A DNA stretch of 44,337 nucleotides from Candidatus Didemnitutus sp. (GTDB taxonomy: Bacteria; Verrucomicrobiota; Verrucomicrobiia; Opitutales; Opitutaceae). How positions within the stretch are numbered: position 1 is the stretch's first letter; each line of letters opens with the position of its first letter. The DNA is taken from NCBI GenBank assembly GCA_030681265.1, contig JAUXXD010000220.1, positions 1 through 44,337 on the forward strand. Reading direction: 5' to 3'. This document shows, piece after piece, positions 1 to 44,337 of the stretch. A model generated the notes under the pieces. That model made no database searches. It had not been told where the DNA came from and worked only from the letters and a program-made list of their open reading frames with translations. Position numbers and translations under genes: made by a program.

Positions 1-223
1 CTTCCGCCCCGTCCCCCCGTGAACAGGTTTGCTCGGATTCCGGCGCGCGTGAGCGCGACGGTGAGGCACGTTCAGCAGCGACCGTGCGTGAGCCAAAGGG
101 ACCGCTGAACGTGCCGAAGTCGGGGATGCTGAAGAGAGGGCGAACTGGTGTTAAACAATTGGGACTTCGATACTATTTGCGAACGCAACTCTTCCCCTCT
201 GCGGGGAGGGGTGTGGGGAGGCC
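1..223. other. Unassigned region with two hairpins
   Basis: I see no convincing gene here. One plus-strand frame is open from the window edge to about 228, but its composition is not persuasive and no start is visible. The region holds a perfect 12-base inverted repeat (65-76 against 104-115) and a smaller hairpin, CCCCTC at 194-199 with GAGGGG at 206-211. The smaller hairpin lies just downstream of the possible minus-strand ORF ending at 224, but it has no U-run, so it is at best a weak terminator. Confidence 0.4.
65..115. repeat. 12-bp perfect inverted repeat
   Basis: GGCACGTTCAGC at 65-76 is repeated in inverted orientation as GCTGAACGTGCC at 104-115, with a 27-base spacer. There is no U-rich tail on either strand, so this is not a standard terminator. 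It could be a dispersed intergenic repeat or a protein-binding site; nothing nearby decides which. Confidence 0.6.
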
Positions 224-493
224 CTAAACTACGGGATTTTCGTCAAAGAGGGTCCGGACAATGTCCAGTAAGGCCCACCAATTAACAATAGAACTATTGT
301 CGCGCTGTGCTGTTGTATCGGTCAACGGGTTCGCGCCCGTCGTGTTGTCCGGTGTGATGTGGGTCGGACGGGGTGGGTCGGCATAGTTGGCCAACACCGT
401 CAGTTCGACCACGCCGTCGCCCGCCGTGGCTAAAAAAGCTCCCGCCGCTGAATAGGATGACAGCAAAAAAACAGACAGAGCAGCGCGAATTAC
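224..493 (-). pseudogene. Possible small exported protein, start codon out of frame
   Basis: A minus-strand frame downstream of bshA reads like a secreted protein: a hydrophobic stretch (AALSVFLLSSYSAAGAFLA), then a hydrophilic region ending DIVRTLFDENPVV. No ATG, GTG or TTG lies in frame before the hydrophobic stretch. An ATG at 493-495 sits just ahead of it but runs into TAA at once; one extra base would bring it into the signal-like frame. The gene may therefore be frameshifted, mis-sequenced, use a rare start such as the ATT at 509-511, or not be a gene. I do not recognise a family. The other frames over this interval look like shadows. Confidence 0.3.
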
Positions 494-546
494 ATGGGCG
501 ATGGTTTGAATCCAAGCGCCACCCCGCGCTACGAACTTTCCACTCC

Positions 547-1686
547 TTAACGAGACTCGGCCAGCACGCGCCGGTAAAGCGCTTCGTAGCGCGGCACGAT
601 GGCAGCGGCGGAGAAATTTTTGCGCGCGTGGAGGCGTCCGACTTCCCCCATCGCGCTGCGTTTTTTCGGGTCGAGCAGCAGTGTTTCCGCTGCGGCGGCG
701 AGCGCTGCGGTGTCGCCGAACGGAACGAGCAAGCCGGTTTCGCCGGAACGTGAGACTTCCCCCATGCCACCGACGGCGAACGCCACGCTCGGGCAACCGA
801 CGCTCATCAACTCCAACACGCTCAAACAAAAACTCTCCGCCTCCGAACTAAAGAGCCCGAGGTCAGCGGCCTGCAAATAATCCTCAATCTCCGTGACGCG
901 CTCGCGAATCACGACCTGTCCACCGAGTCCGCGCCGCGCCACTTCCGCCGCAAACGGGGCGGAATCCGCCCCGGCGAGCACCGCGAGCTTGAACGGCACG
1001 CGCCCCTGCAATCGCGCCACGGTGTCGAGCAGCAGGTCGATACGTTTGAGCGGCCGCAAATTCGACAAGTGCAAGAGCAGCGCCTCGCCGTCGCGCAGGC
1101 CGAGTTCCGCGCGCACCGCCGCGCGCGACCGTGTGGCCGGGTGCGGCTCGAAGAAATTGTGCACGATTTCAATCGGGCGTTGCACACCGAGCAAGCGCAC
1201 GGTTTCGCGCCGCAGAAACGCGGAAACGGTCGTGATGGCGTCGGAGTTTTCCAGCGCGTGGCGGATCGCCGGACCGTAGCCGGGATCGCGACCGAGCAGC
1301 ATCGTGTCGGTGCCGTGCAACGTGGTGATGATGCGGAGGCGGTGCTCTTCGTGCAGCATGGCGCGCGCGAGAATCGCCGCCGTGGCGTGCGGCACGGCGT
1401 AATGCACGTGCAACAAATCGAGCGAGTGTTCGCGGCTGACCTCGGCCATTTTCACCGACAACGGCAGGGTGTAGTCGGGATACTTGAACAAGTCGTAGCT
1501 ACTGACCTTGACCGGATGAAAAAACACGCGCGGCCCTTCCGGCATACGGAATGGACGCTCGTAGCTGATGAAATGGATTTCGTGGCCGCGCGCGGCGAGT
1601 TCCTCGCCGAGTTCGGACGCGAGAATGCCGCTGCCGCCGACGGACGGATAGCAGGTGATGGCGAGGCGCAACGGACGGTCGGACAT
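547..1686 (-). CDS. bshA: N-acetyl-alpha-D-glucosaminyl L-malate synthase (bacillithiol step 1)
   Basis: This 379-residue GT-B glycosyltransferase (GT4 family) fits BshA, which joins UDP-GlcNAc to L-malate in the cytoplasm as the first step of bacillithiol synthesis. Seen in the sequence: the N-terminal glycine-rich loop after CYPSVGGSG, HVHYAVPHA, the LHGTD motif of the BshA group, HLSNLRPLKR at the start of the nucleotide-binding domain, and the EAESFCLSVLE acidic motif that binds the sugar nucleotide. Length is normal for the family. The ATG at 1686 lies 3 bases after the bshB1 stop, so the gene is the last of a three-gene operon. The bshB1 and BshC-like neighbours make this assignment much stronger than for a lone GT4 enzyme. 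Confidence 0.92.
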   Translation of the reverse strand: MSDRPLRLAITCYPSVGGSGILASELGEELAARGHEIHFISYERPFRMPEGPRVFFHPVKVSSYDLFKYPDYTLPLSVKMAEVSREHSLDLLHVHYAVPHATAAILARAMLHEEHRLRIITTLHGTDTMLLGRDPGYGPAIRHALENSDAITTVSAFLRRETVRLLGVQRPIEIVHNFFEPHPATRSRAAVRAELGLRDGEALLLHLSNLRPLKRIDLLLDTVARLQGRVPFKLAVLAGADSAPFAAEVARRGLGGQVVIRERVTEIEDYLQAADLGLFSSEAESFCLSVLELMSVGCPSVAFAVGGMGEVSRSGETGLLVPFGDTAALAAAAETLLLDPKKRSAMGEVGRLHARKNFSAAAIVPRYEALYRRVLAESR

Positions 1687-1689
1687 CGC

Positions 1690-2424
1690 TTAGTGGCGGC
1701 GCGCGCCGCGCGAGATGTCTGAGAGCGAGTGAAACACCAGCGGATCGTTCGGGTAGAGCAGTTGCGCGTGGCCGACGCCGGCATCGAGGCCGTGGGTGCG
1801 GGCGCGGGTGAGTTGCAACTCGACGTAGTTGCGCGTGCGCAATTGCGAGGCGTGCGCCTCCATCGCGGCCTTCCATGCCTCCAGCACGGGCGCGGGCGAA
1901 ATATCGATGATCACCGGCGAGACGTTGCCCGGCGTGGCGCTGGGCGAGACGGCGTAGAAAAACAACTGACTGACCGCGTGCGGCGTGAGCTGTTTGAGTT
2001 CGGCGACGTTGCCGTAGCGCGCGAGACGCGTGGCGTCGCGCACGAGCAGGCCGAGACGCCAGTGATCGGGGTGTTGATTTGGCTCGGTGGACGGCGCCAA
2101 CACCATCGTGGGACGCACCGCGCGAATGATGCGCGCGAGCGCGAGCGCGTGGGCGTTGCGCACCTCGAGATGCGCGTCGCCGTCGAGTTCGAGAAATTGC
2201 ACGGACGCGCCGAGAAGTTTCGCGGCGGCTTCGGCTTCGCGCACGCGTTGCGCAGGTGTGCCGTTGGTGCCGGCTTCGCCGCGCGAGCAAACGATGAACT
2301 GCGCGGGCCGGCCGGCCTGCGTTTCGCGGGCGACGATGCCGCCGACACCGAACTCGATGTCGTCGGGGTGCGCACCGAAGGCAAGCAGCGGCGCGCTAGT
2401 GGGGGAACTCGATGAAGGCTTCAT
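1690..2424 (-). CDS. bshB1: Bacillithiol biosynthesis deacetylase BshB1
   Basis: A 244-residue LmbE/PIG-L zinc deacetylase that would remove the acetyl group from GlcNAc-malate, the second step of bacillithiol synthesis. Visible metal and catalytic motifs are AHPDD (residues 18-22) and NQHPDH (116-121), with SRGEAGTNGT after the first strand as in other BshB1 proteins. The frame is open upstream to an ATG at 2472, but I chose the ATG at 2424: it directly precedes the conserved domain and gives the usual family length. That start lies inside the end of the upstream BshC-like gene (29-base overlap), so translation is probably coupled. bshA follows after 3 bases. Confidence 0.92.
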   Translation of the reverse strand: MKPSSSSPTSAPLLAFGAHPDDIEFGVGGIVARETQAGRPAQFIVCSRGEAGTNGTPAQRVREAEAAAKLLGASVQFLELDGDAHLEVRNAHALALARIIRAVRPTMVLAPSTEPNQHPDHWRLGLLVRDATRLARYGNVAELKQLTPHAVSQLFFYAVSPSATPGNVSPVIIDISPAPVLEAWKAAMEAHASQLRTRNYVELQLTRARTHGLDAGVGHAQLLYPNDPLVFHSLSDISRGARRH

Positions 2425-3172
2425 CTGATTGGTCGATGGTGTCGCGGGGAACGAAGGTGATTTCGGGGGCATCGGCAGGAGTAAGGTAGGCCTGTTCGCC
2501 GGCGCCAGCGATGTAATGCGTGCAGTGAATCACGGATTGCATCCAACGCAACCGAGTGTCGCGCGCGGGGCTGATTTGTTCCGCGGTATACGGCGCGGTG
2601 GGCAACGTGACGTAGCTGTTACCGCCTTCGTGGAGTTGCAATGCGCCGTCGATCAACCGCGCGCGCACGATTTCGCCTTCGTGCGGCACATCGATGAAGT
2701 AGTCGTCAATCGCGCATGCTGCGCGGCGCACCGCCGGCTCGCTGGAGCGCACCACGCGGATACCGTCGAGCAGACCCATGGCGCGATAGAGTTCGAGGCA
2801 GAAATCGGCGACGTTGGTGGTGGCAATCGCACGAAACGCGGCGAGTGCGGCGGGACTGACATATGCGCCAAGTTGTCGTGCGGTGTGCGCCTGCCACTCG
2901 GGCACTAGGCGCTTCAGGTAAAGCGGCGAGAATTTGCGCTGCAGTTTGTTGGCGAAGGTGAAGTTCAGTGTCTGTGGCGCGCCGGTCGTGTGGTGACGCA
3001 GCGTCGTCTGCGTTTCGCGCGGGTCGTGGTCGCTATCGTGATAGAAGAACACGATTTCGCCACCGAGTTCGCGTTGCAGACGACGCGCGGTTTGAAATTT
3101 CGCGTAGAGGAACCGGCGCGGAAAAAACCCGCAAGGCTGCTGACCGAAGCAGATGACGGGCGAGGCAGACAT
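2396..3172 (-). CDS. Short BshC-like protein, putative bacillithiol cysteine-adding enzyme
   Basis: A 258-residue protein at the head of the bshB1-bshA operon. It keeps three landmarks of BshC, the putative cysteine ligase of bacillithiol synthesis, in the right order: GQQP near the N terminus (residues 10-13; BshC has TGQQPG), an acidic HDSDHD motif after the first Rossmann strands (45-50; BshC has AEDHDFDE), and HYIAGAGEQAYL (219-230; BshC has AYVGGPGEIAYW). Typical BshC proteins are about 540 residues with a long C-terminal coiled coil; this one stops about 30 residues after the GPGE-like motif. I chose the ATG at 3172 because the GQQP strand starts directly after it; upstream codons in the frame look non-coding. 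The operon position supports the role; the family match rests on motifs recalled from memory. Confidence 0.65.
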   Translation of the reverse strand: MSASPVICFGQQPCGFFPRRFLYAKFQTARRLQRELGGEIVFFYHDSDHDPRETQTTLRHHTTGAPQTLNFTFANKLQRKFSPLYLKRLVPEWQAHTARQLGAYVSPAALAAFRAIATTNVADFCLELYRAMGLLDGIRVVRSSEPAVRRAACAIDDYFIDVPHEGEIVRARLIDGALQLHEGGNSYVTLPTAPYTAEQISPARDTRLRWMQSVIHCTHYIAGAGEQAYLTPADAPEITFVPRDTIDQSDEAFIEFPH

Positions 3173-3186
3173 CAGGGGAGATTGTC

Positions 3187-3213
3187 CACGAAAGACACGA
3201 AAGCACACGAAAG
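3187..3213. repeat. Three CACGAAAG direct repeats
   Basis: The octamer CACGAAAG occurs at 3187, 3196 and 3206 (9- and 10-base periods) in the 113-base gap between the symporter stop and the BshC-like start. Read on the minus strand it is a run of CTTTCGTG units. I recall similar TTTCGTGTCTTTCGTG-like strings as dispersed intergenic repeats in environmental bacteria, but cannot test that here. It may also sit in the promoter or leader of the bacillithiol operon. Confidence 0.6.
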
Positions 3214-3285
3214 CACCGGCGACAAAGCGTTCCACCGTGACGGAGCAATCGCTGAATCGGTGAGAGAGTTCAGGTTCATTGGCGA

Positions 3286-4983
3286 TCAGGCGGACTGCCG
3301 TTTTTTGGGCAGCGCGAAGTGGACCAACAAACTCAACACCACGCAAAGCGCGCAGCCGATGAAGTTATACCAGAGGTAGCCGATGCTGAGGTTGCGATAG
3401 AGCAGAATAACGATGGTCTGGGCAACAAGTGCGGACCAGAAGACCGCCGTGCCGCCGATGCGTTTCAGGAAAAACGCGACGAGGAAAATCCCGAGCACGA
3501 CACCGTAGAAGATGGAGCCGAGGATGTTGACCGCTTCGATGAGATTGTCGGCGAAACGCGCGAAGAGCGCGAAGCAGATAGCGATGACACCCCAGAGCGC
3601 GGTGAACGTGCGCGACATCTTCAGGTAGTGACTGTCGTTTTCGTTGGGGCGGATGACGTGGCGGTAGAGATCGACGGTGGTGGTGCCGCCGAGCGCGTTG
3701 AGTTCGGAAGCGGTGGAGGAAAGCGCGGCGGCGAAAATCACGGCGATGAGCAACCCGATCAAGCCGTGCGGGAGTTGCTGCAGCACGAAGGTGATGAAGA
3801 CGTAGTCAGAGTCCTTCGTTTTGAGTCGCGAATCGGCGCGGAGCAACGCCGCCTTGGTTTCGGCGCGGATGCCTTCGCTCTCGGCGTGGAGCGCGAGGAC
3901 GTGCGTGCGGTTGGCTTCGGCGAGTGCGATTTCACCGGCGTCGCGCGCGGCGAGCCACGCGCGGATGGCGGTTTGCTTGGAGGTGTGCGTGTCGTTGAAA
4001 CGCGTTTCGAGCGCGCGCAATTCGGGTCCGGCGGCCTGTTGCACGTGATGTTGCCACGCGGCCTGATTGAAAAACACGGGCGTCGGCGCGAATTGATAAA
4101 AGACGAAGACCATCACGCCGAGCAGCAGAATGAAGAACTGCATCGGGATTTTCAGGACGGCATTGAACATGAGTCCCATGCGACTTTCGCGCAGCGAGCG
4201 GCCGGTGAGGTAGCGTTGCACCTGCGATTGGTCGGTCCCGAAGTAGGAAAGCGAGAGGAAGAACCCGCCGAGCAAACCGCTCCAGACGGTGTAGCGCCGG
4301 TCGGGGTTGAAGGAGAAATCGATCGCCTCGAGTTTGCCGAGGTGTTCGGCGACGACGAACGCGTTAAACAGCGACACGTCTTCGGGGAGCTTGAGCAACA
4401 CGACGACAAAGGCTGCGACCATGCCGCCGAAGATGACGGCCATTTGGTGACGCTGCGTGAGATTCACCGCAACGCTGCCACCACTGACGGTGTAAACAAT
4501 CACGAGTGCGCCGGTCGCAAGAATGGTCAGGTCGAGCCGCCAACCGAGCACGGTGGAGAGGATGATCGCCGGCGCGTAGATCGTGATGCCGGCCGCGAGG
4601 CCGCGTTGCAGAAGAAAGAGCAGCGCACCGAGCAGCCGCGTTTTGCTGTCGAAGCGTTTTCCGAGATACTCGTAGGCGGTGTAAACATTCAGGCGGCGAT
4701 AGATCGGTAGAAAGACGACGCAGATCAAAATCAACGCGAACGGCATGCCGAAATAATTCTGCACGAAGCCGAGACCGCTGTCGTAAGCCTGCCCGGGCGT
4801 GGAGAGAAAGGTGATCGCGCTCGCCTGCGTCGCCATGACCGACAGCCCGATCGTGCCCCAGCCCTGGGTGCGATCGCCCTTCAGGTAGGTTTCCAATTTG
4901 TGCTGGTGACGCGTGTGCCACACGCCGTAACCCGCGATGCCGAGCATCGTCGCGAGTAACACCAGATAATCGAGCGTGCTCAT
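3286..4983 (-). CDS. Sodium:solute symporter (SSS family)
   Basis: A 565-residue inner-membrane transporter with some 13 hydrophobic segments. The family signature is clear in YFGTDQSQVQRYLTGRS, and GQAYDSGLGF and SGGSVAVNLTQRHQ fit the core helices. A hydrophilic, charged insertion of about 85 residues lies at roughly 305-390 between membrane segments. The substrate cannot be read from the sequence; sugars, sialic acid or amino acids are all possible in this family. The ATG at 4983 overlaps the stop of a 56-residue membrane protein by four bases (ATGA), and that gene overlaps the PIG-L deacetylase in the same way. The symporter may therefore import a product or substrate of the deacetylase, which is inference from gene order. 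An upstream in-frame ATG at 5064 was rejected because of this coupling. Confidence 0.9.
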   Translation of the reverse strand: MSTLDYLVLLATMLGIAGYGVWHTRHQHKLETYLKGDRTQGWGTIGLSVMATQASAITFLSTPGQAYDSGLGFVQNYFGMPFALILICVVFLPIYRRLNVYTAYEYLGKRFDSKTRLLGALLFLLQRGLAAGITIYAPAIILSTVLGWRLDLTILATGALVIVYTVSGGSVAVNLTQRHQMAVIFGGMVAAFVVVLLKLPEDVSLFNAFVVAEHLGKLEAIDFSFNPDRRYTVWSGLLGGFFLSLSYFGTDQSQVQRYLTGRSLRESRMGLMFNAVLKIPMQFFILLLGVMVFVFYQFAPTPVFFNQAAWQHHVQQAAGPELRALETRFNDTHTSKQTAIRAWLAARDAGEIALAEANRTHVLALHAESEGIRAETKAALLRADSRLKTKDSDYVFITFVLQQLPHGLIGLLIAVIFAAALSSTASELNALGGTTTVDLYRHVIRPNENDSHYLKMSRTFTALWGVIAICFALFARFADNLIEAVNILGSIFYGVVLGIFLVAFFLKRIGGTAVFWSALVAQTIVILLYRNLSIGYLWYNFIGCALCVVLSLLVHFALPKKRQSA

Positions 4984-5150
4984 GCGAAGAGGCGCGGCAA
5001 CAGCGCGAACACGATGACATAAATCACAAAACACACGGCGACGAACGTGTAGACACCGCGCCACGTGCGCAGCCGTGGCAAGCCGGTGGTTTCGTTTTCG
5101 GAGTCGGCGTCAAAGTCGCCATCGGCGCGGGGTGGTTGCGGGGAGGTCAT
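4980..5150 (-). CDS. 56-residue single-pass membrane protein, symporter partner?
   Basis: A small gene lying exactly between the PIG-L and symporter genes. It starts MTSPQPPRADGD, continues with an acidic, polar N terminus of about 30 residues, then one transmembrane helix (YTFVAVCFVIYVIVFALL) and a short basic end. Its ATG overlaps the PIG-L stop and its TGA overlaps the symporter ATG, both as ATGA, so all three are probably translated in series. No family is recognised. Small membrane subunits accompany some transporters of related folds, so an accessory role is reasonable but unproven. Confidence 0.75.
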   Translation of the reverse strand: MTSPQPPRADGDFDADSENETTGLPRLRTWRGVYTFVAVCFVIYVIVFALLPRLFA

Positions 5151-7654
5151 TTTCCGAGTGAAACAAGGTTGGCGAGCAGCCGATACGCGCCCGGCACGCC
5201 GGCCGGAATCTGGCGGAACAACGCGAGACTCGTGTAAACGTAGTGGCCGCGACCGTGACGCGCGATGAGCACACTGCTGCGCAACGGCGTTTCGCCCGGA
5301 TCATTGAATGCCAGCGGCGCTACGAACTGCGTCTCATCCCACGAACTCGGAAAATACGCGCCGCGCTCCTGCACCCAACCGGCGAAATCGTCCGGCCCGA
5401 GTTGATTGGGCGTGGTCAACGCAGGGTGGTCCGGCAACAGAAACGTAAACGGCGAATTTTCGTCAGTGACGCGCCATTGCGGCGCGGAGCCTTCGAGTGA
5501 GAGCGCGTAGGGCGCGAGCGTCGTCGCGCGCAGACGATTTGGGCGATTGTATTGTGCGATGACGGTGCCGCCGGTTTCGACCCAGTCAAAAAGCCCGGGC
5601 AATGCGGCGGCGAGGTCTTCGCGCTCGTTAAACGCGCGCACGCCGATGACGACGGCATCGAGTCCGGCGAGACCCTCCGGCGTGAGCTCGGCGGCGGACA
5701 ACACGCGCACCGTCGCCCCGATTTGCTCAAGTCCGTTCGCCACGGCATCGCCCGCGCCCGGCAAATAACCGATGTGCAACGCGCGATTCTCCACGGCAAA
5801 ACTCGCGACGCGGGCCCGCGCGGCCGGTTGCAGGAGCTGCGGCGGCAAGTGCGCGTAACGCAGCTCTTGGCGCTGCGTCGAATAAGTGTGTCCGCCAATG
5901 GTCGCGCGTGCGGCGAGATGGCCCGCACTCGGCGCGGCGGAAGCAATCACGTTGAAGGTCAGCACGGCGGTTGCACCCGCAGTCAGCGCGGGCAGTGGCT
6001 GCATGGCGGGTTCGGCGCGCCAACCAGCGGGCAGGTCGAGATGTAATTCGCCATCCGCGACGGCCCGCGCGGCGGTGACGGTGACGGCGACAGATTTTTG
6101 TGCCGACGGCGCGAACACGTAGGTTTCGGCATCGAAGCCGAGCGACAACGGCGGTATCACCGCGAGAGGCACAGCGCTGGCGGACTCAGCCTCAATTGTG
6201 CGATGCAGTGCCTCGCTGGGGAGAATGAAGGTGAAGCCGTTGACGGAAAAATGATGGGCGACGGGAAGCGTCGGTGGATTCTCCGGACGACCGATCAGGG
6301 AAATGTCATCGACGCGCGCAATTCCCGCCGCGCCTTCCGCGCGCAGCCAGTAAGGTTGAGTGACCGACGTCTCGGACGGCAGCACAATGGAAGCCGAGCC
6401 AGTTACAACGTCGCCCTCCGCCATCCGCGCTGCGGCGCGATCTTCCGTGTAACCAAAAGCGGGCGCGCGCAGTCCGTGGTAGCGCAAATCAACAGAACCC
6501 GGCGCGCTGCGCACAGTGTAGTTCAATTGGAGCGATTCGCCGGGAACGGCTTCGGCTTGCGCGACGGAGGTTTCAATTTGCAGGCCGAGACACGATTGAA
6601 TGATCAGGGCAAGTTGCGCGCGCTTGGCCGCGAAGAGTGAATTCGACGGCAGCGCCGCCATGCGATTATGGATCTCAAGCAGCGCGGGAACGGAGGCGGC
6701 GGGTTGTGCCGCGGAAAAATTGGCGAGCACGTCGCTCACCAACGCGTCGATTTCGGCACCGCCAGCGACGCGAGCCCACGTGGTGTCGATGCCGTCCATC
6801 AGGTCGTCGGTGAGTTCGTCGCCCGCGAGGAGCATGAACGATTGCACATTCGGTCCGAGGTTGGCGCGACTGGCGAAGCCGCCGAGGCTTTGCGTCTTGT
6901 GCATGGCACGACTGCGGCCTGCGATGCTGCCAAGCGCTTCACCGGTCACGGGATCGTTGCCGCTGATGTCGCGTTTGATGATGGTGCCATTGAGCGCGGT
7001 GGTGCTGCCGATGCGGAAGGAATTCCAGAGCACGCGGCGCGGTTGCCAAATGGAGAGGCCTTGCGCGAGTTGCTCGGGATAGGCGGTCGGATCGCCCGCA
7101 AGGTGAAATGCTTCGACGGCGATGATGCCCGACGCGGTGTGATGACCGTGTCCGCCGCTGCCGGGTGGAATCGGAAAACGCGTCACGATGACGTCGGGGC
7201 GAAATTGGCGGATGATCCGCACGACATCGCTGAGGACCTCGCGACGATCCCAAAGGGTGAGCGTCTCGTCGGCTGATTTGGAATAGCCGAAATCGATCGC
7301 GCGCGTGAAAAACTGTTGCCCGCCATCGAGGCGGCGCGCGGCGAGCAATTCCTGCGTGCGCAACACACCAAGTTTCTCGTCGAAGTCGCGCCCGAGTTCG
7401 TTTTGGCCGCCGTCGCCGCGCGTGAGCGACAAGTAGGCCGTGCGGTAGCCGCGACTGCGTGAGAGGTAGGTGATGAGTTCGGTGTTCTCGTCGTCGGGAT
7501 GCGCGGCGATGTGGAGGACGGTGCCGAGACTGCGGAAGCGTTGTAGTTCGTGCGCGATGGCGGCGGGCGGCAGCGGTGTCGAGGCGAAGAGCGACACGGG
7601 AACGAGCGCGGTGGCGAGGGCAACAAGAGTGAGGCGCGGCGAAAGCAAGGGCAT
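5147..7654 (-). CDS. Large exported PIG-L/LmbE deacetylase with C-terminal ThuA-like domain
   Basis: An 835-residue protein with a signal peptide (LTLVALATALVPVSLFAS) followed by a PIG-L deacetylase domain. The zinc motifs are AHPDDEN (residues 51-57) and GGHGHHTASG (167-176), with LTRGDGGQNELG between them. The middle of the protein (about 380-640) looks like beta-sandwich linkers of the NEW3 type. The C terminus (about 650-835) resembles a ThuA or glutamine-amidotransferase-like fold (HIGYLPGAGDAVANGLEQIG, DAVVIGVRAFN, HGRGHYVYTSLALFRQIPAG). Likely reaction: hydrolysis of N-acetyl or N-acyl groups from a sugar-containing substrate outside the cytoplasm; the substrate is unknown. The ATG at 7654 was chosen because it opens the signal peptide; the frame extends upstream with non-coding composition. 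It heads the three-gene chain with the small membrane protein and the symporter. Confidence 0.88.
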   Translation of the reverse strand: MPLLSPRLTLVALATALVPVSLFASTPLPPAAIAHELQRFRSLGTVLHIAAHPDDENTELITYLSRSRGYRTAYLSLTRGDGGQNELGRDFDEKLGVLRTQELLAARRLDGGQQFFTRAIDFGYSKSADETLTLWDRREVLSDVVRIIRQFRPDVIVTRFPIPPGSGGHGHHTASGIIAVEAFHLAGDPTAYPEQLAQGLSIWQPRRVLWNSFRIGSTTALNGTIIKRDISGNDPVTGEALGSIAGRSRAMHKTQSLGGFASRANLGPNVQSFMLLAGDELTDDLMDGIDTTWARVAGGAEIDALVSDVLANFSAAQPAASVPALLEIHNRMAALPSNSLFAAKRAQLALIIQSCLGLQIETSVAQAEAVPGESLQLNYTVRSAPGSVDLRYHGLRAPAFGYTEDRAAARMAEGDVVTGSASIVLPSETSVTQPYWLRAEGAAGIARVDDISLIGRPENPPTLPVAHHFSVNGFTFILPSEALHRTIEAESASAVPLAVIPPLSLGFDAETYVFAPSAQKSVAVTVTAARAVADGELHLDLPAGWRAEPAMQPLPALTAGATAVLTFNVIASAAPSAGHLAARATIGGHTYSTQRQELRYAHLPPQLLQPAARARVASFAVENRALHIGYLPGAGDAVANGLEQIGATVRVLSAAELTPEGLAGLDAVVIGVRAFNEREDLAAALPGLFDWVETGGTVIAQYNRPNRLRATTLAPYALSLEGSAPQWRVTDENSPFTFLLPDHPALTTPNQLGPDDFAGWVQERGAYFPSSWDETQFVAPLAFNDPGETPLRSSVLIARHGRGHYVYTSLALFRQIPAGVPGAYRLLANLVSLGK

Positions 7655-7701
7655 GGACACTGAAGGGGTAATCGTCCGTTCGCGAGATCGCGCCGGAGAG
7701 T

Positions 7702-7744
7702 GAAAAAGAAACGCGCGCCGACGTGGTGAACAAACCGGCGCGCG
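7702..7744 (-). terminator. Intrinsic terminator of the DUF2911 gene
   Basis: CGCGCGCCG at 7712-7720 pairs perfectly with CGGCGCGCG at 7736-7744 (9 bp, 15-base loop). On the minus strand the stem is followed by TTTCTTTTTC. It lies 12 bases after the DUF2911 stop and separates that gene from the PIG-L operon. Confidence 0.85.
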
Positions 7745-7755
7745 GGAGAGAGACG

Positions 7756-8628
7756 TTAATCGAGGCTGGCGATGAGGGCTTGGTTCAAGCGCAGGTATTC
7801 GTCGCGCAGAGCGCCTTCGCGTTTCTGGGCGAGTTCCATCGAGGCATGTGCCGCGGCGCGGGCGCCGTCCTTGTCGCCCATTTTGGCGAGCAGGAGTCCC
7901 TTGCGGTAAATCATCCAGAAAGCGTTCGGTTGTTCGGCGAGACCGGCGTTCATCCACGCGAGCGCCCGCGCGTGGTCGATGTCGTTTTCGAAATAAAACA
8001 TCGCGGCGGCGAAGTAAGGTTTCTTCGGCTCGTCGGACGCCATCGTGGCGGCGATTTGCGGGACGAGGATGCCCTTGGTGTCGATGGTGAGCTTAACGGG
8101 GACGAGCGTGTTTTCCCACGCGAGGTTGAGCGTGGCGGAGTCGTCGCGCAGGTCGCCGAAGGAAATGGTGAACGTCTCGACGGGCGTGCTCAACGCGACC
8201 GGCGTGGCCGTGGCGCGGGCGATGTCGTTCTCGGCTTGGTAAGCGTAGTTGCCCCACTGCGAGAGATTCTTGTGCACGATGACCGTCCACGAATCGGCGC
8301 CGGGAATGGTGAAGAGTTCGTAGGTGCCGGCGGGAATAGCGGCACCGTTGAGCGCGACATCGGTGCTGAACGTAATCTTCGTCGCGCTGTTCGCGCCGGT
8401 GCGCCAGATTTGGTCGTAAGGGACGAGGCTGCCGAAGACTTGGCGGTCCTTCGCGCTGGGGCGGGCGTAGGTAATTTCGATGTCGGTGATGCCGACGCGT
8501 TGTTTGATGGTCGCGGCGGGACTGGGCGCGGGGAAGGCGAGCGGCGCGGCAGTTTGAGCGCTAACGAGTGAGGTGAGGGCAACGGCGCCGAGGAGCGCGA
8601 GCGTGGAACGAAGCAAGTGTCGAATCAT
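7756..8628 (-). CDS. Exported DUF2911 protein with C-terminal helical repeats
   Basis: A 290-residue protein with a clear signal peptide (STLALLGAVALTSLVSAQ). The DUF2911 domain covers roughly residues 30-195, recognised by ITYARPSAKDRQVFGSL, DQIWRTGANSATKI and AGTYELFTIP. The last 90 residues are helical with a TPR-like look (ARALAWMNAGLAEQPNAFWMIYRKGLL, cited in part). DUF2911 proteins are common in Bacteroidota and relatives; their function is not established. The start at 8628 is the first ATG giving an intact signal peptide. It is transcribed divergently from the acyl-CoA dehydrogenase and ends at a strong terminator, so it is probably monocistronic. Confidence 0.88.
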   Translation of the reverse strand: MIRHLLRSTLALLGAVALTSLVSAQTAAPLAFPAPSPAATIKQRVGITDIEITYARPSAKDRQVFGSLVPYDQIWRTGANSATKITFSTDVALNGAAIPAGTYELFTIPGADSWTVIVHKNLSQWGNYAYQAENDIARATATPVALSTPVETFTISFGDLRDDSATLNLAWENTLVPVKLTIDTKGILVPQIAATMASDEPKKPYFAAAMFYFENDIDHARALAWMNAGLAEQPNAFWMIYRKGLLLAKMGDKDGARAAAHASMELAQKREGALRDEYLRLNQALIASLD

Positions 8629-8774
8629 GGTGTTCAGGGGGTTAAGGTAAGCGTTCAGCCTAGCCAGTTGCAGACAAAGAACAAGCCACGCATTCGCCCG
8701 CGGCGGGCGTGGATTAATTCTGCTCACATAAGACGCGCGTCGAAGTGTTATCTCGGCGCGGTGGGTCGCGTCGG

Positions 8775-8804
8775 TTGACGCTGCGGTGCTGGGGCGTGTA
8801 ACTG
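8775..8804 (+). promoter_or_regulatory. Candidate promoter of the acyl-CoA dehydrogenase
   Basis: TTGACG at 8775-8780 is followed after 18 bases by TAACTG at 8799-8804, itself preceded by TG. This leaves a leader of about 35 bases before the ATG at 8846. The rest of the 217-base divergent region (8629-8845) shows no other clear element. The assignment is by consensus only. Confidence 0.4.
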
Positions 8805-8845
8805 TAGGAAAATAACTCCCAACTCGGCCCCGTGCCGTGTCGTTC

Positions 8846-10747
8846 ATGTCTTCCCAAGTTCAAGCTCCTCCACCGAAAACCGACGAGAATCGCTCTGTCA
8901 TCGATATGTCGAAAATGAGCGAGGGCCAACGCGCCGCGCTCCAAGTCACCGAAGCCGCGCGCGAGTCGCACGATGATATCAGTTTCGTGGCGCACTTGTT
9001 CATGGGGCGCTGGCGGCCGGAAAAACTTTATCCGGTCAACGAAGTCGACGCGGCGGAAAAGATGCGCGCGGACGCGTTCATCGCGGAGTTGTCGGCATTT
9101 TTGCGTGCCAAGGTTGATGCGGAGATGATCGACCGCACGGGCGAGATTCCGGACGAAGTGATGGCAGGACTCGCGCGCCTCGGCTGCTACGGCATCAAGG
9201 TGCCGCAGCAATACGGTGGGCTCGGCTTCTCACAGACGACGTATTGCCGCGTCTGCCAACTCCTCGCCAGCCACTGCACGAACACGTTTGCGCACCTTTC
9301 GATTCACCAATCGGTCGGTGTGCCGCAACCGCTGATGCTCTTCGGCACCGACGAGCAAAAACAAAAATTCCTGCCCCGTGTGGCGGGCGGCGAGATTTCG
9401 GCGTTCGCGTTGACGGAGGCGGGCGTCGGCTCCGATCCGGCGCGCATGACGACCAAGGCCACGCCGACCGACGACGGAGAAACCTTCCTGTTGAACGGCG
9501 AAAAACTCTGGTGCTCCAACGGCACGCGCGCAGGGCTGTTGATCGTCGCGGCGCAGACGACGCCGAAACTCGTCAACGGCAAGCCGCGCACGCAGATCAC
9601 GACGTTTGTCGTCGAGGCCAAGGCGCCCGGCGTGGAAGTCGTGTGTCGCAGTCAATTCATGGGGCATCGAGCGATTTACAACGGCGTGATGCGTTTCACC
9701 AACGTGCGCGTGCCGCGGGCGAACATCGTCGGCGGCGAAGGGCGCGGTTTGAAAGTTGCGCTCACGACGCTGAACGCCGGCCGGCTTTCCATTCCGGCGG
9801 CGAGCATCGGCGTGGCGAAGCGGTCGTTGCAGATTGCGCGCGAGTGGGGTGGGACGCGCATCCAGTGGGGCGTGCCAATCGGCCAACACGCGGCGGTGGC
9901 GGAGAAGATTCGCCGCATCGCGGCGCATGCGTTTGCGATGGAGGCGATGTTGCTCGTTACGTCGCGCATCGTCGATCGCGACAAGAAGGCGGACATCCGG
10001 CTCGAAGCGGCGATGTGCAAGATGTGGGGCACGGAAAAGGCGTGGATGTGCCTCGACGATGTGATGCAAATTCGCGGTGGTCGCGGTTACGAGACCGAGC
10101 AATCGCTCATCGAACGCGGTGAAAAACCGTATCCGGTGGAACGTCTCATGCGCGATAATCGCGTGACGACGATCTTTGAGGGTTCGTCGGAAATCATGCG
10201 TTTGTTCATCATGCGCGAGGCGCTCGATCCGCACCTGACCGTCGCGGGCATCGCGCTGAATTCCGAGCGGCCGTGGGGTGAGAGGATCGCGTCGGCGCTG
10301 AAGTCGGCTGGCTTTTATCTTTGGTGGTATCCGAAGCAGTGGTTGCCGTTTGGCGGCGCGGTGCCGGCCGACATGCACCCGCATCTCGCGGCTTACTTCG
10401 GCGAAATCGCTGGTTGGTCGCGCAAGCTGGCGCGGACGCTGTTTCACCAGATGATCAAATTTGGCGTGAATCTGGAAAAGCGGCAGGTCTTGCTCGGGCG
10501 CATCGCCGATATTGGCAGCGATCTGTTCGCGATTGCGGCGACGTGCGTTTACGCGCAGAAATTGCTCAAAGAAGGCGAGCCGGAGGTGAAGGTCTTCGCG
10601 CTCGTCGATGATTTCCGCGCCCAGGCGCTGTTGCGCATCCGGCAGAATTTCGCCGGCGTGTCGCGCAACGCCGACCAAAGCGGCTACGAGCTCGCGCAGG
10701 GCGTGATCAAGGGCGACCACCAGTGGGTGGAGCGCGGGATTCTCTGA
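8846..10747 (+). CDS. Acyl-CoA dehydrogenase, long C-terminal extension type
   Basis: A 633-residue flavoprotein for the first oxidation of beta-oxidation (acyl-CoA to trans-2-enoyl-CoA). The acyl-CoA dehydrogenase core is plain: PQQYGGLGFS, ALTEAGVGSDPARM, MQIRGGRGYETE and IFEGSSEIMRLF, whose glutamate near residue 443 is the likely catalytic base. About 180 residues follow the core, as in the roughly 600-residue FadE type of Bacillus and VLCAD-like enzymes, which suggests long-chain substrates. The ATG at 8846 was chosen over a GTG at 8837. It is followed by a strong terminator and converges on an ScfR-type regulator gene. Confidence 0.93.
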   Translation: MSSQVQAPPPKTDENRSVIDMSKMSEGQRAALQVTEAARESHDDISFVAHLFMGRWRPEKLYPVNEVDAAEKMRADAFIAELSAFLRAKVDAEMIDRTGEIPDEVMAGLARLGCYGIKVPQQYGGLGFSQTTYCRVCQLLASHCTNTFAHLSIHQSVGVPQPLMLFGTDEQKQKFLPRVAGGEISAFALTEAGVGSDPARMTTKATPTDDGETFLLNGEKLWCSNGTRAGLLIVAAQTTPKLVNGKPRTQITTFVVEAKAPGVEVVCRSQFMGHRAIYNGVMRFTNVRVPRANIVGGEGRGLKVALTTLNAGRLSIPAASIGVAKRSLQIAREWGGTRIQWGVPIGQHAAVAEKIRRIAAHAFAMEAMLLVTSRIVDRDKKADIRLEAAMCKMWGTEKAWMCLDDVMQIRGGRGYETEQSLIERGEKPYPVERLMRDNRVTTIFEGSSEIMRLFIMREALDPHLTVAGIALNSERPWGERIASALKSAGFYLWWYPKQWLPFGGAVPADMHPHLAAYFGEIAGWSRKLARTLFHQMIKFGVNLEKRQVLLGRIADIGSDLFAIAATCVYAQKLLKEGEPEVKVFALVDDFRAQALLRIRQNFAGVSRNADQSGYELAQGVIKGDHQWVERGIL

Positions 10748-10778
10748 GCGTCGCGCGAGAACGCGTTGGCCAACTTCA

Positions 10779-10803
10779 GCCCGCCGTGATGGCGGGCTTT
10801 TTT
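10779..10803 (+). terminator. Intrinsic terminator after acyl-CoA dehydrogenase
   Basis: GCCCGCC (10779-10785) and GGCGGGC (10791-10797) form a 7-bp stem with the loop GTGAT, followed by six T residues. It is 31 bases past the stop codon and 20 bases before the convergent regulator's stop. Confidence 0.9.
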
Positions 10804-10822
10804 GTGCGCAGAGCAGACACGC

Positions 10823-12364
10823 TCAACTCGTGAGTGCGGCGACGGCGGCGAGTTGTTGCGCTCGCCGCACTTCCTGGTTGCGCAGGTGGGAGGGGACGAT
10901 GCGGTCGGTGCAATCGGTGAGGGCGCAACGTTCGCAAGTGTCACCGACAATTTGCACGGGCAGGGCGGGGTCGTTCCAGAAGTTGACGGTTTTCTTGAGG
11001 GCGTCGTTGACGAGGAAGCCGAGGGTGACGCACGAGTTCATCCCCGGTTCGAGCGAATGTGGGTGCGCGAGCGAGATGCTGAAGTAGTCGTCGTTGGTGG
11101 AGTAGAAACGCGAGCGCTGACCGCCGGGGACGGTGGCGGTCGTTTTCGATTTGGACTGGAGCAACTCGAGTTCATGCAGCGAGCGAAGGGACACCCAGCG
11201 GCGGCAATAGTGTTCGTTGACGCCGATGCTGTGCGAGGCGTGCATGCGTTGGTAGTGCAGCTCCTTGCCGATGCGCACGTCGGGTGTGCCGCGGCGGTGG
11301 TCGAAGCGGACGAAATACATCTGCTCGAGGCCGAAGAAGTGCGGCACGATTTGCGAGAGGCGGTGGAAAAACATCTCCGGCGTGGCTTGGTAGCGGCGTT
11401 TGATGGCGACGAGGGCCGCACCGTCCCAAGTGGCGCGGGCGAAGAATTGCCGGAGATCGTTGACGAGGAGCTGGCGATCGAGGAGCAGCGCGCCGGCGAA
11501 GTAGGAGGCGCGAAAATTGTTCAGTAACTGGTCAAACGATTCGACCTTGGTGAGAGGAGAGGTGGTGACGGTCTCGCGCAGGCCGAGTTCGCGGTAGCCG
11601 ATCTCGCGGGCGAGGAGGAAGGCTTTTTGCCAGCCGCCGAGTTGCGGGTTGAGCAGGAGTCGCGGGTGCGCGGTGTCGCCGGCGAGCGTGATGGCGCGCA
11701 AGCCGGTTAATGCCGCAGAGGAGGCGAGCGTGGTTTCGTCGAAGGTGTAGCCGTGGGTCTGTGAGAGGTGTGCCTGGAGGCGGGCGAGGTCGGGCGAGGG
11801 ACGGCGGGCCCACTCGTGACGCTGGCGGAAATTTTCCGCGGCTAACTCGATGTCTTCGAAGTAATTTTTGTTCTGCTCCACGTAGGAGCGCATGGCGGCG
11901 AGGAGGAGATGCTCGACGGTGACGTCGAAGCGGTGGGCGATTTTGACGAAGGTGTCGAAAAGCGCGCTGATCTTGTCCGGCGAGGCCGCCATCATTTCGA
12001 GGAGGCCGAGGGGGGTAAGGCCGAAGACTTCGAGGGGAATCTCTTCGAGGATGCCGGATTTGAGGACGCCGGAGAGCGGGTGGAGTTTTTCGCCGAGTTG
12101 GAGCGAGACGAGTTCGTCGTAGGTTGTGCCGAGGGCTTTGGCGAGGGAGAGGATTTTCTCGGGTTTCGGATATTTTTTGCCCTTTTCGATTTCGTTGAGA
12201 TAGGAAATGGCGATGCCTGCACGGCCAGCGACTTCCTTGAGCGATTGGCCCTTTTGTTTGCGTAGTTGGTTGAGCTTCAATCCGAGGATGAAGCGCAGGT
12301 TTTGCTCCGTCGGCGGAGGTCGGTTGCCGGAAGAGTCGGGTGGAGTATCGGGAGAATGTGGCAT
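10823..12364 (-). CDS. ScfR/RamB-type regulator (XRE HTH, M78-like, DUF2083)
   Basis: A 513-residue transcription regulator. An XRE helix-turn-helix lies at about residues 25-85 (LKEVAGRAGIAISYLNEIEK). The middle matches the M78/ImmA-like region, but the metalloprotease HExxH is absent; AFLLAREIGYREL stands in that area. The C terminus carries the DUF2083 cysteine cluster CERCALTDC. This architecture is that of the short-chain fatty acyl-CoA regulators (RamB, PrpR, ScfR), which control acetate, propionate and fatty-acid catabolism and sense acyl-CoA. The location fits: it is preceded by a thioesterase and an SDR on the same strand (17-base gap) and surrounded by beta-oxidation genes. Whether it activates or represses cannot be read here. 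Confidence 0.88.
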   Translation of the reverse strand: MPHSPDTPPDSSGNRPPPTEQNLRFILGLKLNQLRKQKGQSLKEVAGRAGIAISYLNEIEKGKKYPKPEKILSLAKALGTTYDELVSLQLGEKLHPLSGVLKSGILEEIPLEVFGLTPLGLLEMMAASPDKISALFDTFVKIAHRFDVTVEHLLLAAMRSYVEQNKNYFEDIELAAENFRQRHEWARRPSPDLARLQAHLSQTHGYTFDETTLASSAALTGLRAITLAGDTAHPRLLLNPQLGGWQKAFLLAREIGYRELGLRETVTTSPLTKVESFDQLLNNFRASYFAGALLLDRQLLVNDLRQFFARATWDGAALVAIKRRYQATPEMFFHRLSQIVPHFFGLEQMYFVRFDHRRGTPDVRIGKELHYQRMHASHSIGVNEHYCRRWVSLRSLHELELLQSKSKTTATVPGGQRSRFYSTNDDYFSISLAHPHSLEPGMNSCVTLGFLVNDALKKTVNFWNDPALPVQIVGDTCERCALTDCTDRIVPSHLRNQEVRRAQQLAAVAALTS

Positions 12365-12381
12365 GAGCAGCGAGGCGGGCC

Positions 12382-13215
12382 TCAGGTGTCGATGAAGAGG
12401 TCGGGAAAAAGTTTATCGGCGAAGGCGGGATCGTTGGCGTAGCGCAGGAAGTCGGTCGTGCCGCGCGTGCGCAGGAAGTCCTCGTCGAGCAGGCATTGGC
12501 CGTTGAGGGAGTTATCGGTGGTGGTGAGAATGGCGAGCGCGGCGTCTGCCATAATGTCGACCGTGCGACTGAGCGGCAGGAGTTTGGCGCCGACGGCGAA
12601 CTCGATGGCGGCGGTGGCGATGGTGGTGCGCGGCCAGAGCGTGGTGACAGAGATGTTGTCCTTGGCAAATTCGCCCGCCATGCCGAGCGCGAGAAGCGTC
12701 ATGCCGTATTTGGAGAGCGTGTAGGGCGCATAGGGAGCGAGCCAACGCGGCTTCAGATTGATCGGCGGAGAGAGGCTGATGATGTGTCCGCCGCCAGCTT
12801 TGCGCAGGAGGGGCAGGGCGCACTTGGCGCAGAGGAAAAGCGCACGGGAGTTGACTCCCTGCATCAGATCAAAGCGGTTGATCGGCGTGTCGGCGACGGA
12901 GGTGAGGGAAATCGCACCGGCGTTGTTCACGAGCGCGTCGAGGCGGCCGAATGTGGTGTCGATGGCGGCGAAGGCGGCTTGAACTTGGTTTTCTTCGCGC
13001 ACGTCGAGTTGCAAGGGCAGGGCTTCGACGCCGAGCGCGCGCACCTCGTCGGCGACGGTGTGGATCGTGCCGGGGAGTTTCGGGTGCGGCTCGGCCGTTT
13101 TGGCGGCAATGACGATGTGGGCTCCGGCGCGGGCGGCGGCGAGAGCGATGGCGCGACCGATGCCGCGGGAGGCACCGGTGATGAGAATGACTTTATTGGC
13201 CAGGAGCGTGTTCAT
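12382..13215 (-). CDS. Short-chain dehydrogenase (HSDL2-like SDR)
   Basis: A 277-residue NAD(P)-dependent oxidoreductase. It has TGASRGIGRAI (cofactor binding), NNAGAI, and the catalytic YTLSK; IISLSPP supplies the serine region. NLKPRWLAPYAPYTLSKYGM and TTLWPRTTIATAAIE are typical of the HSDL2-like group, often linked to fatty-acid or terpenoid acid metabolism; the substrate is not evident. The ATG at 13215 overlaps the stop of the upstream DUF4442 gene by four bases. The regulator gene follows after 17 bases, so the three form an operon. Confidence 0.88.
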   Translation of the reverse strand: MNTLLANKVILITGASRGIGRAIALAAARAGAHIVIAAKTAEPHPKLPGTIHTVADEVRALGVEALPLQLDVREENQVQAAFAAIDTTFGRLDALVNNAGAISLTSVADTPINRFDLMQGVNSRALFLCAKCALPLLRKAGGGHIISLSPPINLKPRWLAPYAPYTLSKYGMTLLALGMAGEFAKDNISVTTLWPRTTIATAAIEFAVGAKLLPLSRTVDIMADAALAILTTTDNSLNGQCLLDEDFLRTRGTTDFLRYANDPAFADKLFPDLFIDT

Positions 13216-13706
13216 GGTGCGAAAACGATGTCGTTCATAGGTTGTTCGTGAGCCCCGCGGCGCTTGATGTGCACCGTGAGAGTGAAGCGCACGGCAACTG
13301 CACCGTCCGCATCGGCAAGAGCGAGTTGAAAATCTCGGTCGATTTTCGAATGCGTGACGAGCGCAGCGCGAATCTCGTCGAGCTCGGCCTGGCTGACGCG
13401 CGCGTGGGCGAAGAGGTCGCTGCGGCCCGGGCGCTTGAAATCGATGCGTGCCGTCTTCATCCAAACGTGAAAATCGCGTCCGAGGTGCGAAGCGATCATG
13501 ACGGCGTGCAGCGGATCGACTGCGGCATACATGGAGCCGCCGTAGATCGTGCCGTGGAGATTGCGCGTGGCGCGGTTGATCGGCAACTTTACCACGATCT
13601 CGCGCAGGTCCTCCGCGATGCGGATGACGCGCGCACCGGAGTGGCGGTAAGCGGGGTAGTAATTAAAGCGCCAACGCAGCCATTTGATTTTCCAAGACTC
13701 GGACAT
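13212..13706 (-). CDS. DUF4442 hotdog-fold thioesterase-like protein
   Basis: A 164-residue hotdog protein of the DUF4442 group, related to PaaI-type acyl-CoA thioesterases. Visible features are RWRFNYYPAYRHSGARV at the N terminus, LHGTIYGGSMYAAVDPLHAV in the helix region and HVWMKTARIDFKRPGR. It would hydrolyse acyl-CoA or another acyl thioester in the cytoplasm. The ATG at 13706 was chosen because the family begins with this amphipathic segment; the ORF extends upstream into the divergent promoter region. It is the first gene of the minus-strand operon, facing the ligase-thiolase-FadB operon. Confidence 0.82.
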   Translation of the reverse strand: MSESWKIKWLRWRFNYYPAYRHSGARVIRIAEDLREIVVKLPINRATRNLHGTIYGGSMYAAVDPLHAVMIASHLGRDFHVWMKTARIDFKRPGRSDLFAHARVSQAELDEIRAALVTHSKIDRDFQLALADADGAVAVRFTLTVHIKRRGAHEQPMNDIVFAP

Positions 13707-13774
13707 GAAAAGAGGGTTTCGCGGGGTAAAACACGAACGCTCATAGCGAATCCTACGCATCAACTTCGTCAACG

Positions 13775-13794
13775 GCGAAATTTCGCTTGCGAAA
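13775..13794. promoter_or_regulatory. Overlapping palindromes, candidate operator
   Basis: GCGAAATTTCGC (13775-13786) is a perfect 12-base palindrome. Its right arm also pairs with GCGAAA at 13789-13794 to form TTTCGC-TT-GCGAAA. Three GCGAAA-type arms thus stand in alternating orientation between the two divergent operons. No U-run follows, so a protein-binding site is more likely than a terminator. Confidence 0.5.
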
Positions 13795-13817
13795 CTTAAT
13801 CTAGTCTTCATGTTGGC

Positions 13818-13825
13818 TTTGCAAA
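13818..13825. promoter_or_regulatory. TTTGCAAA palindrome, RamB-like site
   Basis: TTTGCAAA lies in the context GGCTTTGCAAACT. As I recall it, the Corynebacterium RamB motif ends CTTTGCAAA, and the adjacent operon encodes a RamB/ScfR-type regulator. The site is about 35 bases upstream of the ligase start. The match is short and may be chance. Confidence 0.4.
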
Positions 13826-13859
13826 CTACCCTGGCGTGCTATCCGCCGCCTGTTCTGCT

Positions 13860-15389
13860 ATGTTTTCCTCCAAACTGACTACCCACTGGCATTCGCTCGA
13901 TCGTGCGGAAGTGCGCAAGCTGCAGGGCCAAAAACTGCACCGCTACCTCCGTGACTGTGTCCTTCCCTTCTCCAAACACTATCAGGCGATTTTTCGTGAA
14001 GCCGGGATTACGGCCGACGACATTCGCGGGGTTGATGATTTGGCGAAAATCCCCTTCACCTCGAAAGAGGATTTGCTGCCGACACCGGAGAATCCGCGGA
14101 AGTCGCTCGAATTCGTCCTCATTCCCGATCCGAAGGTGCTGGCGCGTCGCCCCAGCGTGATCTGGCGCGCGCTCACGCGCGGCAAGGCCCGCGTGCAGGA
14201 CGAACTCGACCGCGAGTGGCGCCCGACGTTCATGACCGCCACGACGGGACGCTCGACGGAGTCGGTGGCGTTTCTTTACACGCAACACGACATCAAGCAC
14301 CTCGGTATCGGGGCCGGTCGCATCGCCGACATGGGTGGACGCACGCGCGAAGACCGCATGCTCAACATGTTCCCCTTCGCGCCGCATCTGGCGTTCTGGT
14401 ATATGTATTACTCCGGCATCGACCGGAATATTTTCTGCCTCTCCACCGGTGGCGGTAAAGTGATGGGCACGGAAGGCAACTTGCGCGCGATTCAGAAAAT
14501 CCGCCCGCAAGTCATCACCGGGATGCCGACGTTTATTTATCACGTCTTGAGCGAAGCGGTGAACGAAAACCTGCGCCTCGAAGGCATTAAATGTGTCCTG
14601 CTCGGCGGCGAAAAAGTTGCCGAGGGCACGCGGCACAAACTGGCCGATCTTTGCGCCCAACTCGGTTCGCCCGGGGTCGACGTCGTTTCGACTTACGGCT
14701 TCACCGAGTCGAAGCTCGCGTGGTCGGAGTGTCCGTTTCCGTCCAACGACATTTCGCCTGGATACCATCTATTCCCCGACCTCGGTATCTTCGAAGTTAT
14801 CGATCCCGAAACCGGCCAGGTGCAACCGGACGGCGTGGGCGGCGAAATTGTTTACACGCCGCTCGAACAACGCGGCACGGTCGTGTTGCGTTACCGCACC
14901 GGCGACCAAATCGAAAACGGTCTCACCTATGAACCGTGCTCGTGCTGTGGCAAACGCATGCCGCGACTGATGGGACGCATTTCACGTGTATCCGATTTCC
15001 GTTCGATGCGCTTCCAGAAGATCAAGGGCACGATCATGGACTTCAACGAACTCGAGCACGCGCTCGACGACGTGAAGGGCATCGGTTCGTGGCAGATCGA
15101 ATTGCGCAAAGCCAACAACGACCCGCACGAACTCGACGAAATTCATCTACACGTCACACAAGTAGGCGACGTGAGCGAAAAAAACCTCGAGATGGCGTTG
15201 ATCAACATGCTCCACTCGCAATTTGAAGTGCGGCCCAACACGATCTCGTTCGAGTCTCCGGAAAAAATGCGCGAGTTGCAGAAAGTCGGCGTTGCGCTCA
15301 AGGAACAGAAAGTCGTCGATAACCGCCCCAGCGCCGCCCAGTCGAAGCCGGCGGCGGACAACACCAAATTGCAGGAGTCCAAAGCATGA
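13860..15389 (+). CDS. PaaK-type AMP-dependent acyl-CoA ligase
   Basis: A 509-residue adenylate-forming enzyme of the phenylacetate-CoA ligase group, which converts a free acid to its acyl-CoA. Supporting motifs are the phosphate loop region TATTGRSTE (usually SSGTTGKPT, so altered), GMPTFIYHV, LLGGEKVAEGTR, STYGFTESKLAW, RYRTGDQ and a CSCCGKRMPRLMGRISRVSD segment like the cysteine-containing C-terminal hinge of PaaK. Located directly before thiolase and FadB genes, it probably supplies acyl-CoA to them in place of a FadD; an aromatic acid is also possible. The ATG at 13860 (MFSSKL) gives the natural N terminus. Its TGA overlaps the thiolase ATG. The C-terminal 25 residues are low-complexity. 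Confidence 0.85.
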   Translation: MFSSKLTTHWHSLDRAEVRKLQGQKLHRYLRDCVLPFSKHYQAIFREAGITADDIRGVDDLAKIPFTSKEDLLPTPENPRKSLEFVLIPDPKVLARRPSVIWRALTRGKARVQDELDREWRPTFMTATTGRSTESVAFLYTQHDIKHLGIGAGRIADMGGRTREDRMLNMFPFAPHLAFWYMYYSGIDRNIFCLSTGGGKVMGTEGNLRAIQKIRPQVITGMPTFIYHVLSEAVNENLRLEGIKCVLLGGEKVAEGTRHKLADLCAQLGSPGVDVVSTYGFTESKLAWSECPFPSNDISPGYHLFPDLGIFEVIDPETGQVQPDGVGGEIVYTPLEQRGTVVLRYRTGDQIENGLTYEPCSCCGKRMPRLMGRISRVSDFRSMRFQKIKGTIMDFNELEHALDDVKGIGSWQIELRKANNDPHELDEIHLHVTQVGDVSEKNLEMALINMLHSQFEVRPNTISFESPEKMRELQKVGVALKEQKVVDNRPSAAQSKPAADNTKLQESKA

Positions 15390-16675
15390 AGGCCCCCCTC
15401 TACCTCGTTGATGGTGTGCGCACGCCTTTTGCCAAAATGGGCACGACGCTGGCCGGTTGTCAGGCCGACGAACTCGGCCGCACCGCCGTCGCCGCGCTCC
15501 TCGCCCGCACCGGCATCGATCCCGCGCTGATCGACGAAGTGGTGTTCGGCTGCGTGGGCAACCCCGTCGAAGCCGCCAACGTCGGTCGCGTCATCGCCCT
15601 GCGCGCCGGCGTGCCCGAATCCGTGCCTGCCATCACCGTCTCGCGCAACTGCGCGTCCGGGTTCGAAGCAATCACGCAGGCCGCCGACAAAGCCGCCGCG
15701 GGCCGCGGCGATATTTTCCTCGTCGGCGGCGCCGAGAGCATGAGCAATTACCCGTTGCTCTACAACGAACGCGCGGTGAAAAAATTCGGCGCCCTCTCCC
15801 GCGCCAAGTCGTTCGGACAAAAATTGGCGGCCTTTGCGGCGTTCCGGCCGACCGATTTCTTCCAACCGAAGATCGCGCTCATGCTCGGCCTCACGGACCC
15901 GGTGTGTGGTTTGGGCATGGGCCAAACCGCGGAGTTGCTGGCCCGCGATTGGAAACTGACGCGCGCACAGCAGGACGAATTTGCCATGAACTCGCACCGC
16001 AAAGCCGAAGCGGCGCGCGCGAAGATGCAGGACGAAATTACTCCGGTCTATCCGCGCAACGGTCGCGATGCCGCCGCGGTAGATGCCGACAACGGCGTGC
16101 GCGATGGCCAGACGACGGAAGCGCTCGGCAAACTGCGCGCCGTGTTCGACAAACGCGGCGGCACGGTCACGGCCGGCAACGCCTCGCAAATCACCGACGG
16201 CGCATGCGCACTGCTCGTGATGACGGAGGCCGGCTTGAAACGCACCGGACTGAAACCGCTCGGACGACTCACGGGTTTTGCTTACGCCGGTTGCGAACCC
16301 GCGCGGATGGGTCTCGGGCCGGTTTACGCGATCGCGAAGGCGGAAAAACAAACCGGCCTCGGCATCAAGGACGCAGACCTCATCGAAATCAACGAAGCCT
16401 TCGCCGCGCAAGTGATGGCGTGTTGCGGGGCGGCGGCCTCCGCGGAATTCGCGCGCAAACATCTCGGACGCGATACCGCGCTCGGCGAAATCTCCGCGGC
16501 CAAACTCAACGTCAACGGCGGCGCCATCGCGCTCGGTCATCCCGTCGGTGCCTCGGGCGCGCGCCTCGCGCTCACGGCGCTCAAAGAGCTCCACCGCACC
16601 GGCGGCAAGCGCGCGCTCGTTTCGCTCTGTGTTGGCGGCGGCCAGGGCGGCGCCCTGTGGCTTGAAACTGTCTGA
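15386..16675 (+). CDS. Acetyl-CoA acyltransferase (3-ketoacyl-CoA thiolase)
   Basis: A 429-residue thiolase that cleaves 3-ketoacyl-CoA with CoA to release acetyl-CoA. The acyl-accepting cysteine is in SRNCASGFEAI (about residue 89), the general base histidine in GGAIALGHPVGASGAR (about 385) and the second cysteine in SLCVGGGQGG (about 415); NEAFAAQ is also intact. Length and sequence suit FadA/FadI-type degradative thiolases. It is translationally coupled to the ligase by an ATGA overlap and followed after 13 bases by the FadB-type gene. Thiolase and FadB normally form the complex that finishes each beta-oxidation round. Confidence 0.93.
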   Translation: MKAPLYLVDGVRTPFAKMGTTLAGCQADELGRTAVAALLARTGIDPALIDEVVFGCVGNPVEAANVGRVIALRAGVPESVPAITVSRNCASGFEAITQAADKAAAGRGDIFLVGGAESMSNYPLLYNERAVKKFGALSRAKSFGQKLAAFAAFRPTDFFQPKIALMLGLTDPVCGLGMGQTAELLARDWKLTRAQQDEFAMNSHRKAEAARAKMQDEITPVYPRNGRDAAAVDADNGVRDGQTTEALGKLRAVFDKRGGTVTAGNASQITDGACALLVMTEAGLKRTGLKPLGRLTGFAYAGCEPARMGLGPVYAIAKAEKQTGLGIKDADLIEINEAFAAQVMACCGAAASAEFARKHLGRDTALGEISAAKLNVNGGAIALGHPVGASGARLALTALKELHRTGGKRALVSLCVGGGQGGALWLETV

Positions 16676-16688
16676 TCCTGCTATTGCC

Positions 16689-18791
16689 ATGAACATTTCC
16701 CTTTCCTTCGACGCCGCCGGTCTGGCCACGCTCACCTTCGACCGGCCGAACTCCTCCGCCAACGTCTTCGATCTACCCACGCTCGCGGAGCTCGACGCGC
16801 ACCTCGCCACGATCGAATCGCGCGCCGACGCGAGCGGTGTGCTGCTGGTCAGTGCCAAATCCAAGATCTTCGTCGCGGGCGCGGATTTGAATTCCTTTGT
16901 CGGCGCGACGGCCGAGCAGCTCGCCAACATCGTCGATCAGGGCCACCGTATTTTCGGTCGCTTGGAAAATCTCAAGATTCCGACCGTTGCGGCCGTCAAC
17001 GGGGTGTGTCTCGGCGGCGGCTGTGAACTGGTTTTGGCGTGTGATTGGCGCGTCGGCTCGCTCGATAAATCGACCAAGATCGGCCTGCCCGAAACCCAAC
17101 TCGGCATATTGCCCGCGTGGGGCGGCTCGGTGCGGCTAGCGCGTTTGATCGGTTTGCCGCAAGCGCTCGGCATCATTCTCGCGGGCAAGCAACTCGTCGC
17201 GCAACAGGCCCAGAAGATCGGCTTGTTTGATGAAATTGCGCATCCTGAATACCTCGTGGCCACGGCGCGCAAGTTTTTCGCCCGCGGCAAGCGGCGCACC
17301 AAACCGGCGGGCGGCCTGATGAATTCCGTCGCGATGCGACCGATCATCACGCTGCAAGCGCGCAAGGGAGTGATGGCGAAAACGCGCGGACATTATCCAG
17401 CACCGCTCAAGGCGCTCGATGTGGTCGTGGGCGCGATGGGTCAACCACTCGCCCAGGGACTGGCGCTCGAACGCGCCGCGGTGCTCGCACTCGCGCAAAC
17501 TTCCGCCAGCCGCAACCTCATGAGCATTTTCTTTCTGCAAGAGCGCGCCAAGAAGCTCAAAATCCCCGGCGTGGAAAACGTCGGACGTCCCGTGCAACGC
17601 GTGGCTGTGGTCGGCGCGGGTGTAATGGGCGCAGGCATCGCGCAATGGACGAGTTCGCGCGGTTACCCGACGTTGCTGAAGGACATCGCGCCGGAGGCAC
17701 TCGCGAAAGGACTGAAGACGGCGGAAAAAATTTACGCCGGCGCGGTGAAGCGCCGCAAGATGACCGTGGCGGAAGCGACGGCGGCGTTCGACCGCATCAC
17801 GGCGACGCATGTTGATGTGCCGCTCACGAATGTGGATTTGGTAATCGAAGCGGCCGTCGAGAAGCTGGAATTAAAGCAAAAGATTTTCCAACAACTCGAA
17901 GCGCGCGCTGCGGCGCATACGGTGCTGGCGACGAATACGTCGGCGCTTTCCATCGACGCGATTGCGGGCGGGTTGCAAGACCCGGGCCGCGTCGTCGGCA
18001 TCCATTTCTTCAATCCAGTGAATCGCATGCAACTCGTCGAAGTGGTGCGCGGTGCCCGCACGTCCGACGCCGCGCTCGATACGGCGCTCACGTTCGTCAA
18101 AGCGATCGGCAAGTTGCCCGTGCTGGTGAACGACAGTCCCGGTTTCCTCGTGAATCGCATTCTGTTGCCCTACATGGTCGAGGCGGTCCGCATCTTCAAC
18201 GAAGGCATCGACGTGCAGCGGCTCGACCGGATCATGCTCGATTTTGGCATGCCGATGGGCCCGGCGCGCTTGAGCGACGAGGTCGGCCTCGATGTCGCGC
18301 AACACGTGGCGGTGGATTTGCAAACCCGACTGCCGAAACCCGTGCCGATCAATGACACGTTGGTGCGCATGATCGACAAAGGTTGGTTGGGCAAAAAATC
18401 CGGCACGGGCTTCTACGTGTTTCCGAAAGAAAAAGGCGCGAAGGAACAGTCGAATCCGGCGCTCGGCGAGCTGCAGACGAGCGGCAAGGCGCAGCAACAG
18501 GACGACGCCACGCTCGTCGATCGCATGGTGCTGGTGATGATCAACGAAGCCGCGCGCTGCTTGGAAGAGGGCGTTGTGGATGCGCCCGAAGATGTTGATT
18601 TCGGTATGATTTTTGGCACGGGCTGGGCGCCGTTCCGCGGCGGTCCGCTCCGTTACGCCGATACGCTCGGTTCCGTCGAGATCGTGAAACGCCTTGAACG
18701 ATTGCAGGCGGAGGTTGCGCCGTATTTCGAGCCCTGCGCCAAGTTGCGCGAAATGGCCCGGACGGACGCCCGTTTTTATTCCACCACTTAG
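16689..18791 (+). CDS. Bifunctional enoyl-CoA hydratase/3-hydroxyacyl-CoA dehydrogenase
   Basis: A 700-residue FadB/FadJ-type enzyme for the second and third steps of beta-oxidation. The hydratase half has FVAGADLNSF (oxyanion hole), GGGCELVLACDWR (Glu near 113) and LPETQLGILPAWGG (Glu near 135), the two catalytic glutamates. The dehydrogenase half has the NAD loop VVGAGVMGAGIAQW (about 307-320), IHFFNPVNRMQLVE with the catalytic histidine, and NDSPGFLVNR. A C-terminal helical domain follows (FGTGWAPFRGGPL). The ATG at 16689 starts the hydratase fold directly; the frame overlaps the thiolase upstream by chance. Last gene of the operon; no clear terminator follows. Confidence 0.94.
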   Translation: MNISLSFDAAGLATLTFDRPNSSANVFDLPTLAELDAHLATIESRADASGVLLVSAKSKIFVAGADLNSFVGATAEQLANIVDQGHRIFGRLENLKIPTVAAVNGVCLGGGCELVLACDWRVGSLDKSTKIGLPETQLGILPAWGGSVRLARLIGLPQALGIILAGKQLVAQQAQKIGLFDEIAHPEYLVATARKFFARGKRRTKPAGGLMNSVAMRPIITLQARKGVMAKTRGHYPAPLKALDVVVGAMGQPLAQGLALERAAVLALAQTSASRNLMSIFFLQERAKKLKIPGVENVGRPVQRVAVVGAGVMGAGIAQWTSSRGYPTLLKDIAPEALAKGLKTAEKIYAGAVKRRKMTVAEATAAFDRITATHVDVPLTNVDLVIEAAVEKLELKQKIFQQLEARAAAHTVLATNTSALSIDAIAGGLQDPGRVVGIHFFNPVNRMQLVEVVRGARTSDAALDTALTFVKAIGKLPVLVNDSPGFLVNRILLPYMVEAVRIFNEGIDVQRLDRIMLDFGMPMGPARLSDEVGLDVAQHVAVDLQTRLPKPVPINDTLVRMIDKGWLGKKSGTGFYVFPKEKGAKEQSNPALGELQTSGKAQQQDDATLVDRMVLVMINEAARCLEEGVVDAPEDVDFGMIFGTGWAPFRGGPLRYADTLGSVEIVKRLERLQAEVAPYFEPCAKLREMARTDARFYSTT

Positions 18792-18957
18792 CAACGCGAG
18801 CAGACGGTTCTTGTCGCCTGCCCGGCGTCTCTACGCCAAGGCACCGAAAAACCTCCTCTTCCCTCCAATGCAGCGCGCCGCAAGCACGACGCGAGGGGCT
18901 ACCGCTCGGCCGGTGAGATTCTCGACGACCAACACCGCGGACCCGAGGACGGCATCG

Positions 18958-19353
18958 TCAAGTCGCCTGCAGGCCCGCAAGGAGCGGGAGGTCCGCCGCC
19001 GCGAGATCGTAGTTGGACAACTCATCAGGCCGCACCCACGCGAGCGCGACGTGTTCGTGAGGATGCGGTTCGGGCGAATCCGGCGCAAGCGAGCAAAGAA
19101 AAGGAATCATTCGGATGACGACGCGGCCGTAGTCGTGATCAAAGGGCGGCAGGGCGCTGCGAACGACGATGGCGCAGCCGAGCTCCTCACGGATTTCACG
19201 CACGATGGCGGCAGCGGCGTCTTCGCCCGCCTCGACTTTGCCACCGGCAAATTCCCATTTGAGCGGCAGCAGTTTGTCGGGCGGACGTTGCGCGAGGAGG
19301 ACGCAGCCATCGCGTTCGATGATGGCGCAGACGACGGGCACAGGGGAATTCAC
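18958..19353 (-). CDS. NUDIX hydrolase, MutT-like
   Basis: A 131-residue NUDIX pyrophosphohydrolase. The NUDIX box runs from GGKVEAGE through REIREELG with the glutamates that bind the metal. The first part (VVCAIIERDGCVLLAQRPP, WEFAGGK) is close to MutT-type 8-oxo-dGTP sanitising enzymes, but the substrate could be another nucleoside diphosphate derivative. I chose the GTG at 19353 because it gives the standard MutT N terminus and length; a GAGG lies a few bases upstream. The gene converges on fadB (166-base gap with nothing recognisable) and diverges from the HDOD gene. Confidence 0.85.
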   Translation of the reverse strand: MNSPVPVVCAIIERDGCVLLAQRPPDKLLPLKWEFAGGKVEAGEDAAAAIVREIREELGCAIVVRSALPPFDHDYGRVVIRMIPFLCSLAPDSPEPHPHEHVALAWVRPDELSNYDLAAADLPLLAGLQAT

Positions 19354-19514
19354 GCCCTCGACGAAAACAGGAAAGCGGTGTAGCACAATCTCGTGAATCC
19401 GAAAGGGGCGGCGCAGCGGGTTGGTTGTTGGGCGAAATGACGGGTGAAACGCCGGGGCAGGCGGCGAATGGAGGTCAAGATTTGGCGCGGCGGGCCGATG
19501 ACGAGGGCAGCAGC

Positions 19515-20678
19515 ATGAAAGAGTCATTCCAAGCGGTGGTGCGCCGTTGGTGGTCGCTCCTATGGGGAGGACGTGGAGCCGTGCCGGTAGCACAACCACG
19601 CGCCCGGGTGGCTTCCTGTCCGTCGGCGCCAATACCTGTGCCTATCGCGGTGTCCAAGCCGATCGTGCAAGCACCTCAAGCAGCGGACAATCTGGAGCTG
19701 GAGGCGAAGGCGGCGTTGGCGGAGATTGTGAAGCGACCCGTGCTCGAGCCATCTTTTGTGGGAACGCCAGATGACGGACAGATCGCGCAACGGAGGACGG
19801 AGACAATGGCCGCGTTGGCGCAATTGAAGCAGATTCCGGCATTGCAGTCGTTGGCGCAGGGTTTTTTGCAGGCTGCGTCGCGCACGGACGTCGATTTGGA
19901 CGAAGTGGTGGAGGCGATTGGCAAAGATCCGGCACTGTGTGTGCGTGTGTCGCGGATGGCGAATTCGGCGGCGATCGGTCCGGAGAAGCACATTGATGAT
20001 TTAACCCATGCGGTGCAGATGCTGGGGCTGATTCGCGTGCGCTCGCTGGCGCGGGCGCTTTACACCTTGCGCGACTCGCGCTCCATCGCGCCGGGGTTTG
20101 ATTGGCGGCATTTGTGGGTGCACGCGTTGGCGACGGCGACGTTGGCCGAAGAATTGGAACGACGACTCGGGTTGCCGAGCGATCCGTTGCTCTATTTGTC
20201 GGCGTTATTGCACGACGTCGGTAAGATCGTGTTGTCCGTAGGCTGTCCGGATGATTACGCTTCGGTGATGGTGGCGGCGTGGAATCGGACGTGGTCGTTG
20301 GACGATTTGGAGCGGATGCAACTCGGTATGTCGCATCGCGAGGCGGGTGAATACTATCTGGAGCGCAGTGGGTTGCCTGCGGTCGTGGTGAGTTGTGCGT
20401 TGCACCATCACGAACCGGCCCGCGCCCCCGAGGAACATCGCCAGCAAGTCGCCATTGTGGCGTTGGCTAATTTCCTGAGCAAAGCTTACGGCCTGGGTTT
20501 CAGTGGCTCGACACTTGGGCTGGATGGACAAGACGATTTTGTCGAACTCACCGTATGGACCGTATTGGAGGAATCGACGGGCCGTAAATTCGACCGCGAG
20601 GGTATCGAAACAGAAATGCAAGCCGTGATTCCGGAGATCAAAGTGGAACTGCGCGGATTGAAAGAGACGGCGGCGTAG
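19515..20678 (+). CDS. HDOD domain signalling protein
   Basis: A 387-residue cytoplasmic protein. The first 90 residues are proline- and alanine-rich with no recognised domain. An HDOD domain then spans about residues 100-330: IPALQSLAQGFLQA, DPALCVRVSRMANSA, LLHDVGKIVLSVG and CALHHHEPA. HDOD proteins are related to HD phosphohydrolases but usually lack activity and act in signalling, motility or stress responses. The ATG at 19515 was chosen over one at 19425 because GAGG lies 8 bases before it. A small membrane-protein gene follows after 42 bases and may be co-transcribed. Confidence 0.85.
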   Translation: MKESFQAVVRRWWSLLWGGRGAVPVAQPRARVASCPSAPIPVPIAVSKPIVQAPQAADNLELEAKAALAEIVKRPVLEPSFVGTPDDGQIAQRRTETMAALAQLKQIPALQSLAQGFLQAASRTDVDLDEVVEAIGKDPALCVRVSRMANSAAIGPEKHIDDLTHAVQMLGLIRVRSLARALYTLRDSRSIAPGFDWRHLWVHALATATLAEELERRLGLPSDPLLYLSALLHDVGKIVLSVGCPDDYASVMVAAWNRTWSLDDLERMQLGMSHREAGEYYLERSGLPAVVVSCALHHHEPARAPEEHRQQVAIVALANFLSKAYGLGFSGSTLGLDGQDDFVELTVWTVLEESTGRKFDREGIETEMQAVIPEIKVELRGLKETAA

Positions 20679-20720
20679 AACTCGGTGCAACTTCTTCGCG
20701 GAAGTGGTGTTTTGGGGAGC

Positions 20721-20996
20721 ATGAAGACTTTCGTCAAAATTCTCCTGCTCGCGGCGCTCGTGGTGATTGCGATCAAGTTGAGCCCGCTATTCTTCGTGGC
20801 GCTGATGGCCGGACTCCTGGCCGCCGTCGTGCTCGGGTCGGTGGGTTTGTCGATCGTGGCCGTGCTGGTGGCGATCTTGCTTGGACTCGCCGTGGCGCTC
20901 GCGCCGATTTGGATTCCCGTCCTGCTGATCATCGGCCTGATTAATCTCTTCCGCAGCAACCGGAGTGCGCCGCCCGTGCCGCCCGTTGCGGCTTGA
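20721..20996 (+). CDS. Small hydrophobic membrane protein, unknown
   Basis: A 91-residue protein that is almost entirely hydrophobic: three probable membrane segments (FVKILLLAALVVIAI, LFFVALMAGLLAAVV and SIVAVLVAILLGLAVALAP), then a short tail NRSAPPVPPVAA. No family is recognised. The ATG at 20721 places the basic residue before the first membrane helix. It lies downstream of the HDOD gene on the same strand. Confidence 0.65.
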   Translation: MKTFVKILLLAALVVIAIKLSPLFFVALMAGLLAAVVLGSVGLSIVAVLVAILLGLAVALAPIWIPVLLIIGLINLFRSNRSAPPVPPVAA

Positions 20997-21000
20997 GAGC

Positions 21001-21035
21001 AAAGAAAAGCGGCGGCCCGTGCAGGACCGCCGCTT
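21001..21035 (-). terminator. Terminator of malate dehydrogenase gene
   Basis: AAGCGGCGG (21007-21015) pairs with CCGCCGCTT (21027-21035). On the minus strand the stem is followed by TTCTTTG, 22 bases after the mdh stop. Read on the plus strand it could also end the small membrane-protein gene, but there is no U-run on that side. Confidence 0.8.
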
Positions 21036-21057
21036 GGGATATGGCCAGAAGAATGAT

Positions 21058-22041
21058 TTAGCCGATCAACTCGGCGACGAAGGCGCGCTCTTCCACGAGC
21101 TCCTTGTTGGTCGCGGCGAGTTTGGACTGCGCAAAGGCATCCATCGCGTAACCGGTGATGACTTCGTAGGCACCCGGCGTCGTGGTGCGAACCGGCATGC
21201 CGGCCCAGACGTTGGCGTCGAATCCGTAGGCACCGTTGGATTTCACGGCGATGGAGTGGATCGCGCCCGGCGTCATGAGATCGCGGACGTGGTCCACGAG
21301 AGCATTAGCGGCAGAAGCGGCCGAGGAGGCGCCGCGAGCAGCGATGATCGCCGCGCCGCGCTTACCGACGGTTTCGCAGAATGGTCCCTGTAACCACGCG
21401 GAGTCGGTGATGGCATCCGGCGCGGCCTTGCCGTCGATGGTGGCGTGAGCAAACGCGGGGAACATCGACGGGCTGTGGTTGCCGTAGATGAAAATGTCTT
21501 TGACGGCGGTGAGATCGACACCGGCTTTCTTGGCGAGTTGGGTTTGCGCGCGATTTTGGTCGAGGCGCACCATCGCGGTGAAACGGTCGGACGGCAGGCG
21601 CTTCGCTTGAGACGCGGCGATCATGCAATTGGTGTTGGCCGGATTGCCCACGACGGCGATGCGCGCGTCATCCGCGGCGACCGCGTCGATGATCTTGCCC
21701 TGGCCGATGAAGATGCGGCCGTTGTCCTTGAGCAGATCGGCGCGCTCCATGCCCGGACCGCGCGGCTTGGCGCCGATGAGCAGGCACCAGTTGGCGTCCT
21801 TGAAACCGACATGGGCGTCGTCAGTCATCACGATGCCCTTGAGCAACGGGAACGCGCAGTCATCGAGTTCCATCGCCACGCCTTCGAGTGCCTTCATGGC
21901 TTTCTCGATCGGCGCCTCGATCAATTGCAAGATCACCGGCTGGTCGGGGCCAAACATGGCGCCAGAGGCGATGCGGAAGAGAAGAGCGTAACCGATCTGG
22001 CCAGCGGCGCCGGTCACTGCAACACGAAGAGGTGCTTTCAT
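21058..22041 (-). CDS. mdh: Malate dehydrogenase (cytosolic type, NAD)
   Basis: A 327-residue enzyme interconverting malate and oxaloacetate in the TCA cycle. The NAD loop is [11 protein letters not shown]; substrate and catalytic residues are in [16 protein letters not shown] (arginine), [19 protein letters not shown] (Asp-Arg pair) and [10 protein letters not shown] (catalytic histidine). The pattern is that of the 'cytosolic-type' MDH found in many bacteria. The ATG at 22041 starts the first beta-strand. There is no Shine-Dalgarno motif; a small hairpin (22052-22066) is close to the start. The 320-base upstream region contains two larger hairpins, described separately, and an intrinsic terminator follows the gene. 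Confidence 0.95.
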
Positions 22042-22162
22042 AGGGTAGGCCGAGCTAATCAAGCTCCGGCGGAAGCGCACGACGGAATTTCTCCGAGCCG
22101 TCCTTTTTAGCGCATTAAATGCCCCAGATTAACGCGAACCGTGGTCCTCTGGAATTTGGGCA

Positions 22163-22199
22163 AAGAAAAGGCGGGCCGCCTACCCCTAAGCGGCCCGCC
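22163..22199 (-). terminator. Strong hairpin with U-rich tail, 120 bases before mdh
   Basis: GGCGGGCCGC at 22170-22179 pairs with GCGGCCCGCC at 22190-22199; the minus-strand tail is TTTTCTTTG, almost the same tail as the mdh terminator. No protein gene on the minus strand ends just upstream of it, so it probably ends a small RNA or acts as an attenuator. Confidence 0.7.
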
Positions 22200-22260
22200 A
22201 TTGCTTTCTTAGTTACCCCAAAACTCCCGCTAGGCGGGAGAAGCGAAAAGTTAGATTGCA
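22163..22260 (-). ncRNA. Candidate small RNA or attenuator leader upstream of mdh
   Basis: On the minus strand, two stable hairpins lie in the 320-base non-coding gap before mdh. The first is CTCCCGC/GCGGGAG with a 3-base loop (22224-22240), followed by TTTTGGGG. The second is a 10-bp stem (22170-22179 with 22190-22199) followed by TTTTCTTTG, a good terminator. A weak promoter-like TTGACG precedes them near 22280. The arrangement suits either a short RNA of about 90 bases ending at 22163 or a premature terminator in the mdh leader. No known riboswitch class is recognised, and the plus-strand gene at 22362 offers no better explanation. Confidence 0.4.
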
Positions 22261-22361
22261 CAATAGGTAGGTTGTTCCGAAGTTTCGTCAACTCCGTCGA
22301 CTTTTCCTGATAACCAACTCTTGTGTCAGTCGTGCAAAGCCTCGAATAACGCCCTGTTGTG

Positions 22362-23285
22362 ATGCCTGCTTTAGTGTTTACAATTAACGAGTTGCGTAAC
22401 TCATCAGCCGTGTTGCGAATTAGCGGCCCTGATGCTAATACCTTCCTTAACGGCCAATTCACCCAGGAATTAAGAATTATTTCCGGCCAATTTGCCTACG
22501 GACTTTGGCTGAATCAGAAAGGAAAAGTGCTCGCGGATAGCTTTGTGTTGCGGGTGGGGGACAACGAAAGCCTCGTTTTCAGTCCACGCGCGGGCAGCGC
22601 AGCTCTGCGGGAACGCATTGAGGCTTACTTAATTGCAGACGAAGTCGACGTGGTCGACGAAACCGATCGCTGGGTGGCCCTAGGAGTCTTCGGCGAAGGT
22701 GTGGCGGCGGCCGTCACCAAACTCGGCGTGCCCATTATTCCGGCGCGCGGATACTTCGCGTCGGTGGACGGGGCTCATTTATTCGCCGGACGTTTCACGC
22801 GCGCGGAAAATTTCTGGTGGTTGGCTCCGCGAGACTCGCTCGTTGTGTGGCAACAGAAACTTGTCGCTAGTGGCGCGCACGAAATTTCCTTCGCCGCCGC
22901 CGAAGTCGCGCGGCTCCGTGACGCGATTCCGGCAGTGCCCGACGACATCGGCGCGGGAGATTTGCCGGCGGAAGGCGGACTCGATGCGGCAGCGATTTCC
23001 TACACGAAGGGCTGTTACCTCGGTCAAGAGGTGGTGGCGCGTTTGAAAAATCTCGGTCAAGTGCGCCGCCGCTTGCACTTGCTGCGCGGAACCGGCGAGC
23101 CACCCGAGCCACGCACCGCCCTGTATCAAGGCGAGCAACGCGTCGGCGAATTGCGCAGCGTAGCGGCGACACCAGAGGGATTCCTCGCTTTGGCGATGCT
23201 CTCGCTCGTCACGTTCGACGCCGCGCGCGGTCTGAGTTTGCAAGCGCAACAACCGCTGCGCGCACACGTTGTTCCGCATGGATGA
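22362..23285 (+). CDS. ygfZ: YgfZ/GcvT-fold protein for iron-sulfur enzymes
   Basis: A 307-residue folate-binding YgfZ (CAF17/IBA57-like) protein, which helps assemble or repair [4Fe-4S] clusters in a subset of enzymes. The family signature K-G-C-[YI]-x-G-Q-E is present as YTKGCYLGQEVVAR near residue 212 with its cysteine. The N terminus (SSAVLRISGPDANTFLNGQF) is also typical. The ATG at 22362 was chosen over the GTG just before it. A 73-residue gene starts inside its last codons. Confidence 0.9.
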   Translation: MPALVFTINELRNSSAVLRISGPDANTFLNGQFTQELRIISGQFAYGLWLNQKGKVLADSFVLRVGDNESLVFSPRAGSAALRERIEAYLIADEVDVVDETDRWVALGVFGEGVAAAVTKLGVPIIPARGYFASVDGAHLFAGRFTRAENFWWLAPRDSLVVWQQKLVASGAHEISFAAAEVARLRDAIPAVPDDIGAGDLPAEGGLDAAAISYTKGCYLGQEVVARLKNLGQVRRRLHLLRGTGEPPEPRTALYQGEQRVGELRSVAATPEGFLALAMLSLVTFDAARGLSLQAQQPLRAHVVPHG

Positions 23286-23499
23286 GCTGACGCAACTCAC
23301 GCTACTGTGTGAACGCTTCGGGGCACCGACACGCGCGCAGGCCGAAGTGATGGCGCGACAACTCATCAAGCGCGCGGATCAACTCGTCGTGGCGCGCAAC
23401 CTCACGCGCGAAGCGGCGTTGCAGCATTTGCTTTCTGTCCTCACGCACGCACGTCGCGGTGAAGTGCTGCCGGGTTTTACGCCGCCGCCGTCAAAATAG
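23278..23499 (+). CDS. Small conserved-looking protein, unknown
   Basis: A 73-residue soluble, mostly helical protein (MDELTQLTLLCERFGAP at the start; the end is rich in proline). Its ATG overlaps the last codons of ygfZ, so it is probably co-translated. No family is recognised. It converges with the prepilin peptidase gene and overlaps its 3' end by 9 bases. Confidence 0.6.
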   Translation: MDELTQLTLLCERFGAPTRAQAEVMARQLIKRADQLVVARNLTREAALQHLLSVLTHARRGEVLPGFTPPPSK

Positions 23500-24402
23500 A
23501 AAACGCACGCTGTCGAAGTAGCCATCGACCCACGGCTGCAGCACGAAGAAATAGAGCAACGCCCCCGCGCCCAACATCGGCCCGAAACTGATGTGCACAC
23601 CGAAGCCGACGCGTTCCACCAGTTGACCCTCGGGCGTCTCCAGTCGTGCGCCCGGCGCCGCGCGGCCGAATAGCTTTTGAAAAAGCGCCGCGATCATGAA
23701 CCAAACGCAGCCGATGATCGCACCGCCGAACATCGCAAACACCGCACCCTGCCAGCCGACGAAGGCCCCGAGTGCGCCGAGAAATTTTACGTCGCCGAAC
23801 CCCATCGCTTCCTTGCGCAAAATCGCTTCCGCCACCAACGCGATCCACAGCACCACGCCCGAACCGACCAACACGCCGAGCACGGCGTCTAATCCTGAAC
23901 GCAGACTCGCGATAAAAAATACTTCGTGCGCGTGGTCGTGCAACGCCGGCAACAGGAGCGACACTCCGACCCCGACCACCGCGCCTCCAATCGTGATCGA
24001 ATCGGGAATGATCATGTGGTCGAGATCGATAAACGTCGCGCCGAGCACGAGGAAAACGAGCACCATGCCGGCGACCGCTTTTTCAGCGGGAAACAACAAC
24101 CAGCACGCGAGAAACAATAACGCCGTGACCAACTCGATCACCGGATAACGCGCGCTGAAGGCCCGCCCGCAGCACCGCGCCCGGCCGCGCAGCAGCAGCC
24201 AACTCAGGACAGGAATGTTGTCGTGCCATTTCACCGGTTGGCCGCAGGCGCAATGCGAGCCGGGCCGCACGATCGATTCACCTTTCGGCAGGCGATAAAT
24301 ACAGACGTTGAGAAAACTTCCGACGCAGGCGCCGAACAGCCATACGCAGACGGGAAAAAACCACGGGTAAGCTGCGGCAACTTCTTGGGCGGCGGCGATC
24401 AC
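23491..24402 (-). CDS. Prepilin peptidase (A24 family, PilD/GspO)
   Basis: A 303-residue inner-membrane aspartic protease that cleaves and methylates type IV prepilins or pseudopilins. The N-terminal domain has GACVGSFLNVCIYRLP and a cysteine pattern HCACG ... RCCG in place of the usual CxxC pairs. The two catalytic aspartates are in TFIDLDHMIIPD and GFGDVKFLG. About eight membrane segments. I chose the GTG at 24402 because it overlaps the aroE stop (GTGA) and directly precedes the first membrane helix; an ATG at 24474 lies inside aroE. No pilin genes are adjacent. Confidence 0.92.
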   Translation of the reverse strand: MIAAAQEVAAAYPWFFPVCVWLFGACVGSFLNVCIYRLPKGESIVRPGSHCACGQPVKWHDNIPVLSWLLLRGRARCCGRAFSARYPVIELVTALLFLACWLLFPAEKAVAGMVLVFLVLGATFIDLDHMIIPDSITIGGAVVGVGVSLLLPALHDHAHEVFFIASLRSGLDAVLGVLVGSGVVLWIALVAEAILRKEAMGFGDVKFLGALGAFVGWQGAVFAMFGGAIIGCVWFMIAALFQKLFGRAAPGARLETPEGQLVERVGFGVHISFGPMLGAGALLYFFVLQPWVDGYFDSVRFLF

Positions 24403-25319
24403 GGTGATTTGGCGGCGAGCGAGGCGCGCGCGATTTGAGCCATGGTTGCCACCGGCACCGCGCGGCCCGTCCACAGCGCGAGCGAGCGCGCGCCTTGGTG
24501 CACGAGCATCGAGAGCCCGTTGGCGTTGGCGATGCCGAGTTCGGTCGCTTGGCGCAGCAACGCGGTGACCGGCGGATTGTAGATCATGTCGTAAACGTGG
24601 GCCGGCCGCGGCACGCGGCGCAGATCCAACGGCGCGGGATCGTCCGGTTTCAAGCCGAGGCTCGTCGCATTGATCACGAGCGCGCCAGTGGGCAGATCAG
24701 TCGGGATTTCCCCCCCGGCGCAACCGCGCAACGGCACGCCGTGCGCGCGGGCGGAAAGCTGGGCGATCAACGGATCGAGTCGCTCGCGACTGCGATTAAA
24801 AATCCATAATGAACGCACTCCGTGCGCGAGACACTGCGCCGCCGCCGCGCGGGCGGCACCACCGGCGCCAAGCAAAATGACATCGCAGCCCGGCAGGGTG
24901 ACTTGCAGGTCGGTTTGCAGCGCATCGGCGAGTCCGCCGCCGTCGGTGTTTGAGGCGCGCCAGCCGGTAGGGGTGCGCATGAGGGTGTTGCCCGCGCTCG
25001 CGGCCCGCGTGAAATCATCGGCAGCCTCGACGTGTTGCAACACGGCTTCCTTGTGCGGCACGGTGATATTTACGCCGATAAATCCCTTGGTGTGCAACAG
25101 CGTGAGCGCACGCGCGAGGTCGGCAGGGCCGACGGAAAATTTCTGGTAACGCCAGTGCTCGTAGCGCCTATCGTCTTTCGCGAGCACGGAGAGTGCTGCA
25201 TTGTGCATCGCGGGGCTGAGCGAGTGCGAAACCGGATAACCGAGCAGGCCGAGTCCCACGGTGTCGCTCGGCCATGCGGCGAGTTCGTTGAGAGCTGAAA
25301 GGGAGTCGGGGCCGGACAT
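24399..25319 (-). CDS. aroE: Shikimate dehydrogenase
   Basis: A 306-residue NADP-dependent enzyme reducing 3-dehydroshikimate in aromatic amino-acid synthesis. Visible motifs: GYPVSHSLSPAMHNAA (substrate serines), NITVPHKEAV (catalytic lysine), NTDGGG, the cofactor loop LLGAGGAARAA and DMIYNPPVT near the end. The ATG at 25319 gives a slightly long N terminus of about 20 residues before the first strand. Its stop overlaps the GTG of the prepilin peptidase, and the SirB1-like gene lies 20 bases upstream, suggesting one operon. Confidence 0.94.
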   Translation of the reverse strand: MSGPDSLSALNELAAWPSDTVGLGLLGYPVSHSLSPAMHNAALSVLAKDDRRYEHWRYQKFSVGPADLARALTLLHTKGFIGVNITVPHKEAVLQHVEAADDFTRAASAGNTLMRTPTGWRASNTDGGGLADALQTDLQVTLPGCDVILLGAGGAARAAAAQCLAHGVRSLWIFNRSRERLDPLIAQLSARAHGVPLRGCAGGEIPTDLPTGALVINATSLGLKPDDPAPLDLRRVPRPAHVYDMIYNPPVTALLRQATELGIANANGLSMLVHQGARSLALWTGRAVPVATMAQIARASLAAKSP

Positions 25320-25339
25320 GGCGAAGCACGCGGCGGCGC

Positions 25340-26209
25340 TCAGGAACCGGCGTGCCAGTCGTAGGCCGCGTCGAAATCATTCACGAAACTGCTGAACAGC
25401 TTCGCGTTGGCGTGATCCTCTGCCGCGAGGAAATGCCGCGCGAGATTCCGGCAGGCGCGACACAGCACTTCGCGCACGGGCGTCGGCGCGAGGTCGGCGA
25501 GTTGTGGCGTGTGACCGAGCGAGCGAAGGCGTTCGAACACATCTTCGGGCGCAAGAAACATCCCGGCATTGAACGGATCGATGAAGAACGGCCCCAGCGG
25601 CCCGTAGCCGCCGACCAAAAAATGTCCGGGCACGCCGACCGGTTCGAGTTCCACGCCGATCCGCTCGGCGACGAAGAGATACACCAGCGAAAGCGAAATC
25701 GGAATACCGACGCGGCGCCGCAACACTTGATCGAGCGCGCTGTTCTGCGGGTCGGCATAATCCTCGTGGTTGCCGCGCAGACCGTATTCGTCGAACAACA
25801 CGCGATTCAACACCGCGCATTGCTCCTTCAACGACACCGTCTTGGTCATTAGTTTGCGCGCGCGGGTGGCAAATGCGTCGAGTTGGGTGCAGACGGCGGC
25901 GACGTCGAGCCGGGGGTTGAGCGTGCGACCGAGCAGCAGTGCACCGGTTTCCAGTTCGTAGTTTTGCGATTGGATGAAGCCGCGAAACTCCGCCACCGGA
26001 TCGCTGAAGCGCAACTCGCGTTGAAACCACACGGCGCTTGTCGCAATCGTCGGATCCTCGCTCTGGGCGGCCTCCTGGAGGACGGCGCGGCCCGCTTCGC
26101 CGAGGCGCGTGAAGTGGGCGAGCAACGCGTGGCGCACCGGCGGCGACACATCATCGATCAACGCCAGCAGCGCGGATTTTTCGGCGGTCGTAAGTTGCGG
26201 GGCTTCCAT
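25340..26209 (-). CDS. SirB1-like transglutaminase-fold protein
   Basis: A 289-residue protein of the SirB1 N-terminal/transglutaminase-like group. The core is recognisable in LNRVLFDEYGLRGN, RRVGIPISLSLVYLFVAERIG and GVPGHFLVGG, with FIDPFNAG after it; its C terminus is helical (TPR-like in relatives). Biochemical function is not established for this family. It lies between yggS (67-base gap) and aroE (20-base gap), all on the minus strand. Confidence 0.82.
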   Translation of the reverse strand: MEAPQLTTAEKSALLALIDDVSPPVRHALLAHFTRLGEAGRAVLQEAAQSEDPTIATSAVWFQRELRFSDPVAEFRGFIQSQNYELETGALLLGRTLNPRLDVAAVCTQLDAFATRARKLMTKTVSLKEQCAVLNRVLFDEYGLRGNHEDYADPQNSALDQVLRRRVGIPISLSLVYLFVAERIGVELEPVGVPGHFLVGGYGPLGPFFIDPFNAGMFLAPEDVFERLRSLGHTPQLADLAPTPVREVLCRACRNLARHFLAAEDHANAKLFSSFVNDFDAAYDWHAGS

Positions 26210-26276
26210 GCGATTGAGGGAAGTCGAATCGACTGCCGTGGCAACGCGGAATCGGTTGCACCGCTGCCGGAATGAG

Positions 26277-26984
26277 TCAGGCGCGCGACCCGAACAACGC
26301 TGTGCCGACGCGAATCAACGTGCTGCCTTCGGCAATCGCTTCGGCGAAATCGCCCGTCATGCCCATGGAAAGTTCGCGCAGCGGCACGCCAAAGGCCGGC
26401 GCGAGGCGCTCGCGGAGTTCGCGCAGATTGGTGAATGTGCGGCGGGCAAGATCGCTGGTTTCGCCGGGGGTTGCGCCGAGCGGTGCGATGGCCATGAGTC
26501 CGTCCACGCGCAACGACGCCTGGCCCAGCGCACACTCCAGCATCGCATCGGCGTCAGTCAGTTCTGCCCCGAACTTGGCGGGATCGTGGCCCGAGTTGAA
26601 CTGGAGGAGAACGGGCAGCGTGCGACCGAGTTCAGCGGCGGCGCGGTTGAGGCGTTCGAGGAGCTTGGTGCTATCCACCGATTGGATGCGATCGAAGTGC
26701 GTCGCGGCGAGCTTGGCTTTGTTGGATTGCAGATGGCCGATCAATTCCCAACGCAACGGCGCGGTAACCGCTGGACGTTTCTCCATCACTTCCTGCACGC
26801 GATTTTCACCGACTGCACCCAAACCGTAGCGCGCTACATAAGCAGCGGCAGCGGCCGGCTGGGTCTTCGTGACAGGCATTAGCACAACTTCAGCGGGGCT
26901 GCGCCCCACGGCGGCGCATGCTTTGTCCATCAGCTTGCGCAAGTTATCGGCGCGCTCGCTGAAGGTCTCGAAATCGATAAACAT
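26277..26984 (-). CDS. yggS: YggS family PLP-binding protein (PLP homeostasis)
   Basis: A 235-residue single-domain TIM-barrel protein of the YggS/PLPBP family, which binds pyridoxal phosphate and buffers its level. The PLP lysine is in LMPVTKTQPA; other family signatures are GENRVQEVMEK, WELIGHLQSNKAK, SVDS and the phosphate-binding end ELSMGMTGDF with RVGTALFG. The ATG at 26984 is 69 bases from the divergent LysR gene. Confidence 0.93.
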   Translation of the reverse strand: MFIDFETFSERADNLRKLMDKACAAVGRSPAEVVLMPVTKTQPAAAAAYVARYGLGAVGENRVQEVMEKRPAVTAPLRWELIGHLQSNKAKLAATHFDRIQSVDSTKLLERLNRAAAELGRTLPVLLQFNSGHDPAKFGAELTDADAMLECALGQASLRVDGLMAIAPLGATPGETSDLARRTFTNLRELRERLAPAFGVPLRELSMGMTGDFAEAIAEGSTLIRVGTALFGSRA

Positions 26985-27053
26985 TTATGAGAGGCTCTTT
27001 TAGGTTGGATTGCCGATTAGGAATCTTTATACCGATCTTCGAAAAGCGACGCT

Positions 27054-27953
27054 ATGCAAATCGAAAACTTTAAGATTTTTGCGGATTTGGTGGAAACGAA
27101 GAGCTTCTCCAAGGCCGCAAAGTTGAACGGGATCACGCAGTCTGCTGTCAGCCAGCAGGCGCGCTCAATGGAGCGCAACTTCAAGACGCTGATGATCGAC
27201 CGTTCGCAAAAGCAGTTCAATCTCACGCGCGAAGGCCAACGCATCTACGATGCGGCCAAGGAGATCCTGCACGTTTACGAGAAGCTGCAGAGCGAGTTGC
27301 AGGAGATGAAGAAGGTCATCAGCGGCACAATCCGCATCTCGACGATTTACTCGATCGGCCTGCACGAGCTGCCGCTTTACATCAAGAAATTCCTGCACGA
27401 CTACCCGTCGGTCAACGTGCGTATCGAGTATCGTCGGTCGAATCTCGTTTACGAAGACATCCTGCACAACTCCGTCGATTTCGGCCTCGTAGCCTTCCCG
27501 CAGAAATTGCGGCAGATTGAAAACATCGCGTTCCGCAACGACCGCCTCGTGCTCATCACGCATCCGAATCACGCCTTGGCCAAGTGCGCGGAGGTCGAGC
27601 TCAAGACGCTCGCGGGCCAGAAATTTATTGGCTTCGATCCGGATATTCCGACGCGCAAGGCCGTCGATCAGATTTTCCGCGACAACAAACTCGAAATCAC
27701 TCCAGTGATGGAATTCGACAACATCGAGACGGTGAAACGTGCGGTCGAGATCGACCATGGCATCGCCATCGTGCCGCAAGCGACCGTGTTGCAAGAAATG
27801 CGTCAGGGCACGCTCGTCGCGGTGCCGTTCAAGAGCAAGGAGTTCACGCGGCCACTCGCGATACTGCATCGCAAAGGTCGCGTGTTGACCCCGGCGATGA
27901 AGAAATTCGTTGAAACCTTGACGACGGAAGCCAACCAATCGCCACAGCACTAA
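27054..27953 (+). CDS. LysR family transcriptional regulator
   Basis: A 299-residue LysR-type regulator: winged helix at residues 1-60 (FADLVETKSFSKAAKLNGIT) and a two-lobed effector domain from about 90 (GTIRISTIYSIGLHELPL). The effector domain resembles the CysB/CbbR side of the family (PVMEFDNIETVKRAVEIDHG), so a small-molecule ligand is expected; the target is unknown. It diverges from yggS across only 69 bases and is followed by a thioredoxin-like gene 57 bases later. Confidence 0.93.
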   Translation: MQIENFKIFADLVETKSFSKAAKLNGITQSAVSQQARSMERNFKTLMIDRSQKQFNLTREGQRIYDAAKEILHVYEKLQSELQEMKKVISGTIRISTIYSIGLHELPLYIKKFLHDYPSVNVRIEYRRSNLVYEDILHNSVDFGLVAFPQKLRQIENIAFRNDRLVLITHPNHALAKCAEVELKTLAGQKFIGFDPDIPTRKAVDQIFRDNKLEITPVMEFDNIETVKRAVEIDHGIAIVPQATVLQEMRQGTLVAVPFKSKEFTRPLAILHRKGRVLTPAMKKFVETLTTEANQSPQH

Positions 27954-28010
27954 GTGCTGCGCGTGGAAATTTTGGGGAACAAAGCCACCGATTCGTCCCT
28001 CTGGTATTAT

Positions 28011-28574
28011 ATGAGCAAATATTCTCTACGTGCGCTGAGCGGCGCGACTCTCGCCAGCGTCTTGGTCTGCACGGCGGCGTGCAGCAAGCAAGCCGAGCCG
28101 ACGGCGACGTCTGCGGCTCCGAAACCGGAGAGCGCGGCGGTGGCGGCGAGCACGTTACCGGTCGTGGGTGATGCGCCGGCGTTCACGTTGAAGGACCTCG
28201 AAGGGCGCGACGTGAGCTCGGATAGTTTTAAGGGTAAAGTGGTCGTCGTGGATTTCTGGGCGACTTGGTGCGGACCGTGCGTGGAAGAAATCCCCGGTTA
28301 CGTCGCGTTGCAGGAACGTTACGGCAAGAACGGCTTGGTGATCGTCGGCATCTCGCTCGACCGGCGCGGCGCGGAGCACGTGAAGAAATTTACGGTGAAG
28401 CACGGAATGAATTACGTCGTGGTAATGGGCGACGACGCCGTGGGTGAAGCGTTCGGTGGCATCGCGGCCATTCCGACCACCATCCTGATCGATCGGCAGG
28501 GCAAAATCCGGCACAAGAAAGTCGGCTCGATGCACCACGACGAATACGAAAAACTCCTCCGCCCGCTCCTTTAA
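28011..28574 (+). CDS. TlpA-like thioredoxin lipoprotein
   Basis: A 187-residue periplasmic thiol-disulfide protein. It begins with a lipoprotein signal ending LVCTAAC (lipidated Cys near residue 24), then a short Ala/Pro linker and a thioredoxin fold with the active site WATWCGPC and the cis-proline region GGIAAIPTT. TlpA/ResA-type proteins reduce cysteines, for example during cytochrome c maturation. The ATG at 28011 was chosen over an in-frame GTG at 27954 because it gives a proper signal peptide. A terminator follows. Confidence 0.9.
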
Positions 28575-28599
28575 GCGCGCGGGGCTATTTTGGGATTGA

Positions 28600-28630
28600 G
28601 GCCGGACCGGGGTGTCCGGCCTTCTCTTTA
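28600..28630 (+). terminator. Intrinsic terminator touching the EamA start
   Basis: GGCCGGAC (28600-28607) pairs with GTCCGGCC (28614-28621), followed by TTCTCTTTA. The U-rich tail ends three bases before the GTG of the next gene, so this hairpin fills the place where a ribosome-binding site would lie. Confidence 0.75.
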
Positions 28631-28633
28631 CCC

Positions 28634-29527
28634 GTGAATCTGCCGCTGCCTCTTTTCATTCCGTTAGCGTGCGCGGTATTTTACGTGCTGGCGGCGCTGA
28701 CGTTGAAACGCGCGGGCCTCGCCTATGGTGTTGGCGTGTGGCGCACCAATTTCGTCGCGAACTGGACGCTCTTCCTTGTGTTCGTGCCGTGGTGGTTCTG
28801 GCAAGGCGGCACGGTGCACCCGCTCGGCGATTATTGGCAACCGGCGGTGGCGGGACTTTGTTTTCTCGGCGGGCAAGCCTTCGTCTTTCTCGCGCTCAAC
28901 GTCGGCGATGTGTCCATCACCACGCCGGTGATGGGTTCGAAGGTGATTATGGTCGCGCTGATCAGCAGCGTGCTGCGCGTCGGCGAAGTGCCCTTGGCGT
29001 GGTGGATTGGCGCGACATTGAGCGCGTTGGCTATCGTGCTGTTGCACGCTGGAGAACGCAAAGGCGCGCACCGGCGCGTCGGGCAGACGGTCTTGCTCGC
29101 GGGGATGAGTGCGGCGTCCTTCAGTCTCGGCGACGTGTTGTTGCAAAAGTGGGTGCCGACGTGGGGCGCGGGAAATTTTTTCCCGCCGATGTTTTTGCTG
29201 GTGGGCGTCTACTCGTTCGCGTTCGTGCCGTTTTTTAGCGGCACATTGCGCGCGCTGCCCGCGCAGGGCTGGCGCTGGCTGGGCGTCGGTTCGTTGCTGA
29301 TGGCGATCAACACGGCGGGTATCGTGCTCACAATCGGCATCTGGGGCGACGCCACGGCGGTGAACATCGTCTATAGTGCGCGCGGGTTGTTCAGTGTCGT
29401 GTTCGTCTGGTCCATCGGCCACTGGTTCGCCAGCACGGAGCAGCATCTCGAACGGCGCGTGATGAAATTCCGTCTGGCCGGCGCGGCGTTGATGGTCGTA
29501 GCAATCGGGCTCGTCTTGTTCAACTGA
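28634..29527 (+). CDS. EamA-type (DMT superfamily) membrane transporter
   Basis: A 297-residue inner-membrane protein with about ten hydrophobic segments in two halves, as in EamA/DMT exporters. SITTPVMGSKVIMVALISSV in the first half and VNIVYSARGLFSVVFVW in the second occupy equivalent positions. The substrate is unknown. The GTG at 28634 opens directly on a membrane segment. There is no Shine-Dalgarno motif, and a terminator hairpin stands immediately upstream. It converges with the TPR gene with a 24-base gap. Confidence 0.82.
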   Translation: MNLPLPLFIPLACAVFYVLAALTLKRAGLAYGVGVWRTNFVANWTLFLVFVPWWFWQGGTVHPLGDYWQPAVAGLCFLGGQAFVFLALNVGDVSITTPVMGSKVIMVALISSVLRVGEVPLAWWIGATLSALAIVLLHAGERKGAHRRVGQTVLLAGMSAASFSLGDVLLQKWVPTWGAGNFFPPMFLLVGVYSFAFVPFFSGTLRALPAQGWRWLGVGSLLMAINTAGIVLTIGIWGDATAVNIVYSARGLFSVVFVWSIGHWFASTEQHLERRVMKFRLAGAALMVVAIGLVLFN

Positions 29528-29551
29528 GGGCCGCGAACGGTCGCGCAAAAC

Positions 29552-30337
29552 TCACGGCTCGAGCTGTGCCAGTGCTTCACGGGCGCGGTGCTTGGCTGGC
29601 TCGTCGTGTTTGCCGCGACTGGGCATGGGCAAGCCTTGCTCCCACGCGGCGCGGGCGCGCGCTCGTTGTCCGTCCGCAGCGTAGGCGAATCCGAGTTCGA
29701 GGTGGTGGTTGAGTTCCTGCGGTTCGAGTGCGACCGCCTTTTCGAGATGCGCGACGGCTTGCGCGGTGCTGGCCGCCGGCAAGCCGCCATAGATCAAGCG
29801 AACCAACCACCGCGCCGGCATCCCGAGACCGGCAACTTCGTAGTGCCAACGTCCGAGCACGTGATGCGCCCACGCGTAGCCGGGATCGAGCGCGAGGGCA
29901 CGTTCGGCTTCCTCCTTCACGAGGCGGGAATACCGGACCTTGGTGCGCGTGTCGCTGTAGAGCGCGAGCTTGCCGTGGGAGATTGCAAGCGAGAGCACGT
30001 TGACGGGGTCGCTCGGCTGCAACGCCACCGCGCGCAACGAGTAGTCGAGCGCGCGTTGCGCGTAGTCTCGTTTCGCTGAATCGTCCGGCTGATCCACCAC
30101 GAGATCGGAATACTGGCGCGCGATTTTTTGCAGGACGAAGGGATCATCCGGTGCCGCCTCTGCAAGTCGCAGCAGGAGGGCCAGCGCACCTTGCGAATCA
30201 AGGCGTGCTTCCGCCGCGAGGGCTTCCTCCATGCTCGCGACAGCGGCCGCCGCACTGCCGCACAGCAGCAAACCGGCGAGCCATCGGGCCAACCTGCACC
30301 GGGCGAATCCGAATGGGACGGGGGGCGAGGAACGCAT
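29552..30337 (-). CDS. Exported TPR protein at the end of the lipid locus
   Basis: A 261-residue protein with an N-terminal signal sequence (WLAGLLLCGSAAAAVA; possible lipid attachment at the Cys is not certain) followed by tetratricopeptide repeats: AVALQPSDPVNVLSLAISHG, ALALDPGYAWAHHVLGRWHY and AVALEPQELNHHLELGFAYA. It resembles TPR proteins of the regulator-of-microtubule-dynamics type. Its start lies one base after the stop of the upstream methyltransferase gene, so it belongs to that operon; a scaffold role in the envelope is only a guess. Confidence 0.8.
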   Translation of the reverse strand: MRSSPPVPFGFARCRLARWLAGLLLCGSAAAAVASMEEALAAEARLDSQGALALLLRLAEAAPDDPFVLQKIARQYSDLVVDQPDDSAKRDYAQRALDYSLRAVALQPSDPVNVLSLAISHGKLALYSDTRTKVRYSRLVKEEAERALALDPGYAWAHHVLGRWHYEVAGLGMPARWLVRLIYGGLPAASTAQAVAHLEKAVALEPQELNHHLELGFAYAADGQRARARAAWEQGLPMPSRGKHDEPAKHRAREALAQLEP

Positions 30338-30338
30338 G

Positions 30339-31364
30339 TCAGAGTGCCGGTTTGCGGAACAGATAATGACTGACATGCCATTCAACGCCGTCGTGAAACC
30401 TCCAGAGCTCCGCGCACGAGAGATAAAACACGCGCCAGTAGCACCACCACTTGAGCGCGTGTTGGGTGCCGTAGGTTGCGGCGAAAAGCGGCATGATCTC
30501 GGCGCGGTGCGCATCCATGTTTTGCAACCAGTGCTCCGCCGTCTGCGCGTAGTGGCGGCCGTTGACTTTCCACTCTTCGACGAGACGCAAATCGTCCTGG
30601 AACTGCGGAAAGAGTCCGTGCGCGGGCATCATGCCGCCGGTGAAGAAAAACTTGCTCATCCAATCGGAGTCATCGCGCACTTCGAAGTGATAGGCCAGTT
30701 GCGCGTGAGTGAAGACGTGCGCGAAGAACAGACCGTCGGGTTTGAGCCAGCGCGCGATATTCCCCATCAAGCGCGGCCAGTTTTTCATGTGCTCGAACAT
30801 CTCGACGGAGACGACGCGGTCGAAGCCGCGGGCGGCGATGTCGAACTCGTTCATGTCGCACGTGATGATTTCGAGGTTGGTCAGGCCACGGCGCGTCGCT
30901 TCTGCGAGGATGTGCGCGCGTTGCGTGCGCGAATGGGAGACGCCGGTGATGTGCGCACGCGGATATTTAGCCGCGACCCACAGCGTCAACGATCCCCAGC
31001 CACAGCCGAGTTCGAGAATCTTCTGTCCGTTGGCGAACTGCGCGCGCTTGCACGTCAGCGCGAGCATCTGTTCCTCGGCTTCCGCGAGTGATTCGTTGCC
31101 CTGCGGATAATAGGCGGAGGAATACTTCAGCCGCGGCCCGAGACAGTATTGGTAGAATGCGGTCGGCACTTCGTAGTGCTGTTCCTTCGACTCCGTAGTG
31201 TTGACGGCGATCGGGCGAAGGCGGAGGTCAGCGGCGAAGGCGGCGACCTGTTGCGCGGGGTTCGGGTGCGCGATCTCGACGAGGCGTTGACGGAGCAGGC
31301 GCCGGATGCCGAAACGAAGCAGCCAGTTGGGCAGCAAATCACGGGAGAGCAGGGCATCAATCAT
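30339..31364 (-). CDS. CFA-synthase-like methyltransferase 2 (short form)
   Basis: A 341-residue SAM-dependent methyltransferase of the cyclopropane-fatty-acid/coclaurine N-methyltransferase group. The SAM loop is ILELGCGWGSLTLW (116-129). Against E. coli Cfa as I remember it, the bicarbonate-site glutamate (E191, VEMFEHMK) and histidine (H216, FFAHVF) are kept, while the cysteine is serine (S83, KYSSAYY). It lacks the N-terminal lipid-binding domain of Cfa. Its ATG overlaps the DUF1295 stop by 8 bases. Likely substrate: an unsaturated or previously modified acyl chain, though a small molecule is possible for the coclaurine-like branch. Confidence 0.82.
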   Translation of the reverse strand: MIDALLSRDLLPNWLLRFGIRRLLRQRLVEIAHPNPAQQVAAFAADLRLRPIAVNTTESKEQHYEVPTAFYQYCLGPRLKYSSAYYPQGNESLAEAEEQMLALTCKRAQFANGQKILELGCGWGSLTLWVAAKYPRAHITGVSHSRTQRAHILAEATRRGLTNLEIITCDMNEFDIAARGFDRVVSVEMFEHMKNWPRLMGNIARWLKPDGLFFAHVFTHAQLAYHFEVRDDSDWMSKFFFTGGMMPAHGLFPQFQDDLRLVEEWKVNGRHYAQTAEHWLQNMDAHRAEIMPLFAATYGTQHALKWWCYWRVFYLSCAELWRFHDGVEWHVSHYLFRKPAL

Positions 31365-32184
31365 GGGACAAATTGGATGGAGCGGACGGAAGTGAGGCGG
31401 CGCGGCGGGGGAACCACGGCACGAACGCCCTCGTCGTTTGCTGGTAGCGCCGGTAGGCGTCGCCTTTCGAGCGCACGGCTTGTTCCTCGGTGAGCGGAAT
31501 GCCGGTCACGCGCAGCAACAGATAAAGAATCGACGCCGGCGCGATGACCGCGGTCCAACCCCACGGCGAGGCACACGCGAAAACGAAAAAGCCGACCCAC
31601 ACGAGCCACTCGAAAAAATAATTCGGATGACGGCTGTAGCGCCACAGGCCCACGGCGCACACTTGGCCGCGGTTGGCCGCGTTGCGTTTGAAGGACGCGA
31701 GTTGCCGGTCGGCCAATGCTTCGCCACTGAGCGCGATGAGCCAAAGTGCGGCCCCGACCCACTCGAGCCAATGCATTTGCGGCGCGGGATTCAGCGCCGG
31801 CCACAGAAACGGCAACGAGAGCAAGACGACCGAGAGCGCTTGCAGTTGGAAAAAACCGAACATCTTCGGCGCGAAGTTGCCGGCCCAGTCGCGGCGCAAT
31901 TGCACGTAGCGGCCGTCCTCGACCGGATGGTGTCCGGCCACCCGGCGCAACAAGTGCGTGCCGAGACGCAGACTCCACGCCGCCGCGAGTCCCGCAATCA
32001 AGGCCCGGCGCCACGGCCAACCTTGCCCTACCAACGCGTAGAAAATCGCGACACCGGCAAACGCGTAGGACCATGCGACGTCGACCACGCCGTAGTTATC
32101 CACGCGGCGCGCCCAGAAGTAGAGCCCGGCGAAGGCGAGTCCGAGCGCGATCAAGGCGGTGAGCAGAAAGACAAGGACAGTCAT
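31357..32184 (-). CDS. DUF1295 membrane protein, steroid-5-alpha-reductase-like
   Basis: A 275-residue membrane protein with about seven hydrophobic segments. The C-terminal third has the NADPH-binding signature of the steroid 5-alpha-reductase/isoprenylcysteine methyltransferase superfamily: GLWRYSRHPNYFFEW, then EEQAVRSKGDAYRRYQ. VDVAWSYAFAG near the N terminus is typical of DUF1295. It could reduce a carbon-carbon double bond in a lipid, or have another role. It sits between DUF2062 (6-base gap) and the short methyltransferase (8-base overlap). Confidence 0.85.
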   Translation of the reverse strand: MTVLVFLLTALIALGLAFAGLYFWARRVDNYGVVDVAWSYAFAGVAIFYALVGQGWPWRRALIAGLAAAWSLRLGTHLLRRVAGHHPVEDGRYVQLRRDWAGNFAPKMFGFFQLQALSVVLLSLPFLWPALNPAPQMHWLEWVGAALWLIALSGEALADRQLASFKRNAANRGQVCAVGLWRYSRHPNYFFEWLVWVGFFVFACASPWGWTAVIAPASILYLLLRVTGIPLTEEQAVRSKGDAYRRYQQTTRAFVPWFPRRAASLPSAPSNLSHD

Positions 32185-32190
32185 GGTAAA

Positions 32191-32685
32191 TCAGGGGTTG
32201 GTGCGGCGCGCCGCTGCGAGGCGACGCAACAACGGGCGGGCGGTGAAGTAAGTTGCTCCCACCAGCAACGGCACCGTGAGCAACCAGGCGGTGAAGGCGT
32301 GCAGCCCCATCAGGCCGAAGCGCGACCAAAACTCACGCTGCGACGTCAGAAACACCTGCGTAACCTCGGCGGGATCGAACGTCGCGGCCGCCGCGCCGTA
32401 GAGCTGTTCGCCGAATTTCAGATAGACGACGATCATCGCCAATTGCGCGGGCCACAGCAGTTGGTTGACGAGATGGATGAGCGGCTGGTTGAGCTTCAGC
32501 GCGAGCGCGACGACGAAACAGAGCGCCGTGGTGAAGCCGAGAAAGGGAAACAGTCCGCACGCCACGCCGAGTCCGAGCGTGAGCGCGATTTGATCGGGCG
32601 AAATGCCCTGCTTGAGCTGCGCGACAATCGGCTGGCGCACGCGGCGTTGCCAGAATGTCGGGGAAACTGGAGCAGCGTCGGTCAC
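32191..32685 (-). CDS. DUF2062 membrane protein
   Basis: A 164-residue protein with three to four hydrophobic segments. The DUF2062 hallmark is visible: GISPDQIALTLGLGVACG followed by FPFLGFTTAL and LNQPLIHLVNQLLWPAQ. Function is not established. I chose the GTG at 32685 because it overlaps the stop of the upstream gene (GTGA) and directly precedes the domain; the frame upstream of it is a shadow of that gene. Confidence 0.82.
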   Translation of the reverse strand: MTDAAPVSPTFWQRRVRQPIVAQLKQGISPDQIALTLGLGVACGLFPFLGFTTALCFVVALALKLNQPLIHLVNQLLWPAQLAMIVVYLKFGEQLYGAAAATFDPAEVTQVFLTSQREFWSRFGLMGLHAFTAWLLTVPLLVGATYFTARPLLRRLAAARRTNP

Positions 32686-33080
32686 GCCAGCCAATAGACG
32701 GCCACCGAGAGACCGGTCAGCAGGCTCGGCAGGAACAGATGGCCGGGGTTGCGCCGCGTGAAGACGTCGGTGAGCGGACCGGTCGTGGGCACGGCGAAAA
32801 GCTCGCGCAGCATGAAGGCCGCGATGGCGAAGTTGCCGAGCAACATCAGCGCGATGAACCACAGTGCGCGCGCGAGCATGGTGCCTTCCTTCCACGCGAC
32901 CCAGACGAAGAACGCCAGGAAGGCGAAGTAGGCGTCGAAGAGCGTGGCGATGACCCACGGATCGCGAATCGTCGCGCTGCGGGCGAAATCACCGAGCGAT
33001 TGCTGCAGCGAGGCGGTGCCGGTGGCCCAGAGCATGGCCGCGATGATGGCGATAAAGAGGAAGCGCAGAAAAAGAACCAT
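32682..33080 (-). CDS. DUF1475-like small membrane protein
   Basis: A 132-residue membrane protein with three or four hydrophobic helices. RDPWVIATLFDAYFAFLAFF followed by VWVAWKEG is the landmark that I associate with DUF1475. Function unknown. It starts 8 bases after the stop of the long CFA-like gene and overlaps the DUF2062 start, so it is embedded in the lipid operon. Confidence 0.75.
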   Translation of the reverse strand: MVLFLRFLFIAIIAAMLWATGTASLQQSLGDFARSATIRDPWVIATLFDAYFAFLAFFVWVAWKEGTMLARALWFIALMLLGNFAIAAFMLRELFAVPTTGPLTDVFTRRNPGHLFLPSLLTGLSVAVYWLA

Positions 33081-33088
33081 GGCGGAAA

Positions 33089-34384
33089 TCAGAAGTTAAG
33101 GTTGTTGGGGCGGGTGTGAACGGTTTGCACCACCGAGATATTGCGCAGCGCGAAGGCCGCTTCGCAGTAGCAAAGGTAGTAATGCCATTTGCGCACGAAA
33201 CGTTCGTCGAAGCCGAGCGCGCGCACGGCGTCGAGTTTGGCATGAAAACCGTCGCGCCACAACCGCAGCGTGCGCGCGTAGTCGCGGCCCATGTCCTCCA
33301 GTTGGTGCAACAGGAAGTCACCTTCGGCGGTGAGGCAGTGATTCAGGCGATTGACCGACAGCAGCAGCGAGCCCGGGAAAATGTGCTTTTGGATAAAATC
33401 CACCCCGCGCCGGAACTGCGGATAACGCGCGTCGGGGCAGGTGATGAATTGGAGTGCCATCAGACCGTCGCGCTTGAGCAGGCGATGGCAGGCGGCGGCG
33501 AATTGCGGCAGGTAATCGTGGCCGACGGCTTCCAGCATCTCGATGGAAACGATCTTGTCGTAGTGCCCCGTGATATCGCGGTAGTCCTGTCGGCGCACTT
33601 CGATGCGGTCGCTCAAGCCCGCCGCGGCGACGCGACGCACGGCGTAGTCGTGTTGTTGTTGGGAGAGCGTGACGGTGGTGATGCGGCAGCCATAGTGCTG
33701 CGCGGCGTGCACGCACCAACCGCCCCAACCGGTGCCGATTTCGAGCACGTGGTCAGTGGATTGCAGGCGGAGTTTGCGGCAGAGCGCGTCGTTCTTGGTG
33801 ATTTGCGCTTCGAGCAAAGTTGCGTCGTCGCGTTCCCAGCGCGCGGCCGAATACATCATCGAGGGATCGAGCCAGAGGGAGAAAAAATCGTTCGAGAGAT
33901 CGTAATGCTCTGCGATGTTGCGCCGGGCGATGCGGCGGGAATTGGGGCGCAGGCGGTGGCGGAGTCGGTTGGCGGCGCGCAGCAGATTGAGGACGAGCGA
34001 GCGGGCGCGGCGCGAGCCGGAGAGCGTGGGCGCGCTGTCGTGGTTGAGCACAAACCAGCCGATGACGGCGGTGAGATCGGGCGTGTCCCAATCCCCGGCG
34101 AGGTAGGCTTCCGCGAAACCGATGTCACCTTGCAGAACGCATTTTTTGAAGAACTCCATCCGATGCACGCGCACCACGGCGGCGGCAGCGACGCCCGGCG
34201 CGAGTGGTGCGGTGGATTCGTTGTCGGCACCGAATTGTTGGATGGCACCGCCGGGCAATTCGACGCGCAGGCGGCCGCGGTTCATCGCGCCGAACGAAGC
34301 CAGCACGGCGCGCGCATAAAAGGAGGGCGAGGAAGTGGAGGTTGGAGGGAGTGAAATTGCGCGAACGGGCGCCGATGAACTCAT
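33089..34384 (-). CDS. CFA-synthase-like methyltransferase 1 with altered active site
   Basis: A 431-residue protein with the full Cfa layout: an N-terminal lipid-binding region (about 30-150), then a SAM methyltransferase domain with EHYDLSNDFFSLWLDPS, LEIGTGWGG (214-222) and the C-terminal YYLCYCEAAF. Compared with E. coli Cfa from memory, the bicarbonate-binding cysteine is Ala180 (MMYSAARW) and the histidine is Gln312 (LQFIT); the glutamate E285 (IEMLEAVG) and the tyrosine (RDYARTL) are kept. The enzyme therefore may methylate a cis double bond without forming a cyclopropane ring. It overlaps DUF1365 by four bases (ATGA), a linkage widespread in bacteria together with the flavin oxidoreductase. 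Confidence 0.88.
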   Translation of the reverse strand: MSSSAPVRAISLPPTSTSSPSFYARAVLASFGAMNRGRLRVELPGGAIQQFGADNESTAPLAPGVAAAAVVRVHRMEFFKKCVLQGDIGFAEAYLAGDWDTPDLTAVIGWFVLNHDSAPTLSGSRRARSLVLNLLRAANRLRHRLRPNSRRIARRNIAEHYDLSNDFFSLWLDPSMMYSAARWERDDATLLEAQITKNDALCRKLRLQSTDHVLEIGTGWGGWCVHAAQHYGCRITTVTLSQQQHDYAVRRVAAAGLSDRIEVRRQDYRDITGHYDKIVSIEMLEAVGHDYLPQFAAACHRLLKRDGLMALQFITCPDARYPQFRRGVDFIQKHIFPGSLLLSVNRLNHCLTAEGDFLLHQLEDMGRDYARTLRLWRDGFHAKLDAVRALGFDERFVRKWHYYLCYCEAAFALRNISVVQTVHTRPNNLNF

Positions 34385-35226
34385 AACTTACGGGAAGGGG
34401 TGAGGGACCGGTGTGGGCGATAAAGATCGCGCTGCCGGTCGGCGCGCGCGGCCTTGGCAAACCAAGGGAGTCGCTTCCACCACAATTGCAAGGCGTGCCA
34501 GTGAATCAAAAACACGACGCGCAGGGTGATGAAGGGATACTTGACGGTGAACCACGCGAGGCGCGCGTCGGTGAGCGGATGCTGTGCGCCGGTCAGGACG
34601 CTGGTGAGCGTGCGCGCGTCGCCGATATAGTCGTCGATTTGCACCGCCAACCGGTCCGTCAGCGGACGCAGCATGAAAGCGAAGGACACATCGACATCTG
34701 AGAACGGGGAAACGTAGAATTCCTTCGGCATGCGACAGCGGAAGCGTCCATCCGCCGCGGGGCGTCCAACGAAATACGGTTTCACTTCGCGAAAGGTGTT
34801 GGTGACTTCCGCCACCGCCGCGATGGGCTGGCCGCGGCAGTCGTAGCAGAAGTAGAACGACACGGGATTGAACAAGTAGCCGAGCACGCGCGGCAAGGTG
34901 ACGAGGACGATCTTGCCGCCAGTGAGATCGACCTCATGCGCGGCGAGGAAGGCCACGACGCGCGCTTTCAACGTTTGGCCATCGGCGGCGGGCGCGGGTC
35001 GGGCGGCGGGCGTGGCGTTGTGCACCGCTTCGTGCGTCGGGAAAAAATCAGCGTCCCGGAACGAGTAGAGATTGCGCTGGCCGACCGAGAAGAGGCGCAG
35101 GCGTTGGTGAAGCGCGTCGAGCTCGTCGAGATCGATGGCGAAGAAAAAAACGCGATAAAGAAAACGGTTAACCCGCGGCGAAAACCGGTGGTGCAGAATG
35201 TGGCACTCGTAGAGGCTGGAAGTCAT
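34381..35226 (-). CDS. DUF1365 protein
   Basis: A 281-residue protein of the DUF1365 family, recognised by LYECHILHHRFSPRVNRFLYRVF at the N terminus (quoted in part), GYLFNPVSFYFCYD, AVAEVTNTF and MPKEFYVSPF. Function is not established, but the family is nearly always found between an FAD oxidoreductase and a CFA-like methyltransferase, as here. The start at 35226 overlaps the end of an in-frame extension of the upstream flavoprotein frame; the stop overlaps the CFA-like ATG. Confidence 0.9.
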   Translation of the reverse strand: MTSSLYECHILHHRFSPRVNRFLYRVFFFAIDLDELDALHQRLRLFSVGQRNLYSFRDADFFPTHEAVHNATPAARPAPAADGQTLKARVVAFLAAHEVDLTGGKIVLVTLPRVLGYLFNPVSFYFCYDCRGQPIAAVAEVTNTFREVKPYFVGRPAADGRFRCRMPKEFYVSPFSDVDVSFAFMLRPLTDRLAVQIDDYIGDARTLTSVLTGAQHPLTDARLAWFTVKYPFITLRVVFLIHWHALQLWWKRLPWFAKAARADRQRDLYRPHRSLTPSRKL

Positions 35227-35303
35227 GGCGCGTGCGCGCGTGCGGAGACGCGCGCCGAGACGAGGAGCATGACTAGGATTATCAAAAACGCGAACCAGCG
35301 TGC
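35223..35303 (-). other. In-frame membrane-segment extension after the flavoprotein stop
   Basis: Directly after the TAG of the flavoprotein (35304-35306) the same frame continues for 26 codons with a strongly hydrophobic segment (WFAFLIILVMLLV) and ends in a TGA that overlaps the DUF1365 ATG. It could be a separate tiny peptide (TTG or ATG starts exist in it), a readthrough tail that would anchor the flavoprotein in the membrane, or a relic of a longer gene. No Shine-Dalgarno motif is present. Confidence 0.4.
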
Positions 35304-36608
35304 CTAATTTTTCTCAGGTGCGGTCCACGGATCGCGACCGAGGAGTTGGCGCGCAAGATTCACGGCGGAAAGAAAGCCGTCCTCGTGGAAGCCGTAACGT
35401 GTCCACGCGCCGCAGAAATACGTTTCGGTGCCGCCGGCGGCGGCGCCGTTGAGCGCGGGAATCTCCGTCTGCGCGCGCACGGCACCGAGGGTGAACAACG
35501 GATGTTCGTAGGCGATGGTGCGGAGCAATTTTGCCGGATCGACGCGGTCGGCGCCGTTGATCGAGACGAAATAATTCTCGCGCTCCGAGACACCTTGCAG
35601 GCGATTCATCCAGTAGTTCGTCATCGGTTGCACCGCGCCGTTGGCGTCGCGGGCGATGGAGTAGTTCCACGCGGACCACGCCAGTTTCGTGCGCGGCATG
35701 ATCGAGGCGTCGGTGTGCAGCGTCGCGGTGTTGGGTTGGTAACGGAACTCGCGCAACAGGCGGGTTTCGTCGGTGGTGGCGTCGCCGAGAAGCGCGAGCG
35801 AGGTGTGGCCGTGCGTGGCGAAGATAAGTTTATCGAAGCGCGAGGTGGCCCCGTCGCGCGTCGTCACGAATACGCCGTCGGGGGAGCGGCGCACGGCGGT
35901 GACGCCGCGACCGCGTTGGATGCGTTCGCGCCACGGAGCCGTGAGGCGTTGCACGTATTGTTCGGCGCCGCCGTCGACCGTCCACCACTGGTGTTGGGTG
36001 GAGAGGCCGAGAAAGCCGTGGTTGTGGAAAAACCGCAGCAGCGTGCGCGCGGGAAAGAGCCGCATTTGCGCGGGCGGCGTGGACCACACGGCGCTGCTCA
36101 TGGGCACGAGGTAGAGGTCGAGGAAATCGCTGCCGTAGCCACGGCGCTGCACGTAGTCGGCGAGCGTGAGGTCGGCCCAGTGCGGGTCGTCGAGGGCGGC
36201 GAGCGCGTCGCGGTTGAAGCGGTCGATTTGCCGCAACATCCGGTAGAAGGACGGCCGCAGGAGGTTGCGGCGCTGGCAAAACAGGTGGTTGAGCGACGAG
36301 CCGCCGAACTCGAGTCCCGTATCCTCGTGGCGCACGCTGAAGGACATGTCGGTTTTCTTCACCGGCACCGCCAGCGCGGAGAAAAGCCGCGTGAGTTGCG
36401 GGTAGGTCTCGTAGTTGAAGACCATGAAGCCGGTGTCGATCGGCACGGGCCGGGCGGTGTCGCGCTCGGGCACGGTGACGGTGTGCGTGTGGCCACCGAT
36501 GCGGTTGTCCTCTTCAAACACCGTCAGGTCGAACTCGTGGTGCAGAAAATGCGCGCAGCCAAGACCGGAGATACCGGAACCGATGATGGCGAGCGTGGGA
36601 CGGGACAC
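35304..36608 (-). CDS. FAD-dependent amine-oxidase-like oxidoreductase
   Basis: A 434-residue flavoprotein with an N-terminal FAD-binding loop (IIGSGISGLGCAHFL, residues 8-22) followed by DLTVFEEDNRIGGHTHT and PIDTGFMVFN. The C terminus has the second FAD motif TYFCGAWTRYGFHEDG. This is the group that accompanies DUF1365 and CFA-like proteins and that is fused to cyclopropane synthase in plants. Relatives act on acyl chains: UfaD in alphaproteobacterial furan fatty acid synthesis, and a partner of 10-methyl branched fatty acid synthesis in actinobacteria. The start is a GTG at 36608. It lies 74 bases after the desaturase and 77 bases before DUF1365. Confidence 0.88.
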   Translation of the reverse strand: MSRPTLAIIGSGISGLGCAHFLHHEFDLTVFEEDNRIGGHTHTVTVPERDTARPVPIDTGFMVFNYETYPQLTRLFSALAVPVKKTDMSFSVRHEDTGLEFGGSSLNHLFCQRRNLLRPSFYRMLRQIDRFNRDALAALDDPHWADLTLADYVQRRGYGSDFLDLYLVPMSSAVWSTPPAQMRLFPARTLLRFFHNHGFLGLSTQHQWWTVDGGAEQYVQRLTAPWRERIQRGRGVTAVRRSPDGVFVTTRDGATSRFDKLIFATHGHTSLALLGDATTDETRLLREFRYQPNTATLHTDASIMPRTKLAWSAWNYSIARDANGAVQPMTNYWMNRLQGVSERENYFVSINGADRVDPAKLLRTIAYEHPLFTLGAVRAQTEIPALNGAAAGGTETYFCGAWTRYGFHEDGFLSAVNLARQLLGRDPWTAPEKN

Positions 36609-36682
36609 GAGAGGATGAATGGGCGCCTAACGCACCAGACCGACCGGAGTGATTCGCATTGGCGGAATCGTCGGGCGGCGGA

Positions 36683-37849
36683 TTAATTTGAATCCGTGGA
36701 GGCGGGCGGTTGCTCGGCCAGTTCGGAGACGTCCTTGTGGATGACGGGACCGTCAGCTTTCTTGATCTGTGCGGCGACTTCGGGGGAGTTGACCGTGGCG
36801 AGGGCGATGGCGGCGGCAGTGGGGAGCACGCGCTTTAGCGTGTTGATTTCGTCCTGCACGGAGGAGAGCGTCATGCGGTGGATGGTGTCCTTGTGCGCGG
36901 CGATTTCGGCTTCGCGATAGATGGACGGCGGCACGGGTTTGAAGCCCCCGATGAAGCCGGTCCAGGAAAGGAGTTTCAGGCCGTAGTAAGTCGGGTCGAT
37001 TTCCCACCAATAGAAACCGTTGCGCGTGGCGGATTGGTAGCGGTGGTGGTTGTTGTGCCAGCCTTCGCCGAGTGTGATGAGCGCGAGAATAAAACTGTTG
37101 CGCGAATCGTCCTCGGTTTGAAACCGGCGGCGGCCCATGAGGTGGGCGAGGGAATTGATGCAGGAGGTGCCGTGGAAGAGTGCCGTGGTGCTGATGAAGA
37201 AGCCCCACACGAGGAGTTGGCTGCCGCTGGTGCCGAGGCCGGGCGCGTAGGTTTCGAGCAACGAGCCGAGCCCGAGCAAACCGGCGGCAAACAGCACGGG
37301 CACGACGATATCGAAGCGGTTGAGCCAGACGAGTTCGGGGTATTTGGCGAGGTCCTTGATTTTGGAGTAGTCGGTCGGAAAATTACGGCGGCTCGTGATC
37401 CAGCCGATGTGCGACCACCAGAAGCCGTGCACGTGCGGCGAATGGGCGTCTTCGGGGTCGTCGGAGTGCAGGTGATGGTGGCGATGGTGATAGGCCCACC
37501 AGAGTGCGCCGCGCTGCACGGCGGTGGCACCCCAAACGGCGAGGAGAAACTGGCCGAAGCGCGACGTGCTGTAGGTTTTGTGCGAGAAATAGCGGTGGTA
37601 GATGCCCGTGACGGCGAACATGCGCACGACGTAGAGAAAGATGGCCGCTGCGACCGCGAACCAGCTCCAGCCCACCCAAAGCACACCCAGACAGCCGAGA
37701 TGGAGGATGGCGAAGGGGATGCAGCGGACGAAATTGACGCCATCGGGCCGGGCGCGGGTAACTTCCGGCGGTTCAGAGGTGTAGTCGGAATCGATCCACT
37801 GGATGAGTGAAGCGCCGAAGCGAGCGAGGAGGGATTTGGAAGCAGGCAC
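36683..37849 (-). CDS. Acyl-CoA/acyl-lipid delta-9-type fatty-acid desaturase
   Basis: A 388-residue membrane di-iron desaturase. The three histidine boxes are HRYFSH (about 84-89), HHRHHHLHSDDPEDAH (about 120) and HNNHH (about 265), with four hydrophobic segments between them. FYWWEIDPTYYGLKLLSW is typical of acyl-CoA delta-9 enzymes. A 70-residue charged tail follows. It would create the cis double bond that CFA-like enzymes need. I chose the GTG at 37849; upstream residues in the frame are low-complexity shadows of the next gene. First gene of the lipid locus; no clear promoter is visible, but a 6-bp hairpin lies at 37931-37945. Confidence 0.9.
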   Translation of the reverse strand: MPASKSLLARFGASLIQWIDSDYTSEPPEVTRARPDGVNFVRCIPFAILHLGCLGVLWVGWSWFAVAAAIFLYVVRMFAVTGIYHRYFSHKTYSTSRFGQFLLAVWGATAVQRGALWWAYHHRHHHLHSDDPEDAHSPHVHGFWWSHIGWITSRRNFPTDYSKIKDLAKYPELVWLNRFDIVVPVLFAAGLLGLGSLLETYAPGLGTSGSQLLVWGFFISTTALFHGTSCINSLAHLMGRRRFQTEDDSRNSFILALITLGEGWHNNHHRYQSATRNGFYWWEIDPTYYGLKLLSWTGFIGGFKPVPPSIYREAEIAAHKDTIHRMTLSSVQDEINTLKRVLPTAAAIALATVNSPEVAAQIKKADGPVIHKDVSELAEQPPASTDSN

Positions 37850-37950
37850 GAGCGATGAAGTAGAAGTGAGCGGGTAACAAAAAGCCCGTCGGCAGAATGT
37901 GCAAGTCGGGTTTGTGTCACGGGTGGTCGGCGCACCGCTGGTGCGTAGGC

Positions 37951-37982
37951 ATAAAAAAACCGCCCCAAATAGTGGGGCGGTT
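37951..37982 (-). terminator. Terminator of the Ala-rich exported protein gene
   Basis: AACCGCCCC (37958-37966) pairs with GGGGCGGTT (37974-37982); the minus-strand tail is a run of seven T residues. It lies 21 bases after the stop at 38004 and insulates the lipid locus from it. Confidence 0.92.
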
Positions 37983-38003
37983 GGAATAATATTTTGTGGC
38001 GGA

Positions 38004-38726
38004 TCAACCGCTGCGGACCGTCGTGTCAAGAGGGTTGCCGCCCGTGCCCGTGCCCGTGCCGGTGTCCGTGCCCGTGCCGGTGTCCGTGCCTGTGCCTGTG
38101 CCGGTGCCGGCGCCGGCGCTGGTGCTGGTGCCGGTGCTCGTGCTCGCGGGAAGAGTGATATTGTTTGTTGCGGCTGCAACCAGCACGGCGGGCTCAGCAA
38201 CGATCGTCGTCACATTGCTGTTGATCGCCGCCACGGTGGTGGTCGGTGTGGCTGCAATAACTTGAGCATTCGTGGAGACAGTATTGGAGCTGATGGCAAT
38301 TTGGGCGGCTTGAGCTGGAGCGTTGGTCATGACCACTGGGGTCGCACCAACAGCAGCAGCGGTTGCTACGATGGTTGCGGCAACAAGCGGGTTTGCCTGT
38401 ATGACAGCTGGATTAGCGGCGGTCGCAGCGGCGACTTGAGCGACTTTGGCGGCCGCGACAGCAGCCGGTGCGGTAACGCCAGCTGCTGTAACTGCGACTT
38501 GCGCGGCGTTAGCGGCGGCTTGAGCAATCTGCGCGGCCTTGGCTGGCGTTGCGTTATTAACCAGAGCCTGCAGCGCAACGGTGTCGCCGGTGCGAATAGC
38601 TTCGGCAATCACGGCATTATCGTCGGCGGTAAGATCGGACGCTTGGGCAAAGGCGGAAGTGAGGGTAAGCGTGGTCGCGACTGCGAGCGCTGCGAGAAGG
38701 CGGAAGTGTTTTTGGAACGATTTCAT
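38004..38726 (-). CDS. Exported Ala/Thr-rich low-complexity protein
   Basis: A 240-residue protein of unknown function. A signal peptide (LLAALAVATTLTLTSAFAQA) is followed by a helical region with acidic residues (LTADDNAVIAEAIRTGD), then about 130 residues dominated by Ala, Val, Thr and Asn with short periodic motifs, and a C-terminal Gly-Thr repeat tract (TGTGTGTDTGTGTDTG). The tract is encoded by hexanucleotide repeats. It looks like a surface or matrix protein. The ATG at 38726 was chosen; another in frame lies three codons upstream. A strong terminator follows. Confidence 0.75.
   Translation of the reverse strand: MKSFQKHFRLLAALAVATTLTLTSAFAQASDLTADDNAVIAEAIRTGDTVALQALVNNATPAKAAQIAQAAANAAQVAVTAAGVTAPAAVAAAKVAQVAAATAANPAVIQANPLVAATIVATAAAVGATPVVMTNAPAQAAQIAISSNTVSTNAQVIAATPTTTVAAINSNVTTIVAEPAVLVAAATNNITLPASTSTGTSTSAGAGTGTGTGTDTGTGTDTGTGTGTGGNPLDTTVRSG
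38041..38146. repeat. Hexanucleotide GTGCCN-type repeat tract
   Basis: About 17 imperfect copies of a six-base GTGCCC/GTGCCG/GTGTCC unit fill this interval inside the 3' part of the Ala-rich gene. They encode Gly-Thr and Asp-Thr dipeptides on the minus strand. Because the unit is a multiple of three, copy-number change would lengthen or shorten the protein without a frameshift. Confidence 0.85.
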
Positions 38727-39055
38727 AGTCAGCATTGGTTCAACGAGAGTTACGATGGACAAAGACGAGAGCGGTTAAAGCAAATTCTTTGCTCAGGGCC
38801 AATCCTAAACTGTCAACTATCTGACTCGGTGGCGACGAGCAGAGAGAGGAGGGCGAGGATAATGACGGTGGTGAGCATGGCGAAGGACGCGGCAGCGAGG
38901 GTAGGCAGTCGGAATGTTGACGGCGCAGGAGCCGTGCCGATTACCAACTGAACACACACGCGGGCGTGGAAAAGTGGCTGAAAAGATGCAGCCCAGCACT
39001 TTCCGCAAGCTAATCCGGCAACTATCAGTGACGTGCGAGACAGGCGGCGTTGCCG
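38727..39055. other. Non-coding gap with small hydrophobic ORF
   Basis: This 329-base gap separates the Ala-rich gene from the exporter operon. A small hairpin (38779-38784 with 38788-38793) lies about 50 bases upstream of the Ala-rich start. A 21-codon hydrophobic minus-strand ORF (38813-38878) is listed separately. The rest shows nothing I can name, and no terminator for the exporter operon is clear. Confidence 0.4.
38813..38878 (-). pseudogene. Possible remnant of a pseudopilin N terminus
   Basis: A 21-residue reading frame, MLTTVIILALLSLLVATESDS, consists of one hydrophobic helix. The frame is open upstream (PTLAAASFAMLTTVIILAL) and resembles the N-terminal helix of type IV pseudopilins, but the prepilin cleavage glycine and the Glu at position 5 are missing. 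It may be a decayed fragment, a tiny membrane peptide, or chance. Confidence 0.25.
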
Positions 39056-39949
39056 CTAATCGCTGAGGTAAAGGTCAAGTTGCTGCCCAACGTAGGCCGG
39101 CCGGTCAGGATTATTGATGAAACGGTAGATGACTTGGAGGACGCGCGTATCGACACGTTCGGTGCTGGCGCCGGTTAGGGAACGCTTCGGGACCACAAAA
39201 GGTTCGATGCGCACGAATTCGAGGGCAATAGGGTTAGTGGTATCGCCCTTGAGGTAACCGATGGCATTGGCCCCGGGGCGCACGCGGGCGGCGAGTTGTT
39301 CGTCGATGTCGGCGCGCACTTGCAAGGTATCGATATCGCCCAGCACGAGCGGCGGCACGGAGGAGAGGACGTTGATGTATTCGCCGACGCGCACGTTGAC
39401 TTGGAGAATGGTGCCGTCGATTGGGGCGCGCACCACGAGTCGCTGGAGGAGCGTTTGGGTGTGTTGTGCGGAGGCGCGCGCTGCGCGAAGTTGGGCTTCG
39501 GCCACGGCGAGGTCGTTGCGGCGGGCGTCGAGGTCGTCGTCGGTCACGACGCCGGACTGATGAAGTGTTTCGACGCGGTTGAGCGGGGTGCGTGCTTTGC
39601 GGACGGTGGCTTCGGCGACGGCGAGGGCGGCTTCCTGGGTAAGGAGCGCCGAACGGAGTTCGCGGTCGTCGAGTTCGAGGAGGGATTGGCCAACCCGGAC
39701 GCGGTCCCAGACGTTGACATGCACTTTCGCCACAAGACCGGCAACGGGCACGCCGAGCAGCGTGTTTTCGCTGTGCGCTTCGACGAGGCCGGAGGCAGCG
39801 ATGGCGCTTTTGAACGGCTTGGTCGGTGGGGTGACCCTTGGTGGGTGCACCGGTTCGCTGAGGCCGGCGTGGAGGCGGAGCACGAGGTTGGTGGCGAACA
39901 CGAGACCGGCGAGGGCGAGCCAGAAGGAAATTTTGCGAAAGAGAATCAT
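39056..39949 (-). CDS. HlyD/DevB-type membrane fusion protein
   Basis: A 297-residue periplasmic adaptor anchored by one N-terminal helix (FWLALAGLVFATNLVL). It has the paired biotinyl-lipoyl-like halves (ASGLVEAHSENTLLGVPVAG and LVVRAPIDGTILQVNVRVGE, quoted in part) flanking a helical hairpin at about 95-165. Such proteins link an inner-membrane ABC exporter to an outer-membrane channel; no TolC-like gene is in the window. Last gene of the TetR-permease-ATPase-adaptor operon. Confidence 0.88.
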   Translation of the reverse strand: MILFRKISFWLALAGLVFATNLVLRLHAGLSEPVHPPRVTPPTKPFKSAIAASGLVEAHSENTLLGVPVAGLVAKVHVNVWDRVRVGQSLLELDDRELRSALLTQEAALAVAEATVRKARTPLNRVETLHQSGVVTDDDLDARRNDLAVAEAQLRAARASAQHTQTLLQRLVVRAPIDGTILQVNVRVGEYINVLSSVPPLVLGDIDTLQVRADIDEQLAARVRPGANAIGYLKGDTTNPIALEFVRIEPFVVPKRSLTGASTERVDTRVLQVIYRFINNPDRPAYVGQQLDLYLSD

Positions 39950-39961
39950 GGCGGCGGTGGG

Positions 39962-40699
39962 TTAAAAATTGAGATGTGCGGCGGCGATTTCGGCGGGGGA
40001 ATGGAGCACGCGGAAAATGCGCCCATCTTCCATGTCGGCCATGCGGTCGGCGAAGTGGTAAATGCGCGGGTCATGCGTCACGACGATCACGGTGCGATTG
40101 GGCTGACGGGCGACGTTGCGGAGGAGCTCCATGACTTTGAGACCGTTTTCCGAATCGAGGGCGGAGGTGGGTTCATCGCAGACGACGAGCGGCGGCTCGT
40201 GGACGAGGGCGCGGGCGATGGCCACGCGTTGCTGCTGACCGCCGGAAAGTTTGTTGGGCAATTGCGCGGCTTTTTCGGGGATGCCGACTTGCTCCAGCAG
40301 AGCGCGGGCGCGCTTTTCGGCTTTGGATGAGCCGACGCCTTGAATCAGCAGAGGAATCGAGACGTTTTCCGCGACGGTGAGCGTGGGGATGAGATTGAAT
40401 TGCTGAAAAATGAAGCCGAGGTGATTTGACCGGAAGCGCGTGACGGCGCCCGAGCGCATGGTGTGCAACGGGTAGCCAAGGACGTTGATTTCGCCGGCGT
40501 CGGCGTGGAGTGTGCCGGCGAGGATGGAGAGCAAGGTCGTTTTGCCGCAACCGGACGGGCCGACCAACATGAGCAACTCGCCGAGCCGTGCATCGAAATC
40601 GGTGTTTTTCAGCACGCGTGTGCGCGAATCGCCTTCGCCGAACGCTTTGTCGACGCGAGTCAGCCGCACGGCCGTGGGAGTGGGGGCGGTTTCGCTCAT
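39962..40699 (-). CDS. ABC transporter ATP-binding protein (DevA/LolD type)
   Basis: A 245-residue ATPase subunit. Walker A is VGPSGCGKTTLL, the signature LSGGQQQRVAIARAL, Walker B VVCDEPTSALD, and the switch histidine is in VIVVTHDPRI. The sequence type (LolD/MacB/DevA) works with FtsX-like permeases. It starts just after the permease stop; GAGG lies 7 bases before the ATG, one of the few Shine-Dalgarno-like sites in the window. Confidence 0.94.
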   Translation of the reverse strand: MSETAPTPTAVRLTRVDKAFGEGDSRTRVLKNTDFDARLGELLMLVGPSGCGKTTLLSILAGTLHADAGEINVLGYPLHTMRSGAVTRFRSNHLGFIFQQFNLIPTLTVAENVSIPLLIQGVGSSKAEKRARALLEQVGIPEKAAQLPNKLSGGQQQRVAIARALVHEPPLVVCDEPTSALDSENGLKVMELLRNVARQPNRTVIVVTHDPRIYHFADRMADMEDGRIFRVLHSPAEIAAAHLNF

Positions 40700-40702
40700 C
40701 GC

Positions 40703-41842
40703 TTAGCCTCGGAAAACAATGGCGGCTTCAAGGCGGGCAACGCGGATGATGCCAAGCAACGCGGAGAGCGTGCAGATCACGAAGACCGCCGCGCCGACGA
40801 TAACGGGGATTTGCCAGAGCAGCAGGAACGGCACTTTGCCGAGCCGCAGCATGTTTTCGCCGAGAAACGCCACCGCACCCATACCGACGCCGTAGCCGAT
40901 GAAGCCCACGGCGAACGCTTGCAAAATCAACATCAGGCAAAGCGTGCCCGCGCTCGCCCCCATCGCTTTTAACGCGCCGAGATTCCGCGTGTTTTCGTGC
41001 ACAAAAGAGTAAAATGTCTGCCCCGAAATCACCGTGCCCACGATGAAGCCGAGCAGCACGAGCACGCCGACGTTGATCGGGATTCCGGTGTTCTTCACAT
41101 ACCACCACATCGTGGACCAACGAAACTCGCTCTCGGTAAACGCGCGCAGTCCGGTCTCACGTTCGATTTCCCGCGCCACTTCGCTGGCGCTGCGGCCGGG
41201 TTGGGGCGCGGCGAGGATGAAACTGAGCATTTTGCGCTGCGCTGGGGAGTATTGCACCGCGCGATCGTAGGTCGTGTAGACATACGGCCCGCCAAAAAAT
41301 GACCGCGACGCCCGACAAATCCCCACGACGCGCGCCTCGCGATCGTTGATTTCGAAACGATCGCCGACGTCAATCGGACGCTCGCGGCCTTCGCTGAGCC
41401 GTTCCACGCCGAGTTCGTCAATGATGACGGTGTTGGGCAGCAATAGGTCTTCCAGACGGCCCTTGAGCAACACCTGCGGCGCGCCGACGAAGGTCGTGGC
41501 GTCGATGCCGATCAGTTGGATGAGCTTGAACGACCCATCGGGTAATCGCGCCTGAATCGTGCCGGAATAAAGCGGGGAGGCCCACGCGACCGACGGCGCC
41601 GATCGCACGCGATTTACGTCCGTATCGCGCAGCGGCTTGGTGTCGTTGACCTGTTCGACCTTCGGATCCGCGACCCAGATTTCCGCGCGCGAATTTTGCA
41701 ATGTCGCAAACGTCCATGCCATGATGCCGCTGAAGAGCGACGCTCCTTGCGCCATCAATAACGTCGAAAAGGTGATACCGCTGATCAGCATCAGGTATTT
41801 GGCGTGGTCGCCGAACAGCATCTTGAGCGCGAGGCGATACAT
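40703..41842 (-). CDS. FtsX-like ABC permease (DevC type)
   Basis: A 379-residue permease with one N-terminal membrane helix (YLMLISGITFSTLLMAQ), a large periplasmic domain (about 45-260) and three C-terminal helices (VGVLVLLGFIVGTVISGQTF, LCLMLILQAFAVGFIGYGVG, VIVGAAVFVICTLSALLGII), the FtsX/MacB layout. With the DevA-type ATPase and DevB-type adaptor it would export a lipid, glycolipid or hydrophobic compound. The ATG at 41842 follows the TetR stop after one base. Confidence 0.9.
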   Translation of the reverse strand: MYRLALKMLFGDHAKYLMLISGITFSTLLMAQGASLFSGIMAWTFATLQNSRAEIWVADPKVEQVNDTKPLRDTDVNRVRSAPSVAWASPLYSGTIQARLPDGSFKLIQLIGIDATTFVGAPQVLLKGRLEDLLLPNTVIIDELGVERLSEGRERPIDVGDRFEINDREARVVGICRASRSFFGGPYVYTTYDRAVQYSPAQRKMLSFILAAPQPGRSASEVAREIERETGLRAFTESEFRWSTMWWYVKNTGIPINVGVLVLLGFIVGTVISGQTFYSFVHENTRNLGALKAMGASAGTLCLMLILQAFAVGFIGYGVGMGAVAFLGENMLRLGKVPFLLLWQIPVIVGAAVFVICTLSALLGIIRVARLEAAIVFRG

Positions 41843-41843
41843 G

Positions 41844-42515
41844 TTAGCGGACTCCTGCCGCGGCATTCGCCGTCGGTGCCGGTTGACGCAACACCGCGAC
41901 TGCGGACGCGATGAACCGCGCGAGCGCTCCATCGTAGTCGTTGTCGCGGCAGATCCCGCGCGTCAGCACACTCATTTGATGCAACGTGCCGAGCGTATGC
42001 TGCATCGCGCCGACAATAAAACTCAGCCGCCAGAGGAAATCCTCCGGGGAAAGTTGGCCGACATGACGCCGCACAATCTGCGCGAAACGCGCGATCACCG
42101 CATGAAATTCCGTCGCGACCAAATCGCGCATAAATGGCAACGGCTCCGTTAGTGTGCGCGAGATAAGCCGCACAAATGACGGCCCGCCGCGCGCGGGATC
42201 TTGGTGCGCCTCGAAAACCGGTCCCATCAAAATCGCGAGCACCTCCGGCAGCGGAGGAGGCACATCCCCCGCCGCAGTCACCGCCGCGTCGAGTCGCGCC
42301 AAACGCGCGGCGTTGAGCGGTCGGATGCGGCGCAGAATTACTTCCACATAGAGCGACTCCTTGTCGCCGAAGTGATAATTGACCGCCGCGACATTGACGC
42401 CGGCCTTGGCCGTGATCTGGCGTAGCGAGGTCGCGTTGAATCCGTGGTCCGCAAATAGCCGCTCTGCCGCATCGAGGATGCGTTCGTGCGTCGCCGCGTC
42501 TTTGCAATCTGCCAT
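41844..42515 (-). CDS. TetR family regulator of the exporter operon
   Basis: A 223-residue TetR-type repressor. The helix-turn-helix (residues 10-55) contains RILDAAERLFADHGFNATSL and AGVNVAAVNYHFGDKESLY; the C-terminal domain looks like the CecR/DUF1956 type. It is the first gene of the operon with the ABC permease, ATPase and adaptor, so it probably represses its own operon and is released by an exported compound. Confidence 0.92.
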   Translation of the reverse strand: MADCKDAATHERILDAAERLFADHGFNATSLRQITAKAGVNVAAVNYHFGDKESLYVEVILRRIRPLNAARLARLDAAVTAAGDVPPPLPEVLAILMGPVFEAHQDPARGGPSFVRLISRTLTEPLPFMRDLVATEFHAVIARFAQIVRRHVGQLSPEDFLWRLSFIVGAMQHTLGTLHQMSVLTRGICRDNDYDGALARFIASAVAVLRQPAPTANAAAGVR

Positions 42516-42516
42516 A

Positions 42517-42540
42517 AAACAAACGTTTCAAACAAATGAT
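42517..42540. promoter_or_regulatory. Candidate TetR operator
   Basis: Just upstream of the tetR ATG the sequence contains AAACGTTT (an 8-base palindrome) within flanking CAAA/TTTG arms, and two TTTGTTT copies on the minus strand (TTTGTTTGAAACGTTTGTTT). This is the usual position and size of an autoregulatory TetR site. The rest of the 225-base divergent gap to 42741 shows nothing definite. Confidence 0.5.
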
Positions 42541-42740
42541 TGAATTGCAAGCCGGGCCTTTCGCTTTGCTCGAGCTAAATCGTTCCGATGGCGCGCGGCC
42601 ACGTGGATGGAGGAGAGCATTGCGGGACTTTCGGACTGCGGGGGGTGGGTGGGCATGGGCGCGGCCTGAGCGATGAACCCGCCCGGCGAGTCGTGGTTGC
42701 GCTCGCTATTTCGGCCAATTCGGGTAACCTAATCAGCACC

Positions 42741-43277
42741 ATGAAGGCACCACGCATACACGCTATTCCGCTGCTGTCTCTCGCAGTAGCTTTGTTTGCG
42801 CTTCCTGTCGTTTGGGGAGCCGCCGAGGTAAACTCAGCTCGCGTTTCCGTCGTCTTTGTTGAGCCGGAAAATTTCCGCGATTTCCGTGACGGTCCGTTTC
42901 AAACCGAACAAATTGTCAGTCACCTAAGCGACGAATTCACCGCGCATGTGGTCAAACTGGCCAAGCAATATCTCACAGCGGAACAACACCTCGAGGTGCG
43001 CTTCACCGACATCGATTTGGCGGGAGATTTCGAACCTTGGCAGGGGGCGGGATTGCAGGATGTCCGTATCGTGCGCGATATCTACAGTCCGCGCATGGAA
43101 TTGGAGTTTCGTCTCCTTGACGCGAGCGGCGCGGTGGTGAAGGAAGGCCAACGCACGTTGCGCGACCTCGGGTTTCTCTGGACGGCTTCTTCGCTCAATC
43201 GCTCCGATGCTCTCAAGCACGACAAAACCCTCCTGACCGATTGGTTCCGCAACGAGTTTCGCGTGGCGAAGAATTAA
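42741..43277 (+). CDS. Exported DUF3016 protein
   Basis: A 178-residue protein with a signal peptide (LLSLAVALFALPVVWGAAE). The mature part matches DUF3016 as I know it: VSVVFVEPENFRDFRDG, YLTAEQHLEVRFTDIDLAGDFEPW and ELEFRLLDASGAVVKEGQRTL (quoted in part). Function unknown; probably periplasmic. Followed by a strong terminator, so probably monocistronic. Confidence 0.82.
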   Translation: MKAPRIHAIPLLSLAVALFALPVVWGAAEVNSARVSVVFVEPENFRDFRDGPFQTEQIVSHLSDEFTAHVVKLAKQYLTAEQHLEVRFTDIDLAGDFEPWQGAGLQDVRIVRDIYSPRMELEFRLLDASGAVVKEGQRTLRDLGFLWTASSLNRSDALKHDKTLLTDWFRNEFRVAKN

Positions 43278-43309
43278 GCGGCTCTTCAAGTAGGGTCAGA
43301 TGATTTGCC

Positions 43310-43338
43310 GGCACCGCAGGAGCGGTGCCTTTTCTTTT
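43310..43338 (+). terminator. Intrinsic terminator after the DUF3016 gene
   Basis: GGCACCGC (43310-43317) and GCGGTGCC (43322-43329) form an 8-bp stem with the tetraloop AGGA, followed by TTTTCTTTT. It covers an in-frame ATG at 43325 of the next gene, which is one reason to prefer a later start there. Confidence 0.93.
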
Positions 43339-43372
43339 GACGACGGCGGGCTCGCGCGGTCACCTCGCGAGT

Positions 43373-43837
43373 GTGAGCGAGACCCCTCCTGCCGACGCGA
43401 CCCCAGATGCCAGCACCGTTCCGGTATCTGTTTATGCGAAATTCGAAACCATTTTGCAGGTTCGGCCCGACGACATCGACATGTATCAACACGTCCACAG
43501 CAGTCGCTACATGGATTATGTGCTTGCGGCACGTTTCGACCAAATGGAGCGCTGTTACGAGATGCCGATGTCCGAATTTCAGCGTCACGGCTACGGCTGG
43601 TTTATGGCGGGAACGCAGATGCGTTTCAAATCCGCGTTGGGACTCGGCGAGCATTTTATCGTGCGGACTTGGATCGAAAAATTCACACTGATTGGTCTGC
43701 GTGTGCAGTTCGAAATTGATCGCAAGTCGGACGCGCGCCGCTGTTGCGAGGGCTGGTTTGATTACGTCATGGTGTCGCTCGAAACCACCCGCGCGGTGCG
43801 AATTCCTGAATGGATACGCGCCAAATATAGCATCTAA
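43373..43837 (+). CDS. Acyl-CoA thioesterase, hotdog fold (4HBT-like)
   Basis: A 154-residue hotdog thioesterase of the 4-hydroxybenzoyl-CoA/YbgC type. The catalytic region is VRPDDIDMYQHVHSSRYMDY (the usual motif has D-x-x-x-H-V-N), followed by a helix and RFKSALGLGEHFIVRTW. It probably hydrolyses an acyl-CoA. The start is uncertain: I chose the GTG at 43373 because the upstream ATG lies in a terminator. It stands alone between two terminator-like hairpins. Confidence 0.85.
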   Translation: MSETPPADATPDASTVPVSVYAKFETILQVRPDDIDMYQHVHSSRYMDYVLAARFDQMERCYEMPMSEFQRHGYGWFMAGTQMRFKSALGLGEHFIVRTWIEKFTLIGLRVQFEIDRKSDARRCCEGWFDYVMVSLETTRAVRIPEWIRAKYSI

Positions 43838-43859
43838 ACATCTACAGCTAAATTCTTAA

Positions 43860-43879
43860 CAAAAGCACGCTCGCTTTTG
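43860..43879 (+). terminator. Possible weak terminator after thioesterase
   Basis: CAAAAGC (43860-43866) pairs with GCTTTTG (43873-43879) around a 6-base loop, 22 bases past the stop. There is no good U-run after the stem, so its strength is doubtful. It also lies at the upstream end of the RRM gene's 5' region. Confidence 0.4.
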
Positions 43880-44054
43880 ACCTTGTGTTTGGTCGGTCCG
43901 GATGCGTTTATTCCGCCGTTCGTTAGAGTTTAGCGTTAGTATGACAGGATCTGGTGAGTCGTAGGCTGAGCTGCATTTAGGCTTAAGTGATGATTTGAAA
44001 CCCACGGTGGGAACGGACTGGCAGCGGACGGTAGCCCTCTTTCGACTTCATCAC

Positions 44055-44337
44055 ATGAGCAATTCCAAACTCTACGTAGGCAATCTGTCCTTCCAGACTT
44101 CTGAAGACGAACTCCGTTCGCACTTCGAGCAATTCGGCGCCGTGACCGACATTTATGTCGCCATGGACAAATTCACGGGCCGCCCACGCGGCTTCGCCTT
44201 CATCACCATGGGCACGCCCGATGAGGCCGCACAGGCCATTGAGAAGACCAACGGTGTGCAACTCGGCGGTCGCGCGCTCCAAGTCAATGAAGCCCGTCCG
44301 AAGGAAGATCGTCCTGCTGGCGGCGGCTTCGGCGGCG
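44055..44337 (+). CDS. RRM-type RNA-binding protein (partial, runs off the window)
   Basis: The first 94 codons of an RNA-recognition-motif protein. RNP2 is KLYVGNLSFQTSEDEL, RNP1 is GRPRGFAFI; the RRM ends near residue 80 and a Gly-rich tail (RPAGGGFGG) begins at the window edge. Bacterial single-RRM proteins of this kind (cyanobacterial Rbp-like) bind RNA and are often cold-induced. The 217-base region upstream has no gene; apart from the hairpin at 43860 no promoter could be fixed, so a long untranslated leader is possible. No Shine-Dalgarno motif precedes the ATG. Confidence 0.9.
   Translation, partial: MSNSKLYVGNLSFQTSEDELRSHFEQFGAVTDIYVAMDKFTGRPRGFAFITMGTPDEAAQAIEKTNGVQLGGRALQVNEARPKEDRPAGGGFGG

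Follow-up and report, generated by a model that had tools for sequence, protein, structure and literature searches.

What would a verrucomicrobial cell make with a desaturase, a flavoprotein, two methyltransferases and five further proteins encoded side by side? The window, a 44,337-nucleotide stretch of DNA from Candidatus Didemnitutus sp., contains such a nine-gene locus, for which a sequence-only reading had proposed one pathway (form a double bond, methylate it, oxidise the product) with an unknown end product. The single pathway fits the evidence. The product can now be named as a prediction, since the flavoprotein, the DUF1365 protein, the CFA-type protein and the second methyltransferase match UfaD, UfaO, UfaM and FufM, respectively (PMC7380195). 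We consider it probable that the locus encodes a consolidated, O2-dependent pathway from phospholipid acyl chains to dimethyl furan fatty acids (FuFA).

Organization of the locus

Open reading frames and Pfam matches place all nine genes on the minus strand of the window, in the order read earlier, with the desaturase first and a TPR protein last. The desaturase (36683-37849; GTG start; PF00487, 4e-17) is of the acyl-CoA/acyl-lipid type. It is followed by a flavin amine-oxidase-like flavoprotein of UfaD type (35304-36608; Amino_oxidase PF01593, 3e-21), which would convert a methyl-monoene to a methyl-diene, and by a UfaO-type DUF1365 protein (34381-35226; PF07103, 3e-70), the putative O2-dependent furan-forming enzyme. 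The next gene (33089-34384), annotated as a CFA synthase of the CMAS/CFA type, is assigned as UfaM-type by its grouping with Rhodopseudomonas UfaM equivalents and by its active-site residues. Two membrane proteins with three hydrophobic segments each follow, DUF1475 (32682-33080; PF07343, 7e-10) and DUF2062 (32191-32685; PF09835, 2e-11); the GTG start codon of the latter overlaps the stop of the preceding gene. The remaining genes encode the membrane protein DUF1295 (31357-32184; PF06966, 1e-69; Steroid_dh, 3.5e-8), a proposed NADPH-dependent reductase of oxidised FuFA; a second CMAS-type methyltransferase (30339-31364), assigned as FufM-type from PDB matches and Rhodopseudomonas orthologs and predicted to convert the monomethyl to the dimethyl furan; and a TPR protein of the RMD1-3 family (29552-30337; PF21033, 4e-9). 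The two leading gaps, on either side of the flavoprotein gene, measure 74 and 77 bases. From DUF1365 to the TPR gene the spacings are -4, 8, -4, 6, -8 and 1 bases, exactly as in the earlier description of the last seven genes as overlapping or at most 8 bases apart.

The desaturase contains the His-rich motifs HRYFSH, HHRHHH and HNNHH, and its best PDB match is acyl-CoA desaturase 1 (2e-24). If it shares the delta-9 specificity of its closest solved relatives, the furan ring would lie at C8-C11, compared with C10-C13 in the R. palustris product.

Homologs of all three Ufa proteins of R. sphaeroides (UfaM-UfaD-UfaO) and R. palustris (RPA2569-2571) are present in the window (PMC7380195). Equivalents of UfaD, UfaO and UfaM occur in all eight Rhodopseudomonas genomes compared, where UfaD and UfaO adjoin in the same order as in the window and UfaM lies beside UfaO. 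The window flavoprotein shares 37-39% identity with the Rhodopseudomonas gene product preceding DUF1365, and the DUF1365 protein 33-37% with the UfaO equivalents, so that the UfaD-then-UfaO arrangement expected of a Ufa/Fuf locus is found. Overall, identity of the window enzymes to their Rhodopseudomonas counterparts is moderate (33-50%). A UfaO profile found no relatives among solved structures at E values up to 1, and a single-sequence structure model of UfaO was too poor for use (mean pLDDT 32.1).

Active-site residues of the two methyltransferases

E. coli Cfa belongs to the same CMAS family as the window UfaM and is about 34% identical to it over the aligned stretch. We take Cys139 and His266 of Cfa to be its bicarbonate ligands. 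The window protein carries alanine and glutamine at these positions and thus lacks both of the ligands expected of a cyclopropane synthase. To this comparison, 74 of 77 CFA-type rows contributed (three were set aside because of stop codons, their length or truncated ends), yielding 73 distinct proteins. In the 67 of these that are encoded within 3 kb of UfaO, glutamine occupies Cfa position 266 without exception and cysteine is missing from position 139 in all but one. Three further proteins from FuFA loci, in which UfaO is cut off or more than 3 kb away, have glutamine and serine, while Cys and His are retained by the remaining three, E. coli Cfa and two Rhodopseudomonas paralogs. The signature also holds in each of the four loci tested from Streptomyces, Rhodococcus, Tsukamurella and Salinivibrio. 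It is shared by the Rhodopseudomonas UfaM equivalents, and a tree with the Rhodopseudomonas genes adjoining UfaO as reference places the window protein in the UfaM clade, apart from Cfa. A cyclopropane product is disfavoured because of these residues. Among the "CFA" genes compared, glutamine in place of histidine at the bicarbonate site separated UfaM-type proteins from true cyclopropane synthases.

The two methyltransferases had been read as CFA-like enzymes of one kind, which proved wrong. The second has Ser, His and Phe at Cfa positions 139, 266 and 268, belongs to a clade other than the UfaM-type, and matches coclaurine N-methyltransferase best in the PDB (4e-73, versus 1e-26 for CFA synthase). 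In this it resembles FufM of R. palustris (RPA0924), the monomethyl-FuFA methylase (PMC7380195), and its Arabidopsis counterpart LIME1/AtFUFM1 (PMC10940516), both of which are coclaurine N-methyltransferase-like. Orthologs 47-50% identical to it were found in seven of eight Rhodopseudomonas genomes, congeners of R. palustris CGA009; judged against these, the FufM-type methylase expected for a dimethyl product is present at the window locus. By sequence, then, the second "CFA" gene is a FufM, the predicted adder of the second ring methyl. A DUF1295 gene lies directly upstream of FufM in all seven of those Rhodopseudomonas genomes, as it does in the window, although there the DUF1295-FufM pair is separate from UfaD-UfaO-UfaM and in the window all are joined in one operon. 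Addition of FufM by itself was enough to yield the dimethyl product, both in vitro and in R. sphaeroides (PMC7380195), and DUF1295 is therefore dispensable for the second ring methylation. In R. palustris the neighbour of fufM is RPA0923, presumably a DUF1295 gene, for which PMC7380195 lists a deletion strain.

Predicted pathway and alternative products

We propose that the desaturase would first make a cis-monoene. UfaM would then use SAM to methylate the double bond, giving a mid-chain methyl trans-alkene and no cyclopropane; UfaD would desaturate this to a methyl conjugated diene, UfaO would close the monomethyl furan with O2, and FufM would add the second ring methyl. Experiments in Rhodobacter and Rhodopseudomonas have established the four steps after the desaturase (PMC7380195 and studies cited there); at the window locus we infer them from homology, active-site residues and gene order. 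With fair confidence, we predict that the monoene made by the desaturase ends up as a dimethyl furan fatty acid, which would be reactive towards singlet oxygen in the membrane. The FAME of a C18-derived dimethyl-FuFA has a reported mass of 336 (PMC7380195); that of a C16-derived one is calculated as 308. Of the products suggested earlier, the furan stands, and the methylene and plain mid-chain methyl fatty acids are disfavoured by the joint presence of UfaD, UfaO and FufM.

Two other products have to be weighed against the dimethyl furan. The locus might make a cyclopropane or a mid-chain methyl (tuberculostearate-like) fatty acid, with the flavoprotein or DUF1295 reducing a methylene chain or cyclopropane. 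Both methyltransferases do match the Pfam CMAS family, and DUF1295 is a distant relative of sterol and 5-alpha reductases; but the bicarbonate-site His and Cys are replaced by Gln and Ala, the second methyltransferase is FufM-type, and DUF1365 (UfaO) accompanies FufM almost throughout the family (see below), which together make such a locus very improbable. Given these residues and the accompanying genes, a cyclopropane or 10-methyl product was rejected as the preferred reading. Alternatively, the locus could make FuFA that are monomethyl only, the second methyltransferase doing other work such as amine N-methylation. Its closest solved relatives are indeed alkaloid N-methyltransferases, and its identity to the Rhodopseudomonas equivalents is only 47-50%. 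Those equivalents have the same DUF1295 neighbour, however, the gene forms one operon with UfaD-UfaO-UfaM, and the nine genes include none of an amine pathway, so that we regard a monomethyl-only product as quite unlikely.

The published fatty acid profile of Congregicoccus parvus ASA1, a presumed carrier of all nine genes, lists no furan fatty acid. That profile came from GC after hot acid methanolysis, and the genes may have stayed uninduced under the growth conditions used.

Conservation of the gene set

About 9 kb on either side of FufM was fetched for 60 of the 77 FufM genomes of the window's family. This set excludes the genome of the window organism and 16 more, in several of which the match was split or lay close to the end of a contig. 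Type-1 loci (n = 51) are those of other family genomes with a FufM identity of at least 55%. In all 51, the genes present among the first eight keep the window's order, and the nine-gene grouping therefore goes beyond chance. At least three of the eight genes occur in 47 of these loci, with the order kept in every one, and 26 of the 51 have all eight; three loci consist of DUF1295-FufM only, and one, at a contig end, of FufM only. Scattered, unlinked homologs, which would have spoken against a common pathway, were thus largely not found, the three stand-alone DUF1295-FufM pairs aside. UfaO is present in 76 of the 77 FufM genomes. Beyond the family, an Acinetobacter WY4 plasmid carries desaturase-UfaD-UfaO-CFA-DUF1295-FufM in the same order, and the SAK1-dependent, singlet-oxygen-induced genes of Chlamydomonas include DUF1365, DUF1295 and two CFA-type genes, one of them also listed as a coclaurine N-methyltransferase.

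Compared with R. sphaeroides and R. palustris, the window joins the Ufa genes with the desaturase, FufM, DUF1295, DUF1475, DUF2062 and an exported-looking TPR protein. Among type-1 loci, DUF1475 is found in 42 of 51, DUF2062 in 37 and the TPR gene, downstream of FufM, in 33. The TPR protein has an N-terminal hydrophobic, signal-like segment (residues 16-34) and matches Regulator of microtubule dynamics protein 3 in the PDB (7cc7, 1.4e-9); from its RMD1-3-like character, it may bind, carry or transfer lipid.

DUF1295 as a further member of the FuFA gene set

In the window's family, DUF1295 occurs in 76 of 77 FufM genomes and in none of 43 others. The association of DUF1295 with FufM is almost complete here, but it is not strict in an alphaproteobacterial family, where the tie is to UfaO: all 57 DUF1295 genomes carry UfaO, and 54 of 58 DUF1295 genes adjoin FufM or sit within 6 kb of UfaO, but FufM is missing at the threshold used from 23 of the 57, and a strong DUF1295 match is missing from five of 39 FufM genomes. 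Weak-only DUF1295 matches, found in three genomes of the window's family and two of the alphaproteobacterial one, were counted as absent in these figures. Five of nine type-2 loci have no DUF1295 in the fetched stretch, and all five genomes carry it elsewhere. DUF1295 can be counted among the conserved FuFA genes, a link that appears to be new.

As to its function, DUF1295 is hydrophobic and membrane-like and shares an RHPNY region with the superfamily of sterol delta14-reductases, steroid 5-alpha-reductases and ICMT, to which its similarity is only remote (E values of 1e-4 to 0.2). A profile from 19 aligned sequences (of 92 rows, 72 with clean frames) matched ICMT at 1.3e-4, and delta14-sterol and 5-alpha reductases remotely, at 2.6e-3 to 0.19. 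A single-sequence structure model had a mean pLDDT of 53.6, too poor for use. Most likely, we infer weakly, DUF1295 is a membrane reductase that uses NAD(P)H and has oxidised FuFA as its substrate. A competing reading, to which we give appreciable weight though somewhat short of even, is that it is no ene-dione reductase, and is either an ICMT-like SAM methyltransferase or an enzyme that saturates the methyl diene or alkene, yielding a methyl-branched chain. ICMT is the best profile match, and the RHP-Y motif is common to ICMT and the reductases. The ICMT match is, however, limited to the C-terminal part of DUF1295, whereas its conserved Q...F and SRHPNYF stretches can both be aligned with two delta14-sterol reductases. 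Two dedicated methyltransferases already serve the pathway, and reduction of the diene would drain it.

If DUF1295 is a reductase of oxidised FuFA, it could make the lipid a renewable shield. Attack by singlet oxygen would turn the dimethyl furan into a ring-opened ene-dione, the central double bond of which DUF1295 would then reduce; the resulting saturated 1,4-diketone could lose water to give the furan again. Saturated 1,4-diketones can lose water and close to furans by Paal-Knorr chemistry. This catalytic scavenging cycle, together with the idea that the same gene set underlies singlet-oxygen defence in Verrucomicrobiota, Proteobacteria, Actinobacteria and green algae, is a speculative proposal that we consider rather unlikely as a whole.

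Probable promoter region and regulation

A -35-like CTTGC element (37901-37905, minus strand) lies 56 nt ahead of the desaturase start and is the probable promoter of the unit; just upstream, at about 37953-37980, a hairpin and T-run for the preceding gene were read by eye in the sequence. CTTGC occurs 30-100 nt ahead of the desaturase in 24 of 33 family loci, against a background of 5.4% of random 75-mers and 10 of 105 control genes, which were picked by a simple gene caller that merged or mislabelled some ORFs (and that otherwise served only to choose neighbours for Pfam). It also precedes UfaO in 11 of 43 cases. A second candidate motif, GCATCC-N16-CGTA, was dropped: its matches ahead of FufM appear to fall within the coding sequence of DUF1295, and neither of the two in the window lies upstream of operon genes.

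The furan fatty acid genes of R. sphaeroides are under RpoE-ChrR (ECF11) control. No sigma, anti-sigma or ChrR gene was found among the ten neighbouring proteins searched at the window locus. ECF sigma and RskA-type anti-sigma genes are present at the loci of some relatives, and some actinobacterial loci are SigK-linked. The RskA of one relative, used as the sole query in a search run without a positive control, had no match in the window organism's own genome.

Implications

In this member of the Verrucomicrobiota, a single operon probably encodes the complete pathway to dimethyl furan fatty acids. For SigK, the signal of which has been described as unknown, a physiological context is offered by the sigma and RskA-type genes that lie next to some of the loci in actinobacteria and Verrucomicrobiota. 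The previously unassigned DUF1295 family is tied to the biology of furan fatty acids in several phyla, so that what becomes of oxidised furan lipids, and what the fufM neighbour does, can now be tested. Should the proposed cycle prove true, the locus would encode catalytic scavenging rather than a one-use sacrificial lipid.

A conserved, probable locus for furan fatty acid synthesis

The nine minus-strand genes that the sequence-only reading had placed at 29552-37849 are borne out by the sequence, as is the tight packing from DUF1365 onwards, where the spacings between the last seven genes are -4, 8, -4, 6, -8 and 1 bases. Their Pfam matches are, in order, FA_desaturase, Amino_oxidase, DUF1365, CMAS, DUF1475, DUF2062, DUF1295, CMAS and RMD1-3/TPR; we refer to the second, third, fourth and eighth genes as UfaD, UfaO, UfaM and FufM, and the predicted product is a dimethyl furan fatty acid (FuFA). 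A hairpin and T-run, read directly from the sequence, close the preceding gene's unit, and 56 nt upstream of the desaturase start is a CTTGC element, so that the unit probably begins with the desaturase. A CTTGC stands 30-100 nt ahead of the desaturase in 24/33 loci, counting the window; the background is 5.4% for random 75-mers and 10/105 for control genes. Before UfaD the element is rare (1/34), but it also precedes UfaO in 11 of 43 cases. The frame at 38004-38762, which stops just short of the operon, encodes a protein that looks secreted and is rich in Ala and Thr, with a tail of Gly-Thr repeats; Pfam gives no match for it. Downstream, at 27054-29527, lie genes for an EamA-like transporter, a TlpA-like redoxin and a LysR regulator, and similar neighbours are seen again in three fetched loci (L028, L030 and L031).

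In a sample of 120 genomes of the window's family, 77 carry FufM (threshold E up to 1e-40), 79 DUF1365 and 76 full-length DUF1295. We fetched 60 loci, comprising 51 window-like type-1 loci (FufM identity at least 55%) and nine differently arranged type-2 loci. All 51 type-1 loci keep those genes that they have in the order desaturase-UfaD-UfaO-UfaM-DUF1475-DUF2062-DUF1295-FufM; 47 hold at least three of these genes and 26 hold all eight, some of the others being cut by a contig end and three having only DUF1295-FufM in the stretch. Type-2 loci run UfaD-UfaO-UfaM-FufM and then a more divergent desaturase (26-30% identity); DUF1295 precedes FufM in three of them, lies beyond the desaturase in one and is missing from the stretch in the other five.

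Two unlike methyltransferases

Both methyltransferases had been read as CFA-like. They are not of one kind: the two METHYLTRANSFERASES are unlike. Searched against the PDB sequence set, the protein encoded at 30339-31364 scores 4e-73 with coclaurine N-methyltransferase and only 1e-26 with CFA synthase. On sequence grounds, this coclaurine N-methyltransferase branch is that of FufM, which in Rhodopseudomonas palustris turns the monomethyl furan fatty acid into the dimethyl form, both in vivo and in vitro, as shown by Lemke et al. (PMC7380195), and for which 37.9% identity to Arabidopsis LIME1 is given in PMC10940516. In an orthology search of eight named Rhodopseudomonas genomes, a set without strain CGA009, seven hold a protein that shares 47-50% identity with the window's FufM, and in all seven, as in the window, a DUF1295 gene lies directly upstream. 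Judging from this synteny in congeners of CGA009, RPA0923-RPA0924 would be the DUF1295-FufM pair; an RPA0923 deletion strain is listed in PMC7380195.

The first 'CFA' gene clusters in a tree with Rhodopseudomonas genes adjoining DUF1365, apart from E. coli Cfa and Rhodopseudomonas paralogs, and by this placement it is UfaM. At the positions of the bicarbonate ligands C139 and H266 of E. coli Cfa, the window's UfaM has Ala and Gln. Of 73 distinct aligned CFA-type proteins, 67 are encoded within 3 kb of UfaO; Gln occupies position 266 in every one of these 67, and 66 of them have no Cys at 139. Three further CFA-type proteins from FuFA loci follow the same pattern, and the remaining three (E. 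coli Cfa and two paralogs) retain Cys and His. Gln and Ser were found in 4/4 loci examined, from Streptomyces, Rhodococcus, Tsukamurella and Salinivibrio. Such a loss of the bicarbonate base would fit a methyl-alkene end product, not a cyclopropane. Between UfaM and DUF1295 on a plasmid of Rhodococcus erythropolis there is a second CFA-like frame, which lacks an annotation and appears to be broken (L194:5595-6905).

Identity to the Rhodopseudomonas counterparts is 37-39% for the window's UfaD and 33-37% for its UfaO; in 8/8 genomes these counterparts adjoin in the window's order. UfaD leads to the methyl diene and UfaO, using O2, to the furan, as described in PMC7380195.

Accessory proteins

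The desaturase is closest to acyl-CoA desaturases; its counterpart is the sole PF00487 match in two same-genus genomes, and a second match exists in the window's genome. The DUF1475 and DUF2062 proteins are small and membrane-like. The TPR protein, which has a hydrophobic segment at its N-terminus, resembles a domain with a solved structure (7cc7; 1.4e-9), that of Regulator of microtubule dynamics protein 3, also called PTPIP51. The PTPIP51 TPR domain is reported to bind phospholipids and to transfer phosphatidic acid in vitro, as cited in PMC9239997. Because lipocalin or chalcone-isomerase-like genes occur near other FuFA loci, such loci may often be accompanied by an exported lipid-binding protein.

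Regulation

The motif GCATCC-N16-CGTA, judged by eye to have the shape of an ECF-type promoter, lies within 140 nt upstream of UfaO in 15/43 cases, the desaturase in 5/33 (two with N17), UfaD in 3/34 and DUF1295 in 2/38, and is absent before the window's own genes. The N16 form occurs at least once in 20 of 52 loci; with spacers of 14-19, there are 60 matches in all against 20 in shuffled sequence. Genes for an ECF sigma factor and an RskA-type anti-sigma factor lie inside or beside three FuFA loci (L027 and L059 by Pfam, L077 by sequence similarity), and a sigma gene is also present in L037 and L051. On a Tsukamurella plasmid (L195), the order is UfaD-UfaO-CFA-lipocalin-sigK-anti-sigma, and the sigma/RskA-type genes and motif of the window's family parallel these sigK-linked genes. 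M. tuberculosis Rv0449c-Rv0446c presumably represent the same four families as the Tsukamurella UfaD-UfaO-CFA-lipocalin genes. PMC7509140 reports autoregulation of M. tuberculosis sigK via the Rv0449c promoter and describes the SigK signal as unknown. A MerR-family regulator gene lies directly ahead of UfaD in 8/9 type-2 loci (L078-L080, L082-L086; assigned by Pfam for L079 and by similarity for the others), and the FuFA genes of Streptomyces (L193) and Salinivibrio (L196) likewise have MerR genes close by.

DUF1295 as a candidate reductase

Strong DUF1295 is present in 76/77 FufM genomes of the window's family and in 0/43 FufM-less genomes, a co-occurrence owed in part to shared operon inheritance; five genomes with a DUF1295-less locus carry a full-length copy elsewhere. 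In an alpha set, the family of R. pseudopalustris (149 genomes), FufM occurs in 39, strong DUF1295 in 57 and DUF1365 in 69. DUF1365 accompanies DUF1295 in 57/57 genomes, and 34 of the 39 FufM genomes have DUF1295. Of 58 DUF1295 genes, 54 adjoin FufM (33) or sit within 6 kb of UfaO (37). FufM is missing from 23 of the 57 DUF1295 genomes, so the link of DUF1295 is to the furan locus as a whole. Chlamydomonas lends independent support: its genes for DUF1365, for DUF1295 and for two CFA-type proteins, one of which also goes by the name coclaurine N-methyltransferase, belong to the set whose induction by singlet oxygen requires SAK1 (PMC4067076). In a text search, this was the only paper to name DUF1365 and DUF1295 together; it is also one of 14 papers found to name DUF1295, none with a title on furan fatty acids.

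Whether DUF1295 is ICMT-like rather than a reductase has to be weighed. Its profile matches ICMT (1.3e-4) better than delta14-sterol reductases (2.6e-3, 0.014) or 5-alpha-reductases (0.022, 0.19), but the Q...F and SRHPNYF stretches, with their invariant residues, align on like residues of two delta14-sterol reductases, and the match to ICMT is confined to the region from these stretches to the C-terminus. The sterol/5-alpha-reductase superfamily reduces enones of the ene-dione kind, and a saturated 1,4-diketone can ring-close to a furan. Furan fatty acids are oxidised to dioxoenes, as stated in PMC12595405, and singlet oxygen destroys them (PMC6852236). On these grounds, our leading proposal is that DUF1295 serves in recycling or detoxification of oxidised FuFA: it would reduce the ene-dione to the saturated 1,4-diketone, which would give the furan again. 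Against such a role stand the better ICMT match and the sufficiency of FufM alone for the dimethyl product (PMC7380195), and we regard a full recycling cycle as unlikely.

Lipid profile of a relative and wider gene context

The published profile of Congregicoccus parvus ASA1, a member of class Opitutae whose probable counterpart genome (G013) has a locus with all nine genes, comprises anteiso-C15:0, C16:0, C16:1 omega-7, C18:1 and minor acids, with no furan fatty acid listed in the available part of PMC12193912. This counts against abundant constitutive FuFA production, although a furan lipid present in small amounts in ASA1 could go unnoticed after hot acid methanolysis and growth under non-inducing conditions.

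An Acinetobacter plasmid carries desaturase-UfaD-UfaO-CFA-DUF1295-FufM, matching the window's order. Burkholderia, Mesorhizobium and Cupriavidus plasmids hold UfaD, UfaO, CFA, DUF1295 and FufM in other arrangements, and a Shinella plasmid holds UfaD, UfaO, DUF1295 and FufM, the CFA-type gene being missing. Near the genes on these last four are sigma/anti-sigma, photolyase or lipocalin genes, the anti-sigma factor being named ChrR in Shinella and Mesorhizobium. In Proteobacteria, companions of FuFA genes include photolyase (L185, L196), GTP cyclohydrolase I (L185, L190) and DUF2177 (L185, L190), which suggests a wider light-stress module.
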